In this document: one piece after another, positions 1-64,000 of the stretch
Position numbering within the stretch: position 1 is the stretch's first letter
Layout: each line of letters opens with the position of its first letter
Assembly (NCBI RefSeq): GCF_032598905.1
Contig: NZ_CP122458.1
Span: 3,596,001-3,660,000 of the forward strand
Direction: 5' to 3'
Source of the DNA: Streptomyces sp. 11x1
GTDB lineage: Bacteria > Actinomycetota > Actinomycetes > Streptomycetales > Streptomycetaceae
Length of the DNA stretch: 64,000 nt
Notes under the pieces: generated by a model
Databases searched by the model: none
What the model was told of the DNA's origin: nothing
Seen by the model: the letters and a program-made list of their open reading frames with translations, nothing else
Position numbers and translations under genes: made by a program

Positions 1-1172
1 ACCGGCTTGCTGGGCTCGATCTGGTTGACCCAGCCGATCACGCCACCGCCGACGTGGACCGCGTCGGCGAAACCGGCCGACTTCAGGACCGCGAGGACTT
101 CCGCACTGCGGACACCCGTCTTGCAGTGCAGGACGATCTTCTTGTCCTGCGGGAGGGCCTCCAGGGCGGTGCCCATGAGGAACTCGTTCTTCGGGATCAG
201 CTTGGCGCCCGGAATGGAGACGATCTCGTACTCGTTGATCTCGCGGACGTCGATGATCTCGATGTTCTCGCCGTCGTCGATCCACTCCTTGAGCTGCTTG
301 GGAGTGATCGTCGAGCCGGCGGCCGCCTCCTGGGCCTCCTCGGAGACGACGCCGCAGAAGGCCTCGTAGTCGATGAGCTCGGTGACGGTGGGGTTCTCGC
401 CGCAGACGGCGCAGTTGGGGTCCTTGCGGACCTTGACCTGGCGGTACTGCATCTCCAGGGCGTCGTAGATCATCAGGCGGCCGACCAGCGGCTCGCCGAT
501 GCCCGCGAGGAGCTTGATGGCCTCGTTGACCTGGATGGAGCCGATGGACGCGCACAGCACGCCCAGGACGCCGCCCTCGGCGCAGGAGGGAACCATGCCG
601 GGCGGCGGGGGTTCCGGGTAGAGGCAGCGGTAGCAGGGGCCGTGCTCGGCCCAGAAGACGGAGGCCTGGCCGTCGAAGCGGTAGATCGAGCCCCACACGT
701 ACGGCTTGTTCAGCAGCACGGCCGCGTCGTTGACCAGGTAGCGGGTCGCGAAGTTGTCCGTCCCGTCGACGATCAGGTCGTACTGGCTGAAGATGTCCAT
801 CACGTTCTCGGCCTCGAGCCGCTCTTCGTGGAGGATCACGTTCACGTACGGGTTGATGCCGAGGACGGAGTCACGGGCGGACTCGGCCTTGGAGCGGCCG
901 ATGTCGGCCTGGCTGTGGATGATCTGGCGCTGCAGGTTCGACTCGTCGACCTCGTCGAACTCCACGATGCCGAGCGTCCCGACGCCCGCCGCGGCCAAGT
1001 ACATCAGCGCCGGCGAGCCCAGGCCGCCGGCGCCTACACAGAGCACCTTGGCGTTCTTCAGCCGCTTCTGCCCGTCCATCCCGACATCGGGGATGATCAG
1101 GTGGCGGGAGTACCTGCGGACCTCGTCTACGGTGAGCTCGGAAGCGGGCTCGACCAGGGGTGGCAGCGACAC
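1..1172 (-). CDS. moeZ: MoeZ-type adenylyltransferase/sulfurtransferase (3' end just off the window)
   Basis: E1-like enzyme that adenylates the C-terminal glycine of small sulfur carriers (ThiS, MoaD, CysO families) and then thiolates it, feeding molybdopterin, thiamine and cysteine-type sulfur pathways. About 390 residues are visible, so only the last few codons are missing. The N-terminal ThiF/MoeB domain shows the nucleotide-binding GAGGLGSP motif, and the zinc ligands are the pairs CYRC and CAVC. The C-terminal rhodanese domain carries the active-site cysteine in HCKTGVRS. The GTG at 1172 opens VSLPPLVEPASELTVDEV, the usual family N-terminus. It follows the polysaccharide-type cassette on the same strand but has its own SigR-like promoter just upstream. 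Family assignment is firm. Confidence 0.95.
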   Translation of the reverse strand, partial: MSLPPLVEPASELTVDEVRRYSRHLIIPDVGMDGQKRLKNAKVLCVGAGGLGSPALMYLAAAGVGTLGIVEFDEVDESNLQRQIIHSQADIGRSKAESARDSVLGINPYVNVILHEERLEAENVMDIFSQYDLIVDGTDNFATRYLVNDAAVLLNKPYVWGSIYRFDGQASVFWAEHGPCYRCLYPEPPPPGMVPSCAEGGVLGVLCASIGSIQVNEAIKLLAGIGEPLVGRLMIYDALEMQYRQVKVRKDPNCAVCGENPTVTELIDYEAFCGVVSEEAQEAAAGSTITPKQLKEWIDDGENIEIIDVREINEYEIVSIPGAKLIPKNEFLMGTALEALPQDKKIVLHCKTGVRSAEVLAVLKSAGFADAVHVGGGVIGWVNQIEPSKP

Positions 1173-1216
1173 GGGGACTCCGTTGGTCGGTCAATCACTA
1201 CAGTTGTTCTCCCCGT

Positions 1217-1242
1217 AACACTGCCACGCCCTTTTTCATTCC
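1217..1242 (-). promoter_or_regulatory. SigR-type promoter upstream of moeZ
   Basis: On the minus strand the sequence reads GGAAT (1242-1238), exactly 18 bases, then GTT (1219-1217). This is the GGAAT-N18-GTT consensus of the Streptomyces thiol-oxidative-stress sigma factor SigR. Transcription would begin near 1210, giving a leader of roughly 40 bases before the moeZ GTG at 1172. The -35 box overlaps the stop codon of the preceding gene, so moeZ can be transcribed independently of the cassette upstream. A sulfur-carrier enzyme fits the known SigR regulon. Confidence 0.8.
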
Positions 1243-1985
1243 GAGACACCCGTCCCAATCAGCGAGACGACTTCGTCCCAGTAGCCGGGCATCGTCTCCC
1301 AGGGGTCGATCCTCCCGTGGCGGTCGGTGCGGTCCGTGACGTAGATCGTGGCGGCACCCTGCCAGCGGGCGATCCGCAGCGCCTCGTCGAGGTGGCCGCG
1401 CGGGACGCCGTGGACGAAGTGGCAGAAGCGCTCGGGGGGATGGTCGGCGGTCCATTCGGCCACCTGCGACCACCGGTAGTCGCTCCAGGGGCCGGCGAAG
1501 GTCACCAGTTGGTCGGCGATCTCGACATACCCGGGATGCGGATGGGTGCCATGGCCGAGGACGACGTGGCCGCCGCCGAGGAGGGCACGGAGTGTGGTGA
1601 CCGCGCGGCCGGTCTCGGCGAGGGAGCCGCGCTCGGTGGGACAGCGGTCCAGGAGGAAGCCGTCGACGAGGTACCAGTCGAGATAGCGGCGGGCGTCGGC
1701 GGCGATCTCGGCGAAGGCGCGCGCCCCGAAAGTCATGTCCACCCGGCCGAGGACCTGGACGCCCGCGTTCCGCAACCGTCCGGCGGCCTCCAGACAGTGC
1801 CGGTCGGGACGGGTGCCGGGGCCGTCGGAGACGTCGAGGGCAACCCAGTGCAAGGGGGTGCCGGGGCGGGTGAGTTCGCCCCATTCCAGTGGAGCGACGA
1901 GGGGGTGGGCATAGCCGGGGACGCCGATGCCCTGGCTTAAGCCGGTGCGGGCGATGCCCGAGGGGGCGGGGGTCAGATACGGCAT
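1236..1985 (-). CDS. Spherulation-specific family 4 (spherulin-4) protein
   Basis: A 249-residue protein of the spherulin-4 family, related to the TIM-barrel glycoside hydrolase-like domain found in exopolysaccharide proteins such as PelA. Seen directly: an N-terminal GVPGYAHPLV strand, acidic strand ends in LDVSDGPG, GRVDMTFGARAF and WYLVDGFLLDRCP, and a conserved GVPRGHLDEAL near residue 200. No signal peptide or membrane segment is evident, so secretion is not supported by this start. Its start overlaps the end of the epimerase gene by 13 bases, indicating translational coupling. Activity on an alpha-1,4-linked amino sugar polymer is an inference from family and neighbours only. Confidence 0.85.
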   Translation of the reverse strand: MPYLTPAPSGIARTGLSQGIGVPGYAHPLVAPLEWGELTRPGTPLHWVALDVSDGPGTRPDRHCLEAAGRLRNAGVQVLGRVDMTFGARAFAEIAADARRYLDWYLVDGFLLDRCPTERGSLAETGRAVTTLRALLGGGHVVLGHGTHPHPGYVEIADQLVTFAGPWSDYRWSQVAEWTADHPPERFCHFVHGVPRGHLDEALRIARWQGAATIYVTDRTDRHGRIDPWETMPGYWDEVVSLIGTGVSE

Positions 1986-2932
1986 GCCGCCTCCATCCAG
2001 ATGTCGGCGAGGGACTCCTCCAGGTTGATGCGGGGCCGCCAGCCGAGCCGGTCGCGGGCGGTGCGCACATCGGCCTGCTGCCAGCTGCCGCAGCCGTCCG
2101 GGTAGGGGTAGGAGACGGGCACGGTGTGGTCGGGCTCGGGGCGGGGGTGGCCGATGGTCGACCTGAGGGGGTTGGGCGGGGCGTCCAGTTCGTGGAGGGC
2201 TCCCCCGTAGCCGGCGACGCGGGCGAGGACGGCCGCGGCGTCACGGAGGCGCACGGCGCGGCCCGAGCCGATGTTGATCACGCCTTGGGCGGCGGAGAGC
2301 GAGGCGGCGTGGACGGCGCGGGCGACATCGCGTACGTCGACGAAGTCGCGCTGGACGCCGAGGCCGCCGAGTTTGAGTTCGCCGTCGCCGGACTGCATGG
2401 CGCGGCGCATGGCTTCGGCGAGACGGCCGAGCGGGGAGCCGGCGGGCGTGCCGGGGCCGGCGGGTGAGAAGACCCGCAGGACCACGGCGTCCAGGCCGGA
2501 GCCGAGGACGAGTTCGGTGGCGGCGAGCTTGCTCACACCGTAGGGGCCGCCGGGGCGGGGCACGGCGTCCTCGGCGGTGGAGGACCCGGGCTGGCTGGGA
2601 CCGTACTCCGCGCCGCAGCCGAGCTGCACCAGACGTGCCCCGCAGCCGCTGCGGCGCAGGGCCTCGCAGACGGTGGCGACGGCGACGGTGTTGTGCCGGG
2701 TGAGTTCGCGGGCGCCGCCCCGGGTGGCGCCCGCGCAGTTGACGACCACTCCGGGGTGGACGGCGTCCAGGAAGCGGGTGAGCGCGCCGGGGCTGCCGGT
2801 GGCGAGGTCGAACCGTACGTCGGCGTCGTCGCCGCGGCCGAGCGCGGTGAGTTGGACGGCCGGGTCGGCGAGCAGACGTTCGGCGACGAAGCGGCCGAGG
2901 TATCCGTTGGCTCCGATCAGCAGGACCCTCAT
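1973..2932 (-). CDS. NAD-dependent sugar epimerase/dehydratase
   Basis: A 319-residue extended short-chain dehydrogenase/reductase. Seen: the Rossmann motif GANGYLG at residues 7-13, a conserved VNCAGAT strand, the catalytic YGVSK (YxxxK) near residue 135, and an RDFVDVRDVARA segment typical of nucleotide-sugar epimerases. The likely role is making a UDP- or dTDP-sugar for the neighbouring glycosyltransferase; the exact sugar cannot be read from sequence. The ATG at 2932 is chosen because MRVLLIGANGYLG is the normal start of the fold and GGGAG lies about seven bases upstream. Much longer upstream reading frames have no family similarity. It overlaps the spherulin-4 gene by 13 bases. Confidence 0.88.
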   Translation of the reverse strand: MRVLLIGANGYLGRFVAERLLADPAVQLTALGRGDDADVRFDLATGSPGALTRFLDAVHPGVVVNCAGATRGGARELTRHNTVAVATVCEALRRSGCGARLVQLGCGAEYGPSQPGSSTAEDAVPRPGGPYGVSKLAATELVLGSGLDAVVLRVFSPAGPGTPAGSPLGRLAEAMRRAMQSGDGELKLGGLGVQRDFVDVRDVARAVHAASLSAAQGVINIGSGRAVRLRDAAAVLARVAGYGGALHELDAPPNPLRSTIGHPRPEPDHTVPVSYPYPDGCGSWQQADVRTARDRLGWRPRINLEESLADIWMEAACRI

Positions 2933-2976
2933 CGGGCGGCTCCCGGGGCGGGCTCTCCGGTTCGGGTGGTGATCAT
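2929..2976 (-). CDS. Candidate 15-codon leader ORF coupled to the epimerase
   Basis: A short frame, MITTRTGEPAPGAAR, starts at an ATG (2976) eight bases after a strong AAGGAG. Its TGA overlaps the epimerase ATG as ATGA. The arrangement is typical of translational coupling and would put ribosomes directly on the epimerase start. It may instead be the remnant of an N-terminal extension that lost frame with the epimerase. There is no homology evidence; the call rests on the ribosome binding site and the overlap. Confidence 0.4.
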   Translation of the reverse strand: MITTRTGEPAPGAAR

Positions 2977-3129
2977 CTGGCGTTCTCCTTATGGGGTGGT
3001 GCCGGGGGTGCTGAGGTGGCCCGCAGTGTCGGCCCCGCGGGAAGGGACGTCCGGGACGGAAGCCCCGTGCGTCGATCGGGCTCGGACTTCGCGTGGCGGT
3101 GTATGGCCGTGGTGCGAAGCCCGAGGGCG

Positions 3130-4374
3130 TCAGGTCGCCCCGGGGGGCAGGGCGTGGGCCGAGGCCCGGGTGAGCGTGCGGGTGGCGTGGACGAGCAGGG
3201 TGAGCGCGACGGCGCCGCACACGAGCGCGGGTACGGCCGCGGGACCCCAGGCGCGGGCGATCGTCTCGACGGGGGCGGCCAGGAAGGAGCAGCCGGGCAG
3301 GTGGCTCGCGAAGACCGTGCCCAGCGCGACCGCCTCGGCCAGCGCGGCTGCGCGGAGGGCGACCACCGGGGCCTGGGAGAAGCCGTGAGCGATGAGGAGA
3401 CGCGCGAGCAGCAGGAGCGCCCCGAGGGCGGCGGCGCCCGCGTACTCGGTGGGCTCGTCCAGGACCGCCCCGCACAGCGCCAGCAGGGCAGCCAGGGCAC
3501 CGAGGTGGAGTGCGGACACACCGAGGATCAGGGGCTTCATGGACTCCGCGAACTCCGCGAGGCCGCGGCTGTTGCTGAGTTTGCGGCGGGCCCGTGCGGA
3601 GAGGAGGTGGGCGCACCAGACGGCGGGAGCGCAGGACAGGGCGAGCGCGAGTACGGGGGCGACGGCCAGGGGCCAGAGGCCGTGGGGCCCGCCTGTGAGT
3701 CCGGCGGTGAGCAGGCCGTCGCCGAGAAGGGCATAGGCGATGAGCCAGCACGTCCAGGTGCGGGTGCGGCCCGCGGTGCCGGACGGTGCGCGCAGTGGAC
3801 CCCGGTCGAGTGCCGCACGGAGGCCGAGCGCCACCGCGAGGGCGCCGAGGGCCGCGGCCACGAGACGGGGTTGGCCGTCGGTGAGCCGCACTCCGGCGAC
3901 GCCCGCCGCGCACAGGGCGCCCGGCAAGAGGGCGAACACGGCCCAGCCACGGCGTGCGCCGGGCGCGCTCGGCACCGGCTCCCGCTCCGTGGGTTCCTCC
4001 CCGTCGCGCGACACACGTGCATACATCTCCTCGGCGAGCGAGAACACGTCGCGGTGCCGGAAGCGGGCTGCCGTTCGGTCGGTCACCCCGTGGGCCTCCA
4101 GCCCGGCGGCGATCTCCAAGGGGTCGACCGCCCGCTCGCAGAGTTCCCGGTGCCGGTGCATCAGGGCCTTCACGGGGTCCACGGCACCGCGCCGGGGAGC
4201 TGACCGGGGTGCGGCCTCGGGCGGGGCAAGGTCGTCGTCCACCCGGAGCGCAGGACCGGGCGGGGCGACGAGGTCCCGCGAGGCCAGGGGGTCGCCCGAA
4301 GTCACGGCCTCCGGCGGGAGCTTCGCATCGCACCCGTCCAGCCCGTCCAGTCCGTCCAGCCGCAGCTCGCTCAT
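3130..4374 (-). CDS. Polytopic membrane protein of the polysaccharide cassette
   Basis: A 414-residue protein with a soluble N-terminal third and about eight hydrophobic helices after residue 140 (for example WAVFALLPGALCAAGVAGV and PALVCGAVALTLLV). The soluble part holds a conserved-looking stretch, HRELCERAVDPLEIAAGLE, followed by VFSLAEEMYARV. I do not recognise a named family. Its position directly after a PelF-like glycosyltransferase, with a 4-base ATGA overlap (start 4374, glycosyltransferase stop 4371), suggests it acts with that enzyme, perhaps in polymer export as PelG does. That is inference; similarity to PelG is not visible by eye. A longer frame upstream of 4374 lies inside the glycosyltransferase gene and is a shadow. 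Confidence 0.8.
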   Translation of the reverse strand: MSELRLDGLDGLDGCDAKLPPEAVTSGDPLASRDLVAPPGPALRVDDDLAPPEAAPRSAPRRGAVDPVKALMHRHRELCERAVDPLEIAAGLEAHGVTDRTAARFRHRDVFSLAEEMYARVSRDGEEPTEREPVPSAPGARRGWAVFALLPGALCAAGVAGVRLTDGQPRLVAAALGALAVALGLRAALDRGPLRAPSGTAGRTRTWTCWLIAYALLGDGLLTAGLTGGPHGLWPLAVAPVLALALSCAPAVWCAHLLSARARRKLSNSRGLAEFAESMKPLILGVSALHLGALAALLALCGAVLDEPTEYAGAAALGALLLLARLLIAHGFSQAPVVALRAAALAEAVALGTVFASHLPGCSFLAAPVETIARAWGPAAVPALVCGAVALTLLVHATRTLTRASAHALPPGAT

Positions 4375-6656
4375 CGCGCCCCCTCCCCCGCGGGCACCGG
4401 CTCCCCGACGGCGGGGACCGACTCCTCGGCGGTGACAGCCGAAGGCTCCTCGACAGCCCGCACCGAGCCCGCAGCCGACGTGGCCGCCGCTGCCGCTGCC
4501 GCTGCCGCCTGAGCCGTGCGCGGGGCCGAACCCGTGGCCGCTGCCGGCTCCGTGGTCGCAGCCGAGGCCGTGGCCGCCGCCGAGGCCGTGGCCGCCGCCG
4601 AGGCCGTGGCCGCCGCCGAGGCCGTGGTCGCCGCCGAGGCCGTGGCCGCCGCCGAGGCCGTGGTCCCAGCAGCCGAAGTCCCGCCCGTCAGCAACGCCGC
4701 GTCCGGCCCCGGCGCCCGGCTCCGCCCAGGCATCCCGTCCCGCCCGGACAGCACGTCCCGGCCCGACGTCGTAGCCCGCACGGGCGAGCCAACCGCCCAC
4801 CGTGGCCTTCCGACGGCACCCCCGCCCGGCCCCACCGCACCGGCGCCCGCCGCCGCGGCCGCCGAAACCCCCGCCCCGCCGGCAACCCCAACGACCCCGG
4901 CGACTCCCGCGACCCCAGCCACTCCCGCACCCCCGAGGCCACCCGCCATCGGGCGGGACTCGGTCCAGCGGCCGGGGACGTGGGACTCGGCAGGGGACCC
5001 GAAGGGCAGTGGTCCACCGGTGTCGTCGAGGACGATCCTGTGCACGGGGGCGTGGGAGACGATCTCCAGGTAGATGCCACGAAATGCCGCGACGTTCTGC
5101 TCCACCGTGAAGAGTTCGAGAGCACGGGCGCGGGCGGCCGCGCCCAGGCGCGCACGGCGCTCGGGTTCACGCAGGAGCGCCACGCACGCTTCGGCGAGCG
5201 CCCGCGGATTGCGCGGGGGGACGACGAGCCCGGTGCCGCCGATGACCTCCACGACCGCCCCCACGTCGGTGGAGACGGTGGGCCGACCGCAGAACATGGT
5301 CTCGACCAGACTGATCGGGAAGCCCTCGACCACACTCGACAGCACGACCACCGCCCCGGCACCGTACGCCTCGGCCAGGTCGGGAACGGCCGGGTCACCG
5401 ATCTCCTCGAAGGAGACGGGGTGGTCGCCAACCGCGTGGACACCGTCCGCCTCGTCGGGGAAGAGCTGCGCGGCGAGGACCTTGCAGTGGCCCAGATAGG
5501 CGGTGGCCTCGGCCCCCGCGGCCGCTCCGACGATCCTGAGCCGCGCCCTCGGCTCGGCCCGCCGGACCTCGGCGAAGGCATGCAGCAGCGAGATCAGGTC
5601 CTTGGCGGGCTCGATGCGGCCCACCCACACCAGCGTGTGGGGGTCCGCGCACTCCGGCGACTCGCCCACCTCGGCGAAGCGGGCGGCGTCCATGCCGGGG
5701 TAGACCGTACGGATCTTGGCTCGGTCGGCGCCGCAGCGCTCCTGCCAGCGGCGGGCATGGGTGTTGCCGGGGGTGAGGCAGGCGGCCCGCCGGTACACCT
5801 CCGCCGTCAGCCGCCGGTGGAAGGCCGCGAGGAGCGCGCGTACCGGCGCCTCTCCCGAGGTCCCGAGGTAGTGCGCCCGTAGCGGCACGCCGTACTCGGT
5901 GACCAGGAGCGGCACCCCGTGGAAGTGACGGGCCAACAGTCCGGGCAGCGCGGCCGACCCGCCCGCCGCCGCATGGCACAGGTCGACGGCGCCGAGCCCG
6001 TCGTCCTCGTACCAGTCGAGCGAGAGGGGGCGCAGGGCGCGTTCGAGATGCGAGGCGACCGTCAGCAGATCCGGGACGCGAGCCTCGCGCGCCCCTCGCA
6101 GTGCGCCCGGCGCGCGACAGGCGCGCTCCAGCGTGCGGACGGCGGCCTCGGAACGCAGCGCGCCGACGAGTCCGCCCTCGTCCCGGGCCAGTTCGGCAAG
6201 CCCGTACAGCGCGTTGCCGAAACGGTCCGCCTCAGCACCGGCCGCACCATCGAGACCATCCACGGCGGGACCGTCGAGGCCCTTCGCGACCGCCCCTTCG
6301 AGGACCGTTCCGGTCACACCTCCGATCCCGCCCGCAGTTCCGACCCCGCCCGCTCCGCCGGCTCCCCCCGAACAGACAGCCGCCACCAGCTCCCCGTACG
6401 CCTCAGCGAAGCGCCTTCGCGCGCGTCGGCCATGGACGATCCCGTCGTCCTCGGCCGTCCACAGCGGGGCCGTGCGGACCCGGCGGACCTGTGGCGGCAG
6501 CGGGATCCAGCCCTCGTCCTCCTGCCGCTCGCTCCGGCTGAGCGCGTAGACGTCGAACTCGTGTCGCTCCAGCCCACGTACGAGTCGGTCGCACCAGAGC
6601 CTGGCGTCACCGCTCACATACGGATAGCCACCCTCCGTAAGCAGTCCGATGCGCAC
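4371..6656 (-). CDS. PelF-like glycosyltransferase family 4 (DUF3492) with low-complexity tail
   Basis: Cytoplasmic retaining GT4 enzyme, expected to transfer sugar from a UDP-sugar. The N-terminal DUF3492 signature RIGLLTEGGYPYVSGDARLW is characteristic of PelF and its relatives. The GT-B C-domain shows VWVGRIEPAKDLISLLHAF and the EX7E motif in EGFPISLVE. From about residue 560 the protein becomes an unusual Ala/Gly/Thr-rich tail of about 190 residues, including hexapeptide repeats of the type TASAAA. Start: the GTG at 6656 immediately opens the conserved signature; an ATG at 6764 would add 36 unconserved residues. It heads the cassette and overlaps the membrane-protein gene by 4 bases. Confidence 0.88.
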   Translation of the reverse strand: MRIGLLTEGGYPYVSGDARLWCDRLVRGLERHEFDVYALSRSERQEDEGWIPLPPQVRRVRTAPLWTAEDDGIVHGRRARRRFAEAYGELVAAVCSGGAGGAGGVGTAGGIGGVTGTVLEGAVAKGLDGPAVDGLDGAAGAEADRFGNALYGLAELARDEGGLVGALRSEAAVRTLERACRAPGALRGAREARVPDLLTVASHLERALRPLSLDWYEDDGLGAVDLCHAAAGGSAALPGLLARHFHGVPLLVTEYGVPLRAHYLGTSGEAPVRALLAAFHRRLTAEVYRRAACLTPGNTHARRWQERCGADRAKIRTVYPGMDAARFAEVGESPECADPHTLVWVGRIEPAKDLISLLHAFAEVRRAEPRARLRIVGAAAGAEATAYLGHCKVLAAQLFPDEADGVHAVGDHPVSFEEIGDPAVPDLAEAYGAGAVVVLSSVVEGFPISLVETMFCGRPTVSTDVGAVVEVIGGTGLVVPPRNPRALAEACVALLREPERRARLGAAARARALELFTVEQNVAAFRGIYLEIVSHAPVHRIVLDDTGGPLPFGSPAESHVPGRWTESRPMAGGLGGAGVAGVAGVAGVVGVAGGAGVSAAAAAGAGAVGPGGGAVGRPRWAVGSPVRATTSGRDVLSGRDGMPGRSRAPGPDAALLTGGTSAAGTTASAAATASAATTASAAATASAAATASAAATASAATTEPAAATGSAPRTAQAAAAAAAAATSAAGSVRAVEEPSAVTAEESVPAVGEPVPAGEGAR
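4561..4665. repeat. 18-bp tandem repeat in the glycosyltransferase tail
   Basis: The unit gccgaggccgtggccgcc is repeated five times with at most one substitution (4561-4650), followed by a partial sixth copy. It is in frame with the glycosyltransferase, adding six residues per unit, so copy-number change would not disrupt the gene. The regularity suggests replication slippage. Confidence 0.9.
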
Positions 6657-6871
6657 GCGTGCACCCCCGATCTCCCGTTTGAGGAGCCGCCGTTCGCCCG
6701 GCGGCCCGCAGCGGGACGAACGTATGCGGACAAGGCGGTGGCGCGACGGACGGTTGTCCATCACGCCACCAAAAGGGGTGAACGGTCGTAACTTTCGCTA
6801 GCGGTACGCGTTTTGTCGCGCTAAGAGATCACTTGGTCACTCCGCGTCGAACGACGACACGGAGTGACCCG

Positions 6872-8614
6872 TCAACTCCCCGGGTAGGGCCAGGGATTGG
6901 CCTTGCATGTGATCCCGCCGAAGGTCAGGAACTTGCTCTGCTGCTGCATGACCGGCGCGAGTTCGCCGTTCTTGTCGCAGGTCTCATGGTCGTAGCCGAG
7001 ACGGTGACCGATCTCGTGATTGATCAACATCTGTCGGTACGCGCGCATCTCGTCGCCGTACGTCTCAGCGCCCTGCGCCCAGCGGTACGCGTTGATCATC
7101 ACGCGCTCGGTGGCGGCCGAGTCGCAGGACACGTTGTCCACGGTGGTGTCGAGGCCCGACTTGGCGCACCAGATCGCGGTGGTACCCGGGCTCGCGAGCG
7201 TGATCACGAAGTCGGGGGCCCCCGAGGAGATCCGCTCGAACGTACGGCCGCCGCCGTGGGCCCAACTGCGGTCGTCGTTCAGGGTCTTCTGGACGGCCTC
7301 GGCGAACAGCTCCGCTTCGAGTCCCAGGCCCTTCTCGACGTCGACCCGGTAGCGGTACTTCTGTCCCGTCCCCGGCGCCTTGTCGAGGCCCCTGACCGCC
7401 TCGAACTTTCCGCCGCCCTCCAGATCCGCGGCAAGCGGGTACTTCTTGTCCATCTTCTGGTCGTACGACAGCGGGGTCGCGGTCGGGCTGGGAGAAACAG
7501 GAGGGGTGGGCCGGTTGTCGCTGCGCGAGGCGTCGCGCACGGCACGGTCGCCTGCGTCAGCGGCCTGCGGCTGCCGAGTGACGGTGTCGTCCTCCCCGAC
7601 GGCCATCTGCCCGCCCACGACGACCACGAGCACGGTGGTGACCGCGGCCGCCGCGATCCCGGTGAACGCCCGCCCCTTGCCACCCTTCGCCGTCCCCGCG
7701 GCCCCGGTCCCGTCGCCCGGCGGCCGCTCGTGCGGCGGCTCTTGCGGCGACCGCCCGCGCGGCGGTTGCTCCTGCGGAGCCGTCTCGGCCCAGCCGTCGT
7801 CGGCACCCGGCGCGCCACGATGGGTCCGGCCGGGTGCGAAGACGTCGTCGACCTCGTCGAAGGCGTCCAGATAAGCCTGGCGGGGGCCACCGGGGGGCAT
7901 GGTCTCCTGCCGCTGCCGGGGAATGGGGATACGACGGCCCGAACCCTCCGGAGGCACGCCGTACGGGGCGCCATGGGGTGACGCCTCGCCCGGCCCACCA
8001 TACGGAGCCCCCGCGGGCGGCCCCTGCGCCACGCCGTGTCCGACACCCGGCCCGCGCCGACCACCACCCAAGTGGCCCCAACCCCCGCCCGCTTCACGCT
8101 GCTCGGGGTGCTCCCCACGACTCGACGGACGACCGCCGTCCTCGGCACCGTCCGAAAGACGCGGGAAGCCGTGCGCGGGCGTGCCGTCGGGGAGGCGAGG
8201 AAAACCGTGCGCCGGGGTGCCGTCCGCGTATCGCGGTACGCCGTGTGCCGGTGTGCCGTCGGGCAGACGCGGGAAGTCGTGCGCGGGCGTGCCGCCGGCG
8301 AAACGCACCCCCTGCTGCCCGGGCGCACCACCACCGAACCGCGGCGCGCCCTGCTGCCCAGGCCCACCACCGCCGAATCCCGGCCTGTCCTGACCCGGTA
8401 GACCCTGCCCCGGAAGCCCTTGCCCCGACGTTGTGTCGTACCCGTACCCCGGGCCCCGGGTCCGCGCGCCTCGGGGCTCCTCCGCGCCGGGCACTCGCGG
8501 AGGCGCCGCCGCGCGGTCGCCCGGCCCGGCGGACGTCGCCGTCCCGGCTGTCCTTATATCGACATCACTTGTGTCGCCTCTCGGCGCCCGCCCCTTGCGG
8601 CTGTGCCGTCCCAC
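6872..8614 (-). CDS. Membrane-anchored DUF3152 putative metalloprotease
   Basis: A 580-residue protein in three parts. The first about 330 residues are Pro/Gly-rich and probably disordered, and include four 12-residue repeats of the form DGTPAHGFPRLP. One transmembrane helix (GIAAAAVTTVLVVVVGGQMA) follows. The C-terminal extracytoplasmic DUF3152 domain carries INHEIGHRLGYDHETC, a zinc-metalloprotease HExxH-like motif in which Glu-Ile-Gly is kept and a third His is present. Substrate unknown. GTG start at 8614 opens the conserved VGRHSRKGR. Its GAGG ribosome site lies near the 3' end of the hydrolase gene only 8 bases upstream, so the two form an operon. I recall Rv3207c as the mycobacterial equivalent. 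Confidence 0.88.
   Translation of the reverse strand: MGRHSRKGRAPRGDTSDVDIRTAGTATSAGPGDRAAAPPRVPGAEEPRGARTRGPGYGYDTTSGQGLPGQGLPGQDRPGFGGGGPGQQGAPRFGGGAPGQQGVRFAGGTPAHDFPRLPDGTPAHGVPRYADGTPAHGFPRLPDGTPAHGFPRLSDGAEDGGRPSSRGEHPEQREAGGGWGHLGGGRRGPGVGHGVAQGPPAGAPYGGPGEASPHGAPYGVPPEGSGRRIPIPRQRQETMPPGGPRQAYLDAFDEVDDVFAPGRTHRGAPGADDGWAETAPQEQPPRGRSPQEPPHERPPGDGTGAAGTAKGGKGRAFTGIAAAAVTTVLVVVVGGQMAVGEDDTVTRQPQAADAGDRAVRDASRSDNRPTPPVSPSPTATPLSYDQKMDKKYPLAADLEGGGKFEAVRGLDKAPGTGQKYRYRVDVEKGLGLEAELFAEAVQKTLNDDRSWAHGGGRTFERISSGAPDFVITLASPGTTAIWCAKSGLDTTVDNVSCDSAATERVMINAYRWAQGAETYGDEMRAYRQMLINHEIGHRLGYDHETCDKNGELAPVMQQQSKFLTFGGITCKANPWPYPGS
8161..8304. repeat. Four 36-bp tandem repeats in the DUF3152 gene
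   Basis: Four consecutive, diverged 36-base units (8161, 8197, 8233, 8269) encode the 12-residue repeats PDGTPAHGFPRL in the disordered cytoplasmic region. Divergence is moderate, so they are older than the helicase and glycosyltransferase repeats in this window. Confidence 0.8.
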
Positions 8615-8622
8615 GCCGCGCC

Positions 8623-9798
8623 TCAGCTCCCCACGCCGGGTGAGCCCTTGGGCGGCCCTTCGGCGACCGCGTCGCCGTCGTCGGCACCGACCGAGCCACC
8701 GCCACTCACCGAACCACCCTCACCCGAAACACCGACCGACCCCGAAGACGAACCCGCAGACGAGGCACCCACCAGACCAGAACCCGCCGGCTGCGAACCC
8801 GATGGTTCCTCACCCACCGGCTCCACATCCGCCCCGCCCCGCGACCGCCCCGCATCCGCGAGAAGCTCACGGAACGCGGCGGCCACCGCCTCCGGGTACT
8901 CCATCATCGCCACGTGCCCCGCGTCCGGCAGGGAGACGAGGCGGGAGTCGCGGAAGGAGCGGGCCGCGCGCTGGGCCATGCGGTAGCCGACGAGCTGATC
9001 GCGTCGGCCGTAGACAAGGAGGGTCGGGGCGAGGACCCGCTCCGCCTGGCGCCAGAGCGAGTGCTGACCGCCCAGAGTGTAGGCGTCCACGAGCCCCCGC
9101 GCCGAACGCGTCAACGCGTCCCACATGTACGGCAGTTGGAGGCGCCGCTCCATCTCCTCCACGGCGTTGCGGAAGCTCTCCTCCGTGACCCGGCCCGGGT
9201 CGCCGTAACAGAGCGCGGTGACGCCCCGTACGCGCTGCTCGGCGCTCCAGCCCTTGGTGAAGCGGGTGAAGAGCGCCGAGATGCCCGGCAGCGCGAGCAT
9301 CGCCGTCGGCACGGCGGTCCGCTGCACGCGGAGCTCCGGCAGGGCCGGCGAGACGAGCGTCAGGGTGCGCACCAGATCGGGGCGCAGGGCGGCGACGCGG
9401 GTCGCGATCGCGCCGCCGAGGGAGTTGCCGAAGAGGTGCACGGGGCCACGCCCGGCGGAGTCGAGGTAACGGATGACCGCGCGGGTGTGTCCCGTGACGG
9501 AGTAGTTGCCGTCGTCCGGCGGCGGCGAGTCGCCGAAGCCGGGCAGGTCGAGCGCCTCGCTGTCGACGAGCCCGTCGAGCAGCGGCATCAGCGCGGACCA
9601 GTTCTGCGAGGAGCCGCCCAGGCCGTGCACGTACAGGGCGGGCGGCAGCCCTTCGCGCGCGGGCGGTCTCGACCGCACCGACAGCGTGATCCCCGGCAAC
9701 CGGACCGGCCTCAGCCGCTCGCCGGGGGCCACGCGCACGGCACTCGCCTTCGGCGATGCGGTGGCGCTCAGCAGGGACGGGAGCTCGGTCGAAGACAT
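8623..9798 (-). CDS. Alpha/beta hydrolase
   Basis: A 391-residue alpha/beta hydrolase fold protein. Seen: oxyanion-side YVHGLGGSSQNW, the nucleophile elbow GNSLGG (Ser near residue 148), the acid in YGRRDQLVG and the histidine in DAGHVAMMEYP, so the triad is complete. The last about 75 residues are a Ser/Gly/Glu-rich tail with no fold. Substrate cannot be inferred. It is co-transcribed with the DUF3152 gene 8 bases downstream and divergent from the small acidic-protein gene at 10214. Confidence 0.85.
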   Translation of the reverse strand: MSSTELPSLLSATASPKASAVRVAPGERLRPVRLPGITLSVRSRPPAREGLPPALYVHGLGGSSQNWSALMPLLDGLVDSEALDLPGFGDSPPPDDGNYSVTGHTRAVIRYLDSAGRGPVHLFGNSLGGAIATRVAALRPDLVRTLTLVSPALPELRVQRTAVPTAMLALPGISALFTRFTKGWSAEQRVRGVTALCYGDPGRVTEESFRNAVEEMERRLQLPYMWDALTRSARGLVDAYTLGGQHSLWRQAERVLAPTLLVYGRRDQLVGYRMAQRAARSFRDSRLVSLPDAGHVAMMEYPEAVAAAFRELLADAGRSRGGADVEPVGEEPSGSQPAGSGLVGASSAGSSSGSVGVSGEGGSVSGGGSVGADDGDAVAEGPPKGSPGVGS

Positions 9799-10213
9799 GC
9801 GGGCAATGTTACGAGACGATCACGCAGTGACTCATGTGTTCGCCGTCACAGGACACACCGCAAATCAGCCACTTCTCACGGGGTACCGGGCACGAAGCAC
9901 TCGCCGCCGACCCGGCGGTGGGCTCACCGCCCCGAACCGCATCGCACCGGATCGACCGCGTAGCGCCGCGATGACCTGTCTCCTAGGCTCGGAGACGTGC
10001 TCGCAGAAGCGCTCGGAGCATGCCCGGGGACGGGCTCGCAAGCGCTCTCACGGACAGGCCCGTGAGCCATACGCACGACCAGGCTCGCGAGCCGCCACAA
10101 GGCAGGCCCGTGACAGCGCATCCGGTCTCGCGAAGAGGGCACCCGTACGTGGCCCCCGCCGCCGTCGGGACCTTCCGGCGGCACCAGGGCAGCAGCAGGA
10201 AGGGGAACCCACG
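9799..10213. other. Divergent intergenic region without a gene
   Basis: About 415 bases between the hydrolase and the small acidic-protein gene. It should hold both promoters, but no convincing -35/-10 pair was found. From about 10020 to 10135 the motif cAGGCcCGtGAg / cAGGCTCGCGAG recurs four times at irregular spacing, too degenerate to call a repeat array. Reading frames here look like shadows. Confidence 0.5.
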
Positions 10214-10435
10214 ATGGCCGTAGATCCGACCGATCCCGACACCTTCGTCGAGGAGGAGGACTCCGTGGAGTTCGACGACGTGGAGGCCCCCGAGGCCGAT
10301 GCCGCCGAGCAGCACGCCGAGGTCGCCCCGCACCAGGACGACCCGTTGACCGACGTCGACCCGGACGCGGCCAACGAGGCCGATCTGGCGGAGCAGGCCC
10401 GCGTGGTCTCCCTGGACGAGGACGACTACCGGTAA
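10214..10435 (+). CDS. Small, strongly acidic protein
   Basis: A 73-residue protein with 27 Asp/Glu and only two Arg and no Lys, no cysteine and no hydrophobic segment. The ATG at 10214 has GGAAGGGGAA just upstream, a good ribosome binding site; frames extending further upstream are unlikely to be coding. Function unknown. Composition suggests an intrinsically disordered, nucleic-acid-mimic or binding-partner type protein, but this is speculation. It sits alone, 200 bases ahead of the TetR gene on the same strand. Confidence 0.75.
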   Translation: MAVDPTDPDTFVEEEDSVEFDDVEAPEADAAEQHAEVAPHQDDPLTDVDPDAANEADLAEQARVVSLDEDDYR

Positions 10436-10635
10436 CCCGATCCTCACCAGGGACGACGACCGGTGACGAGAAAGGGCTTCCTCCTGTCCGCCCTACCCCT
10501 GTTTGACATGGTTGGCGGCACTTTCCCCGCTGTCCGGTCCGTGAAATTCTGCGCTCGCACCGCGCACACCCGGGTTACCGAAAAGTACGATGGCGGCGCG
10601 GCGCACACCGCATGTGGACGATCTTGGGAGGCGGC

Positions 10636-11277
10636 GTGACAGCCATCGAGCAGACAGAGGCGGCGCGCCCGCGGGGCACACGCCTGCCGCGCCGAGCCCG
10701 ACGGAACCAGTTGCTGGGCGCCGCCCAGGAAGTCTTCGTGGCCCAGGGCTATCACTCGGCCGCGATGGACGACATCGCCGAGCGCGCCGGAGTCAGCAAG
10801 CCGGTGCTCTACCAGCACTTCCCCGGCAAGCTCGACCTCTACCTGGCCCTGCTGGACCAGCACTGCGAGTCGCTGATCCAGGCCGTGCGCAGCGCGCTGG
10901 CGTCGACGACGGACAACAAGCAGCGGGTCCGGGCGACGATGGACGCCTACTTCGCGTACGTCGAGGACGAGGGCGGCGCCTTCCGGCTGGTCTTCGAGTC
11001 CGACCTGACGAACGAGCCCGCCGTGCGCGAGCGCGTCGACAAGGTCACCAACGAGTGCGCCGAGGCGATCTGCGACGTCATCGCGGAGGACACCGGCCTC
11101 TCCCGCGCGGAGTCGATGCTCCTCGCCTCGGGTCTGGGCGGCCTCTCCCAGGTGGTGGCGCGGTCGTGGCTGCACAGCGACCGCAGCGTCCCGCGCGAGC
11201 AGGCGGTCCAGCTGCTGGCCTCGCTGGCCTGGCGCGGTATCGCGGGCTTCCCGCTGCACGGCATCGACCAGCACTGA
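10636..11277 (+). CDS. TetR/AcrR family transcriptional regulator
   Basis: A 213-residue regulator. The N-terminal helix-turn-helix is clear: AAQEVFVAQGYHSAAMDDIAERAGVSKPVLYQHFPGK in effect, with the canonical KPVLYQHF recognition-helix end. The C-terminal ligand/dimer domain has no recognisable pocket signature. Start: the GTG at 10636 is preceded by GGGAGG at 10626-10631; the ATG at 10612 lacks a ribosome site. From memory it corresponds to Rv3208, which likewise precedes the DUF3107 gene. Target genes are not evident; no clear palindrome was seen in its promoter region. Confidence 0.92.
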   Translation: MTAIEQTEAARPRGTRLPRRARRNQLLGAAQEVFVAQGYHSAAMDDIAERAGVSKPVLYQHFPGKLDLYLALLDQHCESLIQAVRSALASTTDNKQRVRATMDAYFAYVEDEGGAFRLVFESDLTNEPAVRERVDKVTNECAEAICDVIAEDTGLSRAESMLLASGLGGLSQVVARSWLHSDRSVPREQAVQLLASLAWRGIAGFPLHGIDQH

Positions 11278-11441
11278 CCCCACGGGTCGGCGGGCCACTC
11301 CCTGGTTCGGGGATTTGTTCCCGCCCCCTGTTCGCTCCTGGCGTTCTCAGGCGGAGCGTGTACGTCCCCTCACCGGGCTAATGTGTGCTGCGTACGGCGC
11401 GGAAGCCCGCGCATTTCACTGACCGTCGGAGGGACATAGCC

Positions 11442-11669
11442 GTGGAGGTCAAGATCGGCGTGCAGCACGCGCCGCGCGAGATCGTTCTGGAGAGCGGTCA
11501 GAGTGCCGAGGAGGTCGAGCGTGCGGTTGCCGAGGCGCTGGCCGGCAAGTCGGCGCTGCTGAGCCTCACGGACGAGCACGGCCGCAAGGTGCTGATCCCG
11601 GCCGACCGTCTCGCTTACGTCGACATCGGCGAGCCGACCGTCCGCAAGGTGGGCTTCAGCGCGCTGTAG
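11442..11669 (+). CDS. DUF3107 protein (TB9.4-like)
   Basis: A 75-residue single-domain DUF3107 protein, full length for the family, starting VEVKIGVQHAPREI. The GTG at 11442 follows GGAGGG at 11428-11433. Function is unknown; the family is conserved across actinobacteria and always sits near a TetR regulator. Here it is 164 bases after the TetR gene and is closed by a strong terminator. Confidence 0.92.
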   Translation: MEVKIGVQHAPREIVLESGQSAEEVERAVAEALAGKSALLSLTDEHGRKVLIPADRLAYVDIGEPTVRKVGFSAL

Positions 11670-11685
11670 TCACCAGCACAAGAGG

Positions 11686-11735
11686 CGTACGGAGGGGGCC
11701 CGGTGGTGTGAAACCATCGGGCCCCCTCCGTACGC
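11686..11735 (+). terminator. Strong hairpin terminator after the DUF3107 gene
   Basis: Arms GCGTACGGAGGGGGCCCG... (11686-11708) and its complement (11713-11735) pair almost perfectly around a 4-base loop. No U-tract, as usual in Streptomyces. Confidence 0.85.
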
Positions 11736-11877
11736 CCGCACATCATGGTCACCACGGGGCGCGCCGCACAGGTCGGCCACATCTCGTCCACAGCCGATGA
11801 TTGCGTCCCATGCCTCGCGGGTAGTACCGGCTACGACCGATTTGCCCAGGCCAGGCCGTGCGGGAGGGAACCCGATC

Positions 11878-12150
11878 ATGTTCTTGGAAGCGCTCGGATC
11901 CGCACTCCTCGGCTTCGCCCTCGCCTGCGCCGCCGTCTACCGTCTGCCGCACCGTCTGCCGTCCCGCGCCCTGGTCCTGCCGACGGGCACCGCGGGCGGT
12001 CTCTTCGGCGCCTTCCTGACACACACGGCACTCGGCTCCGCCAACTACCTGCTGGTCCTCACCGGCGCCCTGGTCGTCGCGGCGGCCTCCCTCTCCCTGC
12101 TCCTCCGCCCGACGGAGCGCTTTCGACGCAGCAGCTCGGCGACGGCGTGA
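11878..12150 (+). CDS. Small two-to-three-helix membrane protein
   Basis: A 90-residue protein with hydrophobic segments LGSALLGFALACAAVYRL, a central TAGGLFGAFLTHTALG and NYLLVLTGALVVAAASLSLLL. ATG at 11878 is preceded by GGAGGG eight bases away. No family recognised. It stands between the DUF3107 terminator and a convergent ferritin-like gene. Confidence 0.75.
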   Translation: MFLEALGSALLGFALACAAVYRLPHRLPSRALVLPTGTAGGLFGAFLTHTALGSANYLLVLTGALVVAAASLSLLLRPTERFRRSSSATA

Positions 12151-12185
12151 GGAAGATCCCCTGACTGCGGCGAAGCCGCCCGTCC

Positions 12186-12204
12186 AGGGGCGCGGGGAAC
12201 TGCG
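12186..12204. repeat. Dispersed GC-rich element, copy A
   Basis: AGGGGCGCGGGGAACTGCG, followed by tgacaggccac, in the convergent gap between the small membrane protein and the ferritin-like gene. A small hairpin GCGGCGAAGCCGC lies just before it (around 12168-12180). It matches the core of the element found elsewhere in the window. Confidence 0.8.
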
Positions 12205-12266
12205 TGACAGGCCACGACGAGACCCGCACCCGCAGGACGGCACCGCGCCCCATGGCGACTAGGCGC

Positions 12267-13034
12267 TCACGCGGCCAAGCCCAGCGCGGCCATCCGCTTG
12301 GTGTGCGCCTCGGTGATCCGCGAGAACATCCGCCCCACCTCGGCGAGATCGAAGCCGTCGGCCACACCGCCCACCAGCATCGTGGACAGGGCGTCCCGGT
12401 CGGCCACCACCCTCTGCGACTGTGACAGCGCCTCCCCCATCAACCTCCGCGCCCACAGCGCCAGTCGACCGCCCACCCGTGGGTCCTCGTCGATCGCCGC
12501 CCGGACCTTCTCCACGGCGAAACCGGCGTGCCCCGTGTCGTCGAGCACCGCGAGCACGAGCGAGCGCGTGTCCGAGTCGAGGTGCGCGGCGACCTCCCGG
12601 TAGAAGTCACTGGCGATCGAGTCGCCGACGTAGGCCTTGACGAGCCCCTCCAGCCAGTCCGAGGGAGCCGTCTGCTTGTGGAAGCCGTCGAGCGCGTCGA
12701 CGAACGGCTCCATGGCATGCGTCGGCTCCTCCCCGATCTCGGAGAGGCGGCCGGCGAGCCTCTCGAAGTGGTGGAACTCGGCCGCCGCCATCTTCGCCAG
12801 CTCCGCCTTGTCGACGAGGGTCGGCGCCAGCTTCGCGTCCTCAGCGAGCCGTTCGAACGCCGCCAGCTCCCCGTACGCCAGCGCGCCCAGCAGGTCCACC
12901 ACCGCGGCGCGGTACTGCGGGTCGGCTGAGGCCCGCTCCCAGTCCTGGGCGGCGATCCCGGTGACCTCCGTGGTGTCGGCGGCGTCGGCGGACTCGCCGC
13001 CGCTGGCGTTCTCAGGCTTGTCAGACGTGGTCAT
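12267..13034 (-). CDS. Ferritin-like fold protein (MiaE/tRNA hydroxylase-like)
   Basis: A 255-residue, mostly helical protein with the metal-ligand pattern of ferritin-like diiron proteins: ALAYGELAAFERL, AAEFHHFERL and DTGHAGFA supply Glu, ExxH-like and His residues. The family is annotated as ferritin-like or tRNA-(MS[2]IO[6]A)-hydroxylase-like; its substrate in actinobacteria is not established. The ATG at 13034 is preferred over a GTG three codons earlier. It is divergent from the DEAD-box helicase, an arrangement I recall from mycobacteria (Rv3210c next to rhlE). Confidence 0.8.
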   Translation of the reverse strand: MTTSDKPENASGGESADAADTTEVTGIAAQDWERASADPQYRAAVVDLLGALAYGELAAFERLAEDAKLAPTLVDKAELAKMAAAEFHHFERLAGRLSEIGEEPTHAMEPFVDALDGFHKQTAPSDWLEGLVKAYVGDSIASDFYREVAAHLDSDTRSLVLAVLDDTGHAGFAVEKVRAAIDEDPRVGGRLALWARRLMGEALSQSQRVVADRDALSTMLVGGVADGFDLAEVGRMFSRITEAHTKRMAALGLAA

Positions 13035-13443
13035 GCAGCGCACAATAGCCCGCTCCGCGCAAGGCGGAAGGGCCCGGTCATTCGGTGCGCCATTCAGTGT
13101 GACGACGACTACGTGACCAAATCGGCCATCGCATATGCGCGATTCCGAGGTATGGTGGTAATGCGCCTGCTGGTACCGCGACGTAGTTCGACGCGGCCTC
13201 GACAGGCCGCACGCATGAGGATGCCCGGTCGGTGGCCCGATCGGCTCCGACCCGACAGCCCTCCTTTTCCGTACGGCACTCCGCGTACGGCGTCCGGAGG
13301 GAACCCCTCAGCGGTATGAGCGCTAGAGCGTCGGCAGTGGTCCCGTGCCACACGGCCCGCCCGTGCGGTGGCCGACGTCCCCGGCACGGTCCGACACGAC
13401 CCCCGCGCTCGCCTCACACCGCGTACACAGAAGAGGCAGCACC
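13035..13443. other. Divergent 409-base region ahead of the helicase
   Basis: Contains the promoters of the ferritin-like gene and the helicase. The part nearest 13100-13160 is relatively AT-rich. No gene with coding character was found. The long distance to the helicase start would give a long 5' leader, as is common for cold-inducible DEAD-box helicases, but no specific element is identified. Confidence 0.5.
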
Positions 13444-16017
13444 CTGACTACGACTTTCCGCGATCTCGGCATCTTTCCCGAGACGGCCGAGGCCCTTGAG
13501 GCCGTCGGCATCATCAGCCCCTTCCCCATCCAGGAGATGACGCTCCCGGTCGCCCTCTCCGGCACCGACGTCATCGGCCAGGCCAAGACCGGCACCGGCA
13601 AGACGCTGGGCTTCGGTCTCCCCCTCCTCGAACGCGTCGTCGTCCCCGCCGACGTCGAGGCCGGCCGCGCGAAGCCCGAGGACCTCGTCGACTCGCCGCA
13701 GGCGCTCGTCGTCGTCCCCACGCGCGAGCTGTGCACCCAGGTCACCAACGACCTGCTGACCGCCGGCAAGGTGCGCAACGTCCGCGTCACCGCGATCTAC
13801 GGCGGCCGCGCCTACGAGCCCCAGGTCGAGGCCCTCAAGAAGGGCGTCGACGTCGTCATCGGCACCCCCGGGCGCCTCCTCGACCTCGCGGGCCAGAAGA
13901 AGCTGAACCTCAAGAACGTCAAGTGCCTGGTCCTCGACGAGGCCGATGAGATGCTCGACCTGGGCTTCCTGCCCGACGTCGAGAAGATCATCAACATGCT
14001 TCCGGCCCGCCGCCAGACGATGCTGTTCTCGGCGACCATGCCGGGCGCGGTCATCGGCCTCGCCCGCCGCTACATGTCCCAGCCGACGCACATCCGTGCC
14101 ACGGCCCCGGACGACGAGGGCGCGACGGTCCGCAACACCTCGCAGCACATCTACCGCGCGCACAACATGGACAAGCCCGAGCTGGTCGCGCGCATACTGC
14201 AGGCCGACGGCCGGGGACTGGCCATGGTCTTCTGCCGCACCAAGCGCACGGCCGCTGACCTCGCCGACCAGCTCAAGCAGCGCGGCTTCGCCTCCGGCGC
14301 GGTCCACGGCGACCTCGGCCAGGGCGCCCGCGAGCAGGCGCTGCGCGCCTTCCGCAACGGCAAGGTGGACGTCCTCGTCTGCACCGACGTCGCCGCACGC
14401 GGCATCGACGTCGAGGGTGTCACCCACGTCATCAACTACCAGTCCCCCGAGGACGAGAAGACGTACCTGCACCGCATCGGCCGTACGGGCCGCGCGGGGG
14501 CCAAGGGCATCGCGATCACCCTCGTCGACTGGGACGACATCCCGCGCTGGCAGCTCATCAACAAGGCGCTGGACCTCGGGTTCAACGACCCACCGGAGAC
14601 GTACTCCACGTCCCCGCACCTCTTCGAGGAACTGAGCATCCCCGCGGGCACGAAGGGTGTCCTGCCGCGCTCCGAGCGCACCCGTGCCGGTCTGGACGCG
14701 GAGGAGCTGGAAGACCTCGGCGAGCCGGGCGGGCGTGGTCCACGCGGGCGTGGCGGCCGTGGCGCCGGTGCTTCCGGCCCGTCGTCCGTCGAGCGGGAGC
14801 GGGAGCGCCCGGCGCGTACGCCGCGTCGCCGCCGGCGTACGCGCGGTGGTGCCACCGTCGACGGGGCGTCCCCGGAGGCCGCCGCGGTCACCGAGCCGTC
14901 GGCAACGCAGACGCCGGACTCCGACTCCGGCGCGTCCGAGCCTCGTACGCCTCGCCGTCGCCGCCGCACGCGTGCCGGGGTGAACCCGGCCGCCGAGGCC
15001 GTGATCGAGACCGAGACCGTCGAGAGCGCGCCGGTCGAGCGGGCGGAGGCCGTGGTCGACACCGTCGCGCCCGCCGAGTCGATGGAGGAGGCTCCCAAGC
15101 CGCGTCGCCGTCGTACGCGCAAGTCGGTGGAGACCGCCGCCACTCCGGCGGCCGAGGCCGCGCCCACCGCGGAAGCGTCGCTGGACACCGCTGAGGGCAC
15201 TGCTGTCGTGGAGCCGGTCGTCGAGCCGGCCGCCGAGGCCGTTACCAAGCCGCGTCGCCGTACGCGCAAGGTCGCCGCGCCCGCCGAGGTCGTGAGCGAG
15301 GAGGCCGCCGCCGAGGAGGCACCTGCCAAGCCCCGCCGACGGACCCGGAAGGCTGCCGAGCCGGTCGTCGAGGCGACCGACAGCGCCGCCGAGGCCGCCG
15401 TGGACACCGCCGAGGCTGCGGCCAAGCCGCGCCGCCGGACCCGCAAGACCGTGGCGGAGGCTGCCGAGAGCGTGGTCGAGGCTGTCGCCGAGGAGGCGGT
15501 GGTCGAGGCTCCGGCCGCGGCCCCGCGTCGTCGGACCCGTAAGGCGGCGGCCGCCGTCGTGGCTCCTGCAGCCGAGGCCGCGGTCGACACGGCCGAGGGG
15601 GCGACCGGCGTCGAGCCGGCCGCCGAGGCCGTTACCAAGCCGCGTCGCCGTACGCGCAAGGTCGCCGCGCCCGCCGAGGTCGTGAGCGAGGAGGCCGCCG
15701 CCGAGGAGGCACCTGCCAAGCCCCGCCGACGGACCCGGAAGGCTGCCGAGCCGGTCGTCGAGGCGACCGACAGCGCCGCCGAGGCCGCCGTGGACACCGC
15801 CGAGGCTGTGGCCAAGCCGCGCCGCCGGACCCGCAAGACCGTGGAGACGGCTGAGGGGGCGGTGCCCGCGCAGCCGACGGAGGAGCAGGCGACCAAGCCG
15901 CGGCGTACGCGGAAGGCGGTGGCTTCGGCTGCTGCCGAGGAGGCGGGGGCCGAGGCTCCTGCTCCGCGGCGGCGTACGCGGAAGGCTGTGGCTGTGGTGG
16001 AGGGTACGGAGGGCTGA
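13444..16017 (+). CDS. DEAD-box RNA helicase with long basic repeat tail
   Basis: An 857-residue RhlE/CsdA-type helicase. Motifs in order: Q motif FPIQEMTLP, Walker A AKTGTGKT, PTRELC, DEADEM, SAT, and HRIGRTGRAG. The core ends near residue 420. The remaining half is an Ala/Glu/Val-rich chain with 12 short basic boxes of the form KPRRRTRK, which should bind RNA nonspecifically. The likely start is a CTG at 13444, seven bases after AAGAGG, opening LTTTFRDLGIFPETAEAL where family similarity begins; the ATG at 13345 would add 33 unconserved residues. Likely roles are ribosome assembly or mRNA turnover under stress. The tail contains a recent internal duplication. Confidence 0.92.
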   Translation: MTTTFRDLGIFPETAEALEAVGIISPFPIQEMTLPVALSGTDVIGQAKTGTGKTLGFGLPLLERVVVPADVEAGRAKPEDLVDSPQALVVVPTRELCTQVTNDLLTAGKVRNVRVTAIYGGRAYEPQVEALKKGVDVVIGTPGRLLDLAGQKKLNLKNVKCLVLDEADEMLDLGFLPDVEKIINMLPARRQTMLFSATMPGAVIGLARRYMSQPTHIRATAPDDEGATVRNTSQHIYRAHNMDKPELVARILQADGRGLAMVFCRTKRTAADLADQLKQRGFASGAVHGDLGQGAREQALRAFRNGKVDVLVCTDVAARGIDVEGVTHVINYQSPEDEKTYLHRIGRTGRAGAKGIAITLVDWDDIPRWQLINKALDLGFNDPPETYSTSPHLFEELSIPAGTKGVLPRSERTRAGLDAEELEDLGEPGGRGPRGRGGRGAGASGPSSVERERERPARTPRRRRRTRGGATVDGASPEAAAVTEPSATQTPDSDSGASEPRTPRRRRRTRAGVNPAAEAVIETETVESAPVERAEAVVDTVAPAESMEEAPKPRRRRTRKSVETAATPAAEAAPTAEASLDTAEGTAVVEPVVEPAAEAVTKPRRRTRKVAAPAEVVSEEAAAEEAPAKPRRRTRKAAEPVVEATDSAAEAAVDTAEAAAKPRRRTRKTVAEAAESVVEAVAEEAVVEAPAAAPRRRTRKAAAAVVAPAAEAAVDTAEGATGVEPAAEAVTKPRRRTRKVAAPAEVVSEEAAAEEAPAKPRRRTRKAAEPVVEATDSAAEAAVDTAEAVAKPRRRTRKTVETAEGAVPAQPTEEQATKPRRTRKAVASAAAEEAGAEAPAPRRRTRKAVAVVEGTEG
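15219..15844 (+). repeat. 236-bp direct repeat inside the helicase tail
   Basis: Bases 15219-15454 and 15609-15844 are identical except for one C/T difference (15419 versus 15809). The offset is 390 bases, exactly 130 codons, so the duplication is in frame. The near-identity points to a recent unequal crossover. The tail could expand or contract by recombination without breaking the gene. Confidence 0.95.
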
Positions 16018-16158
16018 GGCCGTCCTGTCGTGTGAAGGTCCGGTTCCCCTGGCGGGGGGGGCCGGGCCTGCGGCCTTTTCAGGGGGTTTCTCGCCCCCGC
16101 CGCCCCTACCCGTCCCATCCTCAAGGGGCTGTGCCCCTTCGACCCCCAGGCGTCCGTT

Positions 16159-16284
16159 CGGTGGGGGCTGGCCGCGCAGTTCCCCGCGCCCCTGAAAAAG
16201 GCGGGGCTGCGTCCCCGCCTTTTTCAGGCCCGCAGGGCCTGAACCCTTTCGGGGCGCGGGGAACTGCGCGGCCAGCCCCCACCG
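16159..16284. repeat. Perfect 34-bp inverted repeat with nested terminator
   Basis: Bases 16159-16192 and 16251-16284 are exact reverse complements over 34 bases, and each contains the CGCGCAGTTCCCCGCGCCCC core of the dispersed element (copies B and C). Between them lies another 16-bp stem (see terminator at 16191-16228) and a small AGGCCC/GGGCCT stem. It fills the gap between the helicase and the next gene. The rest of the gap (16018-16158) holds no gene. Confidence 0.92.
16191..16228. terminator. Bidirectional terminator hairpin after the helicase
   Basis: Stem CCTGAAAAAGGCGGGG (16191-16206) pairs perfectly with 16213-16228 around the loop ctgcgt. A run of A on one side and T on the other makes it look like an intrinsic terminator in both directions. 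Confidence 0.85.
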
Positions 16285-16352
16285 GACCCGCACCCGGCCA
16301 CGCGGCCCATCCCCACCCCTCCTCGCCCTTGGTGGACCGTTACGCTCCCCCC

Positions 16353-17228
16353 ATGAGCCGTCCCCCCTCCTTCACCCCGCCCCCCGGCGCCCGCGCCCAC
16401 CGCCTGCGTACCCCCCGTGGGGAGTTCGCCGTCATCGAGGCGGGCGTGGCGGTGAAGGGGAGCGTGTTGCTCGTGCCGGGGTTCACGGGGAGCAAGGAGG
16501 ACTTCATCGCGCTGCACGAGCCGCTGGCGGCGGCCGGATACCGCACGGTCGCCGTGGACGGGCGCGGGCAGTACGAGAGCCCTGGAGCCGAGGCCGACGA
16601 AGCACCGTACGCGCAGGCGGAGTTGGCCAAGGACCTGCTCGCCCAGGCGCGGGCCGTGAGCGACGGCGGCCGACTGCATCTCGTCGGTCACTCGCTCGGC
16701 GGCCAGATCTCCCGCGCCGCCGTGCTGATGGACGCCTCCCCCTTCGCCTCGCTCACCCTCATGGCCTCGGGCCCCGCCCAGATCTCGGTCGGCCAGCAGG
16801 AGCGCGTGAAGCTGTTGCGGGACGCCCTGGCCGTGATGGACATGGAGCAGGTGTGGGACGCCATCCAGGCGATGGAGGCACCGGAGCCCGAGGAGGCCGA
16901 CACGGGCGCCCTCGACGCGGGGCTGGACGACCGCGCCGATCTGCGCCGCCGCTGGCTCGCCACCAAACCCGCCCAGCTCATCGCCACGGGCCGCCAACTC
17001 TGCGTGGAACCCGACCGGGTCACCGAACTCGCCGCCGTGGACCTGCCCAAGCACGTCCTCTCCGGTGAACGCGACGACACCTGGCCGATCCCGGTCCTCG
17101 ACGACATGGCCGTACGGCTGCGCGCCCACCGCACCGTCGTCTGCGGCGCCGAGCACTCCCCCAACACCGACCGGCCGAAGGCTACGGCCGACGCCCTCAG
17201 CGGCTTCTGGGACCGGATCGCCGGCTGA
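16353..17228 (+). CDS. Alpha/beta hydrolase
   Basis: A 291-residue alpha/beta hydrolase. Seen: LLVPGFTGSKED at the oxyanion strand, VDGRGQYES, the nucleophile elbow GHSLGG, the acid in SGERDDTWP and the histidine in CGAEHSPNTDRP, a full triad. Substrate unknown; esterase or lipase activity is typical. The ATG at 16353 opens just before the conserved fold; the upstream extension of the frame runs through the palindromic element and is not coding. It converges with the NYN gene. Confidence 0.85.
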   Translation: MSRPPSFTPPPGARAHRLRTPRGEFAVIEAGVAVKGSVLLVPGFTGSKEDFIALHEPLAAAGYRTVAVDGRGQYESPGAEADEAPYAQAELAKDLLAQARAVSDGGRLHLVGHSLGGQISRAAVLMDASPFASLTLMASGPAQISVGQQERVKLLRDALAVMDMEQVWDAIQAMEAPEPEEADTGALDAGLDDRADLRRRWLATKPAQLIATGRQLCVEPDRVTELAAVDLPKHVLSGERDDTWPIPVLDDMAVRLRAHRTVVCGAEHSPNTDRPKATADALSGFWDRIAG

Positions 17229-17273
17229 GCACCGGCCGGACCGGGCGACCGTCCGTCCGGAGCAGCCCGGCTC

Positions 17274-18170
17274 TCAGTACTGCGCCCTCAGGTGCTCCCA
17301 GAAGCCGTCCCGCAGCGCCCGTCTCAGGTCCGCCTGACCGCGCAGCGAATACTGCAGCAGGCCCTCCGCCTCGACGAGCAGGTCCTGGTCGACGGAGCCG
17401 GGGAGGTACGGGTGGCCATGGAGCAGCTCCTGCAAGGTCTCCCGGCCCCGGGAGGCGAGCCACTTCGCGGCGATCTGGGCGCCGACGAAGCGGACGTCCT
17501 CACGGCTGGGGCGGGCCCCTGCGGGCGCGTCGTAGGTGGCGGCGGCCCGCCGTGCCACGTACGGCTTGAAGAAGTCGAGGTCGAAGGTTCGCTGGCTGTC
17601 CACCTCCCAGAGCAGCGGCTCGGCCTGGTTGCGGCCCTCGGGCGCCTCGATGCCCCAGAGGTGGACCCGCGCCCCGTACCCCTGCGCGGCCTCGACCGCC
17701 GAGACCAGGTCCTCGTCGCCGCCGATGAGGGCCGCGTCGCTGATCGCGCGGTGCCGGGCCAGTGATTCCAGGTCGGTGCGGATCAGGGAGTCGACGCCCT
17801 TCTGCTGGTTGTTCGCGTTCAGGTTCCCGAGCCGGACCTTCACGTCGGGCAGCTCGGCGATCGACTGCTGCTCGGCCGTATGGATGCGGCGGCGCGCCCC
17901 GTCGTACCAGTAGACCCGCAGCAGCCGACTGTCCGCGAAGATCGTGCGTGCCTTGTCGATCAGCGCGTCGATGAGCCCTTCCGCGTCGAGATCGAAGGAC
18001 CGCCGGTCCTCCGTCCCCGCGACGAGCCGGCCCACGGCCGCGTAGAGGTACCCGGCATCGACGAAGATCGCGTGTGTCGAGGGTGTCTTCGCCACCTCGG
18101 CGAGCATGCGGTGCAGCAGCTCGTTCGTACGGTCGATGCGGGCGCCGAGCGCCGTGAGGTCGTCGTTCAT
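17274..18170 (-). CDS. NYN-domain (PIN-like) putative ribonuclease
   Basis: A 298-residue protein with an N-terminal NYN domain: AIFVDAGYLYAAVGRL supplies the first catalytic Asp, NNQQKGVDSLIRTDL the second and ALIGGDEDLVSAVEAA the third acidic cluster, all as in PIN-like nucleases. The C-terminal part is helical and unassigned. RNA cleavage is inferred from the family. ATG at 18170 is used; an ATG three codons earlier (18179) is possible. It is divergent from the 50-residue gene at 18416. Confidence 0.85.
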   Translation of the reverse strand: MNDDLTALGARIDRTNELLHRMLAEVAKTPSTHAIFVDAGYLYAAVGRLVAGTEDRRSFDLDAEGLIDALIDKARTIFADSRLLRVYWYDGARRRIHTAEQQSIAELPDVKVRLGNLNANNQQKGVDSLIRTDLESLARHRAISDAALIGGDEDLVSAVEAAQGYGARVHLWGIEAPEGRNQAEPLLWEVDSQRTFDLDFFKPYVARRAAATYDAPAGARPSREDVRFVGAQIAAKWLASRGRETLQELLHGHPYLPGSVDQDLLVEAEGLLQYSLRGQADLRRALRDGFWEHLRAQY

Positions 18171-18301
18171 TACTGCCATTGTCCCGGCGGTCACGCTGCG
18201 AACACAACCGGTCCCAATCAGTCTTCCTGCTTCCAGGTAGACATACCACCACACCACTTACCGGTTAGTAATTAGCTTCTCGAAAAATTTCCTTAGCGTA
18301 G

Positions 18302-18327
18302 GGAATGTTCGTAACACGCATACCGTT
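18302..18327 (+). promoter_or_regulatory. SigR-type promoter upstream of the 50-residue gene
   Basis: GGAAT (18302-18306), 18 bases, then GTT (18325-18327): an exact match to the SigR consensus on the plus strand. The expected leader to the TTG at 18416 is about 80 bases. The flanking DNA (18245-18300) is unusually AT-rich for this window. Confidence 0.7.
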
Positions 18328-18415
18328 GACTCCTGATGGAACACGGGCACCGACGACCCGTGAGCCACCACCAGTAGTTCTCCTCAGGAGGATGACCAGA
18401 CGAAGGGAGAAGCCC

Positions 18416-18568
18416 TTGCGCTTCGAAATTCTGCGACTCGACGATGTCAACGGCACGCCCGTGGACAGCACCGTCGTGGACGCCGCCTCCGTCAACCGGA
18501 TCGTGCAGCAGGCCGCCGCCATCGGGCAGCGACTCTGGATCCGCCCGGCCGACGTGACCGCCTCGTAG
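18416..18568 (+). CDS. Conserved 50-residue protein, TTG start
   Basis: Short protein beginning LRFEILRLDDVNGTPVDST and ending RLWIRPADVTAS. The TTG at 18416 is seven bases after AAGGGAGAAG and is preferred over an ATG at 18305 that lies inside the promoter. The compact beta-strand and helix pattern (VVDAASVNRIVQQAAAIGQ) looks like a folded domain; no family name is recognised. With its own SigR-like promoter and a terminator right behind it, it is a monocistronic candidate member of the thiol-stress regulon. Confidence 0.8.
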   Translation: MRFEILRLDDVNGTPVDSTVVDAASVNRIVQQAAAIGQRLWIRPADVTAS

Positions 18569-18590
18569 GACGCGGATCCGTTCACACTTC

Positions 18591-18624
18591 AGCGCCCCGT
18601 ACGGCACATGCCGTACGGGGCGCT
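18591..18624 (+). terminator. Hairpin terminator
   Basis: AGCGCCCCGTACGGCA and its exact complement flank a two-base centre, followed by ctatta. It separates the 50-residue gene from the convergent marC gene and may serve both. Confidence 0.88.
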
Positions 18625-18641
18625 CTATTACGGGCTCGCCG

Positions 18642-19247
18642 CTACGAAGCCTGTACGACCTGGGTGACGCCGTTGATGATCTGCTGTACGGCGATCGCGG
18701 AGAGCATCATGCCGGCGAGGCGGGTCACCAGGACCACTCCGCCGTCCTTGATGACCCGGATGATCAGCAGCGAGTACCGCATCGTGAGCCACAACACGAT
18801 GTGGATCGCCAGAATCGCGGCCCACACGGACATCTGACCGGCCAGGCCGTCCGCCTTCTGCACCGCCAGGATCACCGACACGATCGCACCGGGTCCGGCC
18901 AGCAACGGCATCCCCAGCGGCACGAGCGCTACGTTGACGTCCTTGGTCTGCTTCGGCTCGTCCGTCTTGCCGGTGAGCAGATCGAGCGCGATCAGCAGAA
19001 GCAGCAGCCCGCCCGCGATCATCAGCGCCGGCACGGAGACATGCAGGTAGTCCAGGATCTGGTGCCCCAGCAACCCGAAGACGGCGATCACGCCACCGGC
19101 CACGCAGACGGCCTGGAGGGCCATCCGCTTCTGGGTACGGGCGGGCCGCCCGGCGGTGAGGCCGAGGAAGATCGGAGTGATCCCGGGGGGATCCATGATC
19201 ACGAAGAGAGTGAGGAAGAGGGAGCCGAATATGGCGAGATCGAACAC
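18642..19247 (-). CDS. MarC family integral membrane protein
   Basis: A 201-residue, six-helix MarC/UPF0056 protein. The signature LFVIMDPPGITPIFLGLT is near the N-terminus and PLLAGPGAIVSVIL marks the second half of the internal repeat. The family's transported substrate is unknown, and the historical link to multiple antibiotic resistance is not supported. GTG start at 19247 with a weak AAGG site. Length equals the family norm. Confidence 0.92.
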   Translation of the reverse strand: MFDLAIFGSLFLTLFVIMDPPGITPIFLGLTAGRPARTQKRMALQAVCVAGGVIAVFGLLGHQILDYLHVSVPALMIAGGLLLLLIALDLLTGKTDEPKQTKDVNVALVPLGMPLLAGPGAIVSVILAVQKADGLAGQMSVWAAILAIHIVLWLTMRYSLLIIRVIKDGGVVLVTRLAGMMLSAIAVQQIINGVTQVVQAS

Positions 19248-19402
19248 AGGGGTGCCTTGCGGGAAGGAGTGGGACGAACGAGGGGTGCCCTTGGCAGGCG
19301 TCGGCGACCGAGCCGCTCACCACTGTGGGCAATCGTTCGGCGCGGCGGAAGAGGTGAGGCGTGGGCACCTTGCGCCCAGGTGCCGCACGAGCGAGGGACC
19401 GG

Positions 19403-20260
19403 CTAGTTCCCGCCGGTCCCCGGGACAGGGAACGCTCCGGTGGCCCGCCGCGTGATCTCGCCGTACACCTCGGGGTCGGTCGTGTACTCGCCGAGCACAC
19501 AGGTCTTGCGGCTGCCGTGGTAGTCCGAGGAACCGGTGGCGAGCAGCCCCAGCTCCTTCGCCAGGCCGCGCAGCCGTGCCCGGGTCGCCGGGTCGTGCTC
19601 CATGTGGTCGACCTCGATGCCGTCGAGTCCGGCGGCGGCCAGCTCCGCGATGGCGGACTCCGGTACGGTCCGACCGCGTTTGACGGCGGCGGGGTGGGCG
19701 AAGACGGCGACACCGCCGGCGCCCTTGATCAGCCGGATCGCCTCGAAGGGGTCGGTCTCGTGCTTCTCGACGTAGGCGCGGCCGCCGTCGGCGAGCCACT
19801 GTTCCGTGAAGGCGTCGCTCACGGTCGGTACGACGCCGAGCTCGACGAGTGCGGTGGCCACGTGGGGCCGACCGACGGAGCCCCCGGCGGCGATCCGGGC
19901 GACCTGGTCCCAGGTCACCGGCACGCCCAGCTCGTTCAGCTTGGCGATCATCCCGCGGGCGCGCGGGACCCGGTCGTCCCGGACCAGCTCGCGCTCGGCG
20001 AGCAGGTCGGGCTCCTCGGGGTCGAACAGGTAGGCCAGCATGTGCATGCTGACGCCGTCCAGTCGGCACGACAGCTCGGCGCCGGTGACCAGGGTGAGCC
20101 CCTCCGGCAGCGCGGCGATCGCCTCGGCGTGCCCGCGCGTGGTGTCGTGATCGGTCAGCGCGACGACGTCCAGACCGGCCACGCCGGCCTTCCGTACCAG
20201 CTCGGACGGGGTGTCCGTACCGTCGGAGGCCGTGGAGTGGCAGTGCAGATCGATACGCAC
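19403..20260 (-). CDS. PHP-domain phosphoesterase
   Basis: A 285-residue PHP protein resembling YciV/RNase AM type 3',5'-nucleotide phosphatases. Metal ligands are visible in IDLHCHSTASDG, LTDHDTT, GAELSC, FAHPAA and SSDYHG. GTG at 20260 is chosen because it immediately opens the conserved RIDLHCHS and has GGAG eight bases upstream. Likely activity is release of phosphate from small nucleotides or exonuclease trimming of RNA 5' ends; the choice cannot be made here. Gap to marC is 155 bases. Confidence 0.9.
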   Translation of the reverse strand: MRIDLHCHSTASDGTDTPSELVRKAGVAGLDVVALTDHDTTRGHAEAIAALPEGLTLVTGAELSCRLDGVSMHMLAYLFDPEEPDLLAERELVRDDRVPRARGMIAKLNELGVPVTWDQVARIAAGGSVGRPHVATALVELGVVPTVSDAFTEQWLADGGRAYVEKHETDPFEAIRLIKGAGGVAVFAHPAAVKRGRTVPESAIAELAAAGLDGIEVDHMEHDPATRARLRGLAKELGLLATGSSDYHGSRKTCVLGEYTTDPEVYGEITRRATGAFPVPGTGGN

Positions 20261-20445
20261 GACTCGGACTCCAGGCGCGGGGAAGGGAAGCGGACGCTCA
20301 AGGATAGCGTTCTTTTGGACCAGCCCTGTCACACCCGAAACCGGGGAGTGCCCCCTACAGAGGTGGTGTCGGGGGCGGATGGAACGGGCGCCTCATGGGT
20401 GGAGGTGTGCGCGCTCGCGGGCGGCCGCGCGTCCGGTGGGGGTCG

Positions 20446-20469
20446 GTCGCGCAGCTCCCCGCGCCCCTG
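20446..20469. repeat. Dispersed GC-rich element, copy D
   Basis: GTCGCGCAGCTCCCCGCGCC followed by CCTGA, one base different from the core found at 16173, 39752 and 47491. It lies in the 245-base gap between the PHP gene start and the next gene's 3' end, which holds no coding frame. Confidence 0.78.
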
Positions 20470-20505
20470 ACTCTTCTGTCCTGCCCCTCTGATCATCAGG
20501 CGCCC

Positions 20506-21147
20506 CTACGGCTCCAGGATGCGCGGGGAGAGGGCTCCGCACGGGAGGAGTTCCACCTCCGCTCCCGCGTCCCGCAGGTCCGTCAGGACGAGTTCGTCGT
20601 ACATCAGCAGTCCCGTCTGTTCGGGCCACACGATCGCCCACAGCCACAGTCCGAGCGCCTCGCCCGCGAAGACCGCGCGGTCGTCCGGCGTGCCGGTGAC
20701 GTGCCACAGCGGTGTCGGCCGTCCGGCGGCCAGCACCTTCGCCTGGGGTGGCTTCTCGACGCTCAGATACGGGCCGGGATCGGGACCGTCGATGCCCGCG
20801 TACCGCGCACCGAGGCCGACGCCGAGCTCCTCCGCGATGAGGACGAGCTCCCCCACACCGCCGAGCGGCCCGGGACCGGAGCAGGCCACGGCGGTGGCGC
20901 GTCCGCCGCTGCGGTCGTCCCCGGCGAAGGCGGCCCCCGTGAAGAGCCAGCCCACGGGCAGCGGCCAAGGCATCCAGACCGGCACCTCGGCACGGTGCAC
21001 CACGACGCTGAGGGCCTCGACGCTGGGCGGGATCACGGGCTGCAGCGGGTGCACCGTCCCGTGCGCGGCGCACTGCCAGGAGTCGGCAAAGAGGCCGGGA
21101 GCCCTGACCCGGCCACCACACTTCGGGCAACTGGGTTCGCCCCTCAT
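20506..21147 (-). CDS. Conserved protein with N-terminal zinc ribbon
   Basis: A 213-residue protein starting MRGEPSCPKCGGRVRAPG with a second Cys/His pair in SWQCAAHG, consistent with a small zinc ribbon. The rest is an alpha/beta domain with WPLPVGWLFTGAAFAGDD and WAIVWPEQTGLL; no named family is certain to me (it resembles actinobacterial DUF6758 proteins). ATG at 21147 is preferred; a TTG at 21156 has a closer GGAGG and is the alternative. It is upstream of, and on the same strand as, the PHP gene. Confidence 0.8.
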   Translation of the reverse strand: MRGEPSCPKCGGRVRAPGLFADSWQCAAHGTVHPLQPVIPPSVEALSVVVHRAEVPVWMPWPLPVGWLFTGAAFAGDDRSGGRATAVACSGPGPLGGVGELVLIAEELGVGLGARYAGIDGPDPGPYLSVEKPPQAKVLAAGRPTPLWHVTGTPDDRAVFAGEALGLWLWAIVWPEQTGLLMYDELVLTDLRDAGAEVELLPCGALSPRILEP

Positions 21148-21399
21148 AGGGCCCAACGGTCCTCCCCGTGCTTCCTCGCGTCAAGGACGATCACCCGTCC
21201 GGCGCGTGCGCGTCACATTCCGCGCACGTTCAGCGCACCCACGCCGGTCCACGGCCGCCCGCCGGCCCGTCGGACCGAACAACGGAATCAACTACCCACC
21301 TCGCCAAGGGAAGCGGCGGTTTTCGGCCACCTGCCGAGCGGCCTCCGGTCACGTGTGGCGTGCCGTCCGTCACACGGGGAAGTCGTGTCGGGCGGCCGT

Positions 21400-21984
21400 T
21401 CAGTCCAGGGAGACGGACTTTCGCGCCGGGTCGCGGAGGTCGGTCCCCCGGGTGAGCCAGCGCTCCTGGAGGGCCTGGGCGCCGTGCACCCTCTTCCAGG
21501 CCGCCTCGTTGGCGGTCATCGGCAGGAGGGGCAGGAACCGTACGGGGTCGGCGGGGGCGTCGAGTTCGAGGTCCTCGACCAGGCCGCCGGACTCGGCGAC
21601 GAGGACGGAGGTGAAGGGGGCGCCGGGCCAGAGCGGATCGCCCACGTCGAGGGACGCGCCGGGGGCCACGATCACGCCCTCCACCTGCGGAGACGCGGCG
21701 AGTACGGCGAGCGGGCGCAGCGCCTTGTCAGTGTCGGCGACGCCGCGCCGCACGGACAGGACGAGTTCGGCGCGGGGGCCCTTGACGGGGTCGGCGAGGA
21801 CCGCGGCGGGGTCGGCCATCGGCTGGGCGGACATGCCGAGCGTGGCGTAACGGACGATGTCGCCGTCGGTGAAACGGAGCACCTCGATGCGGTCCGCGCC
21901 GAGGAAGGTGACCGCGGCGCGCGCGTCCGGTTCGCCCAGCGCGGTGCGCAAACGGGCCTCCACCAACGGAAGAACATCAGCCAT
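21400..21984 (-). CDS. Suppressor-of-fused (SUFU) domain-like protein
   Basis: A 194-residue protein resembling bacterial SUFU-domain proteins: VTFLGADRIEVLRFTDGD, VRYATLGMS, AELVLSVRR and FLPLLPMTANEAAWKR fit that family's spaced beta strands. Bacterial SUFU proteins often act as immunity or regulatory partners, but no toxin gene is nearby. ATG at 21984 is used because upstream codons run through a region with no coding character. Confidence 0.75.
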   Translation of the reverse strand: MADVLPLVEARLRTALGEPDARAAVTFLGADRIEVLRFTDGDIVRYATLGMSAQPMADPAAVLADPVKGPRAELVLSVRRGVADTDKALRPLAVLAASPQVEGVIVAPGASLDVGDPLWPGAPFTSVLVAESGGLVEDLELDAPADPVRFLPLLPMTANEAAWKRVHGAQALQERWLTRGTDLRDPARKSVSLD

Positions 21985-22518
21985 GAGTCGAGCATAGAAC
22001 TCGTCAGGAACCGGCAAACACGCGCCTTGACACTTCAGCCGACTGTTAGTCTTGGCCGCCGGTCGGGACAGCACGCGGGCAGCACGCAAAAGCCTCGCTC
22101 TCAAGGCTTCTCACGCCTTCGCGTCCCGTACCGAGAAGACTGACTCCCCTACGGGGAACCCCGGATGGGGTATGGAACGTCCCTTACGAGGGACCGGCCG
22201 GAGGAGGTGGGGCTGCGATGGACCGAAGTCGACCTGGCAGTACCACCCGCTCTTCCGCTGTTCACGTTCCGTAGCTCAGGCCGTAGCCGTAGTTCTCGCT
22301 CCGCCGGCTATCGCCTCACCCGCTTCGTGCCGCTCGCCGGTCGTCGCGCATCGGAAGAGCACTTCTTTCCCGTCTTGATCTGAATCAAGCGAAGCTGTCA
22401 CCGCGACGGTGCGGTGCTCCCCGCTTTGTGGACGTGCCAAACATCCGCAGTCAAAACGTCCCCATTCCGGGTAGTTCCAACCGTCGTCGGCGGCCTTTCG
22501 TTGCGAAGGAGCCAGCTC
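21985..22518. other. 534-base region upstream of corA
   Basis: Divergent gap between the SUFU-like gene and corA. Checked for a Mg2+ (M-box) riboswitch; its conserved core was not found. Several short stems (for example aagcctcgctctcaaggctt near 22088) are present. Apart from the palindrome at 22374 no element is assigned. Frames here lack coding character. Confidence 0.5.
22374..22389. promoter_or_regulatory. Palindrome CTTGAT-N4-ATCAAG upstream of corA
   Basis: A perfect 6-bp-arm inverted repeat with a 4-base centre, in locally AT-richer DNA, 130 bases before the corA ATG. Shape and position suit a dimeric repressor site, but no cognate regulator is identified. Confidence 0.4.
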
Positions 22519-23643
22519 ATGTCGATGATCCACAACCTGCGCGCCGCGGTCCGCCCGTCCCGTCCCTCGCGGCTGTCGCTGCGCAAGGACGGCGGGGTGT
22601 ACGACGCCACGCGCCCGGCGGAGGCGGCCACGGCCGTCGTGGACTGCGCCGTGTACCGCGACGGCGCGCGCGTCTCGTTCGAGCGCAACCTGACGCCGCA
22701 CGAGGCGATCCGTCAGGTCCGCCGTGACGGCGGCTTCGTCTGGATCGGCCTGCACGAGCCGTCGGAGGCCGAATTCTCCGGTATCGCGGCCGAGTTCGGG
22801 CTGCACCCACTGGCCGTGGAGGACGCGGTGCACGCGCACCAGCGGCCGAAGCTGGAGCGGTACGACGACACCCTCTTCACCGTCTTCAAGACCATCCACT
22901 ACGTCGAGCACGACGAACTCACCGCCACCAGCGAGGTCGTGGAGTCCGGCGAGGTCATGTGCTTCACCGGGCGGGACTTCTTCATCACGGTGCGGCACGG
23001 AGGGCAGGGTTCGCTCAGGGCACTGCGTCACCGGCTGCAGGACGACCCGGAGTTGCTGGCGAAGGGGCCGTCGGCCGTGCTGCACGCCATCGCCGACCAT
23101 GTCGTCGACGGGTACGTGGCGGTCGCGGACGCGGTGCAGGACGACATCGACGAGGTGGAGACGGAGGTGTTCTCCCTCGGGCGCAAGGGCACGCCCCGGG
23201 GCACCGACGCCGGCCGGATCTACCAACTCAAGCGCGAGGTCATGGAGTTCAAGCGTGCGGTGCTGCCGCTGGTGCGGCCCATGCAGCTGCTGAGCGAGCG
23301 GCCGATGCGGCTGATCGACCCGGACATCCAGAAGTACTTCCGTGACGTGGCCGACCACCTCGCCCGGGTCCAGGAGCAGGTCGTCGGCTTCGACGAGCTG
23401 CTCAACTCGATCCTCCAGGCGAACCTGGCGCAGGCCTCCGTCGCACAGAACGAGGACATGCGCAAGATCACGTCCTGGGCGGCGATCATCGCTGTGCCGA
23501 CGATGGTGTGCGGCGTGTACGGCATGAACTTCGACTACATGCCGGAGACGCACTGGAAGTACGGCTACCCGGTGGTCCTCGGGGTCACGGTCGCGCTCTG
23601 CCTCGGCATCCACCGGACGCTCAAGCGCAACGGGTGGCTGTGA
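22519..23643 (+). CDS. corA: CorA family magnesium/cobalt transporter
   Basis: A 374-residue CorA channel. The cytoplasmic domain is followed by two C-terminal helices; the GMN selectivity motif is present as VYGMNF in the loop between them, after ITSWAAIIAVPTMVCG. The last residues KRNGWL are the basic C-terminus typical of the family. ATG at 22519 follows AAGGAG. CorA imports Mg2+ down its gradient. A soluble MgtE-N/CBS protein lies only about 2.3 kb downstream, which hints at shared Mg2+ control. Confidence 0.95.
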   Translation: MSMIHNLRAAVRPSRPSRLSLRKDGGVYDATRPAEAATAVVDCAVYRDGARVSFERNLTPHEAIRQVRRDGGFVWIGLHEPSEAEFSGIAAEFGLHPLAVEDAVHAHQRPKLERYDDTLFTVFKTIHYVEHDELTATSEVVESGEVMCFTGRDFFITVRHGGQGSLRALRHRLQDDPELLAKGPSAVLHAIADHVVDGYVAVADAVQDDIDEVETEVFSLGRKGTPRGTDAGRIYQLKREVMEFKRAVLPLVRPMQLLSERPMRLIDPDIQKYFRDVADHLARVQEQVVGFDELLNSILQANLAQASVAQNEDMRKITSWAAIIAVPTMVCGVYGMNFDYMPETHWKYGYPVVLGVTVALCLGIHRTLKRNGWL

Positions 23644-23663
23644 GGCACGGTTAGGCTGCCCCC

Positions 23664-24209
23664 ATGACAGCCGGTTCGCTCCCCGCCGATGCGCCGAACA
23701 CCGACGCGCTGCTCGAACAGGCCCTCGTCGAAGAGGCCACCAAGAAGTCCGGGCTGATCTGGGTCCGGGGTGGTGAGGTGTCCCGGGCACTGTGGCACGT
23801 CTGGCACGAGGGTGCGGCGTGTGTGGTGGGCGACGGACCGGGTGAGCAGCCGTTGCCCGGGCTGACCGACGGGGGGTCGGCCGTGGTGACCGTGCGCAGC
23901 AAGGACAAGGGCGGGCGGTTGGTCAGCTGGGCGGCGGACGTCGTCGAACTGGCCCCGGACTCTCCCGCGTGGGAGTCCGCTGTGGCCGAGCTCAAGGGCA
24001 AACGCCTCAACGCCCCCGACGGCGAGGCCATGCCGGCCCGTTGGGCCCGAGAGTGCCGGGTGCTCCGCCTGGAGCCGACGGGGGCGACCCTGCCCCTGCC
24101 CGACGGCGACCTGGCGCAGCCACCGGTGACCACACCGGCGACCACACGACAGCCGATCCCGGCGGCGGTCCCACGCCTGCTCTTCGGCCGCCGCAAACGC
24201 GACCGCTGA
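23664..24209 (+). CDS. Conserved protein of unknown function
   Basis: A 181-residue protein 20 bases after corA, so probably in its transcript. The pattern KKSGLIWVRGG, ALWHVWHEGAACVVGDG, VTVRSKDKGGRLVSWAADVVE resembles a split beta-barrel of the pyridoxamine-phosphate-oxidase type, but no FMN-binding signature is clear. The C-terminus is Pro/Thr-rich and ends FGRRKRDR. Function not assigned. Confidence 0.75.
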   Translation: MTAGSLPADAPNTDALLEQALVEEATKKSGLIWVRGGEVSRALWHVWHEGAACVVGDGPGEQPLPGLTDGGSAVVTVRSKDKGGRLVSWAADVVELAPDSPAWESAVAELKGKRLNAPDGEAMPARWARECRVLRLEPTGATLPLPDGDLAQPPVTTPATTRQPIPAAVPRLLFGRRKRDR

Positions 24210-24321
24210 GACCGGCGCCCGCCCTGGGGCGCGCCCCGCTCGGCACCGCCGAGATCCACCGTCGTGGCTGATCACCGCTGCGGCGGGCTCGGGGGACCTG
24301 GCAGAAGCGGGGGACCGGCGG

Positions 24322-24369
24322 GGCTGGAGACCGGCAGGGCTGGAGACCGGCAGGGCTGGAGACCGGCGG
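24322..24369. repeat. Three 16-bp tandem repeats
   Basis: ggctggagaccggcag repeated at 24322, 24338 and 24354, the last copy with one change. Non-coding. Confidence 0.85.
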
Positions 24370-24491
24370 AGCGGGGCGCTGGCCGTGTGAGGGGTCCGGC
24401 CGAACGAGGGGCCCGGCCGGTGTGAGAGGCCCGGCCGAGTGAGAGGGCCGGCAGAACTACGGGGCCGAGCGGCGGAACTGGGGCGCGGAAT

Positions 24492-24760
24492 TTAGCTGCG
24501 GGGACCTCTCAGAGGCGGGCGCGGACCTTGAGCGCTGACTGGAGCCGCAGGCACACCCCTCAAGGACGGGCGCGAGGATCCGAAGCTGCGGCAGGCACCC
24601 TCGGAGACGGCGCGACCCTTGAGGGCGGACCTAGCTGCGGGCGCCTCTCGAAAACAGGTCAGGCCCTTCCGGCGCTGAGCCGAGCCGCAGCTTCGAGAAA
24701 CGGGCGCGGGGCCGAGCGCAGACGCCCCTCAGAAGCGGCGCGGCCCGCTGGGCGGACGCT
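24492..24760. repeat. Degenerate ~43-bp repeat array
   Basis: Successive segments begin AGCTGCGGG or AGCCGCAG, continue with a cCCTCagAg tract and end GGGCGCGGacCTTGAG-like, at about 24493, 24541, 24580, 24631 and 24677, with a last partial unit near 24720. Identity between units is modest, so boundaries are approximate. The consensus shares GGGCGCGG with the dispersed palindromic element and may be a decayed cluster of it. Confidence 0.5.
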
Positions 24761-24969
24761 CCGGGCGAACAAGCGGTGCGCCTCATTCCTGCGGCTCACC
24801 CCCGTCCAGGCCGCCCCCTGTGGCTCGCCCCCGCCCGGACCACCCATCCGCAACGCACCCCCACCCCACAAGAGGCCGCCCGTCCCTCCGAGAACACCGC
24901 CGCCGCCGAGACCGTGGTTCGCCCCAGAAGGCCGCGCGGCATGCCCCCGGCAGGCCGTCCTGTCCCCCG

Positions 24970-25725
24970 TTACGACGTCGGGAGTTGTTTGCCGTAGTCG
25001 ACCACCGACTTTTCGTCCGGCTCCTCCAGGGTGAAGTTCTTGCCCCAGTCGGTGAGGAGGATGGTGCCGGCGTCGCCGGCGCGGACGAGGCGGAGGGGGT
25101 AGGGGGTGCCTTCGAGGGAGACGTCGAGCGTGCCGCCGGAGCCCTTGTCGCCGGTGATGCGGATGGTGCGGGTGCCGGACTGCTCGTGGTGGCCCTCGGT
25201 GGAGAGCGTGCCGTGCAGGGTGAGCAGGCTGTTGAGGAGGACGTCCTTGTCGGTGAAGCCGCTGAACCGCTTGTAGGCGGGATCACCGGTCGGCACCTTC
25301 ACATACATGCCGTCCAGCTTGTCCGCGGCGGCCGTCTCGGAGTCCCCCTCGCCCCCGTGCTCACCGGAGTCCTGGTGGTCCCAGAAGTCCGCGTCGGCCT
25401 TGAGGAAGAGGTGTTCGCCCACCTTCAGCAGCCGGAACGTGGAGCCCTCGGATGTCACCGAACCCGTGCCGCCGTCCTCCTTCAGGCGCATGTCCAGCTT
25501 GTAGGTCTTGCCGTTGCTCACCACGGCCCCGGACAGCCGGACCGTGTCCGCCGCCGTGGCCGCCGCCTTCGTCTTGCTCTGGATCTTCGCCGGCTCCAGC
25601 CGGCCGACCCCGTTGGTGCCCTCGTTGGGGTCCTCGCTGCACCCCGTGAGCCCCAGCGCCCCGACCACCAGGGTGCAGACGGCGCTCACCAGTGCGGCCC
25701 TTCGGGTACGGGGAATCACAGTCAC
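24970..25725 (-). CDS. LppX/LprG-like lipoprotein
   Basis: A 251-residue exported lipoprotein. A signal peptide (RRAALVSAVCTLVVGALG) ends in the lipobox LTGC. The mature part has the LppX/LprAFG-type order TVRLSGAVVSNGKTYKLDMRL, STFRLLKVGEHLFLKAD and YVKVPTGDPAYKRFSGF; that family forms a half-barrel that binds lipid. The start is the GTG at 25725 or the GTG two codons later; upstream frame is not coding. It is divergent from the MgtE-N/CBS gene. Confidence 0.85.
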   Translation of the reverse strand: MTVIPRTRRAALVSAVCTLVVGALGLTGCSEDPNEGTNGVGRLEPAKIQSKTKAAATAADTVRLSGAVVSNGKTYKLDMRLKEDGGTGSVTSEGSTFRLLKVGEHLFLKADADFWDHQDSGEHGGEGDSETAAADKLDGMYVKVPTGDPAYKRFSGFTDKDVLLNSLLTLHGTLSTEGHHEQSGTRTIRITGDKGSGGTLDVSLEGTPYPLRLVRAGDAGTILLTDWGKNFTLEEPDEKSVVDYGKQLPTS

Positions 25726-25901
25726 AGGCGATGCACCTCTTCGTGGGGAGTCCAGGCGTACCGCAGAGTACCGGGGCTCCCGACCCGCCACGGAGCCAGT
25801 CCGTCCGCACCGCTCACCAGGGCATATCCGATCGGGACGGGCTAGCCTGAAGCCGTCCTCGGCGGACATTCCCCTCGCGACGGGAAGGAAAGGGACGGCT
25901 C

Positions 25902-27203
25902 ATGGCGGCGGTGGCGCCCCGGATCTTCGTCTCCCACCTCTCCGGCGTCGCCGTCTTCGACCCGAACGGCGATCAGGTGGGCCGCGTCCGGGATCTGGTG
26001 GCCATCCTGCGAGTGGGCCGCAAGCCCCCACGCCTGCTCGGCCTGGTGGTTGAACTGTCCACCCGGCGCCGGATCTTCCTGCCCATGACCCGGGTCACCG
26101 GCATCGAGTCGGGCCAGGTCATCACCACCGGCGTGCTGAACGTGCGCCGCTTCGAGCAGCGCCCCACCGAGCGCCTCGTCATCGGGGAACTGCTGGACCG
26201 GCGAGTGACCCTCGTCGAGACCGGCGAGGAGGTGACGGTCCTCGACATCTCGGTGCAGCAGCTGCCTGCCCGCCGGGACTGGGAGATCGACCGGGTGTTC
26301 GTACGGAAGGGCAAGGGCGGAGCCTTCCGGCGGCACAAGGGCGAGACGCTGACGGTGGAGTGGTCGGCGGTCACCGGCTTCTCGCTGGAGGAGCACGGGC
26401 AGGGCGCCGAGAATCTCCTCGCGACCTTCGAACAGCTCCGCCCGGCCGACCTGGCCAACGTCCTGCACCACCTCTCCCCCAAACGCCGGGCCGAGGTGGC
26501 CGCCGCCCTCGACGACGACCGGCTCGCCGACGTCCTGGAGGAGCTGCCCGAGGACGACCAGATCGAGATCCTCGGCAAGCTCAAGGAGGAGCGCGCGGCC
26601 GACGTCCTGGAGGCCATGGACCCGGACGACGCCGCCGACCTCCTCGCCGAGCTCCCGGAGGACGAACAGGAACGGCTGCTGACCCTGATGCAGCCGGACG
26701 ACGCGGCGGACGTGCGGCGGCTCATGGCGTACGAGGAGAAGACCGCCGGCGGTCTGATGACCACGGAGCCGATCGTGCTGCGCCCGGACGCGACCGTCGC
26801 CGACGCGCTCGCGAGGGTCCGCAACGCCGACCTCTCCCCGGCGCTCGCCGCCCAGGTGTACGTGTGCCGGCCCCCGGACGAGACCCCCACCGGCAAGTAC
26901 CTCGGCACGGTCCACTTCCAGCGGCTGCTGCGGGACCCGCCGTACACCCTGGTCAGCTCGCTCCTCGACGACGATCTCCAGCCGCTGGACCCGGAGGCCG
27001 CGCTGCGCGCCGTCGCCGGGTTCTTCGCGACGTACGACATGGTCGCGGCGCCCGTGGTCGACGAGAGCGGCTCGTTGCTGGGCGCGGTGACCGTCGACGA
27101 CGTACTGGACCACATGCTTCCCGAGGACTGGCGGGAGACGGAGTTCTACCTGTACGAGGACGACGGCGACGCCGACGAGCAGGGAGCCGACGATGGCTCC
27201 TGA
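25902..27203 (+). CDS. Soluble MgtE-N/CBS domain protein with PRC-barrel-like N-terminus
   Basis: A 433-residue protein. Residues 1-150 contain two PRC-barrel-like segments (RIFVSHLSGVAVFDPNGD and RLVIGELLDRRVTLVETG). Residues about 170-280 are an MgtE N-terminal superhelical domain (LRPADLANVLHHLSP, LEAMDPDDAADLLAELPED). A CBS pair follows (MTTEPIVLRPDATVADAL and MVAAPVVDESGSLLGAVTV). The MgtE membrane channel is absent, so it cannot transport Mg2+ alone. It probably senses Mg2+ or a nucleotide and acts on a partner; the DUF1003 protein overlapping it by 11 bases is the obvious candidate. From memory it corresponds to Rv1232c. Confidence 0.9.
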   Translation: MAAVAPRIFVSHLSGVAVFDPNGDQVGRVRDLVAILRVGRKPPRLLGLVVELSTRRRIFLPMTRVTGIESGQVITTGVLNVRRFEQRPTERLVIGELLDRRVTLVETGEEVTVLDISVQQLPARRDWEIDRVFVRKGKGGAFRRHKGETLTVEWSAVTGFSLEEHGQGAENLLATFEQLRPADLANVLHHLSPKRRAEVAAALDDDRLADVLEELPEDDQIEILGKLKEERAADVLEAMDPDDAADLLAELPEDEQERLLTLMQPDDAADVRRLMAYEEKTAGGLMTTEPIVLRPDATVADALARVRNADLSPALAAQVYVCRPPDETPTGKYLGTVHFQRLLRDPPYTLVSSLLDDDLQPLDPEAALRAVAGFFATYDMVAAPVVDESGSLLGAVTVDDVLDHMLPEDWRETEFYLYEDDGDADEQGADDGS

Positions 27204-27942
27204 CCGGGGCGGGCGCGAGAACCGCGAGACCCGTGAGGGACGGGAGCGGCGGGACGGGCGCCACGGAGGACATGACGGGTGGGAAGGGCGGGACGGCCGG
27301 CACGCGGGGCGGGAGCGGGCGCACTCCGGCGCTGGGGCGCGGGAGCGGACGTCGCACTCCGGGGCTCCCCTGAGGGATCGCACGCCCTCCGGGGCCACCG
27401 CGCGCCCCCGTACGCGTCTCGACCAGCCGCTGCGCCGCCGGGCCAGGTTCATGCCGGAGTGGGACCCGGAGGCCTTCGGGCGGCTGTCGGAGCGGATCGC
27501 GCGGTTCCTGGGCACCGGGCGGTTCATCGTCTGGATGACGGTCGTCATCATCCTGTGGGTGGTGTGGAACGTCTCCGCCCCGCGTGACCTGCGCTTCGAC
27601 AACTACCCCTTCATCTTCCTCACCCTGATGCTCTCCCTCCAGGCCTCCTACGCGGCCCCGCTGATCCTGCTCGCGCAGAACCGCCAGGACGACCGCGACC
27701 GCGTCAACCTCGAACAGGACCGCAAGCAGAACGAGCGGTCGATCGCCGACACCGAGTACCTGACCAGGGAGATCGCCGCGCTGCGCATCGGCCTCGGCGA
27801 GGTCGCCACCCGCGACTGGCTGCGCTCGGAGCTCCACGACCTGGTCAGGGAGCTGCACGAGCACGACGGAGAGGGCCTGCGCGCGAACCGGACGGTATTC
27901 CCGTCGGAACACCCCCGCGGACGTGACATGGGCGACCGCTGA
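27193..27942 (+). CDS. DUF1003 membrane protein
   Basis: A 249-residue protein. The first about 85 residues are Arg/Gly/His-rich and unstructured. The DUF1003 core has two transmembrane helices (FIVWMTVVIILWVVWNV and NYPFIFLTLMLSLQASYAAPLILLA) and the conserved QNRQDDRDR just after them. A helical C-terminal domain follows. Function unknown. It starts inside the end of the MgtE-N/CBS gene, so the two proteins are probably made in fixed ratio. Confidence 0.9.
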   Translation: MAPDRGGRENRETREGRERRDGRHGGHDGWEGRDGRHAGRERAHSGAGARERTSHSGAPLRDRTPSGATARPRTRLDQPLRRRARFMPEWDPEAFGRLSERIARFLGTGRFIVWMTVVIILWVVWNVSAPRDLRFDNYPFIFLTLMLSLQASYAAPLILLAQNRQDDRDRVNLEQDRKQNERSIADTEYLTREIAALRIGLGEVATRDWLRSELHDLVRELHEHDGEGLRANRTVFPSEHPRGRDMGDR

Positions 27943-27985
27943 GAGGGCTCCCAGGGGCCCCGCGCCGCGCCGTACCATCGTCTTC

Positions 27986-29119
27986 ATGGCTACGGTAGAC
28001 GCGGTGCGCGAAGCACTGTCGACGGTGAACGACCCCGAGATCAACCGCCCCATCACCGAACTCGGGATGGTCAAGTCGGTCGAGATCGGTGCGGACGGAG
28101 CGGTCGCGGTCGCCGTGTACCTGACGGTCTCCGGCTGCCCCATGCGCGACACGATCACCCAGCGCGTGACCGAGGCGGTCGCACAGGTCGAGGGCGTCAC
28201 GCGCGTCGACGTCGAACTCGATGTGATGAGCGACGAACAGCGCAAGGAACTGGCGGGCGCGCTGCGCGGCGGCCAGGCCGAGCGCGAGGTCCCCTTCGCC
28301 AAGCCGGGCTCGCTGACGCGCGTGTACGCCGTCGCCTCCGGCAAGGGCGGCGTCGGCAAGTCCTCGGTGACGGTGAACCTGGCGGCGGCCATGGCGGCCG
28401 ACGGCCTCAAGGTCGGTGTCGTCGACGCGGACATCTACGGCCACTCCGTGCCCCGCATGCTGGGCGCCGACGGCCGTCCCACCCAGGTCGAGAACATGAT
28501 CATGCCGCCGTCCGCGAACGGCGTGAAGGTCATCTCGATCGGCATGTTCACCCCGGGCAACGCCCCCGTGGTCTGGCGCGGCCCGATGCTCCACCGCGCC
28601 CTCCAGCAGTTCCTCGCGGACGTGTACTGGGGCGACCTGGACGTGCTCCTCCTCGACCTCCCGCCGGGCACGGGCGACATCGCCATCTCCGTGGCACAGC
28701 TCGTCCCGAACGCCGAGATCATCGTCGTGACGACCCCGCAGCAGGCGGCGGCCGAGGTCGCCGAGCGCGCCGGTTCCATCGCCGTGCAGACCCACCAGAA
28801 GATCGTCGGCGTCATCGAGAACATGTCGGGCCTGCCCTGCCCGCACTGCGACGAGATGGTCGACGTGTTCGGCACGGGCGGCGGCCAGAGCGTCGCCGAC
28901 GGCCTCACCCGCACCACCGGCGCCACGGTCCCGGTCCTCGGCTCCATCCCCATCGACGTCCGCCTCCGCGAGGGCGGCGACGACGGCAGGCCGGTGGTCC
29001 TGACCGACCCCGACTCCCCCGCGGGCTCCGCCCTCCGCGCCATCGCGGGCAAGCTGGGCGGCCGCCAGAGGGGCCTGTCGGGCATGAGCCTCGGAATCAC
29101 CCCGAGGAACAAGTTCTAG
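27986..29119 (+). CDS. mrp: Mrp/ApbC P-loop ATPase, Fe-S cluster carrier
   Basis: A 377-residue Mrp protein. The N-terminal MIP18/DUF59 domain (EALSTVNDPEINRPITELG) is followed by the deviant Walker A ASGKGGVGKSS and the CPHC pair that bridges an Fe-S cluster in the dimer. Mrp proteins load 4Fe-4S clusters onto apoenzymes. ATG at 27986. It is 43 bases after the DUF1003 gene, and the three genes likely share a transcript closed by the terminator at 29241. Confidence 0.95.
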   Translation: MATVDAVREALSTVNDPEINRPITELGMVKSVEIGADGAVAVAVYLTVSGCPMRDTITQRVTEAVAQVEGVTRVDVELDVMSDEQRKELAGALRGGQAEREVPFAKPGSLTRVYAVASGKGGVGKSSVTVNLAAAMAADGLKVGVVDADIYGHSVPRMLGADGRPTQVENMIMPPSANGVKVISIGMFTPGNAPVVWRGPMLHRALQQFLADVYWGDLDVLLLDLPPGTGDIAISVAQLVPNAEIIVVTTPQQAAAEVAERAGSIAVQTHQKIVGVIENMSGLPCPHCDEMVDVFGTGGGQSVADGLTRTTGATVPVLGSIPIDVRLREGGDDGRPVVLTDPDSPAGSALRAIAGKLGGRQRGLSGMSLGITPRNKF

Positions 29120-29168
29120 GCCGGTTCCAGGCTCCCTGGGCACCTGTCAAAGCCAAGGACCACACCAG

Positions 29169-29204
29169 AAGGGGCGCGGGGAACTGCGCGACAAGCCACA
29201 ACGC
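29169..29204. repeat. Dispersed GC-rich element, copy E
   Basis: AAGGGGCGCGGGGAACTGCG followed by CGACAAGCCACAACGC, close behind mrp. The tail after the core is longer here and matches the family's wider pattern. Confidence 0.82.
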
Positions 29205-29240
29205 ACGCGCACTCCCCGAACCACCGAAGCCCCAACGGCG

Positions 29241-29279
29241 TCGAGGGGCACCGCAGCACAACGCAGCGGTGCCCCTCGA
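29241..29279. terminator. Bidirectional hairpin terminator between mrp and the next gene
   Basis: TCGAGGGGCACCGC and its exact complement, 14-bp arms with an 11-base loop. It lies between two convergent genes and can stop both. Confidence 0.88.
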
Positions 29280-29281
29280 AG

Positions 29282-29953
29282 CTACGCGTACGCCTCGATG
29301 TCCTTGATCCCGGCGAAGCCAAGACCGTACGCGCTCATCCCCCGCCCGTACGCCCCCACATGCACCCCTTGCGAGGTCGGCCCAGCGAGCACCCACCCGA
29401 ACTCGGACTCGCGGTAGTGGAACGGCGTCGGCACCCCGTCCACCGGCAGGGACAGGGTCGACCAGTCGGGCCCGGCGAGATCGTCGGCCAACACCCACGC
29501 GGCCTCGGTCTGCTGGTCCAGCCAGTCGTCCCGCAGGGAGTGGTCCAACTGCCCGGGCCAGGTGAACGACAACAGCCCCACGCCCGCGAGCCAGGCCGCC
29601 GAGGAGACCGACGTGGCCTCCAGCAGCCCCGTACCGTCGGCGGTCCTGCGTGAGGGGTTCTCCGCGACGGTCACCACGACCGCGAACCGCTCCTTGACCT
29701 CGTCGTCCGACCCGGCGGTGTACTCGTTGCGCACCGAGGGCTCGTCACCGTGGCCGATCGAACCGTGCTCGACGGCTCCTTCCGCCGACGTACCGACCTG
29801 CATCAGCCAGCGCGGTCCCGTGAAGGCCTCGTCGAGGCCGTACCACGGGAAGGGCGCCAGCAGGTAGCCGTCGACCGCGCGTCGGCCGGAGGAGAGCTGT
29901 TGTCCGCCCTCCGCGGCCGACGCCTGCGCGCCTACCCGACTCGTCGTCTCCAT
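29282..29953 (-). CDS. Conserved protein of unknown function
   Basis: A 223-residue soluble protein, METTSRVGAQASAAEGGQQL at the start, ending GLGFAGIKDIEAYA. Aromatic-rich strands (YLLAPFPWYGLDEAFTGPRW, TPFHYRESEFGWVLAGP) suggest a compact alpha/beta fold; no family recognised. ATG at 29953 is chosen because similarity-like composition begins there; a longer frame to 30043 exists. It converges on mrp and is transcribed toward it. Confidence 0.7.
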   Translation of the reverse strand: METTSRVGAQASAAEGGQQLSSGRRAVDGYLLAPFPWYGLDEAFTGPRWLMQVGTSAEGAVEHGSIGHGDEPSVRNEYTAGSDDEVKERFAVVVTVAENPSRRTADGTGLLEATSVSSAAWLAGVGLLSFTWPGQLDHSLRDDWLDQQTEAAWVLADDLAGPDWSTLSLPVDGVPTPFHYRESEFGWVLAGPTSQGVHVGAYGRGMSAYGLGFAGIKDIEAYA

Positions 29954-30189
29954 GTGCCCGGACGCCTCCTCGCTCTCGACGGACCGGAGCGGCCCGCCCC
30001 CCTCGGGCGTCGTCGCTCGCTCTTCGTACGGTCCGCACAACAACTGGGCAGCATAGCCACAGGTCTCCGAGCAGCAGGGAAAGCGCCCGGCGCGTAGGAC
30101 GGCGTACTGGCGGGTTCAGGCCGTACGAGGGGGCGTGACGGTATGAATCGCATCACGTAGGGGAGCACGGCGGCACACCGGCGTACGGC

Positions 30190-30675
30190 TCAGGTGGCGT
30201 CCACGTCGTACGGCGGACGCTCTTCGATCTCGCGCTTCTTCGTCATGTCGAGGGAGCCGCCGGTCGCACCGGGGGAGGCGGCGCCGGAGGAGGCGGCACC
30301 GGAGGAGTCCGAGGAGGAGGACGCGGACGAGGAGGACGCGGAGGACTCCGACTCGCGGCCGTGGACCGCGTCCGTGAGCTCGGCCATCTCCTTCTTCAGG
30401 TCGAAGCCGTTGCGGATCTCCTTCAGCCCCAGTTCGTCGTTGTCCAGCTGCTTGCGGATGAACGTCTTGGGGTTGAGGTCCTCGAACTCGAAGTCCTTGA
30501 ACTCCGGCCCGAGTTCGCTGCGGATGTCCGCCTTGGCGCTGTCCGAGAACTCGCGGATCTTGCGGATGGTCCGCGTGACGTCCTGGATCACCTTCGGGAG
30601 CTTGTCCGGACCGAAGACGAGCACGGCGAGGACGACGAGCGTCACCACCTCGAGCGCACCTATGTCATTGAACAC
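30190..30675 (-). CDS. tatB: Sec-independent protein translocase TatB
   Basis: A 161-residue TatB. One N-terminal helix (ALEVVTLVVLAVLVFGPDKLP) with the conserved FGPxKLP hinge is followed by an amphipathic helix and a Ser-rich tail. With TatC it receives twin-arginine substrates folded in the cytoplasm. GTG at 30675 has AAGGAG eight bases upstream. It is directly downstream of htrA, the same order as in mycobacteria. Confidence 0.93.
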   Translation of the reverse strand: MFNDIGALEVVTLVVLAVLVFGPDKLPKVIQDVTRTIRKIREFSDSAKADIRSELGPEFKDFEFEDLNPKTFIRKQLDNDELGLKEIRNGFDLKKEMAELTDAVHGRESESSASSSSASSSSDSSGAASSGAASPGATGGSLDMTKKREIEERPPYDVDAT

Positions 30676-30908
30676 CTGAAGCTCCTTGCGATGTCCTCGG
30701 TCCCGATCCGCGGGCCTCGGCAGGTCTTCCGTGGTCCGGGCCGGATCCACGGTACCCGGCGATGCCGTCGATCCGGTACCTTCGGGCAGCCTCCGACCAC
30801 GCCCGAACGACGGGTTTTCCCAGCTGTTTGCCTGGCGGGAGAGGGTCCGGGGCCCCTCCTGTGAAGTTGCTGTCAGTGAGCCCCGCCGTCACGGCCGTCG
30901 GCACTCGC

Positions 30909-33155
30909 TCAGTCGCCGCCGGACGAGCCGAGGGTGAGGGTGACCGTCCGCTCCCTGCCGTCCCGCAGCAGGGTGAGCTCCAGACGGTCGCCGGGCCGGT
31001 GGGCGCGGACCTTGACGATCAGTTCGTCCCCGGAGTGGACACGCTGGCCGTCGACCTCGGTGATGACGTCGCCCGAGCGCATCCCCGCCCGGTCGGCGGG
31101 ACCGCCCGAGGTCACCCCCGAACCGCCGCCGTCGCCCCCGTCACCGATACGGGCGCCGTCACCCGAGTAGTCCATGTCGAGGGTGACCCCGATCACCGGA
31201 TGGGTGGCCTTGCCGGTGTTGATCAGCTCCTCGGCGACGCGCTTGCCCTGGTTGATGGGTATCGCGAAACCCAGGCCGATGGAACCGGCCTGTCCGCCGT
31301 CCGACTCGGAGCCGCTGCCGGCGGAGCGGATGGCGCTGTTGATGCCGATCACGCGGGCCTTGCCGTCGAGGAGCGGGCCTCCGGAGTTGCCGGGGTTTAT
31401 CGGCGCGTCGGTCTGCAGCGCGTCCACGTACGACACATCGCTGACGTTCCCGCTCTCGCCGCCGGCCGTGATGGGCCGCTCCTTGGCGCTGATGATGCCG
31501 GAGGTGACGGTGTTGGCCAGGTCGAAGGGGGCGCCGATGGCGACGACCGGGTCGCCGACCCGGACCTCCTCCGAGTTGCCGAGGGGCAGCGGCTTGAGCC
31601 CGCTGACGCCGGAGACCTTGACCACGGCCAGGTCGTAACCGGTGTCCCGGCCGACGATGGTGGCCTTGGCGGTCTCGCCGCCGCTGAAGGTCACCGATAT
31701 GTCGCCGCCGGCTCCGGCGGGGTCGACGACGTGGTTGTTGGTGAGGATGTGGCCGCGTTCGTCCAGGACGAAGCCGGTGCCGGTGCCCTGTGCGCTGTCC
31801 CCGCTCACGTGCAGGGTCACGACGCTGGGCAGGGCGCTGGCGGCGATCCCGGCGACGCTGTCGGGCGCCCGGCCCGTCACCCCGTCGCTGGTCTGCGGCA
31901 GCTCTATCGCCCCGACCCCGCCGTTGCGCTCCAGGTACGCGCCCACGACTCCGCCGACACCGCCGGCCACGACGGCGATCAGCAGGGCCCCGACCAGCAG
32001 CGTCCTGCCCCTGCGCCTGTGCCGCCGCGCCACGTCGTCCACCGCGGCCCCGTTCTGCTGCAGCGACCCCGACCCGGCCCACGGGTCGTAGTTCTGCCAG
32101 GGCCCCCGCGAGCTGTGCGTCGCGGCCTGCGGCGACTGCGCGGCTTGTGCCCCGCCCGCGTAGGGAGGCGGCACCGTCCGCGCCGAGTCGCCGAAGGGCG
32201 GCGGGCCCGGCTGGGAGGGATATGCGTAGGAGGCCCCGGGAGGCGGGGAGCTGTCGGGGTAGGGCGTCGCGGCCGACTGGGACACGTCCGGGAAGGGAGC
32301 GGCGGCGGCCGGCACGGGCGCCTCCGCGTACGAGGCCGCTGGGGCCTGGGGTGCCGCAGGCGTCGGCTGCTGAGCGGTCGCCGGTACGGCGGTGCCGTGG
32401 GCCGGTGCCGTCGGCCGGGCGTCCGCCGCGGGGGCGGAAGCCGTGCCGGAAGCGGGAGCCGTCGCCGGGTGCTGGACCGGCGGAGCGGGCGCCCACGGGC
32501 CGGGCTCGCCGTACGGCGGGGTGCCGTAGGGATCGGGGTCGTGCAGCGGTTTGGGGCGCTCAGAGGGCGCGTCAGAGGCGCTCAGGGCACCTTGCTCACC
32601 CGACGGCCGGGCATCGGCGATAGCGGTGACACCCACGACCGTGGTCGCGGAGGCGGCTGCGGCAGAGGACCCGGAGGTGTCAGAGGCTGTGCTCGCGGCA
32701 CCGGCAGAGGCCACGGCACCGCCGGTACGGCCGCCCTCGGCCTCGACCGACACGCTGCCGGGCTCGGCCACCGAACCGCCCGGCCCGGTCGGCGAGTTCG
32801 TGCCGACCTCCGCGTCGCGCCCCACGCTCGTCCCGGTCGGTCGCTCCAGTTCGAAGTCGCCGTCCGTGTCGACGACCGCGGCGGCGGTCGACGTGGGGGC
32901 GGCCCCGAGCGGGGTCTCGACCGCCGGACGGGCCAGTTGGAAATCGGAGTCGGCCTCGGGCTCGATCCGGGTGTCGGGCCCGACGAGGGCCGTCGCCGTC
33001 GCCGCCGGGCGTTCCAACTCGAAGTCACCCTCGGGGTTTTCCTCACGAGCCGCGTTCGCCGTCGCCCCGATGTGGTCCCCCGCTGTCTCCGCCCCCGCGC
33101 CGTGCGCCCGGGGGCGGCTCCACCACTTCGCCTTCGTGGGCTTCCCCTCGTTCAT
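30909..33155 (-). CDS. htrA: HtrA-type serine protease with long disordered N-terminus
   Basis: A 748-residue membrane-anchored trypsin-like protease. About 385 disordered residues come first, containing three copies of a GDFELERP-type motif. A single helix (LLVGALLIAVVAGGVGGVVG) places the protease outside the membrane. Catalytic His is in LTNNHVVDP (near residue 474), Asp in GYDLAVVKV (near 507) and Ser in PGNSGGPL (near 588). A PDZ domain ends the protein. ATG at 33155 follows GGGGAG. Expected to degrade misfolded exported proteins. It stands after the sigma/anti-sigma pair, which likely controls it. Confidence 0.93.
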   Translation of the reverse strand: MNEGKPTKAKWWSRPRAHGAGAETAGDHIGATANAAREENPEGDFELERPAATATALVGPDTRIEPEADSDFQLARPAVETPLGAAPTSTAAAVVDTDGDFELERPTGTSVGRDAEVGTNSPTGPGGSVAEPGSVSVEAEGGRTGGAVASAGAASTASDTSGSSAAAASATTVVGVTAIADARPSGEQGALSASDAPSERPKPLHDPDPYGTPPYGEPGPWAPAPPVQHPATAPASGTASAPAADARPTAPAHGTAVPATAQQPTPAAPQAPAASYAEAPVPAAAAPFPDVSQSAATPYPDSSPPPGASYAYPSQPGPPPFGDSARTVPPPYAGGAQAAQSPQAATHSSRGPWQNYDPWAGSGSLQQNGAAVDDVARRHRRRGRTLLVGALLIAVVAGGVGGVVGAYLERNGGVGAIELPQTSDGVTGRAPDSVAGIAASALPSVVTLHVSGDSAQGTGTGFVLDERGHILTNNHVVDPAGAGGDISVTFSGGETAKATIVGRDTGYDLAVVKVSGVSGLKPLPLGNSEEVRVGDPVVAIGAPFDLANTVTSGIISAKERPITAGGESGNVSDVSYVDALQTDAPINPGNSGGPLLDGKARVIGINSAIRSAGSGSESDGGQAGSIGLGFAIPINQGKRVAEELINTGKATHPVIGVTLDMDYSGDGARIGDGGDGGGSGVTSGGPADRAGMRSGDVITEVDGQRVHSGDELIVKVRAHRPGDRLELTLLRDGRERTVTLTLGSSGGD

Positions 33156-33297
33156 GTTCTCCCCACACCTAGAGCCTGTCCCAAGGACCGGCCCGCCGCC
33201 CACCGTTCGCCGAGCGCCGCAGGCCGGAACCGGCCCGAGCGGACACGGCCCACTCTGGATTCAACCAGGTTCGCGGGCCGGTGCGCAGAACTCGGGG

Positions 33298-34515
33298 TCA
33301 GCGGAGGACGGGCGAGGTGGGTGTGGGGGACGAGGTGGTGTCGGGGGCCGTCAGCAGGCCCGGACCCGTCAGCTCGGGGGCCGGGGACCAGTCGGTCAGC
33401 TGCAGGGGCGGCGCAGCGGTGAGCGGACGTATGAGCGGTGACATGACGGCGGCACCGGCCAACACAGGGGCGGTCAGCGGGTGTACGGACCTGCGGTCCT
33501 GGCCGGCCGGAGCGGGGACCCCGGGCAGCAGGGGCGCGGAGATCTCCGTCGGGGCGACGGGCACCTGGCCCAGGGACTGCTGGCCCTGTCCGAGGAGCGG
33601 CCCGACGGTGCCCCGACGGCGCTGCGCCTCGGGCGTCGGAACCGTGCCCGAGGCCTGGGTCCGCAGCGGGGTGACATTGCTGCCGGTGCCGGAAGCGCCG
33701 CGGGCGTCGGCCGTCTCGACGGGCATGCCGTTGGTCACGCCGCCGAGGGCGATCGCGGCCAGCGACACTGCGCCCGCCGCCACGAAGGCGAACCGCATGC
33801 CGCGCGAGGCCGAACGCTCGGCCTCCTGCCGGCTCACGTCGTGGATGCGAAAGCCACGGTTGCCCAGGGCCCCTCTGTCGCTTCCGCCGTCCCGGTCGCC
33901 GCCGGTTCTCTCCGTACGGCCCGGGCGGTCGTCCGCGCCGCCGGAGAGGCCTCGTGCGCCGCCCAGGAAGCCACGGTCGCCCAGGGCCCCCCGGTCACCG
34001 AGGAAGCCACGGCCGCTCAGGAAGCCGCGGTCACCGAGGAACCCACGGCCGCCGGAGGCTCCTCGGCCGCCGCCGAGCAGTCCGCGGCCTTCCGACGGCG
34101 TCAGCGCGCCGCCGTGTGGTCCCGACGGGACGTATCCGAAGGAGTCGCCGGAGCCGAAGACCCCGAAGTCGGCGAAGTCCCGGGAGTCGGGTTCACCGAG
34201 CAGGCCCGGCCCACCGGCCGTACCTCCGAGTCTTCCGCCGAAGCCGCCGGACAGCGGTGAGCCGCCGTCACCGGCGCCGCCCGCCGGCAGCATCTGGAGG
34301 CGGGCGAGGAAGCTCTCGGAGGGAGGCGGCGGGGCGGCCTCCGCGAAGACGTTCTTCAGGCGGCGCTGTTCGTCCGCCTCCGATTTGCACTTCGCGCAGG
34401 TGGCGAGATGTGCCAGGACGCGGTCTCGCGCCTCATGACCGAGCTCTCCGTCGACCAGGGCGGAGAGACGGTCTCCCAGGTGCTGCTCGGCAGGCGTAGG
34501 ACGGGATCCACTCAC
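33298..34515 (-). CDS. Zinc-binding anti-sigma factor (RseA/RsrA-type) with long extension
   Basis: A 405-residue protein. The N-terminal anti-sigma domain carries the ZAS zinc motif HxxxCxxC as H36-C40-C43 (AHLATCAKC). After it come Gly/Arg repeats of RGFLGDRG type, one transmembrane helix near residue 230 ([19 protein letters not shown]) and a Pro-rich external part. Canonical members have about 100-150 residues, so the rest is an expansion. It overlaps the sigma gene by 4 bases (GTGA), guaranteeing balanced synthesis. It should sequester the sigma factor until an envelope or thiol signal releases it. Confidence 0.9.
33963..34060. repeat. Imperfect repeats encoding RGFLGDRG in the anti-sigma gene
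   Basis: Several near-identical segments of the type aggaagccacggtcgcc (on the plus strand) are spaced about 36 bases apart. They encode the glycine/arginine repeats of the anti-sigma linker. Confidence 0.65.
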
Positions 34516-35300
34516 GCGGTCGCGCCCCCTCCTCCCAGCACGGCCACCCGGGGCACCGCGAACCCGCGGCGCTGCTCGGCCCGGGCCTCCGGGGAGCGGT
34601 GCGCGAGGGCCTTGCGGAGCTGGGAGCGGCCACGGTGGATCCGGGAGCGGACCGTGCCGAGCTTGACGCCCAGGGTCGCGGCGATCTCCTCGTACGACAG
34701 TCCTTCGATGTCGCAGAGGACGACGGCGGCGCGGAACTCGGGTGCCAGGGTGTCGAGCGCCTGCTGGACGTCGGCGTCGAAGTGCGCGTCGTTGAAGATC
34801 TGCTGCGGGGTGGGCTCACGGCTGGGCAGGCGCTCGGCCGCGTCGTCCCCGAGGGCGTCGAAGCGGATGCGCTGCTTGCGGCGGACCATGTCCAGGAAGA
34901 GGTTGGTGGTGATGCGGTGCAGCCAGCCCTCGAAGGTGCCGGGCGTGTAGGTCGAAAGGGAGCGGAAGACGCGGACGAAGACCTCCTGGGTGAGATCCTC
35001 GGCGTCGTGCTGGTTGCCGGTCAGACGGTAGGCGAGCCGGTACACGCGGCCGCTGTGGGTGCTGACGATCTCCTCCCAGGTGGGCGGAGTCCACGCCTGT
35101 GCGTGCGCGTCCGTGGTGAAGGTCGCGGTCTGTGCTCCGCCCGAGGCGGGAGCGTCGGCGTGGCTGTGGTCAGCGGTGTCGTTCACGGATTTCGGCCTAC
35201 CTGCCGATCCGAGAAAGCGCCGCAGCACTCCTCCCCGATCCACAGGCGCAGCCGCACCTCCCCTGTCGGCTCTGGTGGTGTCCAGTGGAGCCCCTACCAT
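34512..35300 (-). CDS. ECF-family RNA polymerase sigma factor
   Basis: A 262-residue extracytoplasmic-function sigma factor. Region 2 is visible as [20 protein letters not shown] and [17 protein letters not shown], region 4 as [20 protein letters not shown]. The first about 80 residues are a non-conserved extension. ATG at 35300 has GAGGT just upstream; the frame continues to 35474 but uses rare CTA, AAA and TAT codons there, so that part is leader. It is equivalent to mycobacterial SigE (Rv1221) by neighbours, not to Streptomyces SigE of the cell-wall response. Probable targets are itself and the downstream genes. Confidence 0.9.
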
Positions 35301-35307
35301 AGCCACC

Positions 35308-35345
35308 TCGCCCGTTAGCTCCGGATAAGCGGATTTATAAGAAAT
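35308..35345 (-). promoter_or_regulatory. Possible promoter of the ECF sigma gene
   Basis: On the minus strand TATAAA (35339-35334) sits in an AT-rich island about 34 bases before the start codon. No matching -35 box was found, so this is only a candidate -10. Confidence 0.3.
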
Positions 35346-35567
35346 TGATGTGCGCCGCTGTGGCTCGTCCGGCTGACGCGGCCCGTCGGGCTTGGTCAGC
35401 AGCCGCGTCGATACGCGGCCCTGCTCGTCGGATCGATCCATCCCGTGCCCCCCGTCGCGGCCCCCGTCACTCACTCATCCCTTTAAACGACCGGTCCCAT
35501 CAGCAGGTTCCCGACGGCAACGGATACAGTCACGCCCAGGCAACCACGGGGACATAAGGAGAGGGTC

Positions 35568-36200
35568 ATTACCGGCAACCGGCTGACGAGCTGGGCGTTC
35601 GCCGACGCCTTTGTCGCCGAGGACGACGCGCTGCGCTGGGCCCGGGAACGGGCCCAGGAGGCAGGGCTGCGCTCGGTGTCGCCCGGCACGGGCGCCGCGC
35701 TGCGGGTGCTCGCCGCCACCGTGGACGCGAAGGCCGTGGCGGAGATCGGGACCGGGACCGGTGTCTCCGGGATCCATCTGCTGCACGGCATGCGGCCCGA
35801 CGGGGTGCTGACCACCGTGGATCCGGAGCCGGAGCACCAGCAGTTCGCCCGGCAGGCGTTCCGCGCGTCCGGCTTCGCCAGCAACCGCGCACGCTTCATC
35901 CCGGGGCACGCCCTGGACGTGCTGCCCCGGCTCGCGGACTCCGGGTACGACCTGGTCTTCTGCGACGGCGACCGGCTGGAGAGCCTCGACTACCTCGCCG
36001 AATCGTTGCGCCTGCTCAGGCCCGGTGGCCTGGTGGCGTTCGAGGGTGTGTTCGCCAGTGGCCGGACGGTGGACTCCAATCCGCAGCCCACCGAGGTCAT
36101 ACGACTGCGGGAGCTGTTGCGCACGGTCCGGGAGAGTTCCGAACTCGTGCCGTCCCTGCTCCCGGTGGGCGACGGCCTGCTGTGCGCGGTCAAGCGCTGA
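35568..36200 (+). CDS. Class I SAM-dependent O-methyltransferase, probable ATT start
   Basis: A 210-residue methyltransferase close to the catechol O-methyltransferase type. SAM-binding motif VAEIGTGTGVSG, then VDPEPEHQQFARQAF, DLVFCDGDRLESLDYL and LLRPGGLVAFEGV. Codons coding TGNRLTSWAFADAF lie directly after AAGGAGAGGGTC, but no ATG, GTG or TTG is in frame; the ATT at 35568 has ideal spacing and is the best start. A CTG at 35583 is the alternative. Substrate unknown. It is divergent from the sigma gene, as Rv1220c is from sigE. Confidence 0.82.
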   Translation: MTGNRLTSWAFADAFVAEDDALRWARERAQEAGLRSVSPGTGAALRVLAATVDAKAVAEIGTGTGVSGIHLLHGMRPDGVLTTVDPEPEHQQFARQAFRASGFASNRARFIPGHALDVLPRLADSGYDLVFCDGDRLESLDYLAESLRLLRPGGLVAFEGVFASGRTVDSNPQPTEVIRLRELLRTVRESSELVPSLLPVGDGLLCAVKR

Positions 36201-36250
36201 GCGGCTCCCCACAACCCGGCCGGCCCCCGAGCACGTCCCCGGTACGACAG

Positions 36251-36284
36251 CGCCCCGGCGCCGCCGAGGGGCGGTGCCGGGGCG
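36251..36284. terminator. Hairpin between convergent genes
   Basis: CGCCCCGGCGCCGCC pairs with GGCGGTGCCGGGGCG across a short loop, with one mismatch. It separates the methyltransferase and the DUF3117 gene. Confidence 0.75.
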
Positions 36285-36311
36285 ACTGAAAGGGTATGGT
36301 CGCTACGCGCG

Positions 36312-36479
36312 TCAGCCGACGACCTTCTTGAGGGCATCACCGAGGGCGTCGGCCTCGTCAGGGGTCAGCTCGACGACGAGCCGACCGCCGCCTTCGAGCG
36401 GAACGCGCATGACGATGCCCCGCCCCTCCTTGGTCACCTCGAGCGGGCCATCGCCCGTCCGCGGCTTCATGGCCGCCAT
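36312..36479 (-). CDS. DUF3117 protein
   Basis: A 55-residue DUF3117 protein, full length: MAAMKPRTGDGPLEVTKEGR at the start, then RGIVMRVPLEGGGRLVVEL. ATG at 36479 is preceded by GGAAGGGG. Function unknown; the family is universal in actinobacteria (Rv1211 in mycobacteria). Confidence 0.93.
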   Translation of the reverse strand: MAAMKPRTGDGPLEVTKEGRGIVMRVPLEGGGRLVVELTPDEADALGDALKKVVG

Positions 36480-36854
36480 GCTCGTACCCCTTCCTGAAAC
36501 CAGCTCATCGCCAAGCCGACGGCCCGGGAGGGCAGGCGCGGGCCCACCTGGGGACACGCGACACCGGCATCGAACACATTGCTTCCAGGCCATTATCCCG
36601 CATCTCATGACCCGATGACCAACATCGGTCGGCATCGCTTGGGCAACGCGCGCGAGCAAAACCACCCAATTCGGCGGTGTGACTGCGATACTGCGCCACC
36701 GCACGGTCCCGGGTGGGCGCTCGCCCATTGGTGATTCTTTGACGCAGGTCACACGTCCGGGTCCGGCCACCGCCCGTGAACTCCGCCATGCTGTGCTGTG
36801 ACGAGGGCGTACCGACCAGTACGTCACCTGCCGCGACACCGGAGGGGAAACACC
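36480..36854. other. Divergent 375-base region
   Basis: Carries the promoters of the DUF3117 and enoyl-CoA hydratase genes. A TTGACG lies at 36739-36744 on the plus strand without a convincing -10 at the right distance. No gene seen. Confidence 0.5.
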
Positions 36855-37646
36855 ATGGCCGACACCGTGCTCTACGAGGTGCACGACGGACTCGCGAAGA
36901 TCACGCTGAACCGCCCCGAGGCGATGAACGCGCTGAACATCGCGACGAAGGTCGCACTGCGGGAGGCCGTGGAGGAGGCCGCCGGGGACGACGCGGTGCG
37001 GGCGGTGCTGCTGACGGCCGCCGGGGAGCGGGCGTTCTGTGTGGGCCAGGACCTCAAGGAGCACATCGGGCTGCTGATCGAGGGCTCGGGGGAGGTCATG
37101 AGTACGGTCAAGGAGCACTACAACCCCGTGGTGAAGGCGCTCACGAGCATGGCGAAGCCCGTGGTGGCCGGGGTCAACGGCGTCGCGGCCGGGGCCGGTC
37201 TGGGCTTCGCGCTCGCGGCGGACTACCGGGTGGTCGCCGACACGGCCTCGTTCAACACGTCCTTCGCCGGGGTGGCGCTCACGGCCGACTCCGGGGTCTC
37301 GTGGACCCTGCCGCGGGTGATCGGCCCGGGCCGTGCAGCCGACCTGCTGCTGTTCCCGCGCAGCATCAAGGCGCAGGAGGCGTACGAGCTGGGGATCGCG
37401 AACCGGATCGTTCCGGCGGCCTCGCTGCACGCCGCCGCCGAGGAGGTGGCGCGGATGCTTGCCGGGGGGCCGACCGTGGCGTACGCGGCGATCAAGGAGG
37501 CCGTGGCGTACGGGTTCACCCACTCGCTGGCCGAGACGCTGGAGAAGGAAGACGAGCTCCAGACTCGCGCGGGGGCGTCGGAGGACCACCAGATCGCTGT
37601 GCGGGCCTTCGTGAACAAGGAAGAGCCGAAGTACTTGGGGCGGTGA
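36855..37646 (+). CDS. Enoyl-CoA hydratase/isomerase (PaaG-like)
   Basis: A 263-residue crotonase-fold enzyme. The oxyanion-hole segments are ERAFCVGQDLKEH and VAGVNGVAAGAGLGFALAAD, and the active-site acidic position lies in SFAGVALTADSGVSW. The D at ADSG matches 1,2-epoxyphenylacetyl-CoA isomerase-type members rather than short-chain hydratases with two Glu. Its substrate remains open. ATG at 36855 follows GGAGGGGAAA. It is absent from the mycobacterial order and is an addition here. Confidence 0.88.
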   Translation: MADTVLYEVHDGLAKITLNRPEAMNALNIATKVALREAVEEAAGDDAVRAVLLTAAGERAFCVGQDLKEHIGLLIEGSGEVMSTVKEHYNPVVKALTSMAKPVVAGVNGVAAGAGLGFALAADYRVVADTASFNTSFAGVALTADSGVSWTLPRVIGPGRAADLLLFPRSIKAQEAYELGIANRIVPAASLHAAAEEVARMLAGGPTVAYAAIKEAVAYGFTHSLAETLEKEDELQTRAGASEDHQIAVRAFVNKEEPKYLGR

Positions 37647-37673
37647 CGGTGCACAGGATCCTGCGGTTCCGAT

Positions 37674-37728
37674 GTGGTTGGTCGCGCCCACGCGGCGGAG
37701 CCGCAGGTGTCACAGCCCCGCGCCCCTA
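37674..37728. repeat. Dispersed GC-rich element, long variant (copy H)
   Basis: GTGGTTGGTCGCGCCCACGC, a GCGGCGGAGCCGC hairpin, then ACAGCCCCGCGCCCCTAG. It shares the CCCGCGCCCCT end with the shorter copies but has a different left half. It lies between the convergent hydratase and tag genes. Confidence 0.75.
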
Positions 37729-38316
37729 GGCCGGCGCGCTTCTCGCCACACATGTCTCCAAGTGGTCGTTCACCAGGCCGCACGCCTGCATCAGGGCGTA
37801 TGCCGTCGTCGGGCCCACGAAGCGGATGCCTCGTTTCTTCAGGGACTTGGACAGGGCCGTGGACTCGGGGGTGACCGCCGGGACGTCCGCGAGGGTTCGC
37901 GGGGCCGGGCGGGTCGCCGGGTCCGGGGCGTGGGACCAGATCAGCTCGTCCAGCTCGCCGGAGGTCCAGGTGGACAGTTCGCGGGCGTTGGCGATCGTCG
38001 CCTCGATCTTGGCGCGGTTGCGGATGATGCCGGGGTCGGCGAGGAGACGCTCCTGGTCGGCCTCGGTGAACAGGGCGACCGAGGCGATCTTGAAGTCGGC
38101 GAAGGCGGAACGGAAGCCCTCGCGGCGGCGCAGGATGGTGATCCAGGAGAGGCCGGACTGGAAGGCCTCCAGGCAGAGCCGCTCGTACAGCGCGTCGTCG
38201 CCGTGGACCTGGCGGCCCCACTCCTGGTCGTGGTACGCGACGTAGTCCTCGGTGGACAGGGCCCAGGGGCAGCGCGGGGCGCCGTCGGAGCCGGGCAGGG
38301 CGGTGCCGTCGCTCAC
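37726..38316 (-). CDS. tag: DNA-3-methyladenine glycosylase I
   Basis: A 196-residue Tag enzyme that removes 3-methyladenine from alkylated DNA. Seen: zinc-site and base-pocket region CPWALSTEDYVAYHDQEWG, LCLEAFQSGLSWITILRRRE and SLKKRGIRFVGPTTAYALMQ, with C-terminal His/Cys (NDHLETC) completing the zinc snap. GTG at 38316 overlaps the upstream gene's stop by 4 bases (GTGA). Same pairing with the DivIVA-like gene as Rv1209-Rv1210. Confidence 0.93.
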   Translation of the reverse strand: MSDGTALPGSDGAPRCPWALSTEDYVAYHDQEWGRQVHGDDALYERLCLEAFQSGLSWITILRRREGFRSAFADFKIASVALFTEADQERLLADPGIIRNRAKIEATIANARELSTWTSGELDELIWSHAPDPATRPAPRTLADVPAVTPESTALSKSLKKRGIRFVGPTTAYALMQACGLVNDHLETCVARSAPA

Positions 38317-38663
38317 CGGTGGTCGCCCTCCTCCGGCTTGTGCAGCGAGGTCGCGGTCGCCGCGCGGGCGCCCGCGAGCGCGGACTCCAGGTCGGCGATC
38401 CGGGCATCCCGCTCGGCGATCTCGGCGCTGAGGCGGCCGAGGGCGTCGTCCACGTCCACCATGCGGTAGCCGCGGACGGCGACCGGGAAGCGGAGCGCCT
38501 CGACGTCGGCGCGGTTGACCGGGCGGTCCGCCGGCAACGGGTCCTGGAGCCGCTCGCCCTGGGCCTCCGGCAGCACCGCGTTGTCGCCGCCGCCGACCAC
38601 GGCGAGCGTCACCGCGGCGACCACGACGGCGAGCGCGACGACCAGGAACAAGAACATGAACAT
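38313..38663 (-). CDS. DivIVA-domain membrane protein
   Basis: A 116-residue protein with an N-terminal helix (FMFLFLVVALAVVVAAVTLAVV) and a DivIVA-like segment (FPVAVRGYRMVDVDDALGRL) leading into a short coiled coil (EIAERDARIADLESAL). DivIVA domains bind curved membranes and mark division sites or poles; a one-helix small member may be an accessory. ATG at 38663. It is translationally coupled to tag and divergent from folP2. Confidence 0.82.
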   Translation of the reverse strand: MFMFLFLVVALAVVVAAVTLAVVGGGDNAVLPEAQGERLQDPLPADRPVNRADVEALRFPVAVRGYRMVDVDDALGRLSAEIAERDARIADLESALAGARAATATSLHKPEEGDHR

Positions 38664-38782
38664 CGCTGGGTCCCCTCGAGTGTGTTCGGCTCCGATCGTG
38701 CCATGCGAGTCTGACAGTTAAGGTCGCAGGCGGTCGGGCAAGGCCGACGATCGACGGAACGTACTGGGAGAGGTCACAGCGG

Positions 38783-39643
38783 ATGCTCAGGCTGGGCAAG
38801 CGGGAATTCGGCCCGCACGAGCCGGTGATCATGGCGATCGTGAACCGGACGCCGGACTCCTTCTACGACCAAGGGGCGACCTTCCGCGACGAGCCGGCGC
38901 TCGCGCGCGTGGAGCAGGCGGTCGCCGACGGCGCGGCCATCATCGACGTCGGCGGGGTGAAGGCCGGTCCCGGGGAGGAAGTGACCGCGGCGGAGGAGGC
39001 GCGGCGGACCGTGGGGTTCGTCGCGGAGGTGCGGCGGCGGTTCCCCGACGTGATCATCAGCGTCGACACCTGGCGGCACGAGGTCGGTGAGGCCGTGTGC
39101 GAGGCCGGGGCGGATCTGCTCAACGACGCGTGGGGCGGGGTCGATCCCCGGCTCGCGGAGGTCGCGGCGCGGTATCGGGTGGGGCTGGTGTGTACGCACG
39201 CGGGCGGGGCCCAGCCGCGTACCCGGCCGCACCGGGTCGAGTACGACGACGTGATGGCCGACGTGTTGCGGGTGACCGTGGGGCTGGCGGAGCGGGCGGT
39301 GGCCTTGGGGGTGCCCCGGGAGTCCGTGCTGATCGATCCGGGGCACGACTTCGGGAAGAACACACGGCACGGTCTGGAGGCGACTCGGCGGTTGGGGGAG
39401 ATGGTCGCCACGGGGTGGCCGGTGTTGGTGTCGCTGTCCAACAAGGACTTCGTGGGGGAGACGTTGGACAAGCCGGTGAAGGAGCGGGTGGTGGGGACGT
39501 TGGCGACCACTGCCGTGTCGGCCTGGTTGGGGGCTCAGGTGTATCGGGTGCATGAGGTGGCTGAGACTCGGCAGGTGGTGGAGATGGTGGGGGCGATCGC
39601 GGGGTGGCGGGAGCCCGCCGTTGCCCGGCGGGGGCTCGCCTAG
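38783..39643 (+). CDS. folP2: Dihydropteroate synthase homologue (FolP2-type)
   Basis: A 286-residue DHPS-fold protein. Signatures: IMAIVNRTPDSFYD (usually NVTPDSF, here NRTPDSF), ADGAAIIDVGGVKAGPGEE in place of the usual DIGGESTRP, and VLIDPGHDFGKN. The altered substrate-loop residues mark the FolP2 paralogue, whose role in folate synthesis is doubtful and which is not the main sulfonamide target. ATG at 38783 follows GGGAGAGG. It is divergent from the DivIVA-like/tag pair. Confidence 0.88.
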   Translation: MLRLGKREFGPHEPVIMAIVNRTPDSFYDQGATFRDEPALARVEQAVADGAAIIDVGGVKAGPGEEVTAAEEARRTVGFVAEVRRRFPDVIISVDTWRHEVGEAVCEAGADLLNDAWGGVDPRLAEVAARYRVGLVCTHAGGAQPRTRPHRVEYDDVMADVLRVTVGLAERAVALGVPRESVLIDPGHDFGKNTRHGLEATRRLGEMVATGWPVLVSLSNKDFVGETLDKPVKERVVGTLATTAVSAWLGAQVYRVHEVAETRQVVEMVGAIAGWREPAVARRGLA

Positions 39644-39751
39644 ATCTTCTTTCGCCCCCGCCGCCCCTACCCGTCCCATCTCCACCCAGGGGGCTACGCG
39701 CCCCCTTCGGCCCCCGCGTCAGAGATTCGGGGCTCCGCCCCGGACCCCGTT

Positions 39752-39800
39752 CGCGCAGTTCCCCGCGCCCCTTATGCGCGCAGTTCCCCGCGTCCCCTAG
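39752..39800. repeat. Two tandem copies of the dispersed GC-rich element (copy F)
   Basis: CGCGCAGTTCCCCGCGCCCC (39752-39771) and GCGCGCAGTTCCCCGCGTCC (39776-39795) lie five bases apart. Before them TTCGGGGCTCCGCCCCGGA forms a hairpin. The whole gap between folP2 and the LOG gene (39644-39796) holds nothing else. Confidence 0.88.
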
Positions 39801-40558
39801 GGGTGTCCCGCCTCCTTCGAGACCAGGGCCACCGCCTCGTCCACGTCGTCCGTCACGTGGAAGAGGGTCAGGTCCTTTGCCGCTGCCTTGCCCTGGGCGA
39901 TGAGGGTGTTGGTCAGCCAGTCGACCAGGCCGCTCCAGTAGGACTCGCCGAAGAGGACGATGGGGAAGCGGGTGACCTTCTGGGTCTGGACGAGGGTGAG
40001 GGCCTCGAAGAGTTCGTCGAGGGTGCCGAGGCCACCGGGGAGGACCACGAAGCCCTGGGCGTACTTGACGAACATCATCTTCCGGACGAAGAAGTAGCGG
40101 AAGTTGAGGCCGATGTCGACGTAGGGGTTGAGGCCCTGTTCGAAGGGGAGCTCGATGCCGAGGCCGACGGAGGTGCCGCCCGCTTCGAGGGCGCCCTTGT
40201 TGGCCGCCTCCATCGCGCCCGGGCCGCCGCCGGTGATGACGGCGAAGCCTGCCTCCACCAGGCCCCGGCCGAGCCGGACGCCCGCCTCGTACTCCGGGGA
40301 GTCGGCGGGCGTGCGGGCGGAGCCGAAGACGCTGATCGCGGGCGGGAGTTCGGCGAGCGTGCCGAAGCCCTCGATGAACTCGGACTGGATGCGCAGGACC
40401 CGCCAGGGGTCGGTGTGGACCCAGTCTGAGGGGCCGCCCGCGTCCAGCAGCCGCTGGTCCGTCGTGCTCGCCTGAACCTGGCCTCGCCTGCGCAGCACCG
40501 GTCCCAGCCGCTGCTCCTCGGGTGGCTGCTTCTTGCCCTCGGGGTTGCCGGTCGCCAT
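39797..40558 (-). CDS. LOG family (TIGR00730) nucleotide phosphoribohydrolase
   Basis: A 253-residue Rossmann-fold LOG protein. GSARTPADSPEY, ITGGGPGAMEAANKGA and the signature PGGLGTLDEL with the catalytic-site Glu are clear. Such enzymes release a base from nucleotide 5'-monophosphates, producing cytokinin in plants and some bacteria. The N-terminal 40 residues are a charged extension. ATG at 40558 with GGAGGGAG upstream. From memory it matches Rv1205. Confidence 0.92.
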   Translation of the reverse strand: MATGNPEGKKQPPEEQRLGPVLRRRGQVQASTTDQRLLDAGGPSDWVHTDPWRVLRIQSEFIEGFGTLAELPPAISVFGSARTPADSPEYEAGVRLGRGLVEAGFAVITGGGPGAMEAANKGALEAGGTSVGLGIELPFEQGLNPYVDIGLNFRYFFVRKMMFVKYAQGFVVLPGGLGTLDELFEALTLVQTQKVTRFPIVLFGESYWSGLVDWLTNTLIAQGKAAAKDLTLFHVTDDVDEAVALVSKEAGHP

Positions 40559-40664
40559 GTCCGCTCCCTCCGCCGTGCTGGTGGTTCACCTCAGCGTAGA
40601 TCCATACGGGTTACGGACGGGGGACGTCAGCGTGTCCGCCACGCGATCCGCCGCACTGGACAGG

Positions 40665-41744
40665 TCACGCCGTCAGCCAGGACCTCAGGCGCTCCTCGCC
40701 GGTCAGGATCTTCGCCGTCTCGACGCGCTCGTCCCGCCGGTGCGCCAAGTGGGGGTTGCCGGGGCCGTAGTTGACGGCCGGGACGCCGAGGGCGCTGAAG
40801 CGGGAGACGTCGGTCCAGCCGTACTTGGGCTGGGCCGTGCCGCCGACGGCCTCGATGAACGCCGCGGCCGCCGGGTGGGACAGGCCGGGCAGCGCGCCGG
40901 GGCTGTGGTCGTCGACGGTGAACTCCTCGACCCCGCAGTCGGCGAAGACCTCGCGGACGTGGGCGATGGCCTCCTCCTCCGTACGGTCCGGCGCGTAGCG
41001 GAAGTTGACCGTGACCACGCAGGCGTCGGGGATGACGTTGCCGGCGACGCCGCCGGAGATGCCGACCGCGTTGAGGCCCTCGCGGTACTCCAGGCCGTCG
41101 ATCACCGGGTAGCGGGGCTCGTACGACGCCAGCCTTGCCAGGATCGGGGCGGCGGCGTGGATGGCGTTGGAGCCCATCCAGCCGCGGGCGGAGTGGGCCC
41201 GCTCGCCCTTGGTCGTCAGCAGGACCCGCAGGGTGCCCTGGCAGCCGCCCTCGACCTCGCCGTCGGTGGGCTCCAGGAGGACCGCGAAATCCCCCGCCAG
41301 CCATTCGGGGTGGGCCTCGGAGACGTGCTTCAGGCCGTTGAGGTCCGCGGCGACCTCCTCGTTGTCGTAGAAGACGAACGTCAGGTCGCGGTTGGGCGCC
41401 GGGACCGTGGCCGCGATGCGCAGCTGGACCGCGACGCCGGACTTCATGTCGCAGGTGCCGCAGCCCCACAGGACGCCGTCCTCGTCGAGGCGGGAGGGGA
41501 CGTTGTCCGCGATGGGCACGGTGTCGATGTGGCCGGCCAGGATCACGCGCTCGGCGCGGCCCAGGTTCGTACGGGCGACGACGTTGTTGCCGTACCGGTC
41601 GACCGTGAGGTGCGGCAGGGCGCGCAGGGCGGTCTCGATCGCGTCCGCGAGGGGCTTCTCGGTGCCGCTCTCGGAGGGGAAGTCGACGAGCTGCGCGGTC
41701 AGCCGCGCGGCGTCCAGCGTGAGGTCAATCGGGGTCTCGGCCAT
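40665..41744 (-). CDS. dapE: Succinyl-diaminopimelate desuccinylase
   Basis: A 359-residue M20 metallopeptidase-fold enzyme, the penultimate step towards LL-DAP/lysine. Metal ligands: LAGHIDTVP, GTCDMKSG, FYDNEEVA, ending VNYGPGNPHLAHRRDE. It makes the cross-linking residue of Streptomyces peptidoglycan (LL-DAP). ATG at 41744; a longer frame starting at 41789 is less likely. DapC is encoded 2 kb away. Confidence 0.95.
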   Translation of the reverse strand: MAETPIDLTLDAARLTAQLVDFPSESGTEKPLADAIETALRALPHLTVDRYGNNVVARTNLGRAERVILAGHIDTVPIADNVPSRLDEDGVLWGCGTCDMKSGVAVQLRIAATVPAPNRDLTFVFYDNEEVAADLNGLKHVSEAHPEWLAGDFAVLLEPTDGEVEGGCQGTLRVLLTTKGERAHSARGWMGSNAIHAAAPILARLASYEPRYPVIDGLEYREGLNAVGISGGVAGNVIPDACVVTVNFRYAPDRTEEEAIAHVREVFADCGVEEFTVDDHSPGALPGLSHPAAAAFIEAVGGTAQPKYGWTDVSRFSALGVPAVNYGPGNPHLAHRRDERVETAKILTGEERLRSWLTA

Positions 41745-41896
41745 GTCCCCGACCCTAACGCGCCTCCGAATCCGGGCCGCCAGACGCATGGAGCCGGGCA
41801 GCCCGGCGCGTGGATCCAGTCACTTCCGCACCCCTGTTCACATCACTGTTCACAACTCCTGCACGAGTGCCATTACCGTCCAGTACCTTGGACCGC

Positions 41897-42919
41897 GTGT
41901 CGGAGCCGTACCCCTTCCCCCCAGGTCCCCGCCGTCGCGGCCGTCGCGTGCTGCAGTTCATGGCGGCCTTCGTCGTGCTCACCGCGATCGGGGCGTATCT
42001 CACCGTGCAGTATCTGACCGGGGGGAACGGGACCCCCCGGTGCGTGGTCGTGTCCGGGACGGACGACGGGGCGCGGTACGAGTTCACGCCCGAGCAGGCG
42101 GCCAACGCCGCGACGATCTCGGCGGTCGGCACCTCGCGCGAGCTGCCCGAGCGGGCCGTGACGATCGCGCTGGCGACCGCGCTGCAGGAGTCGAGCCTGC
42201 GCAACATCGCGCACGGCGACCGGGACTCGCTCGGCCTGTTCCAGCAGCGCCCGTCGCAGGGCTGGGGCACCGAGCAGCAGATCCAGGACCCGGTGTACGC
42301 GGCGGGTGAGTTCTACGAGCACCTCGTCAAGGTCGACGACTACGAGCGGCTGCCGCTGACCGTGGCCGCCCAGCGTGTGCAGCGCAGCGGCTACCCGGAG
42401 GCGTACGCCAAGCACGAGCCCGACGCCGCGCTGCTCGCCGCCGCGCTGACCGGGCGGTCGGCGGCCACGCTGACCTGTGAGGGGCGCCGGGACACGACCG
42501 GCACCGGCACCGCCTACACGGGCGGCCCGGACGCCGTGCGCAGCGCGCTCGCCCGGGACTTCGGGGACGAGTCGTTCGAGTCGGCCGCGGCGGTGGTGAG
42601 CTCCGAGGGCGGCGCCTCGGCCGGGGCGAGCGCGGCGCCGAGTCCGAGCGTCTCCCCCGCCGCCGGGACCGTGACCATCCCCCTCACGGACGCCGGGAAC
42701 GCCGGGAACGCCGGGAACACGGACCGGACCCGGCAGCGCGGCTGGGAGCTGGCGCACTGGGCCGTGGCCAACTCCTCCCGGCTCGGCGTCGAGCGCGTCT
42801 CCTACGCGGGGCGCGAGTGGGTCGCGGAGGGCCGGGCCGGGGCGTGGCGCAAAGCCCGGGGCGCGGCGGGCGGCACGGTGGGCTCCCCCACCGAGGTCCG
42901 AATCGTCACTGGACAGTAG
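41897..42919 (+). CDS. Membrane-anchored putative lytic transglycosylase-like protein
   Basis: A 340-residue protein. One N-terminal helix (VLQFMAAFVVLTAIGAYLTV) exports a domain with ATALQESSLRNIAHGDRDSL followed by GLFQQRPSQGWGT. This resembles the Glu-centred active site of goose-lysozyme/lytic-transglycosylase folds (ALQESxL with Glu as acid). It would bind or cleave peptidoglycan. The family is often labelled 'heavy metal transporter' in databases, which the sequence does not support. The C-terminal third is Ala/Ser/Asn-rich with a GNAGNAGNT run. GTG at 41897. Confidence 0.75.
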   Translation: MSEPYPFPPGPRRRGRRVLQFMAAFVVLTAIGAYLTVQYLTGGNGTPRCVVVSGTDDGARYEFTPEQAANAATISAVGTSRELPERAVTIALATALQESSLRNIAHGDRDSLGLFQQRPSQGWGTEQQIQDPVYAAGEFYEHLVKVDDYERLPLTVAAQRVQRSGYPEAYAKHEPDAALLAAALTGRSAATLTCEGRRDTTGTGTAYTGGPDAVRSALARDFGDESFESAAAVVSSEGGASAGASAAPSPSVSPAAGTVTIPLTDAGNAGNAGNTDRTRQRGWELAHWAVANSSRLGVERVSYAGREWVAEGRAGAWRKARGAAGGTVGSPTEVRIVTGQ

Positions 42920-43231
42920 GCCGCACGGCTCACCCGTGCGGGGTAGGCGCGGCGCGTCGGGTGGACGGGGTGCGCGGGTTTTCTCCCGCTCACCCCTGGC
43001 GCGCGGAATGCGTTGGGAACACAGGGCCGTAAGGATTCAGCAGACGGCCGACGCAGGTGGCGTTTGTCCGACTGGATCCACATTTGATCATGCGACGCAT
43101 TGCCATTTCTTTACGTCGGGGCGCCGCAACCTTCGGGGACTTCGAGCGGTAGTCACTGCGTCCGAGCCCGGAACCGTCAACTCCCGGGCGCGGTCGGACA
43201 CTTCAACGTTCTCTTCCGTCAAAGGAGCACC
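42920..43231. other. 312-base region ahead of the secreted protein gene
   Basis: A hairpin CCGCACGG/CCGTGCGG (42921-42941) right after the previous stop may terminate that gene. Further on, 43075-43125 is AT-richer. No riboswitch or gene recognised. Confidence 0.5.
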
Positions 43232-43645
43232 ATGTCCCTCCCCCTGACCCGCCGGATCGCCCGTGCCGCGCTGCTGACCGCAGCGGGAGCGGCCTCCGTG
43301 GTCGGTGCGGCCGGCTCCGCGAGCGCGGCGCCCGAACTCCCGGCCACCCCGAACCTCGGCGGCCTGTCCGCCGTGGACGGGGCGAACGCGGGTAGCACCG
43401 TGGACGGCGCGACGCAGAACGTCACCGGGGTCGCGAGCGACGCCGGCACCAAGGCGTCCAAGCAGACTCTGCCGACCGTGAGCAAGACCGGCGGGAAGAC
43501 CGTCAAGACGACCACGCCCGTCGCGCAGAAGGCCGCCGGGGAGGCCGCGGGGTCCGCCGGCACCGTACTGGGTGACACGACCAAGACGGCGACGAAGGGC
43601 GGGCTGCCGACGGGGCAGCTGCCGGCCAAGAGCCCGCTCGGCTGA
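43232..43645 (+). CDS. Small secreted protein
   Basis: A 137-residue protein with a Sec signal peptide (ARAALLTAAGAASVVGAAGS, cleavage after ASA) and a mature part rich in Thr, Ala, Gly and Lys with no cysteine. No domain is recognised; the composition suggests a disordered wall-associated or aerial-hypha surface protein. ATG at 43232 has AAAGGAG eight bases upstream. A strong terminator follows directly, so it is expressed alone. Confidence 0.78.
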   Translation: MSLPLTRRIARAALLTAAGAASVVGAAGSASAAPELPATPNLGGLSAVDGANAGSTVDGATQNVTGVASDAGTKASKQTLPTVSKTGGKTVKTTTPVAQKAAGEAAGSAGTVLGDTTKTATKGGLPTGQLPAKSPLG

Positions 43646-43672
43646 CCTGCCGTACGCTGATCTGCCGTACGT

Positions 43673-43707
43673 CGAAGGGGCCCGGGGAGTCTCCCCGGGC
43701 CCCTTCG
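43673..43707. terminator. Strong hairpin terminator
   Basis: CGAAGGGGCCCGGGGA and its exact complement with a three-base loop. It separates the convergent secreted-protein and dapC genes. Confidence 0.9.
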
Positions 43708-43738
43708 CACGGTGTGTCCTACGCCGGCGTGGTGCGTT

Positions 43739-44839
43739 CTACGCCTTGGTCAGGCGTTCCACCGCCGCCGCCACCCGCTCGTCCGTCGCCGTGAAGGCCA
43801 CGCGGACGTGGTGGTCGCCGGCCGGGCCGTAGAAGTCGCCGGGGGCCACGAGGATGCCGAGGTCGGCGAGGTTCGCGACCGTGGTCCAGCAGGACTCGTC
43901 CCGGGTGGCCCACAGGTAGAGGCTGGCCTCGCTGTGTTCGATGCGGAAGCCGTGGGCGACGAGGGCGTCGCGCAGGGCCGTGCGGCGGGCCGCGTAGCGG
44001 GCGCGCTGCTCCTGGACGTGGGCGTCGTCCCCGAGGGCCGCGACCGCGGCGGCCTGGGTGGGGGCCGAGGTCATCATGCCGCCGTGCTTGCGGATCTGCA
44101 GGAGCGGGCCGAGGACGTCCGGGTCACCGGCGAGGAAGGCCGCGCGGTAGCCCGCCAGGTTGGAACGCTTGGAGAGGGAGTGGACGGCGACGATGCCCTC
44201 GTACGAGCCGCCGTTGACGTCCGGGTGGAGGACGGAGACCGGGTCGGCGTCCCAGCCCAGCTCCAGGTAGCACTCGTCGGAGAAGATCAGGATGCCGTGC
44301 GAGCGGGCCCACGCCACGATCCGGGTGAGCTCGTCCTTGGCGAGGACCCTGCCCGTGGGGTTGGACGGCGAGTTCAGCCAGAGGAGCTTCAGGCCGGCCG
44401 GGTCCAGGGTCGTCGGATCGTCGTAGACCTCGTGCTCCGCGCGGGCGAGACGGGCGCCCACCTCGTACGTCGGGTAGGCCAGGCGCGGGTACGCGACCCG
44501 GTCGCCGGGGCCGAGGCCCAGTTGGGTGGGGAGCCAGGCCACCAGTTCCTTCGAGCCGACGATCGGCAGCACGTGGCGGTGGGTGACGTCGCGGGCGCCG
44601 AGACGGCGCTCCAGCCAGCCCGTGATGGCGTCACGCAGTTCGACGGTGCCCCAGACGGTGGGGTAGCCCGGCGAGTCCGCCGCGGCGACGAGTGCCTTCT
44701 GGATCAGGTCGGGGACCGGGTCGACCGGGGTGCCGACGGAGAGGTCGACGATGCCACCGGGGTGCGCGGCGGCCGTCGCCTTGTACGGCTCCAGCTTGTC
44801 CCAGGGGAAAGTGGGAAGGCGGTCGCTGACTGCGGACAC
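43739..44839 (-). CDS. dapC: N-succinyldiaminopimelate aminotransferase
   Basis: A 366-residue class-I PLP aminotransferase. The PLP lysine is in VHSLSKRSNLAGYR, the cofactor-binding LNSPSNPTGRV and FSDECYLELGW are standard. The N-terminus SDRLPTFPWDKLEPYK is that of the actinobacterial DapC group. Converts N-succinyl-L-2-amino-6-ketopimelate to N-succinyl-LL-DAP, the step before DapE. GTG at 44839. It follows the ferredoxin gene with a hairpin between. Confidence 0.92.
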   Translation of the reverse strand: MSAVSDRLPTFPWDKLEPYKATAAAHPGGIVDLSVGTPVDPVPDLIQKALVAAADSPGYPTVWGTVELRDAITGWLERRLGARDVTHRHVLPIVGSKELVAWLPTQLGLGPGDRVAYPRLAYPTYEVGARLARAEHEVYDDPTTLDPAGLKLLWLNSPSNPTGRVLAKDELTRIVAWARSHGILIFSDECYLELGWDADPVSVLHPDVNGGSYEGIVAVHSLSKRSNLAGYRAAFLAGDPDVLGPLLQIRKHGGMMTSAPTQAAAVAALGDDAHVQEQRARYAARRTALRDALVAHGFRIEHSEASLYLWATRDESCWTTVANLADLGILVAPGDFYGPAGDHHVRVAFTATDERVAAAVERLTKA

Positions 44840-44873
44840 GGGATCTGGCTCACTTTCTCGTGGCGAACGCCTC

Positions 44874-44914
44874 GGTCCCGTACGGCGATCATGGTGATCG
44901 GGCCGTACGGGACC
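44874..44914 (-). terminator. Hairpin between fdxA and dapC
   Basis: GGTCCCGTACGG pairs with CCGTACGGGACC, and inside it CGATCA pairs with TGATCG. It lies downstream of fdxA and only 35 bases before dapC, so it is either the fdxA terminator or an attenuator in the dapC leader. Confidence 0.8.
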
Positions 44915-44970
44915 GGGGCGGCGCGGATGCGGGCCGCGGGGGCGTCACCCCCGGGGCCGCGGCGTCGCTC

Positions 44971-45288
44971 TCAGGCCTGTGGCGGGAGTGCGGCGACGAA
45001 GGGGTGGTCACGCTCGATCAGACCTAGCTTGCTGGCACCACCGGGCGAGCCGAGCTCGTCGAAGAACTCGACGTTCGCCTTGTAGTAGTCCTTCCACTCC
45101 TCCGGGGTGTCGTCCTCGTAGAAGATCGCCTCGACCGGGCACACCGGCTCGCAGGCACCGCAGTCGACGCATTCATCCGGGTGGATGTAGAGGGACCGCT
45201 GCCCCTCGTAGATGCAGTCGACCGGGCACTCCTCGATGCACGCCTTGTCCTTGACGTCGACACAAGGCTGCGCGATGACGTAGGTCAC
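44971..45288 (-). CDS. fdxA: 7Fe ferredoxin
   Basis: A 105-residue FdxA carrying one 3Fe-4S and one 4Fe-4S centre. The first cluster lies around CVDVKDKACIEECPVDCIYE (the middle cysteine arrangement fits 3Fe), the second around CVDCGACEPVCPVEAI. Supplies electrons to redox enzymes, with dapC next door as in mycobacteria (fdxC-Rv1178). GTG at 45288 follows GAGGAGGAACGACAGC. Confidence 0.95.
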   Translation of the reverse strand: MTYVIAQPCVDVKDKACIEECPVDCIYEGQRSLYIHPDECVDCGACEPVCPVEAIFYEDDTPEEWKDYYKANVEFFDELGSPGGASKLGLIERDHPFVAALPPQA

Positions 45289-45428
45289 GCTGTCGTTCCT
45301 CCTCGATAGGGCGCTGGCGGGCCTCCTCAGGCTCCGCCGCCTGGCGCGCGGGAGCGCGGCGTCGTCGATGCCCGCACCTAGTATCTCCGTTCCTGGGCAT
45401 GATCCGAACAGGAGGGGTGGACAGACCT

Positions 45429-46511
45429 GTGGAAATCTCTGCCGGTGGACGGCTCGAGATCCGTGTCTCCGCTGCTGACGTGGGCAAACGCGTGTCGGTG
45501 CGGTGCGTCGACGACGCGGTCGCCGGGGCTGGGAAATTCACCGACACGGTTGGTGTTCTCACATCATGGGACGACGGCGTCCTGTTGATCACCCGCCGGA
45601 ACGGGGAACGGGTACGGATCGAGGAGTCGTCGCTGGTCGCGGGGAAGGTCGTGCCCGCCGCCCCGGCCCGTCGGCGCGGGCCCGCCGCCACGTACGAGGA
45701 GCTGGCGCGGGTCGCCGCGCGGGCCTGGCAGCCGGTCGAACGGGAGCGGCTCGGCGGCTGGGAGCTGCGGGCCGCCGCCGGCTTCACCCGGCGCGCCAAC
45801 TCGGTGCTGCCGACGGGCGACCCCGGAATGCCCCTGGACGACGCCCTGACGGCCGTACGCGGCTGGTACGCGGCCCGCGGGCTGCCCGCCTTCATACAGC
45901 TGGCCACGGGCGCCGAGGGCACGCAGGAGCTGCTGTGCGCGGAGGTGGCGGACCGCGGCTGGGTCCGTGAGGTGAGCGCCGAGCTGTGGATCGGCGCGCT
46001 CGCGCCGGTCGCGGACCGGGAGTGGGCCGGGGTCGAGCTGTCCCGCACGGCGGACGAGGCGTGGCTCGGCCGCTACCAGCGCAAGGGGCTCGGCGAGGTC
46101 GCGCTGAAGGTGCTCGGGAGCGGGCCCTCGGTGTGGTTCGCGAGCGTGCCGGGCGCCGGGGGCGCGGGGCCCGCCGCCATCGGGCGCTGCGTCGTGGACG
46201 GGCGGTGGGCCGGTTTCGCGGCCGTCGAGGTCGATCCCGCCCAGCGGCGGCGGGGGCTCGCCACGACCGTGATGGCCGCGCTGGCCCGGCGGGCGCTGGA
46301 CGAGGGCGCCTCGGCCGGGTGGCTCCAGGTGGAGACGGACAACGCGGGGGCGCGGGCGCTGTACGGGGGGATGGGGTTCGCGGCGCATCACTCGTATCAC
46401 CACTACCGGGAGCCGGAGGGGGCCGGCAGCGGCGGGGGCGGCGATTCCGGTGCAGGCTCCGGCTCCGGTGCAGGCTCCGGCTCCGGTTTCGCTCCGGGGG
46501 GATCGTCGTGA
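45429..46511 (+). CDS. GNAT acetyltransferase with N-terminal SH3-like domain
   Basis: A 360-residue protein. Residues 1-80 are a small beta domain with GKRVSVRCVDDA and GVLTSWDDGVLLITRRNGE. The C-terminal GNAT domain has FAAVEVDPAQRRRGLATTVM, the acetyl-CoA motif RRGLAT, and YGGMGFAAHHSYHHYR. The last about 30 residues are Gly/Ser repeats. Acceptor unknown. Related to Rv0428c-type proteins. GTG at 45429 is chosen; GTG at 45417 is the alternative. Stop overlaps the next start by 4 bases. Confidence 0.85.
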   Translation: MEISAGGRLEIRVSAADVGKRVSVRCVDDAVAGAGKFTDTVGVLTSWDDGVLLITRRNGERVRIEESSLVAGKVVPAAPARRRGPAATYEELARVAARAWQPVERERLGGWELRAAAGFTRRANSVLPTGDPGMPLDDALTAVRGWYAARGLPAFIQLATGAEGTQELLCAEVADRGWVREVSAELWIGALAPVADREWAGVELSRTADEAWLGRYQRKGLGEVALKVLGSGPSVWFASVPGAGGAGPAAIGRCVVDGRWAGFAAVEVDPAQRRRGLATTVMAALARRALDEGASAGWLQVETDNAGARALYGGMGFAAHHSYHHYREPEGAGSGGGGDSGAGSGSGAGSGSGFAPGGSS

Positions 46512-47380
46512 GCGGGCATCACCCGGCCGTGCCGGCGCCCTTTCCCCCGGAGCCGGAGCGGGCGGCCGAGGTGCGGCGGCGGTTCGCGGAGGAGGCGCGG
46601 GCCGAGCGGCCCGACCTGGCCCTGCTGTGTCTGCTGGTGGGCGCCGCGGGCGACGGGACACTCGACGACGCGGGCGTCGACGCCGCCGAGATCGAGCTCG
46701 ACCGGCTGGCCGGGCTGATGCCGTACCGGCCGGGCGCGCCGCGTGCGTGGGCGGTCGCGGCGGCCGAACTGCTCGGCGAGCAGTGTGGGTTCCGTGGTTC
46801 CGCCGGGGACTACCAGCGGCTGGAGTCCTCGCTGCTGCACCAGGTGCTCGAACGGCGACGGGGGTTGCCGATCCTGTTGTCCGTGGTGTGGATGGAGGTG
46901 GCCCGGCGGGCGGGTGCGCCCGTGTACGGGGTCGCGCTGCCGGGGCACTTCGTGGTGGGGTTCGGGCCGCAGGAGGAGCAGGTGCTCGCCGATCCGTTCG
47001 ACGGGGGGCGGGTGCTGAGCGGGAGCGACGCGGAGTTGCTGGTGGCCGGGGCGACGGGGGCTCCGCTGGACCCCGCGATGCTGAGCCCCGCCGATCCGCT
47101 GGACGTGGTGGTGCGGGTCCTCAACAACGTGCGGGCGTGGGCGGCGGCGCGGCCCGAGCGGACGGATGTGGCGTTGTGGGCGCTGGAACTGTCGTTGGCG
47201 ATGCCCTCGCATCCGGGGCGGTTGCGGTACGAGTGGGCGCGGTTGCTGGTGCAGCGTGGGGAGTTCGTGCGGGGCGCTGCCGCGTTGGAGGAGTACGCCG
47301 AGGTGGTGGCCGGGGTGGATGCCGGGGCCGCGGAGAAGATGCGGAGGCAGGCGGAGGCGGCTCGGGCTCGGTTGAACTGA
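46508..47380 (+). CDS. SirB1 family transglutaminase-like protein
   Basis: A 290-residue SirB1-type protein: RLESSLLHQVLERRRGLPILLSV region, VALPGHFVVGF, ILADPFDGG, and a C-terminal TPR-like tail (ELSLAMPSHPGRLRYEWARLL). The catalytic Cys of true transglutaminases is not seen at the usual place, so peptidase activity is doubtful. GTG at 46508 overlaps the acetyltransferase stop (GTGA), so both are one transcription unit. Confidence 0.85.
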   Translation: MSGHHPAVPAPFPPEPERAAEVRRRFAEEARAERPDLALLCLLVGAAGDGTLDDAGVDAAEIELDRLAGLMPYRPGAPRAWAVAAAELLGEQCGFRGSAGDYQRLESSLLHQVLERRRGLPILLSVVWMEVARRAGAPVYGVALPGHFVVGFGPQEEQVLADPFDGGRVLSGSDAELLVAGATGAPLDPAMLSPADPLDVVVRVLNNVRAWAAARPERTDVALWALELSLAMPSHPGRLRYEWARLLVQRGEFVRGAAALEEYAEVVAGVDAGAAEKMRRQAEAARARLN

Positions 47381-47490
47381 GAGTGCCTGTGCGGTGGTTC
47401 GAGGGTGCGTGTTCGCTGTGGGGCGCGTCTTGGGGCACCTCTTGGTCGTGGGGTGCCTCCTGCCTGGCGGGTGCGGGTTCGTCGTGGCCG

Positions 47491-47513
47491 ATCGCGCAGT
47501 TCCCCGCGCCCCT
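47491..47513. repeat. Dispersed GC-rich element, copy G
   Basis: ATCGCGCAGTTCCCCGCGCC followed by CCT, between the SirB1 gene and the following terminator. Confidence 0.83.
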
Positions 47514-47572
47514 GGCGGTGGCTGCCCCGGGCTCGGTCACTGGCACAGCCATCCGCCCCACCCGCAAGCCGT

Positions 47573-47612
47573 GACGAGGGGGCACCCGGGATGTCCCGGG
47601 TGCCCCCTCGTC
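47573..47612. terminator. Perfect 18-bp hairpin terminator
   Basis: GACGAGGGGGCACCCGGG and its exact complement with a 4-base loop, between convergent genes. Confidence 0.9.
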
Positions 47613-47652
47613 GTGCCGGGCGATGCGCTCACCGGCCCCCGGCCGGGTGCCG

Positions 47653-49782
47653 CTAGCTCGGGTTCGTCTCGATGACGGCCGTGCGGTCGGTCGTGCTCTT
47701 CAGGGCCTGGCGGAGGGCGCCGTAGACGTCCTGCACGGTGACGGGGGTCTTCTCGCCGTTGCCGCGGGTGATGAGGACGTCGTCGAAGGCGCCGCCGTAG
47801 AGCTCCTTGAGGGCCTTCTCGTCATAGGAGTCGACGAGCTTGCCGTCGACGGCCTTGACGGTGAGGAACTTCCAGAGGGAGTTCTGCGGGCTCAGCGGGA
47901 CGCTGTGCGCGGCGTCGGTCTGGACGGTCACGATGCCCGACATGGCCGGCTCCGCGAACTCCTTCATGAACCGGTCGACCTCGGCCTTGTCGACCGACGG
48001 CTCCTTGGTGGTGGTCGGGAGCTGCACCGTCGCGGGCTTGCCGGTCTCGATCTGGGTGCGGTAGGCCTCCTCGACGGCGTCGGTGGATTCGTCGACGTCG
48101 ATGCCCTTGCCGGCCTTGCCGTACACGGGGACGGCCTTGCCCGCCTCGTACTTGACGGTGCCGTCGCTGGCCGAGCCGGAGCTGCCCGCGGCGCGTTGGA
48201 GGGCGGCCGCCAGCTTCTCCACGTCGACGGGCATGACGGGCTCGACGACGCGCTCCTGGCCGAAGAGCGCACCGATCACCGAGACCGGGTTGTAGTCGCT
48301 GACGGCGGCGGCGCTGACCGTGGCCTGCTTGTCGAACTGGAGTCCGGCCTGGTCGGGCTTGAGGGAGACGGTTTCGCCGTCGACCGAGAGCTTGAGCGCC
48401 TCGTTCGTGCTCTTGCCGAAGGCCGCGTCCAGCTTGTTGACGGCCTCGTCGCGGGTGCCGCCGCCGATGTCGACGCCGAGGACGGTGGTGCCCTTGGGGA
48501 CGTCGGAGTGGTTCATCAGCAGACCGGCACCGTAGACACCGCCGCCGAGGACGATCACTCCGCCGACGAGCAGGCCGAGCTTGCTGCGGCCCTTCTTCTT
48601 GGCCGGCCCCGCGGACTTGGTGTTCTTCGCCGGGCCGGACTTCTGCTGCGGGCCGGGGTCGGGCAGCTTCGGCGGGGTGTGTTGCACCGCGCCGTCGGGG
48701 CCGCCCGCGCCGAACGGCGTGCCCTGGGTGCCGGGCGGCACGACGGGGATGCCGCTGGTCAGGGTGTGTCCGGAGGGGTTGTCGACGAGCGGGCCGGAGC
48801 CGCCGTAGCCCGGGGTGCCCGGTTCCGGGGCGGGCCGCTGCGGGGTGAGGACCGCGGTGTCGTCGCTGATGCCGCCGCCGGGGCGGGCGTAGGCGCCGGG
48901 CGAGGAGAAGTCGGCGTCGGGGCCGCCGAAGGGGTTGCCCTGGTAGCCGGGGCCGCCCTGGCCGGGCGGCGGGCCGAGCGGGCTGTCGCCGGTGACGGGG
49001 CCGCCGGTGGGGCCCGCCGGGCCGGAGCGGCCGTCCGGGCCGCCGGGGCGGGCACCGCTGTCGGAGAAGTACGGCAGGTCGTCGCGCTCGGGCTTGGTTC
49101 CGGCCAGCGCGGCCGAGACGTCGAAGGAGCCGGTGCCGCCGCCGTGGCCGGGAGCGACCGGCTGGCCGCCGGTGGCGCCGGGGAGTCCGGCGCCGTTCGT
49201 CCCGCCGGGCCGTGCGCCCGTGCCGGGGCGCGGGCCGCCGGCCATCGGGCCGGGACCGCCGGGGCGGGCGCCCGCGCCGGGGCCGCCGGTGCCGGGCGTG
49301 CCCGTGCCGGGGACGCCGATCGAGCCGGTGGAGAACCCGGCGCCGTTGCTGCCGCCGTTGCTCGTGCCCTTGGCGGGGGTGGCGCCCTTGCGCGGCGCGA
49401 ACCAGTCGCTGGTGGGCTTGTCGTCGGCGGGTGCGTCCAGCTCCGGCGCGGGCGCCGGGGTGTCCGTGAACACGGGCATGGCCGTGGTGCCGGTGGTCTC
49501 CGACTCGGACCCGGTGTCGTCCGCCGGGCCGTCGCCGTCACCGACCGGCTTGCGGACGACGACCGGCGGGATGGGGCGTGAGCCGGGGATGTTGATCCGG
49601 ACCCGCGTGGTCAGCGTGGTCTCGGTCTTGGGTCCGTCCGGCCGCTCGCCGGCGGCCGACCGGGCCGCTGCGGCACCGGCCTCGGTGGCCATGGGCGTGC
49701 CGTACGGCGGTGTCCCCGACGGGTACGCGGTGCTGCCGCGCCCATTGGCCCCGGAGGACGAAGTGTCAGTTTCACGACTCAA
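47653..49782 (-). CDS. Membrane protein with VanW-associated/peptidoglycan-binding domain
   Basis: A 709-residue protein. About 330 Gly/Pro/Thr-rich disordered residues come first, then KKKGRSKLGLLVGGVIVLGG as a single membrane helix. Outside it are two PG_binding_4-like units (VDGETVSLKPDQAGLQFDK and SPQNSLWKFLTVKAVDGKLV). This domain usually precedes a VanW or L,D-transpeptidase domain; none is present. The protein may bind cell-wall precursors without cutting them. TTG at 49782 has GGAG eight bases upstream; no ATG or GTG is better placed. Confidence 0.85.
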   Translation of the reverse strand: MSRETDTSSSGANGRGSTAYPSGTPPYGTPMATEAGAAAARSAAGERPDGPKTETTLTTRVRINIPGSRPIPPVVVRKPVGDGDGPADDTGSESETTGTTAMPVFTDTPAPAPELDAPADDKPTSDWFAPRKGATPAKGTSNGGSNGAGFSTGSIGVPGTGTPGTGGPGAGARPGGPGPMAGGPRPGTGARPGGTNGAGLPGATGGQPVAPGHGGGTGSFDVSAALAGTKPERDDLPYFSDSGARPGGPDGRSGPAGPTGGPVTGDSPLGPPPGQGGPGYQGNPFGGPDADFSSPGAYARPGGGISDDTAVLTPQRPAPEPGTPGYGGSGPLVDNPSGHTLTSGIPVVPPGTQGTPFGAGGPDGAVQHTPPKLPDPGPQQKSGPAKNTKSAGPAKKKGRSKLGLLVGGVIVLGGGVYGAGLLMNHSDVPKGTTVLGVDIGGGTRDEAVNKLDAAFGKSTNEALKLSVDGETVSLKPDQAGLQFDKQATVSAAAVSDYNPVSVIGALFGQERVVEPVMPVDVEKLAAALQRAAGSSGSASDGTVKYEAGKAVPVYGKAGKGIDVDESTDAVEEAYRTQIETGKPATVQLPTTTKEPSVDKAEVDRFMKEFAEPAMSGIVTVQTDAAHSVPLSPQNSLWKFLTVKAVDGKLVDSYDEKALKELYGGAFDDVLITRGNGEKTPVTVQDVYGALRQALKSTTDRTAVIETNPS

Positions 49783-49942
49783 GGCAGGTTCTCCCGGTTT
49801 GCTCCGCCGCCCGTCACGACCTCAACTCAGCGGGCAGCTCGGCGGCGCGCACCACCATACTGGCCACTTCCGGCGCGTATCCCACGACCGCGCGGGAAAC
49901 CCACACGGGACCCGCACCGGCGCACTGCGGCGAAGTGGTACG

Positions 49943-50374
49943 TCACTTCCCAAGTCGGGCGTCTGGCCCGGTCGGTTGCCACCCTCGCCCAAGGGTGGCG
50001 CACATCACAGCCACAGCCATGCCGCCGAGCAGGAAAAGATACGAGCCCGCTCCCGCGCCGAAAAGGAAGTCGCCCTCCGGCCGGGTGGACGTCAGCAGGA
50101 CGACGGAGATCATCCAGCCGGCGGCCGGCGCAACGGCCCCGGCCCGGCCGCCCGTCACCCGGGCGCCGCCCAGGAACAGCCCGGCCGCGCCCAGCAGCGC
50201 GAGCAGCAATCCCCCGGGGAACCAGGCCGCTTGGAGCAGCCCGCCGGCCACCCCGACCACGGCTCCCAGGACGAAGAGTCCCAGGTGCGCGGCGGCCCGC
50301 CCCAGCGGGGGGAATGTCAACGGCTGTGCGAGCGCGCTGCCTTGCCCGCCCGTCGGCCGGTCCTTCGCGGTCAT
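49943..50374 (-). CDS. DUF6113-like four-helix membrane protein
   Basis: A 143-residue protein with about four helices (HLGLFVLGAVVGVAGGLLQA, LLLALLGAAGLFLGG, GWMISVVLLTS, LFLLGGMAVAVMCATL). The family has no known function and regularly follows mshB. ATG at 50374 with GGAGGG six bases before. 64 bases after mshB, so likely co-transcribed. Confidence 0.85.
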   Translation of the reverse strand: MTAKDRPTGGQGSALAQPLTFPPLGRAAAHLGLFVLGAVVGVAGGLLQAAWFPGGLLLALLGAAGLFLGGARVTGGRAGAVAPAAGWMISVVLLTSTRPEGDFLFGAGAGSYLFLLGGMAVAVMCATLGRGWQPTGPDARLGK

Positions 50375-50438
50375 CGCCGGCCCTCCTCTCGGCGGCCGTG
50401 CGTGCGCACCACTGCTGTGTCATACCCATGCGTACGCA

Positions 50439-51446
50439 TCACAGGGCCGTTCCGTTCTGCTGTTTCTCGAAAGTCTGCCGTTCCGGGGAATTCTGTCGCC
50501 CTTCGGGCGAAATGCCGGAGATCCCCTCGAACAAGTCGCCCTCCCGGCCGCCGCCTTCGCGTCTGCCTCGCACCAACTCGTAGTACTCGGTGGTCAGCAG
50601 CGGCTGGGCCAGCCGGTTGGAGAGGACGAAGTAGGGCTCGGCGACCTCGATCTGCGTGGCGTGGGCGCGCATCGCGGCGGCCTTCGCGGCCGCGAAGCCG
50701 GTGCCGTCGATCTCGGTGGTGACGATGTGGTCGTCCACCACTCCGGGCACATCCGTGACGCTCGCGGCCCACTCGAACGGCAGCCGTCCGGGCTCGGCGA
50801 GATCGCGGCGCAGCCGGCCGAAGCCCTCCAGGAGCACCCCGCGCGGCACCCGGTTCCAGTAGACCTTGGCGATCTCCCAGGGCTCGCCCAGGTCGGGGCG
50901 GTAGTCCGGGTCGGGGGTCAGGTCGGCGGCGCGCATGGCGACGCGGTGGGCCTGGATGTGGTCGGGGTGGCCGTAGCCGCCGTTCGGATCGTAGGTCACG
51001 AGGACCTGGGGGCGTACCTCACGGATGACCTCGACCAGGTGGGCGGCGGCCTCGTCGACGTCGGCGGACCAGAAGGCGCCGGGGCGTTCGTTCTGTTCGA
51101 CGCCCATCATCCCGGAGTCGCGGTAGCGGCCGGGGCCGCCGAGGAAGCGGTGGTCGGTGACGCCGAGCTTCTTCATGGCCTCGGCCAGCTCGTCCACCCG
51201 GTGCGGGCCCAGGGTGTCGTCACGGTCGGGCGCGAGGTGGGCGAGGCCGGGCGGGATGACCTCGCCCTCCTCGCCGAGGGTGCAGGTCACCAGCGTCACG
51301 TGCGCGCCCTCGGCCGCGTACCTGGCCATGGTCGCGCCGTTGTTGATCGACTCGTCGTCCGGGTGCGCGTGCACCAGGAGCAGTCGGCGAGCGACGCCGG
51401 AGGGGTGTCCCCCCGGCCGAGGGCCGGAGGAGGGCAGATCCGTCAT
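50439..51446 (-). CDS. mshB: Mycothiol biosynthesis deacetylase MshB
   Basis: A 335-residue LmbE/PIG-L-fold zinc enzyme removing acetyl from GlcNAc-Ins, the second committed step of mycothiol synthesis. Metal-site residues are [13 protein letters not shown] and [15 protein letters not shown] at 51446. The C-terminus is longer than in mycobacteria ([13 protein letters not shown]). No SigR site was found in the gap upstream, although mycothiol genes of Streptomyces are often SigR-controlled. Confidence 0.95.
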
Positions 51447-51573
51447 GGGGCCACCCTACGAGGCCCCCGGTTCGCGCCCGTGGCGGGCGCGGGCCTTCAC
51501 AGGAACGGTCGGCCGCGGGGGTCGCGGGCCCGGTGGGACGGGCCCTGGGAGAGGCCCCCGGCGGCCGGAGGTG

Positions 51574-51768
51574 TCAGAACTTGATACTGCCGATCATGCC
51601 CGCGATGTTGGTCGTCAGCTCGCTGATCGTCGGCGCGATGGTCGAGGAGGCGAGATAGAACCCGAGCAGGATGCAGATGATCGCGTGTGGGGCCTTCAGC
51701 CCTGACTTCTTGATCAGGATGAAGACGATGATCGCCAGCAGCACCACCGCCGAAATCGAGAGTGCCAC
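51574..51768 (-). CDS. Small two-helix membrane protein (64 aa)
   Basis: GTG at 51768 follows an excellent GGAGGTGA site. The protein is two helices (LSISAVVLLAIIVFILIKKS and HAIICILLGFYLASSTIAP) plus a polar TTNIAGMIGSIKF end. Similar tiny membrane proteins accompany conjugative or phage-like functions in Streptomyces, but nothing else of that kind is nearby. Its codon use is less GC-biased than its neighbours. Confidence 0.8.
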   Translation of the reverse strand: MALSISAVVLLAIIVFILIKKSGLKAPHAIICILLGFYLASSTIAPTISELTTNIAGMIGSIKF

Positions 51769-51842
51769 GGCGGCTCACCTCCAAAAGTTCCCTGGGACCT
51801 GGGGAGCGAAGCAGTTGTCGAAGGCTGACGGCGAGAGCGTCG

Positions 51843-51932
51843 TCAACCGGTGACGTGGGTGACGCAGTTGTAAATCCATACAGCGGCCAGCAGGTTCATA
51901 CCCACCCAGCGGTAGTGATCATAACTATCCAT
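51843..51932 (-). CDS. Candidate 29-residue peptide upstream of the small membrane gene
   Basis: MDSYDHYRWVGMNLLAAVWI and a hydrophilic end; one hydrophobic segment. It lies 74 bases before the previous feature on the same strand and its low-GC codons (GAT AGT TAT GAT) resemble that gene rather than the surroundings. The ribosome site is weak, so it may be chance. Confidence 0.45.
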   Translation of the reverse strand: MDSYDHYRWVGMNLLAAVWIYNCVTHVTG

Positions 51933-51992
51933 ACGCGCGCATCGGTCGGCGCACGGCCGCACAAGGGGGCGCATGGCCAATATGGTCGGGGC

Positions 51993-54113
51993 ATGACGAC
52001 CCAGCCCGAGTCCTCCCCTCGCCGACACGCCCGGACCCAACGTTTCTCCCTCGGCGCGCCGAGGGCTTTCTCCGTCGCTCCGGACGGTTCCCGTGTGGTG
52101 TTCCTGCGGTCCTCCTCCGGCACCGACCGGGCCAACAAACTGTGGGTGATGGACCTCGGGGACGGTGGTGGTGAGCGGGTGGCGGCCGACCCGGGCGCGC
52201 TGCTCGCGGGCTCCTCGGAGGAGTTGTCCGCCGAGGAGCGCGCGCGCCGTGAGCGCCTGCGCGAGGGCGGCGCCGGGATCGTCGGCTACGCCACCGACGC
52301 GGCCGTGGAGTTGGCCTCTTTCGCCTTGTCAGGGCGGCTTTTCGTGGCCGAGCTGCGGGCCGGGACGGCACGTGAACTGGACGTTCCCGGACCGGTGATC
52401 GACCCTCGCCCCTCGCCCGACGGCCGATACGTCGCGTACGTCGCCCGGGGTGCGCTGCGCGTGGTCGGGGCGGAGGGCGATGCGGACCTGGCGCTCACCG
52501 AGGAGGAGACGGGAAACGTCACCCACGGCCTGGCGGAGTTCATCGCGGCCGAGGAGATGGGCCGTTCACGCGGTTTCTGGTGGTCGCCGGAGTCGGACCG
52601 GCTGCTGGTGGCGCGGGTGGACGACACGCCGGTGCGCCGCTGGTGGATCTCGGACCCCGCGCAGCCGGAAAGGGACCCGCGGCAGGTGGCGTACCCGGCG
52701 GCCGGGACCGCCAACGCGGAGGTGCGCCTCTTCGTGATCGACCTCGCCGGGGCCCGCACGGAGGTCGTGTGGGACCGGGCGCGTTACCCGTATCTGGCGC
52801 ATGTGCACTGGTCAGCGGCGGGTGCGCCGCTGATCCTGGTGCAGGCGCGGGACCAGCGCAGCCAGCTGTTCCTGGCCGTGGACCCGGACACGGGGGCGAC
52901 CCGGATGGTGCACGCCGACGAAGATCCACATTGGCTTGATCTTTTCCCTGGGGTGCCGGCGTGGAGTCCGTCGGGCCGGCTCGTGCGTGTCGCGGACGAG
53001 GGCGGCGCGCGGGTGCTCGCGGTCGGCGAACGCCCTTTGACGGGACCACAGTTGCAGGTCCGCGCGGTACTCGACGTCGCGGACGCCGATGTACTGGTCT
53101 CCGCCTCCGCGGGAGAAGCGGCCGCGGACCCGGAGATCGGCGAGATCCACGTCTACCGCGTGAACGAGCTCGGCGTGGAGCGCGTCTCGCAGGAGCCCGG
53201 CGTGCACTCGGCCGTGCGCGCCGGGGGCGTGACCGTGCTCGTCTCGGCCGTTCCGGGGCGGGCCGGAGCCCAGGCGCAGGTGCTGCGGGACGGCAAGCCG
53301 GTGGCGACCGTGGCGTCTTATGCGGAAGATCCCGGTATGTCACCGCGCGTGCGGTTCACACAGGGGGGCGCACGCCGCGTACCGTGCGCCCTGCTTATGC
53401 CGAGCGACTACGACGGGGTCACACCCCTACCGGTCCTCATGGACCCCTACGGCGGTCCGCACGGCCCCCGGGTGCTCGCCGCGCACAACGCGCACCTCAC
53501 CTCGCAGTGGTTCGCCGACCAGGGATTCGCGGTGGTGGTCGCCGACGGACGCGGCACCCCCGGCCGCTCCCCCGCCTGGGAGAAGGAGATCGACGGCGAC
53601 TTCACCCTCTCCCTGGACGACCAGGTGGAGGCGCTGCACGACCTGGCGAGGTCCCACCCGCTGGACCTCTCCCGGGTCGCGATCCGCGGCTGGTCGTACG
53701 GCGGCTGGCTCGCGGCCCTCGCGGTGCTGCGCCGCCCGGACGTCTTCCACGCCGGCATCGCGGGCGCCCCGGTCACCGACTGGCGGCTGTACGACACGCA
53801 CTACACCGAGCGGTACCTGGGCGACCCCGCGAAGAACGCGGCGGCGTACGCGAGGAGTTCGCTGATCACGGACGAGGGGCTGTCCGCGCCCGCCGAGCCG
53901 CACCGCCCGCTGATGGTCGTGCACGGCACCGCCGACGACAACGTGGTCTTCGCCCACGCGCTGCGGCTGTCCTCCGCGCTGCTGGCGGCCGGCCGCCCGC
54001 ACGAGGTGCTGCCGCTCTCCGGCGTCACCCACATGACGCCGCAGGAACAGGTCGCCGAGAACCTGTTGTTGCTCCAGGTCGACTTCCTGAAGCGATCGCT
54101 GGGCATGGGCTAG
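51993..54113 (+). CDS. S9 family prolyl oligopeptidase/dipeptidyl peptidase
   Basis: A 706-residue serine peptidase. The N-terminal about 420 residues form the beta-propeller (FSLGAPRAFSVAPDGSRVVF; HWLDLFPGVPAWSPSGR). The catalytic domain has the nucleophile GWSYGGW, the acid GTADDNVVF and the histidine GVTHMTPQ. DPP4-type Glu pair EEMGRSR is near residue 190, so it probably trims dipeptides. No signal peptide, so cytoplasmic. ATG at 51993. A terminator follows. Confidence 0.93.
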   Translation: MTTQPESSPRRHARTQRFSLGAPRAFSVAPDGSRVVFLRSSSGTDRANKLWVMDLGDGGGERVAADPGALLAGSSEELSAEERARRERLREGGAGIVGYATDAAVELASFALSGRLFVAELRAGTARELDVPGPVIDPRPSPDGRYVAYVARGALRVVGAEGDADLALTEEETGNVTHGLAEFIAAEEMGRSRGFWWSPESDRLLVARVDDTPVRRWWISDPAQPERDPRQVAYPAAGTANAEVRLFVIDLAGARTEVVWDRARYPYLAHVHWSAAGAPLILVQARDQRSQLFLAVDPDTGATRMVHADEDPHWLDLFPGVPAWSPSGRLVRVADEGGARVLAVGERPLTGPQLQVRAVLDVADADVLVSASAGEAAADPEIGEIHVYRVNELGVERVSQEPGVHSAVRAGGVTVLVSAVPGRAGAQAQVLRDGKPVATVASYAEDPGMSPRVRFTQGGARRVPCALLMPSDYDGVTPLPVLMDPYGGPHGPRVLAAHNAHLTSQWFADQGFAVVVADGRGTPGRSPAWEKEIDGDFTLSLDDQVEALHDLARSHPLDLSRVAIRGWSYGGWLAALAVLRRPDVFHAGIAGAPVTDWRLYDTHYTERYLGDPAKNAAAYARSSLITDEGLSAPAEPHRPLMVVHGTADDNVVFAHALRLSSALLAAGRPHEVLPLSGVTHMTPQEQVAENLLLLQVDFLKRSLGMG

Positions 54114-54129
54114 CGGGCACGGACACGGC

Positions 54130-54165
54130 AACGGGCCGGGGCTACATGGCGAGCCCCGGCCCGTT
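54130..54165. terminator. Hairpin terminator
   Basis: AACGGGCCGGGGCT and its exact complement with an 8-base loop, behind the S9 peptidase. Confidence 0.88.
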
Positions 54166-54272
54166 TACGGCACCCGCACGGCCGTACGCGTAGTAGATTC
54201 GCGCGTCCGTATATCGGAACCGCGTCGGCTAAGTTGCCTGCGTGTTAACGCATTTGGTGTGGATTTGTAGGC

Positions 54273-55409
54273 TTATTCAGCCTCATTCGTCTGATCGTCC
54301 GTCTGATCATCCGTCCGATCGACCGTCCGGCCGTCCCTCTGCTCGTCCTCCGGTTCCTCCGGCGGCACCACCTGTTTCTCCTCCGCGAAATGGCAGGCCG
54401 AGTCATGGGCGGCCGGGCCGGTGGTGAGCCGGAACTCCGCGGGGACCGCCAGCAGCGGCACCTCCAGCGCACAGCGCTCCCGGGCCTTCCAGCACCGCGT
54501 ACGGAAGCGGCACCCGGAGGGGATGTTCGTCGGGGAGGGCACATCACCGAAGAGGATGATCCGTTCCCGGTGTTCACGGGCCTCGGGGTCCGGGACGGGC
54601 ACGGCGGACAGCAGGGCCTGGGTGTAGGGATGCGTCGGGTGGTCGTAGATCTCGGCGTCCCGGCCGATCTCCACGATCCGCCCCAGGTACATCACCCCGA
54701 CCCGGTCGGAGATGTGCCGCACGATGGACAGGTCGTGGGCGATGAAGACGTACGACAGTCCGAACTCGCCCTGGAGGCGGTCCAGCAGGTTGATGACCTG
54801 GGCCTGGACGGAGACGTCCAGGGCGGAGACGGGTTCGTCGGCGACGATGATCTCGGGGCGGAGCGCCAGCCCCCGGGCGATGCCGATGCGCTGGCGCTGG
54901 CCGCCGGAGAACTGGTGCGGATAGCGGTTGATGTACTCGGGGTTGAGGCCGACCACGTCGAGGAGTTCCTGCACCCGGCGCCGACGGTCGCCCTTCGGCG
55001 CGACCTCGGGGTGGATGTCGTACGGCTCCCCGATGATGTCGCCCACGGTCATCCGGGGGTTGAGGGAGGTGTACGGGTCCTGGAAGACCATCTGGATGTT
55101 GCGGCGGACGGTCTTGAGCGCCCGGCCGGAGAGCTTGGTGACGTCCTCGCCCTTGTAGCGGATCGATCCGGCGGTCGGCCGTTCCAGGTGGACCAGCATC
55201 TTGGCGACCGTGGACTTGCCGCAGCCGGACTCGCCGACGATGCCGAGGGTCTCGCCCCGGCCGAGGGCGAAGTCGACGCCGTCGACCGCCTTCACGGCGC
55301 CCACCTGCTTCTTGAAGAGGATGCCCTCGGTGAGCGGGTAGTGCTTGACCAGACCGTTGACCTCCAGGATCGGCTCAGCCGGTGGGGCGGTCGTGGATGT
55401 CGTGGTCAT
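54273..55409 (-). CDS. Oligopeptide ABC transporter ATP-binding protein (OppF-type)
   Basis: A 378-residue ATPase. Walker [11 protein letters not shown]-loop [11 protein letters not shown], signature [16 protein letters not shown] and Walker [13 protein letters not shown] are intact, followed by the Opp/Dpp C-terminal domain with four-cysteine cluster segment ([18 protein letters not shown]). The tail ends in [11 protein letters not shown] repeats. ATG at 55409 overlaps the partner ATPase by 35 bases. Last gene of the five-gene importer. Confidence 0.95.
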
Positions 55410-56385
55410 CGAGGCACTCCCTCCAGAAGTGGCAGGCGCTCAGCCGGATCCCGTCCGCCGGCTCCACGTCGTACAGCGGGGGTACGTCGGTCCGGCACAC
55501 GTCCCGGGCCATCGGGCAGCGGGGGTTGAAGGCGCAGCCGGGCGGGATGTCCATGAGGTTGGGCGGCAGGCCCTTGATGGCGTAGAGCTCCTGGCCCTTC
55601 TGGTCCAGGCGCGGGATCGAGTCGAGCAGGCCGCGCGTGTACGGGTGGGCCGGGGCCTTGTAGATGTCGTGGACGGGCGCGGACTCCACGATCCGGCCCG
55701 CGTACATCACGGCGATGCGGTCGGCGACGTCCGCGACGACGCCGAGGTCGTGGGTGATGAGGATCAGGCCCATGTCCAGCTCGCGTCGGAGTTCGGCGAG
55801 GAGGTCCATGACCTGGGCCTGGACGGTGACGTCCAGCGCGGTCGTCGGTTCGTCGGCGATGATCAGCGCGGGTTCGAGGGCCAGCGCCATGGCGATCATG
55901 ATGCGCTGGCGCATGCCGCCGGAGAACTGGTGCGGATAGTCCCGTACGCGCTCCTTGGCGGCCGGGATGCGGACCCGGTCCATCAGCTCGACGGCCTTGG
56001 CGCGGGCGTCCTTCTTCGACATGCCCCGGTGCACGACGAACATCTCGCCGAGCTGGTCGCCGACGGAGAGGACGGGGTTGAGGGAGGACAGGGCGTCCTG
56101 GAAGATCATCGCCATCTCGGCGCCCCGGACCTTGCGGCGCTCGTCCTCCTTGAGCTTCAGCAGGTCCCGGCCCTTGAAGAGGATCTCGCCGCCGGTGATC
56201 CTGCCGGGCGGCATGTCGAGGATGCCCATGATCGCCTGCGCGGTGACCGACTTCCCGGAGCCGGACTCCCCGAGCACGGCCAGCGTCTGCCCCTCGTCCA
56301 CCCCGTAGTCGACCCCGTTGACGGCCTTGGCGACCCCGTCCCGGGTGCGGAACTCCACGTGCAGACCACGCACTTCGAGCAGCAT
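55375..56385 (-). CDS. Oligopeptide ABC transporter ATP-binding protein (OppD-type)
   Basis: A 336-residue ATPase with Walker [10 protein letters not shown], signature [16 protein letters not shown] and Walker [13 protein letters not shown], plus the oligopeptide C-terminal cysteine segment ([15 protein letters not shown]). Forms a heterodimer with the OppF-type protein. ATG at 56385. Confidence 0.95.
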
Positions 56386-56394
56386 GACGACACC

Positions 56395-57408
56395 TCACCT
56401 CAACTTCGGATCGAGGGCGTCGCGCACCGCGTCGCCCAGCATGATGAACGCGAGGACGGTGATCGCCAGGGCGCCGGAGGGCCACAGCAGGGCGTGCGGG
56501 GCGTTGCGGATGTACGGGGAGGCGGCGGAGATGTCGATCCCCCAGGAGACGCGCGGCGGTTTCAGGCCGACGCCCAGGTAGGACAGGGTCGCCTCCAAGG
56601 CGATGTACGTGCCGAGGGCGATGGTGGCCACGACGATGACCGGGGCAACCGCGTTCGGGGTGATGTGGCGCAGCAGCATGCGGGAGTTGGAGGCCCCGAG
56701 GGCGCGGGCGGCCTGCACGTAGTCGTTCTGCTTGGCGGTGATGACCGAGCCCCGGGCGATGCGGGAGATCTGCGGCCAGCCCAGCAGCACCATGAAACCG
56801 ATCACGGGCCAGATGCTGTTGCTGGTGACCACGGAGAGCAGCACCAGGCCGCCGAGGACCACCGGGATCGCGAAGAAGACGTCGGTGATCCGGGAGAGGA
56901 TCGAGTCCGAGAACCCGCCGAAGAACCCGGCGAGGCCGCCGAGCACCGACCCGAGGATCGCGACGCCGAGCGTCGCGCAGACGCCGACGGCGATGGAGAC
57001 CCGCGCCCCGTAGACGGTACGGGTGTAGACGTCGCAGCCCTGCCCGTCGTACCCGAACGGGTGTCCGGGTTGCGCGCCCTCCTGAGCCTTGGAGAGGTCG
57101 CACTTGAGGGGGTTGCCGGAGGCGATCAGCGACGGCCAGAGGGAGATGACGACCAGGAAGAGGATCACCAGGGCCGAGATGATGAAGACGGGGTTGCGCC
57201 GCAGGTCGCGCCAGGCGTCGGACCAGAGGCTACGGGCCTTGTCGGCCGGGCCGCCCGCGTCGGCGTTGCCGAGCCGCTTCTCCAAGGTCTCCCCCTCGGT
57301 GGTGGCCAGGTCCATCGTGCCGTCCTGCCCCGTCGCGGCGATCGCCCCGCCCTCGGGGACGCGCTGGCCGCCCGACACGTGCGGCTCCTCCGGCTGGGGC
57401 TCAGGCAT
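56395..57408 (-). CDS. Oligopeptide ABC transporter permease (OppC-type)
   Basis: A 337-residue inner-membrane permease. After a 70-residue soluble lead come a first helix (VFIISALVILFLVVISL), a long periplasmic loop and five further helices. The ATPase-contact loop is ARALGASNSRMLLRHITPN (EAA motif). 8-base overlap with the preceding permease gene. Confidence 0.94.
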   Translation of the reverse strand: MPEPQPEEPHVSGGQRVPEGGAIAATGQDGTMDLATTEGETLEKRLGNADAGGPADKARSLWSDAWRDLRRNPVFIISALVILFLVVISLWPSLIASGNPLKCDLSKAQEGAQPGHPFGYDGQGCDVYTRTVYGARVSIAVGVCATLGVAILGSVLGGLAGFFGGFSDSILSRITDVFFAIPVVLGGLVLLSVVTSNSIWPVIGFMVLLGWPQISRIARGSVITAKQNDYVQAARALGASNSRMLLRHITPNAVAPVIVVATIALGTYIALEATLSYLGVGLKPPRVSWGIDISAASPYIRNAPHALLWPSGALAITVLAFIMLGDAVRDALDPKLR

Positions 57409-58324
57409 AGCGGATCCTCGGGTCGAGTACGGCGTAGAGGAGGTCGACGAGCAGGTTGGCGATGAGGAACACCAGGACCAGGACGGTCACGAAGCCGACG
57501 ACGGTCTGGGTGTTCTGGCGGAGGATGCCCTGGTAGAGCTGGTATCCGACGCCGTGGATGTTGAAGATCCGCTCGGTGACGATGGCGCCGCCCATCAGCG
57601 CGCCGATGTCGGTGCCGATGAAGGTGACCACCGGGATCAGGGAGTTCCGCAGGAGGTGCTTGCGGATCACCCGGTGCCGGGGCAGCCCCTTGGCGACGGC
57701 GGTGCGGACGTAGTCGGCGCGGGTGTTCTCCGCGATGGACGTCCGGGTGAGGCGGGTGACGTAGGCGAGGGAGACGGAGGCGAGGACGAGCCCGGGGACG
57801 ATCAGCTCGTCGAAGGTGGCGTCGGAGGAGACCGACGGACTGATCCAGCCCCACTCCACGCCGAGCAGCAGCTGGAGCAGCAGACCGGTGACGAAGGTGG
57901 GGACGGAGATGACGACCAGGGTGATCACCAGGGCCCCGGTGTCGACGGGCCGCCCGCGTCGCAGACCGGTGACGACACCGAGGGTGATGCCGATGACGAT
58001 CTCGAAGAGGATCGCGACGATCGTCAGCCGGATGGTGACGGGGAAGGCGGAGGCCATCAGCTCGGTGACCTCCTGCCCGTTGAACGCGGTGCCGAAGTCG
58101 CCGGTGAAGACGTTGCCCATGTAGGTCAGGTACTGCTGCCCCACGGGCTTGTCGAGGCCGAACTCCCGTCTGAGCTGGGCGGCCGTCGCCGGATCGCACT
58201 CCCGGTCGCCGCAGAGGCCCGCGATGGGGTCGCCCATCACGTTCACCATCAGGAAGATCAGGAGGGTGGCGCCCACGAAGACCGGGATCATCTGGAGCAG
58301 GCGCCGGGCGACGTACCGTCCCAC
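57401..58324 (-). CDS. Oligopeptide ABC transporter permease (OppB-type)
   Basis: A 307-residue six-helix permease beginning MGRYVARRLLQMIPVFVGAT. The EAA loop TAVAKGLPRHRVIRKHLLRN is clear, as is the C-terminal NLLVDLLYAVLDPRIRY ending of the family. Follows the binding-protein gene by 6 bases. Confidence 0.95.
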   Translation of the reverse strand: MGRYVARRLLQMIPVFVGATLLIFLMVNVMGDPIAGLCGDRECDPATAAQLRREFGLDKPVGQQYLTYMGNVFTGDFGTAFNGQEVTELMASAFPVTIRLTIVAILFEIVIGITLGVVTGLRRGRPVDTGALVITLVVISVPTFVTGLLLQLLLGVEWGWISPSVSSDATFDELIVPGLVLASVSLAYVTRLTRTSIAENTRADYVRTAVAKGLPRHRVIRKHLLRNSLIPVVTFIGTDIGALMGGAIVTERIFNIHGVGYQLYQGILRQNTQTVVGFVTVLVLVFLIANLLVDLLYAVLDPRIRYA

Positions 58325-58330
58325 GGAGGA

Positions 58331-59971
58331 TCAGCCGACCTTGATCTGGTCGTACACCGGCACGCTGAACGGGTTCAGGGAGACGTCGGACAGCCGCGCC
58401 GAGTAGCCCGCGCTGCCGTTCTGGTACCAGAGCGGGATGGCGGCCATGTTGTCCCGGACGACCTCCTCGGCCTTCTGGAACGTCTCCACGGCCTTGGTGG
58501 TGTCGGACTCGGCGTTGGCCTCGTCCACCAGCTTGTCGAAGTCGGCGTTGGACCACTTGCCGTCGTTGGAAGAGGCGTTGGTGTAGTACAGCGGCTGCAG
58601 GAAGTTCTGGATGAGCGGGTAGTCCATCTGCCAGCCGGCCCGGAACGGGCCGCTCATCTTCCGCTGGGTGATCTGGTTGCGGTAGTCGGCGAAGGTGCCG
58701 ACCGGGTTGCCGACGCACGCCTTGTCGTTGTCGAGGGCGTTGTTGATGGAGTTGCAGACGGCGTCGACCCACTGCTTGTGGGAGCCGGTGTCCGCGTTGT
58801 ACGTGATCTTGACCTGGCCGCCGGGGAGCCCGCCGCCCTCCTGGATCAGCCTCTTGGCCGCGTCCGCGTCGTACTCGCAGGCGTCACCGCACAGGCCCTT
58901 CTTGTAGCCGCCCTCCTCGCCGAGGACGGGGGAGGTCCAGTCGGTGGCGGGGGTGCGGGTCTTCTGGAAGATGGTGTCGGTGATCTGGTCGCGGTCGATG
59001 GCCCGCGAGAGCCCTTCACGGACCTTGTCCGAGCCCTCCTTGTTCCAGTCCTCGTCGTAGAACGGGAAGGACAGCGTCTGGATGATGCCGGCCGGGGTGT
59101 TGATGTACCGGTCGCCGAGGTCGGCCTCGACGTTCTTCAGCTGGGCGGCGGGGACGTCGTCGACGAGGTCGAGGTTGCCCGCCATCAGGTCGGTGTAGGC
59201 GGTGTTGTTGTCGGTGTAGACCTTGAGGTCCACGCCGCCGTTCTGTGCCTTGTCCTCGCCCGGGTAGTCGTCCCACTTGCGCACCGACAGCTGGGAGCCC
59301 TTGGTGTAGGAGTCGACGGCGTAGGGGCCGTTGCCGACGGGCTTGGCGAGCCAGGCGTCGTGGTCGGTGAAGAACGACTGCGGCAGCGGGGCGAAGGCGT
59401 TGTAGCCGAGGGTGTCGGGGAAGGTCGAGAACTTCTGGGTGAGCTTGACCGTGAAGGTGTTCTCGTCGACGACCTTCAGCCCGGAGAGGGTGTCGGCGGT
59501 CTGCTGGCTGCCGTCGTCCGGGTGGGTCTTGTCGTAGCCCTCGATGTACTCGAAGAAGTACGCGTTCTTCTGGTTGTTCTTCAGGCTCGCCCCGTAGTTC
59601 CAGGCGTCCACGAAGGACTTGGCGGTGACCTTCTCGCCGTTCTGGAAGGTCCAGCCGTCCTTGACGGTGATGGTGAAGTTCTGCGAGTCGGTCGTCTCGA
59701 TGGTCTCGGCGAGCATGTCCTTCGCCTCGCCGGTCTTGGGGTCGTACCGCTTCAGCCCGCGGAAGATCATGTCCAGCACCTTGCCGCCCTGCACCTCGTT
59801 GGTGTTGGCCGGCTCCAGCGGGTTCTGCGGGTCGCCCCAGGAGGAGCTGAGCACCGCGCCGGCGTCACTGCTGCCGCTGCCGCCGTCGCCGTCGTCGCCA
59901 CCGCAGGCGGTCGCGGCGAGGGCCACCGCCGCCGCGCCGGCGATCCATCGGGCGTGCGTGGCTCCACGCAT
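58331..59971 (-). CDS. Oligopeptide ABC transporter substrate-binding lipoprotein (OppA-type)
   Basis: A 546-residue SBP family 5 lipoprotein with lipobox LAATAC after a short signal, the start motif ANTNEVQGGKVLDMIFRGL and a conserved peptide-binding core. ATG at 59971 preceded by GAGGAGG; the longer frame to 60079 is not coding. First gene of the importer. The importer lies next to bldK, and both could take up extracellular peptides linked to development. Confidence 0.95.
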   Translation of the reverse strand: MRGATHARWIAGAAAVALAATACGGDDGDGGSGSSDAGAVLSSSWGDPQNPLEPANTNEVQGGKVLDMIFRGLKRYDPKTGEAKDMLAETIETTDSQNFTITVKDGWTFQNGEKVTAKSFVDAWNYGASLKNNQKNAYFFEYIEGYDKTHPDDGSQQTADTLSGLKVVDENTFTVKLTQKFSTFPDTLGYNAFAPLPQSFFTDHDAWLAKPVGNGPYAVDSYTKGSQLSVRKWDDYPGEDKAQNGGVDLKVYTDNNTAYTDLMAGNLDLVDDVPAAQLKNVEADLGDRYINTPAGIIQTLSFPFYDEDWNKEGSDKVREGLSRAIDRDQITDTIFQKTRTPATDWTSPVLGEEGGYKKGLCGDACEYDADAAKRLIQEGGGLPGGQVKITYNADTGSHKQWVDAVCNSINNALDNDKACVGNPVGTFADYRNQITQRKMSGPFRAGWQMDYPLIQNFLQPLYYTNASSNDGKWSNADFDKLVDEANAESDTTKAVETFQKAEEVVRDNMAAIPLWYQNGSAGYSARLSDVSLNPFSVPVYDQIKVG

Positions 59972-60043
59972 GGGTGCCTCCTCGTGAGAGCGCAGTGGCC
60001 TGTGGTACTGCGCTGTGCTCCAGCGCGGGTGCGCTGTTCCGAT

Positions 60044-60063
60044 ACCGGTCAATATCGACCGGT
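60044..60063. promoter_or_regulatory. Palindrome ACCGGTC-N6-GACCGGT upstream of the importer
   Basis: A perfect inverted repeat with 7-base arms and AT-rich centre, 73-92 bases before the oppA start. The position between promoter and gene suits a transcription-factor site. Confidence 0.45.
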
Positions 60064-60079
60064 TGCACCCATGGCGCAC

Positions 60080-60397
60080 GTCACTCGGCCCGTCCGGGGG
60101 AACGTCTCCCTCCGGATGTACGTACTCACTGCCTCTGGCGCGGCGGGGCGGGGGCGGGGGGCGCGGTCGGGGCGAGGGGCGCGGTCGGGGTCGGGCGCGG
60201 CCACGTCTGCACGCCCACCTGCCGGGCCTTGCACTGCCCGAGGACGGGTCTGGTCACGAGTGTCCGCAGAGTTCCACTCGGAGCGGCCCCCACCTGGGGT
60301 TTCCTGCTTGTGCTGCGGGACTGGGCGCCCACTTGCCGACAGCCAGGGCCGCGCCCCCCAGGAAGCCTCCGTTGCGGCGCGGGCCTGCCCGACCGCT
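60080..60397. other. Intergenic region, importer promoter area
   Basis: From 60143 to 60200 there is a G-rich run with ggggcgcggtcgggg repeats on the plus strand. No gene or promoter was identified. Confidence 0.45.
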
Positions 60398-60607
60398 TCA
60401 GCCCGTGCGCCCCGGGGCCCGGCCGAGGGTCCCGCCCTTGACTCCGCCGAGGAAGGCGCGCAGGGCCGCGGGCGTGGTGGCGATGACGGTCTCGGGGGTG
60501 GCGCTTTCGCGGAGGTGGGGGCGGCTGGTTGTGGGGGCGGCTATCTCGACGCAGGTATCGGCGCCACCCTCGCTGTAGCTGGACTTCTGCCACCTGAGCT
60601 GGGCCAT
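60398..60607 (-). CDS. Orphan DUF397 protein
   Basis: A 69-residue DUF397 protein: WQKSSYSEGGADTCVEIA at the N-terminus and PAALRAFLGGVKGG near the end. ATG at 60607 with AGGAAGG upstream. DUF397 genes in actinobacteria nearly always sit next to an XRE-type helix-turn-helix partner (WhiJ/BldB-type pairs); none is found here. It is probably a regulatory partner protein that is now unlinked or relict. Confidence 0.85.
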   Translation of the reverse strand: MAQLRWQKSSYSEGGADTCVEIAAPTTSRPHLRESATPETVIATTPAALRAFLGGVKGGTLGRAPGRTG

Positions 60608-60638
60608 GCGCGCCTTCCTGAAGCCGGATGCTCCCTAG

Positions 60639-61061
60639 AGCAGGGGATACAGAAGCCGCTGGATCAACCCCAGCGAGTCCGAGAACGGCCCGGAGATCGA
60701 GCACCCGTCGATCGGCCGCATGCGACGCCCCGACGCCGTCGTCATCCCGGAAGAGGTGCTCGACGAGGAAGGCCTGACCGTGGACGCCACCCAGGTGCTG
60801 GCCGTCATCGAGATCGTCTCACCGTCCAACCCCGACAACGACTACGGCGAGAAGCTCACCGAGTACCCCGCCATGGGGATCGCCCACTACATGATCGTCG
60901 CCCCTCGCACGGGCACCATCGAGGTGCATTCCGACCCGTGCAGGGGCCGGTACTCCCGCAAGGATCCGTACATCTTCGGCGACAAGGTGCCGTTCGGTGC
61001 CTGATCGGTGGAGACCGCCGCGTTCCGCCGTTACGGCCGGGCGGGCGACAGCTCAACCTGA
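60639..61061 (+). pseudogene. Uma2-family (DUF820) endonuclease-like gene, decayed
   Basis: The frame from 60639 encodes the middle of a Uma2 protein: RRPDAVVIPEEVL, QVLAVIEIVSPSNPDNDY, KLTEYPAMGIAHYMIVAP and IFGDKVPFGA. There is no start codon upstream of the conserved part, so its 5' end is missing. A TGA at 61002-61004 interrupts the frame, yet the same frame continues with TAAFRRYGRAGDSST, the usual family ending, to a second TGA at 61059-61061. TGG (Trp) in place of the first TGA would restore the protein. Non-functional in this form. Confidence 0.8.
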
Positions 61062-61087
61062 CGGGCGGCCCGCACCGAGGGCGTGGA

Positions 61088-61471
61088 TCATCCCAACTCG
61101 CCCCGCTCCACGCAGAATTCGTTGCCCTCGGGGTCGGCCATGAGGACCCAGCCGCCGCCGTCGGGGCGGGTGTGGTCCGCGATCACGCGGGCGCCCAGCC
61201 CGATTGCCCGCTCGACCTCCTCGGCCCGGGTGCGGCCGTGCGGCTTCAGGTCGAAGTGGAGCCGGTTCTTCGCCGACTTGCCCTCGGGCACCCGGACGAA
61301 CAGCAGCCGCGGCCCACCGGACGGATCCGCGATCAGCGCCTCCGGGTCACCGGGCTTGTCGTCATCGGCCAGGGGCCTGCCGAGCAGTTCGCTCCAGAAG
61401 AGGGCGAGGTCGTACGGGTCGCCCGTGCAGTCGATGGTGATGCTGTGGATGGCGGGGGGCGTGGGGCTCAA
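61088..61471 (-). CDS. VOC/glyoxalase-fold protein
   Basis: A 127-residue single-domain protein: IHSITIDCTGDPYDLALFWS, RLLFVRVPEGKSAKNRLHFD and DPEGNEFCVE, the beta-alpha-beta-beta-beta units of the VOC superfamily. The metal residues His and Glu (LHFD, NEF) are kept. TTG at 61471 follows GGAGAACCCAG. Substrate unknown. Confidence 0.88.
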   Translation of the reverse strand: MSPTPPAIHSITIDCTGDPYDLALFWSELLGRPLADDDKPGDPEALIADPSGGPRLLFVRVPEGKSAKNRLHFDLKPHGRTRAEEVERAIGLGARVIADHTRPDGGGWVLMADPEGNEFCVERGELG

Positions 61472-61605
61472 CTGGGTTCTCCGTCGTGAGTGGGTGTGCG
61501 GGTGGGACGTCCGTGGTCCGCCGGCCCGGGTCGGAACGGTGTCGCCGACCGGGTCTCGGTCGCGGACCAGGGTCTCGCCGCCCGCCACGGCCCGCCACCG
61601 ATTTC

Positions 61606-62277
61606 CTACCGGGCACGGTCTCCGCCCACAGCCCGCAGCACGCCCTCCGCCGCCTCCCTCAGCGACCCGAAACACCCGTGCGCGCCCCGGAGTTCGTCTG
61701 GGTGGTGCGTGGACGCCACCGCGTACACCGTACAGCCGGCCGCGAGCCCCGCCGCGACGCCCGCCGGCGCGTCTTCGACGACCAGGCAGCGTGCCGGGTC
61801 GGCGCCCAGGCGTGCGGCGGCGGTCAAGTAGCCCTCGGGCGACGGCTTGCCTTCGGACACGTCCTCGGCGCAGACCCGTACCTCGGGCACCACCAGCCCC
61901 GTACGGGCGAGCCGGGCGGCGGTGGGCTCGGCGCGGCTGGAGGTGACGACGGCCCAGCGGCCCGGCGGCAGGGCACGCAGCAGCCCGGCGGCCCCGTCGA
62001 AGGCCCGGATGCCGGGCTCCTCGGCGGCCATCAGCCGGTCCAGGGCTTGGTGTTCGCCGGCCGGGTCCCGCTCCGGGGCCAGCGATCTCAGGATGTCGGC
62101 CCGTCGGCGCCCCTGCGTGGCCTGCCACACGGCCTCGGGGTCCAGCCCCCGCTCCCGTGCCCAGGCCTGCCAGACCCTGCCGTGCGCGTCGGCGGTGTCG
62201 AGCAGTACCCCGTCCACGTCGAAGAGGACGGTGGTGGCCGTACCGTCGCCGACCGGTCCTCCGGAACCCGTCCTCAT
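61606..62277 (-). CDS. HAD-family phosphatase
   Basis: A 223-residue HAD subfamily IA protein. Motif I VLFDVDGVLLD, motif II VVTSSRAE, Lys in EGKPSPEGYLTAA and motif IV CLVVEDAPAG are all in order. Substrate unknown; probably a sugar phosphate. ATG at 62277; no strong ribosome site is visible upstream, so a later or earlier start cannot be excluded. The spacer to the next gene is 215 bases. Confidence 0.9.
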   Translation of the reverse strand: MRTGSGGPVGDGTATTVLFDVDGVLLDTADAHGRVWQAWARERGLDPEAVWQATQGRRRADILRSLAPERDPAGEHQALDRLMAAEEPGIRAFDGAAGLLRALPPGRWAVVTSSRAEPTAARLARTGLVVPEVRVCAEDVSEGKPSPEGYLTAAARLGADPARCLVVEDAPAGVAAGLAAGCTVYAVASTHHPDELRGAHGCFGSLREAAEGVLRAVGGDRAR

Positions 62278-62492
62278 CTGGTCGCACGCCCCCGTCGACA
62301 GCAGCTCTGCACGGAAGAGGGCCCGCCGTACCGCGCCGACGGCCCCGTCACCGGGACCACCACCGTCGTACGACGAGCCCTCGAAGACTCGAACGAGCCG
62401 TACTCGAACCGACCGGACTCGGCCGGGCCGAACCCGATCGGGACCGACTTGCCCCGCCGGTCCAACTCTTAGGCCCGGTCCGACCCCTTGCG

Positions 62493-63635
62493 TCAGTCCT
62501 TGGCGACCTTCGCGCCCGACTCCTCCGGCGTGCTGTCCTCCAGCGCCTTCAGCCCCGGGTCCAGTACGACGTCCTCGGCGCGGGCCTCCGTCGTCGGGTC
62601 CTCCGGGAAGTGGCAGGCTGTCAGGTGGCCGGGCAGGTTGCCGGAGAGCTGGACCAGCGGCGGCTCCTCGGAGGCGCACTTGTCCTGGGCCTTCCAGCAC
62701 CGCGTCCGGAAGCGGCAGCCGGACGGCGGCGAGATCGGCGAGGGCACGTCACCGGCGAGCCGGATCCGCTCCTTGGCCTCGACCTCGTCGTCGATCGCCA
62801 CCTCGGGCACCGCCGAGAGCAGGGCGTGGGTGTACGGGTGGCGGGGCCGGTTGTAGAGCGAGTCCCGGTCCGCGACCTCGACGATCTTGCCGAGGTACAT
62901 GACCGCGACGCGCTTCGAGAAGTGCCGGACGATGGCGAGGTCGTGCGCGATGAAGAGGAACGCGATGCCCAGCTCCTCCTGGACCTTCTGGAGGAGGTTG
63001 ACGACCTGCGCCTGGATCGACACGTCCAGCGCCGAGACCGGCTCGTCCGCGACGATCAGCTTCGGGTTCAGGGCGAGCGCGCGGGCCACACCGATGCGCT
63101 GGCGCTGACCACCGGAGAACTCGTGCGGGAAGCGGTTGTAGTGCTCGGGGTTGAGACCGACCAGTTCGAGGAGCTCGCGGACCTTGTTCTCCCGGCCGCC
63201 CTCGGGGTTGATCCCGTTGACCTCCATCGGCGACTTGATGATCGTGCCGACCGTCTGCCGCGGGTTGAGGGAGGAGTACGGGTCCTGGAAGATCATCTGG
63301 ATCTCGGACCGCACCGGCGCCAGCTGCTTGCGCGAGGCGTGGGTGATGTCCTGGTCCTGGTAGGTGATCTTCCCGCCGGTGGGCTCCAGGAGCCGGGTGA
63401 TCAGCCGCCCGGTCGTGGACTTGCCACAGCCCGACTCACCGACCAGACCGACGCTCTCGCCGACCCCGACGGTCAGGTCGATGCCGTCCACGGCCTGGAC
63501 CGCACCGACCTTGCGTTTGATCGGGAAGCCGCCGTAGATGGGGAAGTGCTTCGTCAGCCCCTCGACCCGGAGCAGCGTCTCGGCCGCGGTGTCCTGGGAG
63601 CCCTGCTGTGCGGGGAGGGTGAGGTTGTCGCTCAT
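62493..63635 (-). CDS. bldKE: Oligopeptide ABC importer ATPase, probable BldKE
   Basis: A 380-residue OppF-type ATPase. Walker [10 protein letters not shown], signature [16 protein letters not shown], Walker [13 protein letters not shown] and C-terminal [15 protein letters not shown]. Its position at the end of a second oligopeptide operon, downstream of a five-gene importer, matches bldKE of S. coelicolor. BldK is needed for aerial growth. The BldK identity rests on gene order only. Confidence 0.8.
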
Positions 63636-63649
63636 GATCTCGGTTCTCC

Positions 63650-64000
63650 CTAGCGCAGCCGGGGCTGGATCTTGTCGATGAAGATGGACTGCTTCTGGTC
63701 CGCCGTCAGGTGGCAGGCAGAGGCACGCCCCTCGCCGAGCGGCGGCCGCTCCGTGCTGCAGCGGTTGCCGGTGACCTCACCGGTGAACGCGCAGCGCGGG
63801 TGGAACGGGCAGCCGGTGGGCGGGTTGAGCAGGCTGGGCGGGGACCCCGGGATCGGGGTGAGCGCCTGCGCGGTGTCGCCGCCGAGGCGGGGCATCGAGC
63901 TGAGCAGACCCCAGGTGTAGGGGTGCTTGGGGTTGCGCAGCACCTCACGGACGCTGCCGCGCTCCACGGCCCGGCCCGAGTACATCACCAGCAGGTCGTC
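63650..64000 (-). CDS. bldKD: Oligopeptide ABC importer ATPase, probable BldKD (3' part only)
   Basis: 117 codons at the end of the frame; the 5' part lies beyond the window. Seen: DDLLVMYSGRAVERG, HPYTWGLLSSMPRLGGD and the cysteine segment GCPFHPRCAFTGEVTGNRC of OppD-type ATPases. The Walker A and signature motifs are outside the window. Separated by 14 bases from the preceding feature. Confidence 0.78.
   Translation of the reverse strand, partial: DDLLVMYSGRAVERGSVREVLRNPKHPYTWGLLSSMPRLGGDTAQALTPIPGSPPSLLNPPTGCPFHPRCAFTGEVTGNRCSTERPPLGEGRASACHLTADQKQSIFIDKIQPRLR

Follow-up and report, generated by a model that had tools for sequence, protein, structure and literature searches.

A four-gene cassette between DUF3152 and moeZ

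The window, a 64,000-nucleotide stretch of Streptomyces sp. 11x1, carries a cassette of four ORFs, all on the minus strand, encoding a PelF-like glycosyltransferase (GT), a membrane protein (MEM), an SDR and a spherulin-4 protein (SPH) (Table 1). As the initial annotation had described, the PelF and MEM ORFs overlap by exactly 4 bp (4371-4374) and the SDR and SPH ORFs by exactly 13 bp (1973-1985). Its assignment of three of the products was also confirmed: the PelF-like GT, which starts with GTG, contained the Pfam DUF3492 and GT1 domains and scored 104.9 bits against the NCBIfam PelF model (NF038011; curated cut-off of 100 bits), the SDR matched the NAD epimerase family, and the last protein matched Spherulin4 (E = 1.4e-22). 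Two features absent from that annotation were a long Ala-rich tail on PelF and a short ORF preceding the SDR gene.

Table 1 Features of the cassette and its flanks, with positions in the window.
Feature	Position	Strand	Basis
moeZ (ThiF and rhodanese), downstream flank, truncated where the window begins	1..1172	-	Pfam
Spherulin-4/GH135-fold protein without the catalytic glutamate (putative pseudo-hydrolase)	1236..1985	-	
Extended SDR, nucleotide-sugar epimerase/4-ketoreductase type, motifs intact	1973..2932	-	Pfam, E 8e-37
Short ORF MITTRTGEPAPGAAR, stop overlapping the SDR start (ATGA)	2929..2976	-	ORF conserved among type-A loci
Reduced membrane protein, modelled with 8 membrane helices, conserved N-terminal helical domain	3130..4374	-	
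PelF-type GT4 glycosyltransferase, remodelled active site, long Ala-rich tail	4371..6656	-	Pfam DUF3492, E 5e-27
Ribosome site GGGGGTG, pairable with leader CACCCC	6662..6668	-	MFE fold
Conserved leader TTCACCCC, with a 15-bp AACC-loop hairpin (6737-6770) and a second hairpin (6683-6707)	6683..6782	-	
AACG-N16-GTTAC, promoter-like, fixed spacing	6788..6812	-	40/41 loci
Inverted repeat after DUF3152, terminator-like	6835..6869	-	Sequence, by eye
DUF3152 gene, upstream flank	6872..8614	-	Pfam, E 1.7e-60

We compared the window with 40 other Streptomyces loci selected by a window-type DUF3492 match, in which the presence of PelF is therefore by choice. The SDR gene was found in all 40, moeZ on the downstream side also in 40, the SPH gene in 39 and the MEM gene in 38; DUF3152 lay within the fetched stretch in 22. 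Half of these loci (20/40) had been picked for the absence of a nearby Pfam spherulin-4 match, and tblastn recovered the protein in 19 of them. In a set independent of the PelF selection, 28 genomes of the same genus, SPH, SDR and moeZ occurred together in 25 (24 on the returned locus, plus G067 in L070); two others (G428 and G509) had PelF-MEM-SDR-moeZ with SPH missing, and only a type-B SPH was seen in G552. moeZ was not seen in locus L246 (G571). The co-occurrence of the four genes across Streptomyces thus holds: the cassette is real and conserved beyond chance. We rejected a strain-specific insertion, given its recurrence across the loci and genomes compared. The two flanking genes adjoin, with nothing between them, in nine loci (L133-L138, L184, L185 and L187) and in five genomes from two sister genera, which bears out the earlier view that the cassette occupies a conserved junction. 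The sister-genus sample comprised 14 of 17 strong genomes (G606, G612 and G615 were left out); L207, L208 and L253-L371 were used for named tests only, and L069, which contains a run of N, is absent from alignments A1 and A3 and the helix counts. Literature searches found no published function for this widespread locus and no match for PelF, Streptomyces and spherulin combined, or for four gene numbers presumed to cover the region in S. coelicolor.

Altered enzymes next to an intact SDR

The GGVSxW loop and the TEHG His were invariant in the 28 type B/C/Pel (Pel/GAG-type) PelFs compared. In the window PelF, G-D replaces GG and Tyr replaces the TEHG His, while EX7E is retained. The same pattern extends to its relatives: none of 42 window-type PelFs had the second Gly of GGVS (1/12 in the sister genera) and only 5/42 had the His (0/12), whereas EX7E was kept in 41/42 (its second Glu in 42/42), the Arg in 37/42 and the Lys in 40/42. 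We rejected the reading of this protein as an ordinary Pel polymerase because of the loss of that Gly and His. A PDB sequence search with PelF gave no match at 1e-10. In 46 of the 96 DUF3492-positive genomes, counted manually, there was no match to a complete-type PelF (best E always at or above 1e-40); the window-type cassette therefore seems to act without one. One of these 46 genomes, G009, has a broken type-C-like match elsewhere.

The spherulin-4 protein keeps the (beta/alpha)8 fold of Sph3, and 59 of its columns are invariant among 39 sequences; no signal peptide was seen by eye. The catalytic pair of GH135 is printed as Asp196/Glu222 in PMC12054363, where we read Asp196 as Asp166 because this places the pair 56 apart, in line with the spacing of 58-69 in the other families listed there. 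Glu222 was found in none of 41 Streptomyces copies and Asp166 in 29, the window protein having Asp and Ala at the two positions. Glu167 was given no weight because it is also variable in types B and C. The complete absence of Glu222 led us to reject an active hydrolase.

No Pfam family, PelG (PF16933) included, matched the membrane protein at E ≤ 1, in agreement with its description as not recognisably PelG. Of 198 genomes in the phylum, only 2, both outside Streptomyces, had a PelG match above the cut-off, and the own genome has one match elsewhere below it (25 bits versus 29). By profile comparison, the protein is a homologue of a longer one in Agd3-type operons, and it has fewer predicted helices. 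The initial annotation had named a match to an unrelated transporter family as grounds for refutation; such a match is not shown either, as the structural model resembles MOP-type flippases. The model has 8 membrane helices, and the MATE/MurJ-like fold of that superfamily has 12. A Foldseek search led nowhere, and among 21 type B/C membrane proteins no Pfam family was common to more than two.

The SDR, judged by its sequence, is both intact and highly conserved. The motifs YxxxK and GxxGxxG are present in 41/41 copies, and the nearest PDB match is 2pk3, a GDP-6-deoxy-D-lyxo-4-hexulose reductase (E = 1.3e-19). In eight hand-chosen type-A pairs, dN/dS was below 0.5 for each of the four genes; it lay within 0.14-0.28 for both PelF and SPH, and that of the SDR (0.006-0.12) was far below those of the other three genes. 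The short upstream ORF, started by ATG and accompanied by a ribosome-site-like motif, occurs in 41/41 type-A loci, a count made without a chance control.

A single-copy leader upstream of pelF

The conserved leader sits 126 bp before pelF and is found once in the genome, even with up to three mismatches allowed. PelF lay downstream in 113 of 115 testable matches to the leader pattern; in L301 and L341 the leader is present and a PelF match absent. The promoter-like motif just upstream of the leader resembles an ECF-sigma promoter, and the inverted repeat beyond it suggests that the cassette is a transcription unit separate from DUF3152. The pelF ribosome-site motif GGGGGTG occurs in 40/41 loci. 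Rfam gave no match at gathering score across the 64-kb window and nothing close to one near the leader. Our leader alignment (A5) contained 34 of 39 references (without L049, L058, L059, L061 and L064) together with L241, L245, L250, L192 and L196, 36 of its 39 rows being distinct; L050 (N) was dropped, and in L044 the sequence upstream of PelF is garbled.

The 15-bp hairpin covaries. Weighing against this, a shift of +3 in a slide control also gave 4 pairs (5 cells) changed on both sides. A palindromic DNA operator for a regulator, which would covary as well, might explain the element instead of an RNA structure. Its place directly downstream of the promoter-like motif and its persistence in G578 despite loss of the pelF ribosome site agree with such an operator, which we nonetheless consider somewhat unlikely. 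Against it, the five pattern-free stem positions show an excess of G.U-type pairs over A.C-type mismatches (61 versus 15 in 119 related sequences), suggestive of RNA, and the leader CACCCC is pairable with the ribosome site in the MFE fold.

Relationship to Agd3/GAG-type operons

The same genome contains a paralogous eight-gene operon (L006) encoding an Agd3-like deacetylase, PelF (173.1 bits against NF038011), a membrane protein, a dehydratase, a nucleotidyltransferase, an SDR, a spherulin-4 protein and a GH114, with the four shared genes in the same order. Identity with the window proteins over the aligned part is 42% for PelF, 40% for SDR and 43% for SPH; the membrane proteins are homologous by profile. 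The name Agd3-like was given for the genomic context and for DD and HxxxH motifs recognised by eye, as the protein scored 17.3 bits against Pfam Agd3_CE (cut-off 27.6) and had no PDB sequence match. The window cassette is devoid of the deacetylase, dehydratase, nucleotidyltransferase and GH114. Thus, from the set of deacetylase, GH114, GT and membrane protein, complete in L006, it has only the latter two. The L006 Agd3-like query found nothing by tblastn in L007 or in the 40 type-A stretches, and no Pfam deacetylase profile matched any of the four cassette proteins.

Operons such as L006 have been described as the bacterial counterparts, by kinship, of fungal galactosaminogalactan clusters. 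According to Bamford et al. 2020 (PMC7229062), bacterial agd3-containing operons encode a GT and a polytopic membrane protein, with spherulin-4 in some Actinobacteria. L006 resembles them in its Agd3-like protein, GT, membrane protein, spherulin-4 and GH114, whereas the window cassette departs from that description by lacking deacetylase and GH114, by its changed spherulin-4 and PelF residues and by having its own leader. The fungal cluster, as given in PMC4817252, consists of uge3, sph3, gtb3, agd3 and ega3; unlike it, the cassette has no agd3 or ega3 counterpart, lacks the Sph3 catalytic Glu and encodes its membrane protein separately. With the Gram-positive pelDEADAFG operon, as described by Whitfield et al. 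2020 (PMC7112168), the cassette shares a PelF-family GT and a membrane protein possibly of MOP type, and differs in lacking a deacetylase, a sequence-recognisable PelG and the GGVS/TEHG motifs. In a Pfam scan of the four cassette proteins, none was named PelD or PelE. The label Pel-like stands as regards kinship to Pel/GAG systems; the nearest relatives are Agd3/GAG-type operons, not pelDEADAFG.

In G584, DUF3152 and moeZ flank a complete operon of this type, whose PelF forms the sister of the window clade (SH-aLRT 99; clade 100). The window cassette is therefore very probably the reduced descendant of a complete Agd3/GAG-type operon once located at this site. A partial leader copy lies ~485 nt before the deacetylase match in G584. 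Two loci are intermediates: L194, where the catalytic Glu of spherulin-4 is retained, and L201, where a leader search found none. Reduction has gone further elsewhere: SPH is missing in L074, L241, L244 and L245, PelF and SPH are both undetected in L242, only leader, short ORF and SDR remain in L243 (PelF, MEM and SPH undetected), and nothing is left between the flanks in L216, L218 and L221-L223.

Possible function of the cassette

Production of an ordinary deacetylated amino-sugar polymer by this cassette appears unlikely; a repurposed glycan-transfer module or a pseudoenzyme complex fits better. Key residues are missing or altered in the polymer enzymes and the SDR and leader are intact, so that a new use of the cassette is probable. 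We tentatively favour a reduced and repurposed descendant of an Agd3/GAG-type operon working as follows. The SDR would make one modified nucleotide sugar, and PelF, which retains donor-binding residues and has lost the loop and His that its relatives have, would transfer that sugar or a short glycan onto a different, probably membrane-bound, acceptor. The small MOP-like protein would anchor or move the product. The spherulin-4 protein, no longer a hydrolase in this reading, might bind the sugar or the complex without cutting. Output is probably set at translation, since the leader CACCCC could cover the pelF ribosome site.

PelF, the membrane protein and spherulin-4 could alternatively all be pseudoenzymes in a non-catalytic complex (an envelope sensor, scaffold or regulator), with the SDR as the sole enzyme. 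The loss of the catalytic Glu in 41/41 spherulin-4 copies despite a persisting fold and 59 invariant columns, the residues missing from PelF and the ongoing purifying selection are in line with this idea, which we regard as unlikely: a pure scaffold would have no need of EX7E and of the donor-site Arg and Lys that PelF mostly retains. The junction erosion series, from loss of SPH to loss of PelF, then to leader, short ORF and SDR only, and finally to empty sites, would also suit slow decay, in which only the leader and SDR still serve a purpose and the other three genes are outgoing remnants. The far lower dN/dS of the SDR agrees with decay; the values of PelF and SPH in the eight pairs and the invariant SPH columns make it rather improbable. 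The initial annotation had proposed a surface amino-sugar polymer, made by a working minimal Pel-like machine. The PelF family score, the MOP-like model and the intact SDR motifs speak for that proposal, but the deacetylase and GH114 are missing, the spherulin-4 protein has no catalytic Glu, PelF has lost residues invariant in its relatives, and about half of the genomes show no complete-type PelF as a hint of the missing parts. We therefore regard it as quite improbable.

Our repurposing proposal can be put, as a guarded view, as a whole exopolysaccharide machine that may have been disarmed in place and turned into a core Streptomyces module under a single-copy structured leader able to hide the pelF ribosome site. 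This module would comprise a GT with a rebuilt active site, a dead GH135, a shortened flippase and an ultra-conserved SDR, and its leader is not in Rfam 15. This cautions against annotating Streptomyces loci with PelF and spherulin-4 as biofilm polymer genes, and the locus also provides a candidate for a structured leader, present once in the genome. If the proposal is correct, it would allow one to trace how a whole polysaccharide pathway came to serve another purpose, as a single family contains the complete operon (G584), intermediates (L194 and L201), the reduced form that is common, and empty sites.

A conserved cassette at the DUF3152-moeZ junction

Open reading frames and Pfam and NCBIfam searches confirmed the four one-strand genes that the initial annotation had placed between moeZ and the DUF3152 gene, and the overlaps of 4 and 13 bp proposed there were exact. 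The membrane protein (MEM) had no matches in the Pfam/NCBIfam profile searches. A short ORF preceding the gene for the nucleotide-sugar epimerase/reductase-type enzyme (SDR) was present, by raw count, in all 41 loci of the window type (type A), with 12 to 60 codons and variable sequence; its overlap with the SDR start looks like translational coupling. Rfam F6 scored weakly at the inverted repeat 3' of the DUF3152 gene (21.3 bits, gathering 46).

Features of the window (G000:C1:3596001-3660000; genome size 10.67 Mb) and of the paralogous operon L006
Feature	Position	Strand	Support
moeZ (ThiF + rhodanese), flank	to 1172, cut by window start	minus	Pfam/NCBIfam
Spherulin-4 protein (SPH)	1236-1985	minus	Spherulin4 match, Pfam/NCBIfam
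SDR	1973-2932	minus	Pfam/NCBIfam
Short ORF, stop/start overlap ATGA with SDR	2929-2976	minus	ORF reading
MEM, 414 aa	3130-4374	minus	ORF
PelF	4371-6656	minus	Pfam and NCBIfam
Terminator-like inverted repeat	6833-6871	minus	by eye
DUF3152 gene, flank	6872-8614	minus	Pfam/NCBIfam
DEAD-box helicase-like ORF, 890 aa; many PRRRTRK-type repeats form the C-terminal part	13345-16017	plus	repeats by eye
Eight-gene Agd3/GAG-like operon, same genome	L006:5728-15333 (G000:C1 about 10.0677-10.0773 Mb)		

DUF3492 was found in 96 of 101 Streptomyces genomes and PF12138 in 72. We fetched 40 window-type DUF3492 loci, 20 with and 20 without a nearby PF12138 match: SDR and moeZ were present in all, SPH in 39 (absent from L074) and MEM in 38 (absent from L061 and L071), and the DUF3152 gene lay within the fetched stretch in 22. 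As a check independent of PelF, the spherulin-4 alignment A4 was searched against 296 genomes of the class and matched 31, of which 26 belong to the 28 listed genomes from the same genus and five do not. SDR, SPH and moeZ lay together on the returned locus in 24 of these 28, and also in G067 (locus L070); G428 and G509 had a three-gene form and G552 only a type-B SPH. Co-occurrence of the cassette genes across Streptomyces is supported by both routes.

The DUF3152 gene directly neighbours moeZ, with no cassette, in every one of the six family-f3 loci (L133-L138), in L184, L185 and L187 (there the match to moeZ is only 51%), and in five genomes from genera g255 and g258, which supports the proposed position of the cassette at a conserved junction. 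In L186 the two genes are 2.2 kb apart. No moeZ turned up close to the DUF3152 gene in the remaining 15 of 19 non-Streptomyces loci fetched, or in L246, and this DUF3152 gene may be a paralogue. In some Streptomyces (L188, L250, L251), the DUF3152 gene and PelF are separated by about 6 kb of additional DNA. SPH is gone in L074, L241, L244 and L245, leaving an SDR-to-moeZ gap of 115-368 bp; neither PelF nor SPH was detected at the junction in L242; and only the leader upstream of pelF, the short ORF and SDR remain in L243 (G578), where the SDR frame (L243:12841-14043) is open and includes about 100 inserted residues that do not resemble the family.

Spherulin-4 matches occurred in 47 of 61 Streptomycetaceae genomes, and by our count 17 of 51 genomes from other genera reached window-like scores (288 bits or more). 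Among 14 of these 17 fetched, 12 loci had PelF-MEM-SDR-SPH-moeZ, with the DUF3152 gene within reach in four; L201 had SDR-SPH-moeZ only, and L202 (G584) a complete operon.

Relationship to Agd3/GAG-type operons

The window's four genes recur in identical order within the larger cassette L006, which encodes an Agd3/CE18-like protein, PelF, MEM, a 4,6-dehydratase, a sugar nucleotidyltransferase, SDR, SPH and a GH114 protein. PelF, SDR and SPH are 40-43% identical between the two over the aligned part; the MEMs share an N-terminal stretch (39% identity), and profile comparison (hhalign 99.5%) shows them to be homologues. The Agd3/CE18-like protein has DD and HxxxH motifs, with a Pfam score (17.3 bits) under cut-off; the dehydratase is LegB-like (452 bits, cut-off 475); and the GH114 protein (E 1.6e-85) is a lipoprotein by eye. 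Bacterial operons of this kind are relatives of the fungal galactosaminogalactan (GAG) cluster, according to Bamford et al. 2020 (PMC7229062). The label 'Pel-like' holds for PelF family membership; within the open-access literature, the nearest known kind is the Agd3/GAG-type operon and not pelDEADAFG.

Among nine fetched type-B loci (genes as in L006), GH114 was not seen in four and gave only a short match in L081, and the deacetylase was fragmentary in L083. Type C had deacetylase-PelF-MEM-SPH in 11/11 loci and GH114 in six. By our count, 50 of the 96 DUF3492-positive genomes had a PelF of type B or C (best E below 1e-50); the other 46 did not, and among these G009 had a broken match.

The L006 nucleotidyltransferase, dehydratase and SDR possibly form an NDP-deoxysugar set beside polymer genes. 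The solved structure nearest to SDR is a GDP-6-deoxy-lyxo-hexulose reductase, and a deoxysugar route is possible in type B because it adds the nucleotidyltransferase and dehydratase; in the window cassette, the SDR substrate would have to come from outside. SDR motifs were intact in 41/41, with dN/dS of 0.006-0.12 in the window type versus 0.25-0.29 in type B (two pairs).

In a PelF tree (82 rows, quick search with no bootstrap; the midpoint root fell on the branch to the two Pel rows), all window-type sequences, 42 from Streptomyces plus 12 others, grouped in a single clade (SH-aLRT 100); its sister was G584 (99), and the stem measured 0.76 changes per site. In G584, the complete operon is flanked by a DUF3152 gene (L239:4007-4561) and moeZ (L240:11888-13057); unread DNA lies in between, about 14 kb towards the DUF3152 gene and 2.5 kb towards moeZ.

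Residue changes in PelF

Reference columns were those invariant in 26 PelFs of types B, C and the complete operon and two PelFs beside a PelG. None of 42 window-type PelFs keeps the second Gly of GGVS (Glu or Asp in 40), the last Arg of LRER or the Asn of VYNG, and the TEHG His persists in five (Tyr in 37). EX7E is kept (second Glu 42/42, first Glu 41/42), as are an Arg (37/42) and a Lys (40/42). In PglH, the equivalents of the EX7E Glu, Arg and Lys are donor-binding residues, according to PMC5792488. Type-A PelFs range in length from 511 to 782 aa. The window type has a long C-terminal tail (at about 4371-5000, minus strand, in the window), rich in Ala/Gly and containing TASAA-like repeats.

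A conserved leader upstream of PelF

AACG-N16-GTYAC and TTCACCCCTT are common to 40 of 41 loci upstream of PelF, and 3' of them comes a hairpin with an AACC loop and a stem of at most 15 bp; the odd locus, L044, has garbled sequence there. In the leader alignment A5, pairing holds in 95.4% of cells, and two-sided changes occur in 15, versus 5.5 in shuffles (0/500 as high) and 5 after a +3 slide. In the MFE fold (z -3.3), UUCACCCC is base-paired to the ribosome site GGGGGUG, and no Rfam family matches the leader.

The leader is single-copy in G000, even at three mismatches. A pattern scan of genome contigs gave at least 119 stretches, the 80 matches listed being all Streptomyces. PelF followed in 113 of the 115 testable (four were too near an end), most often at 126 nt (56/113), and was lacking after the pattern in L301 and L341. 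Eleven of 13 sister-genus loci have the leader by pattern and L189 carries a diverged copy; it was not found in L201. G584 has a partial copy 5' of the deacetylase, as would be expected if the leader remained while genes behind it were lost.

The cassette is real, conserved and ordered, but it differs from an ordinary Pel locus. A disarmed and repurposed Agd3/GAG-type operon is the most likely reading.
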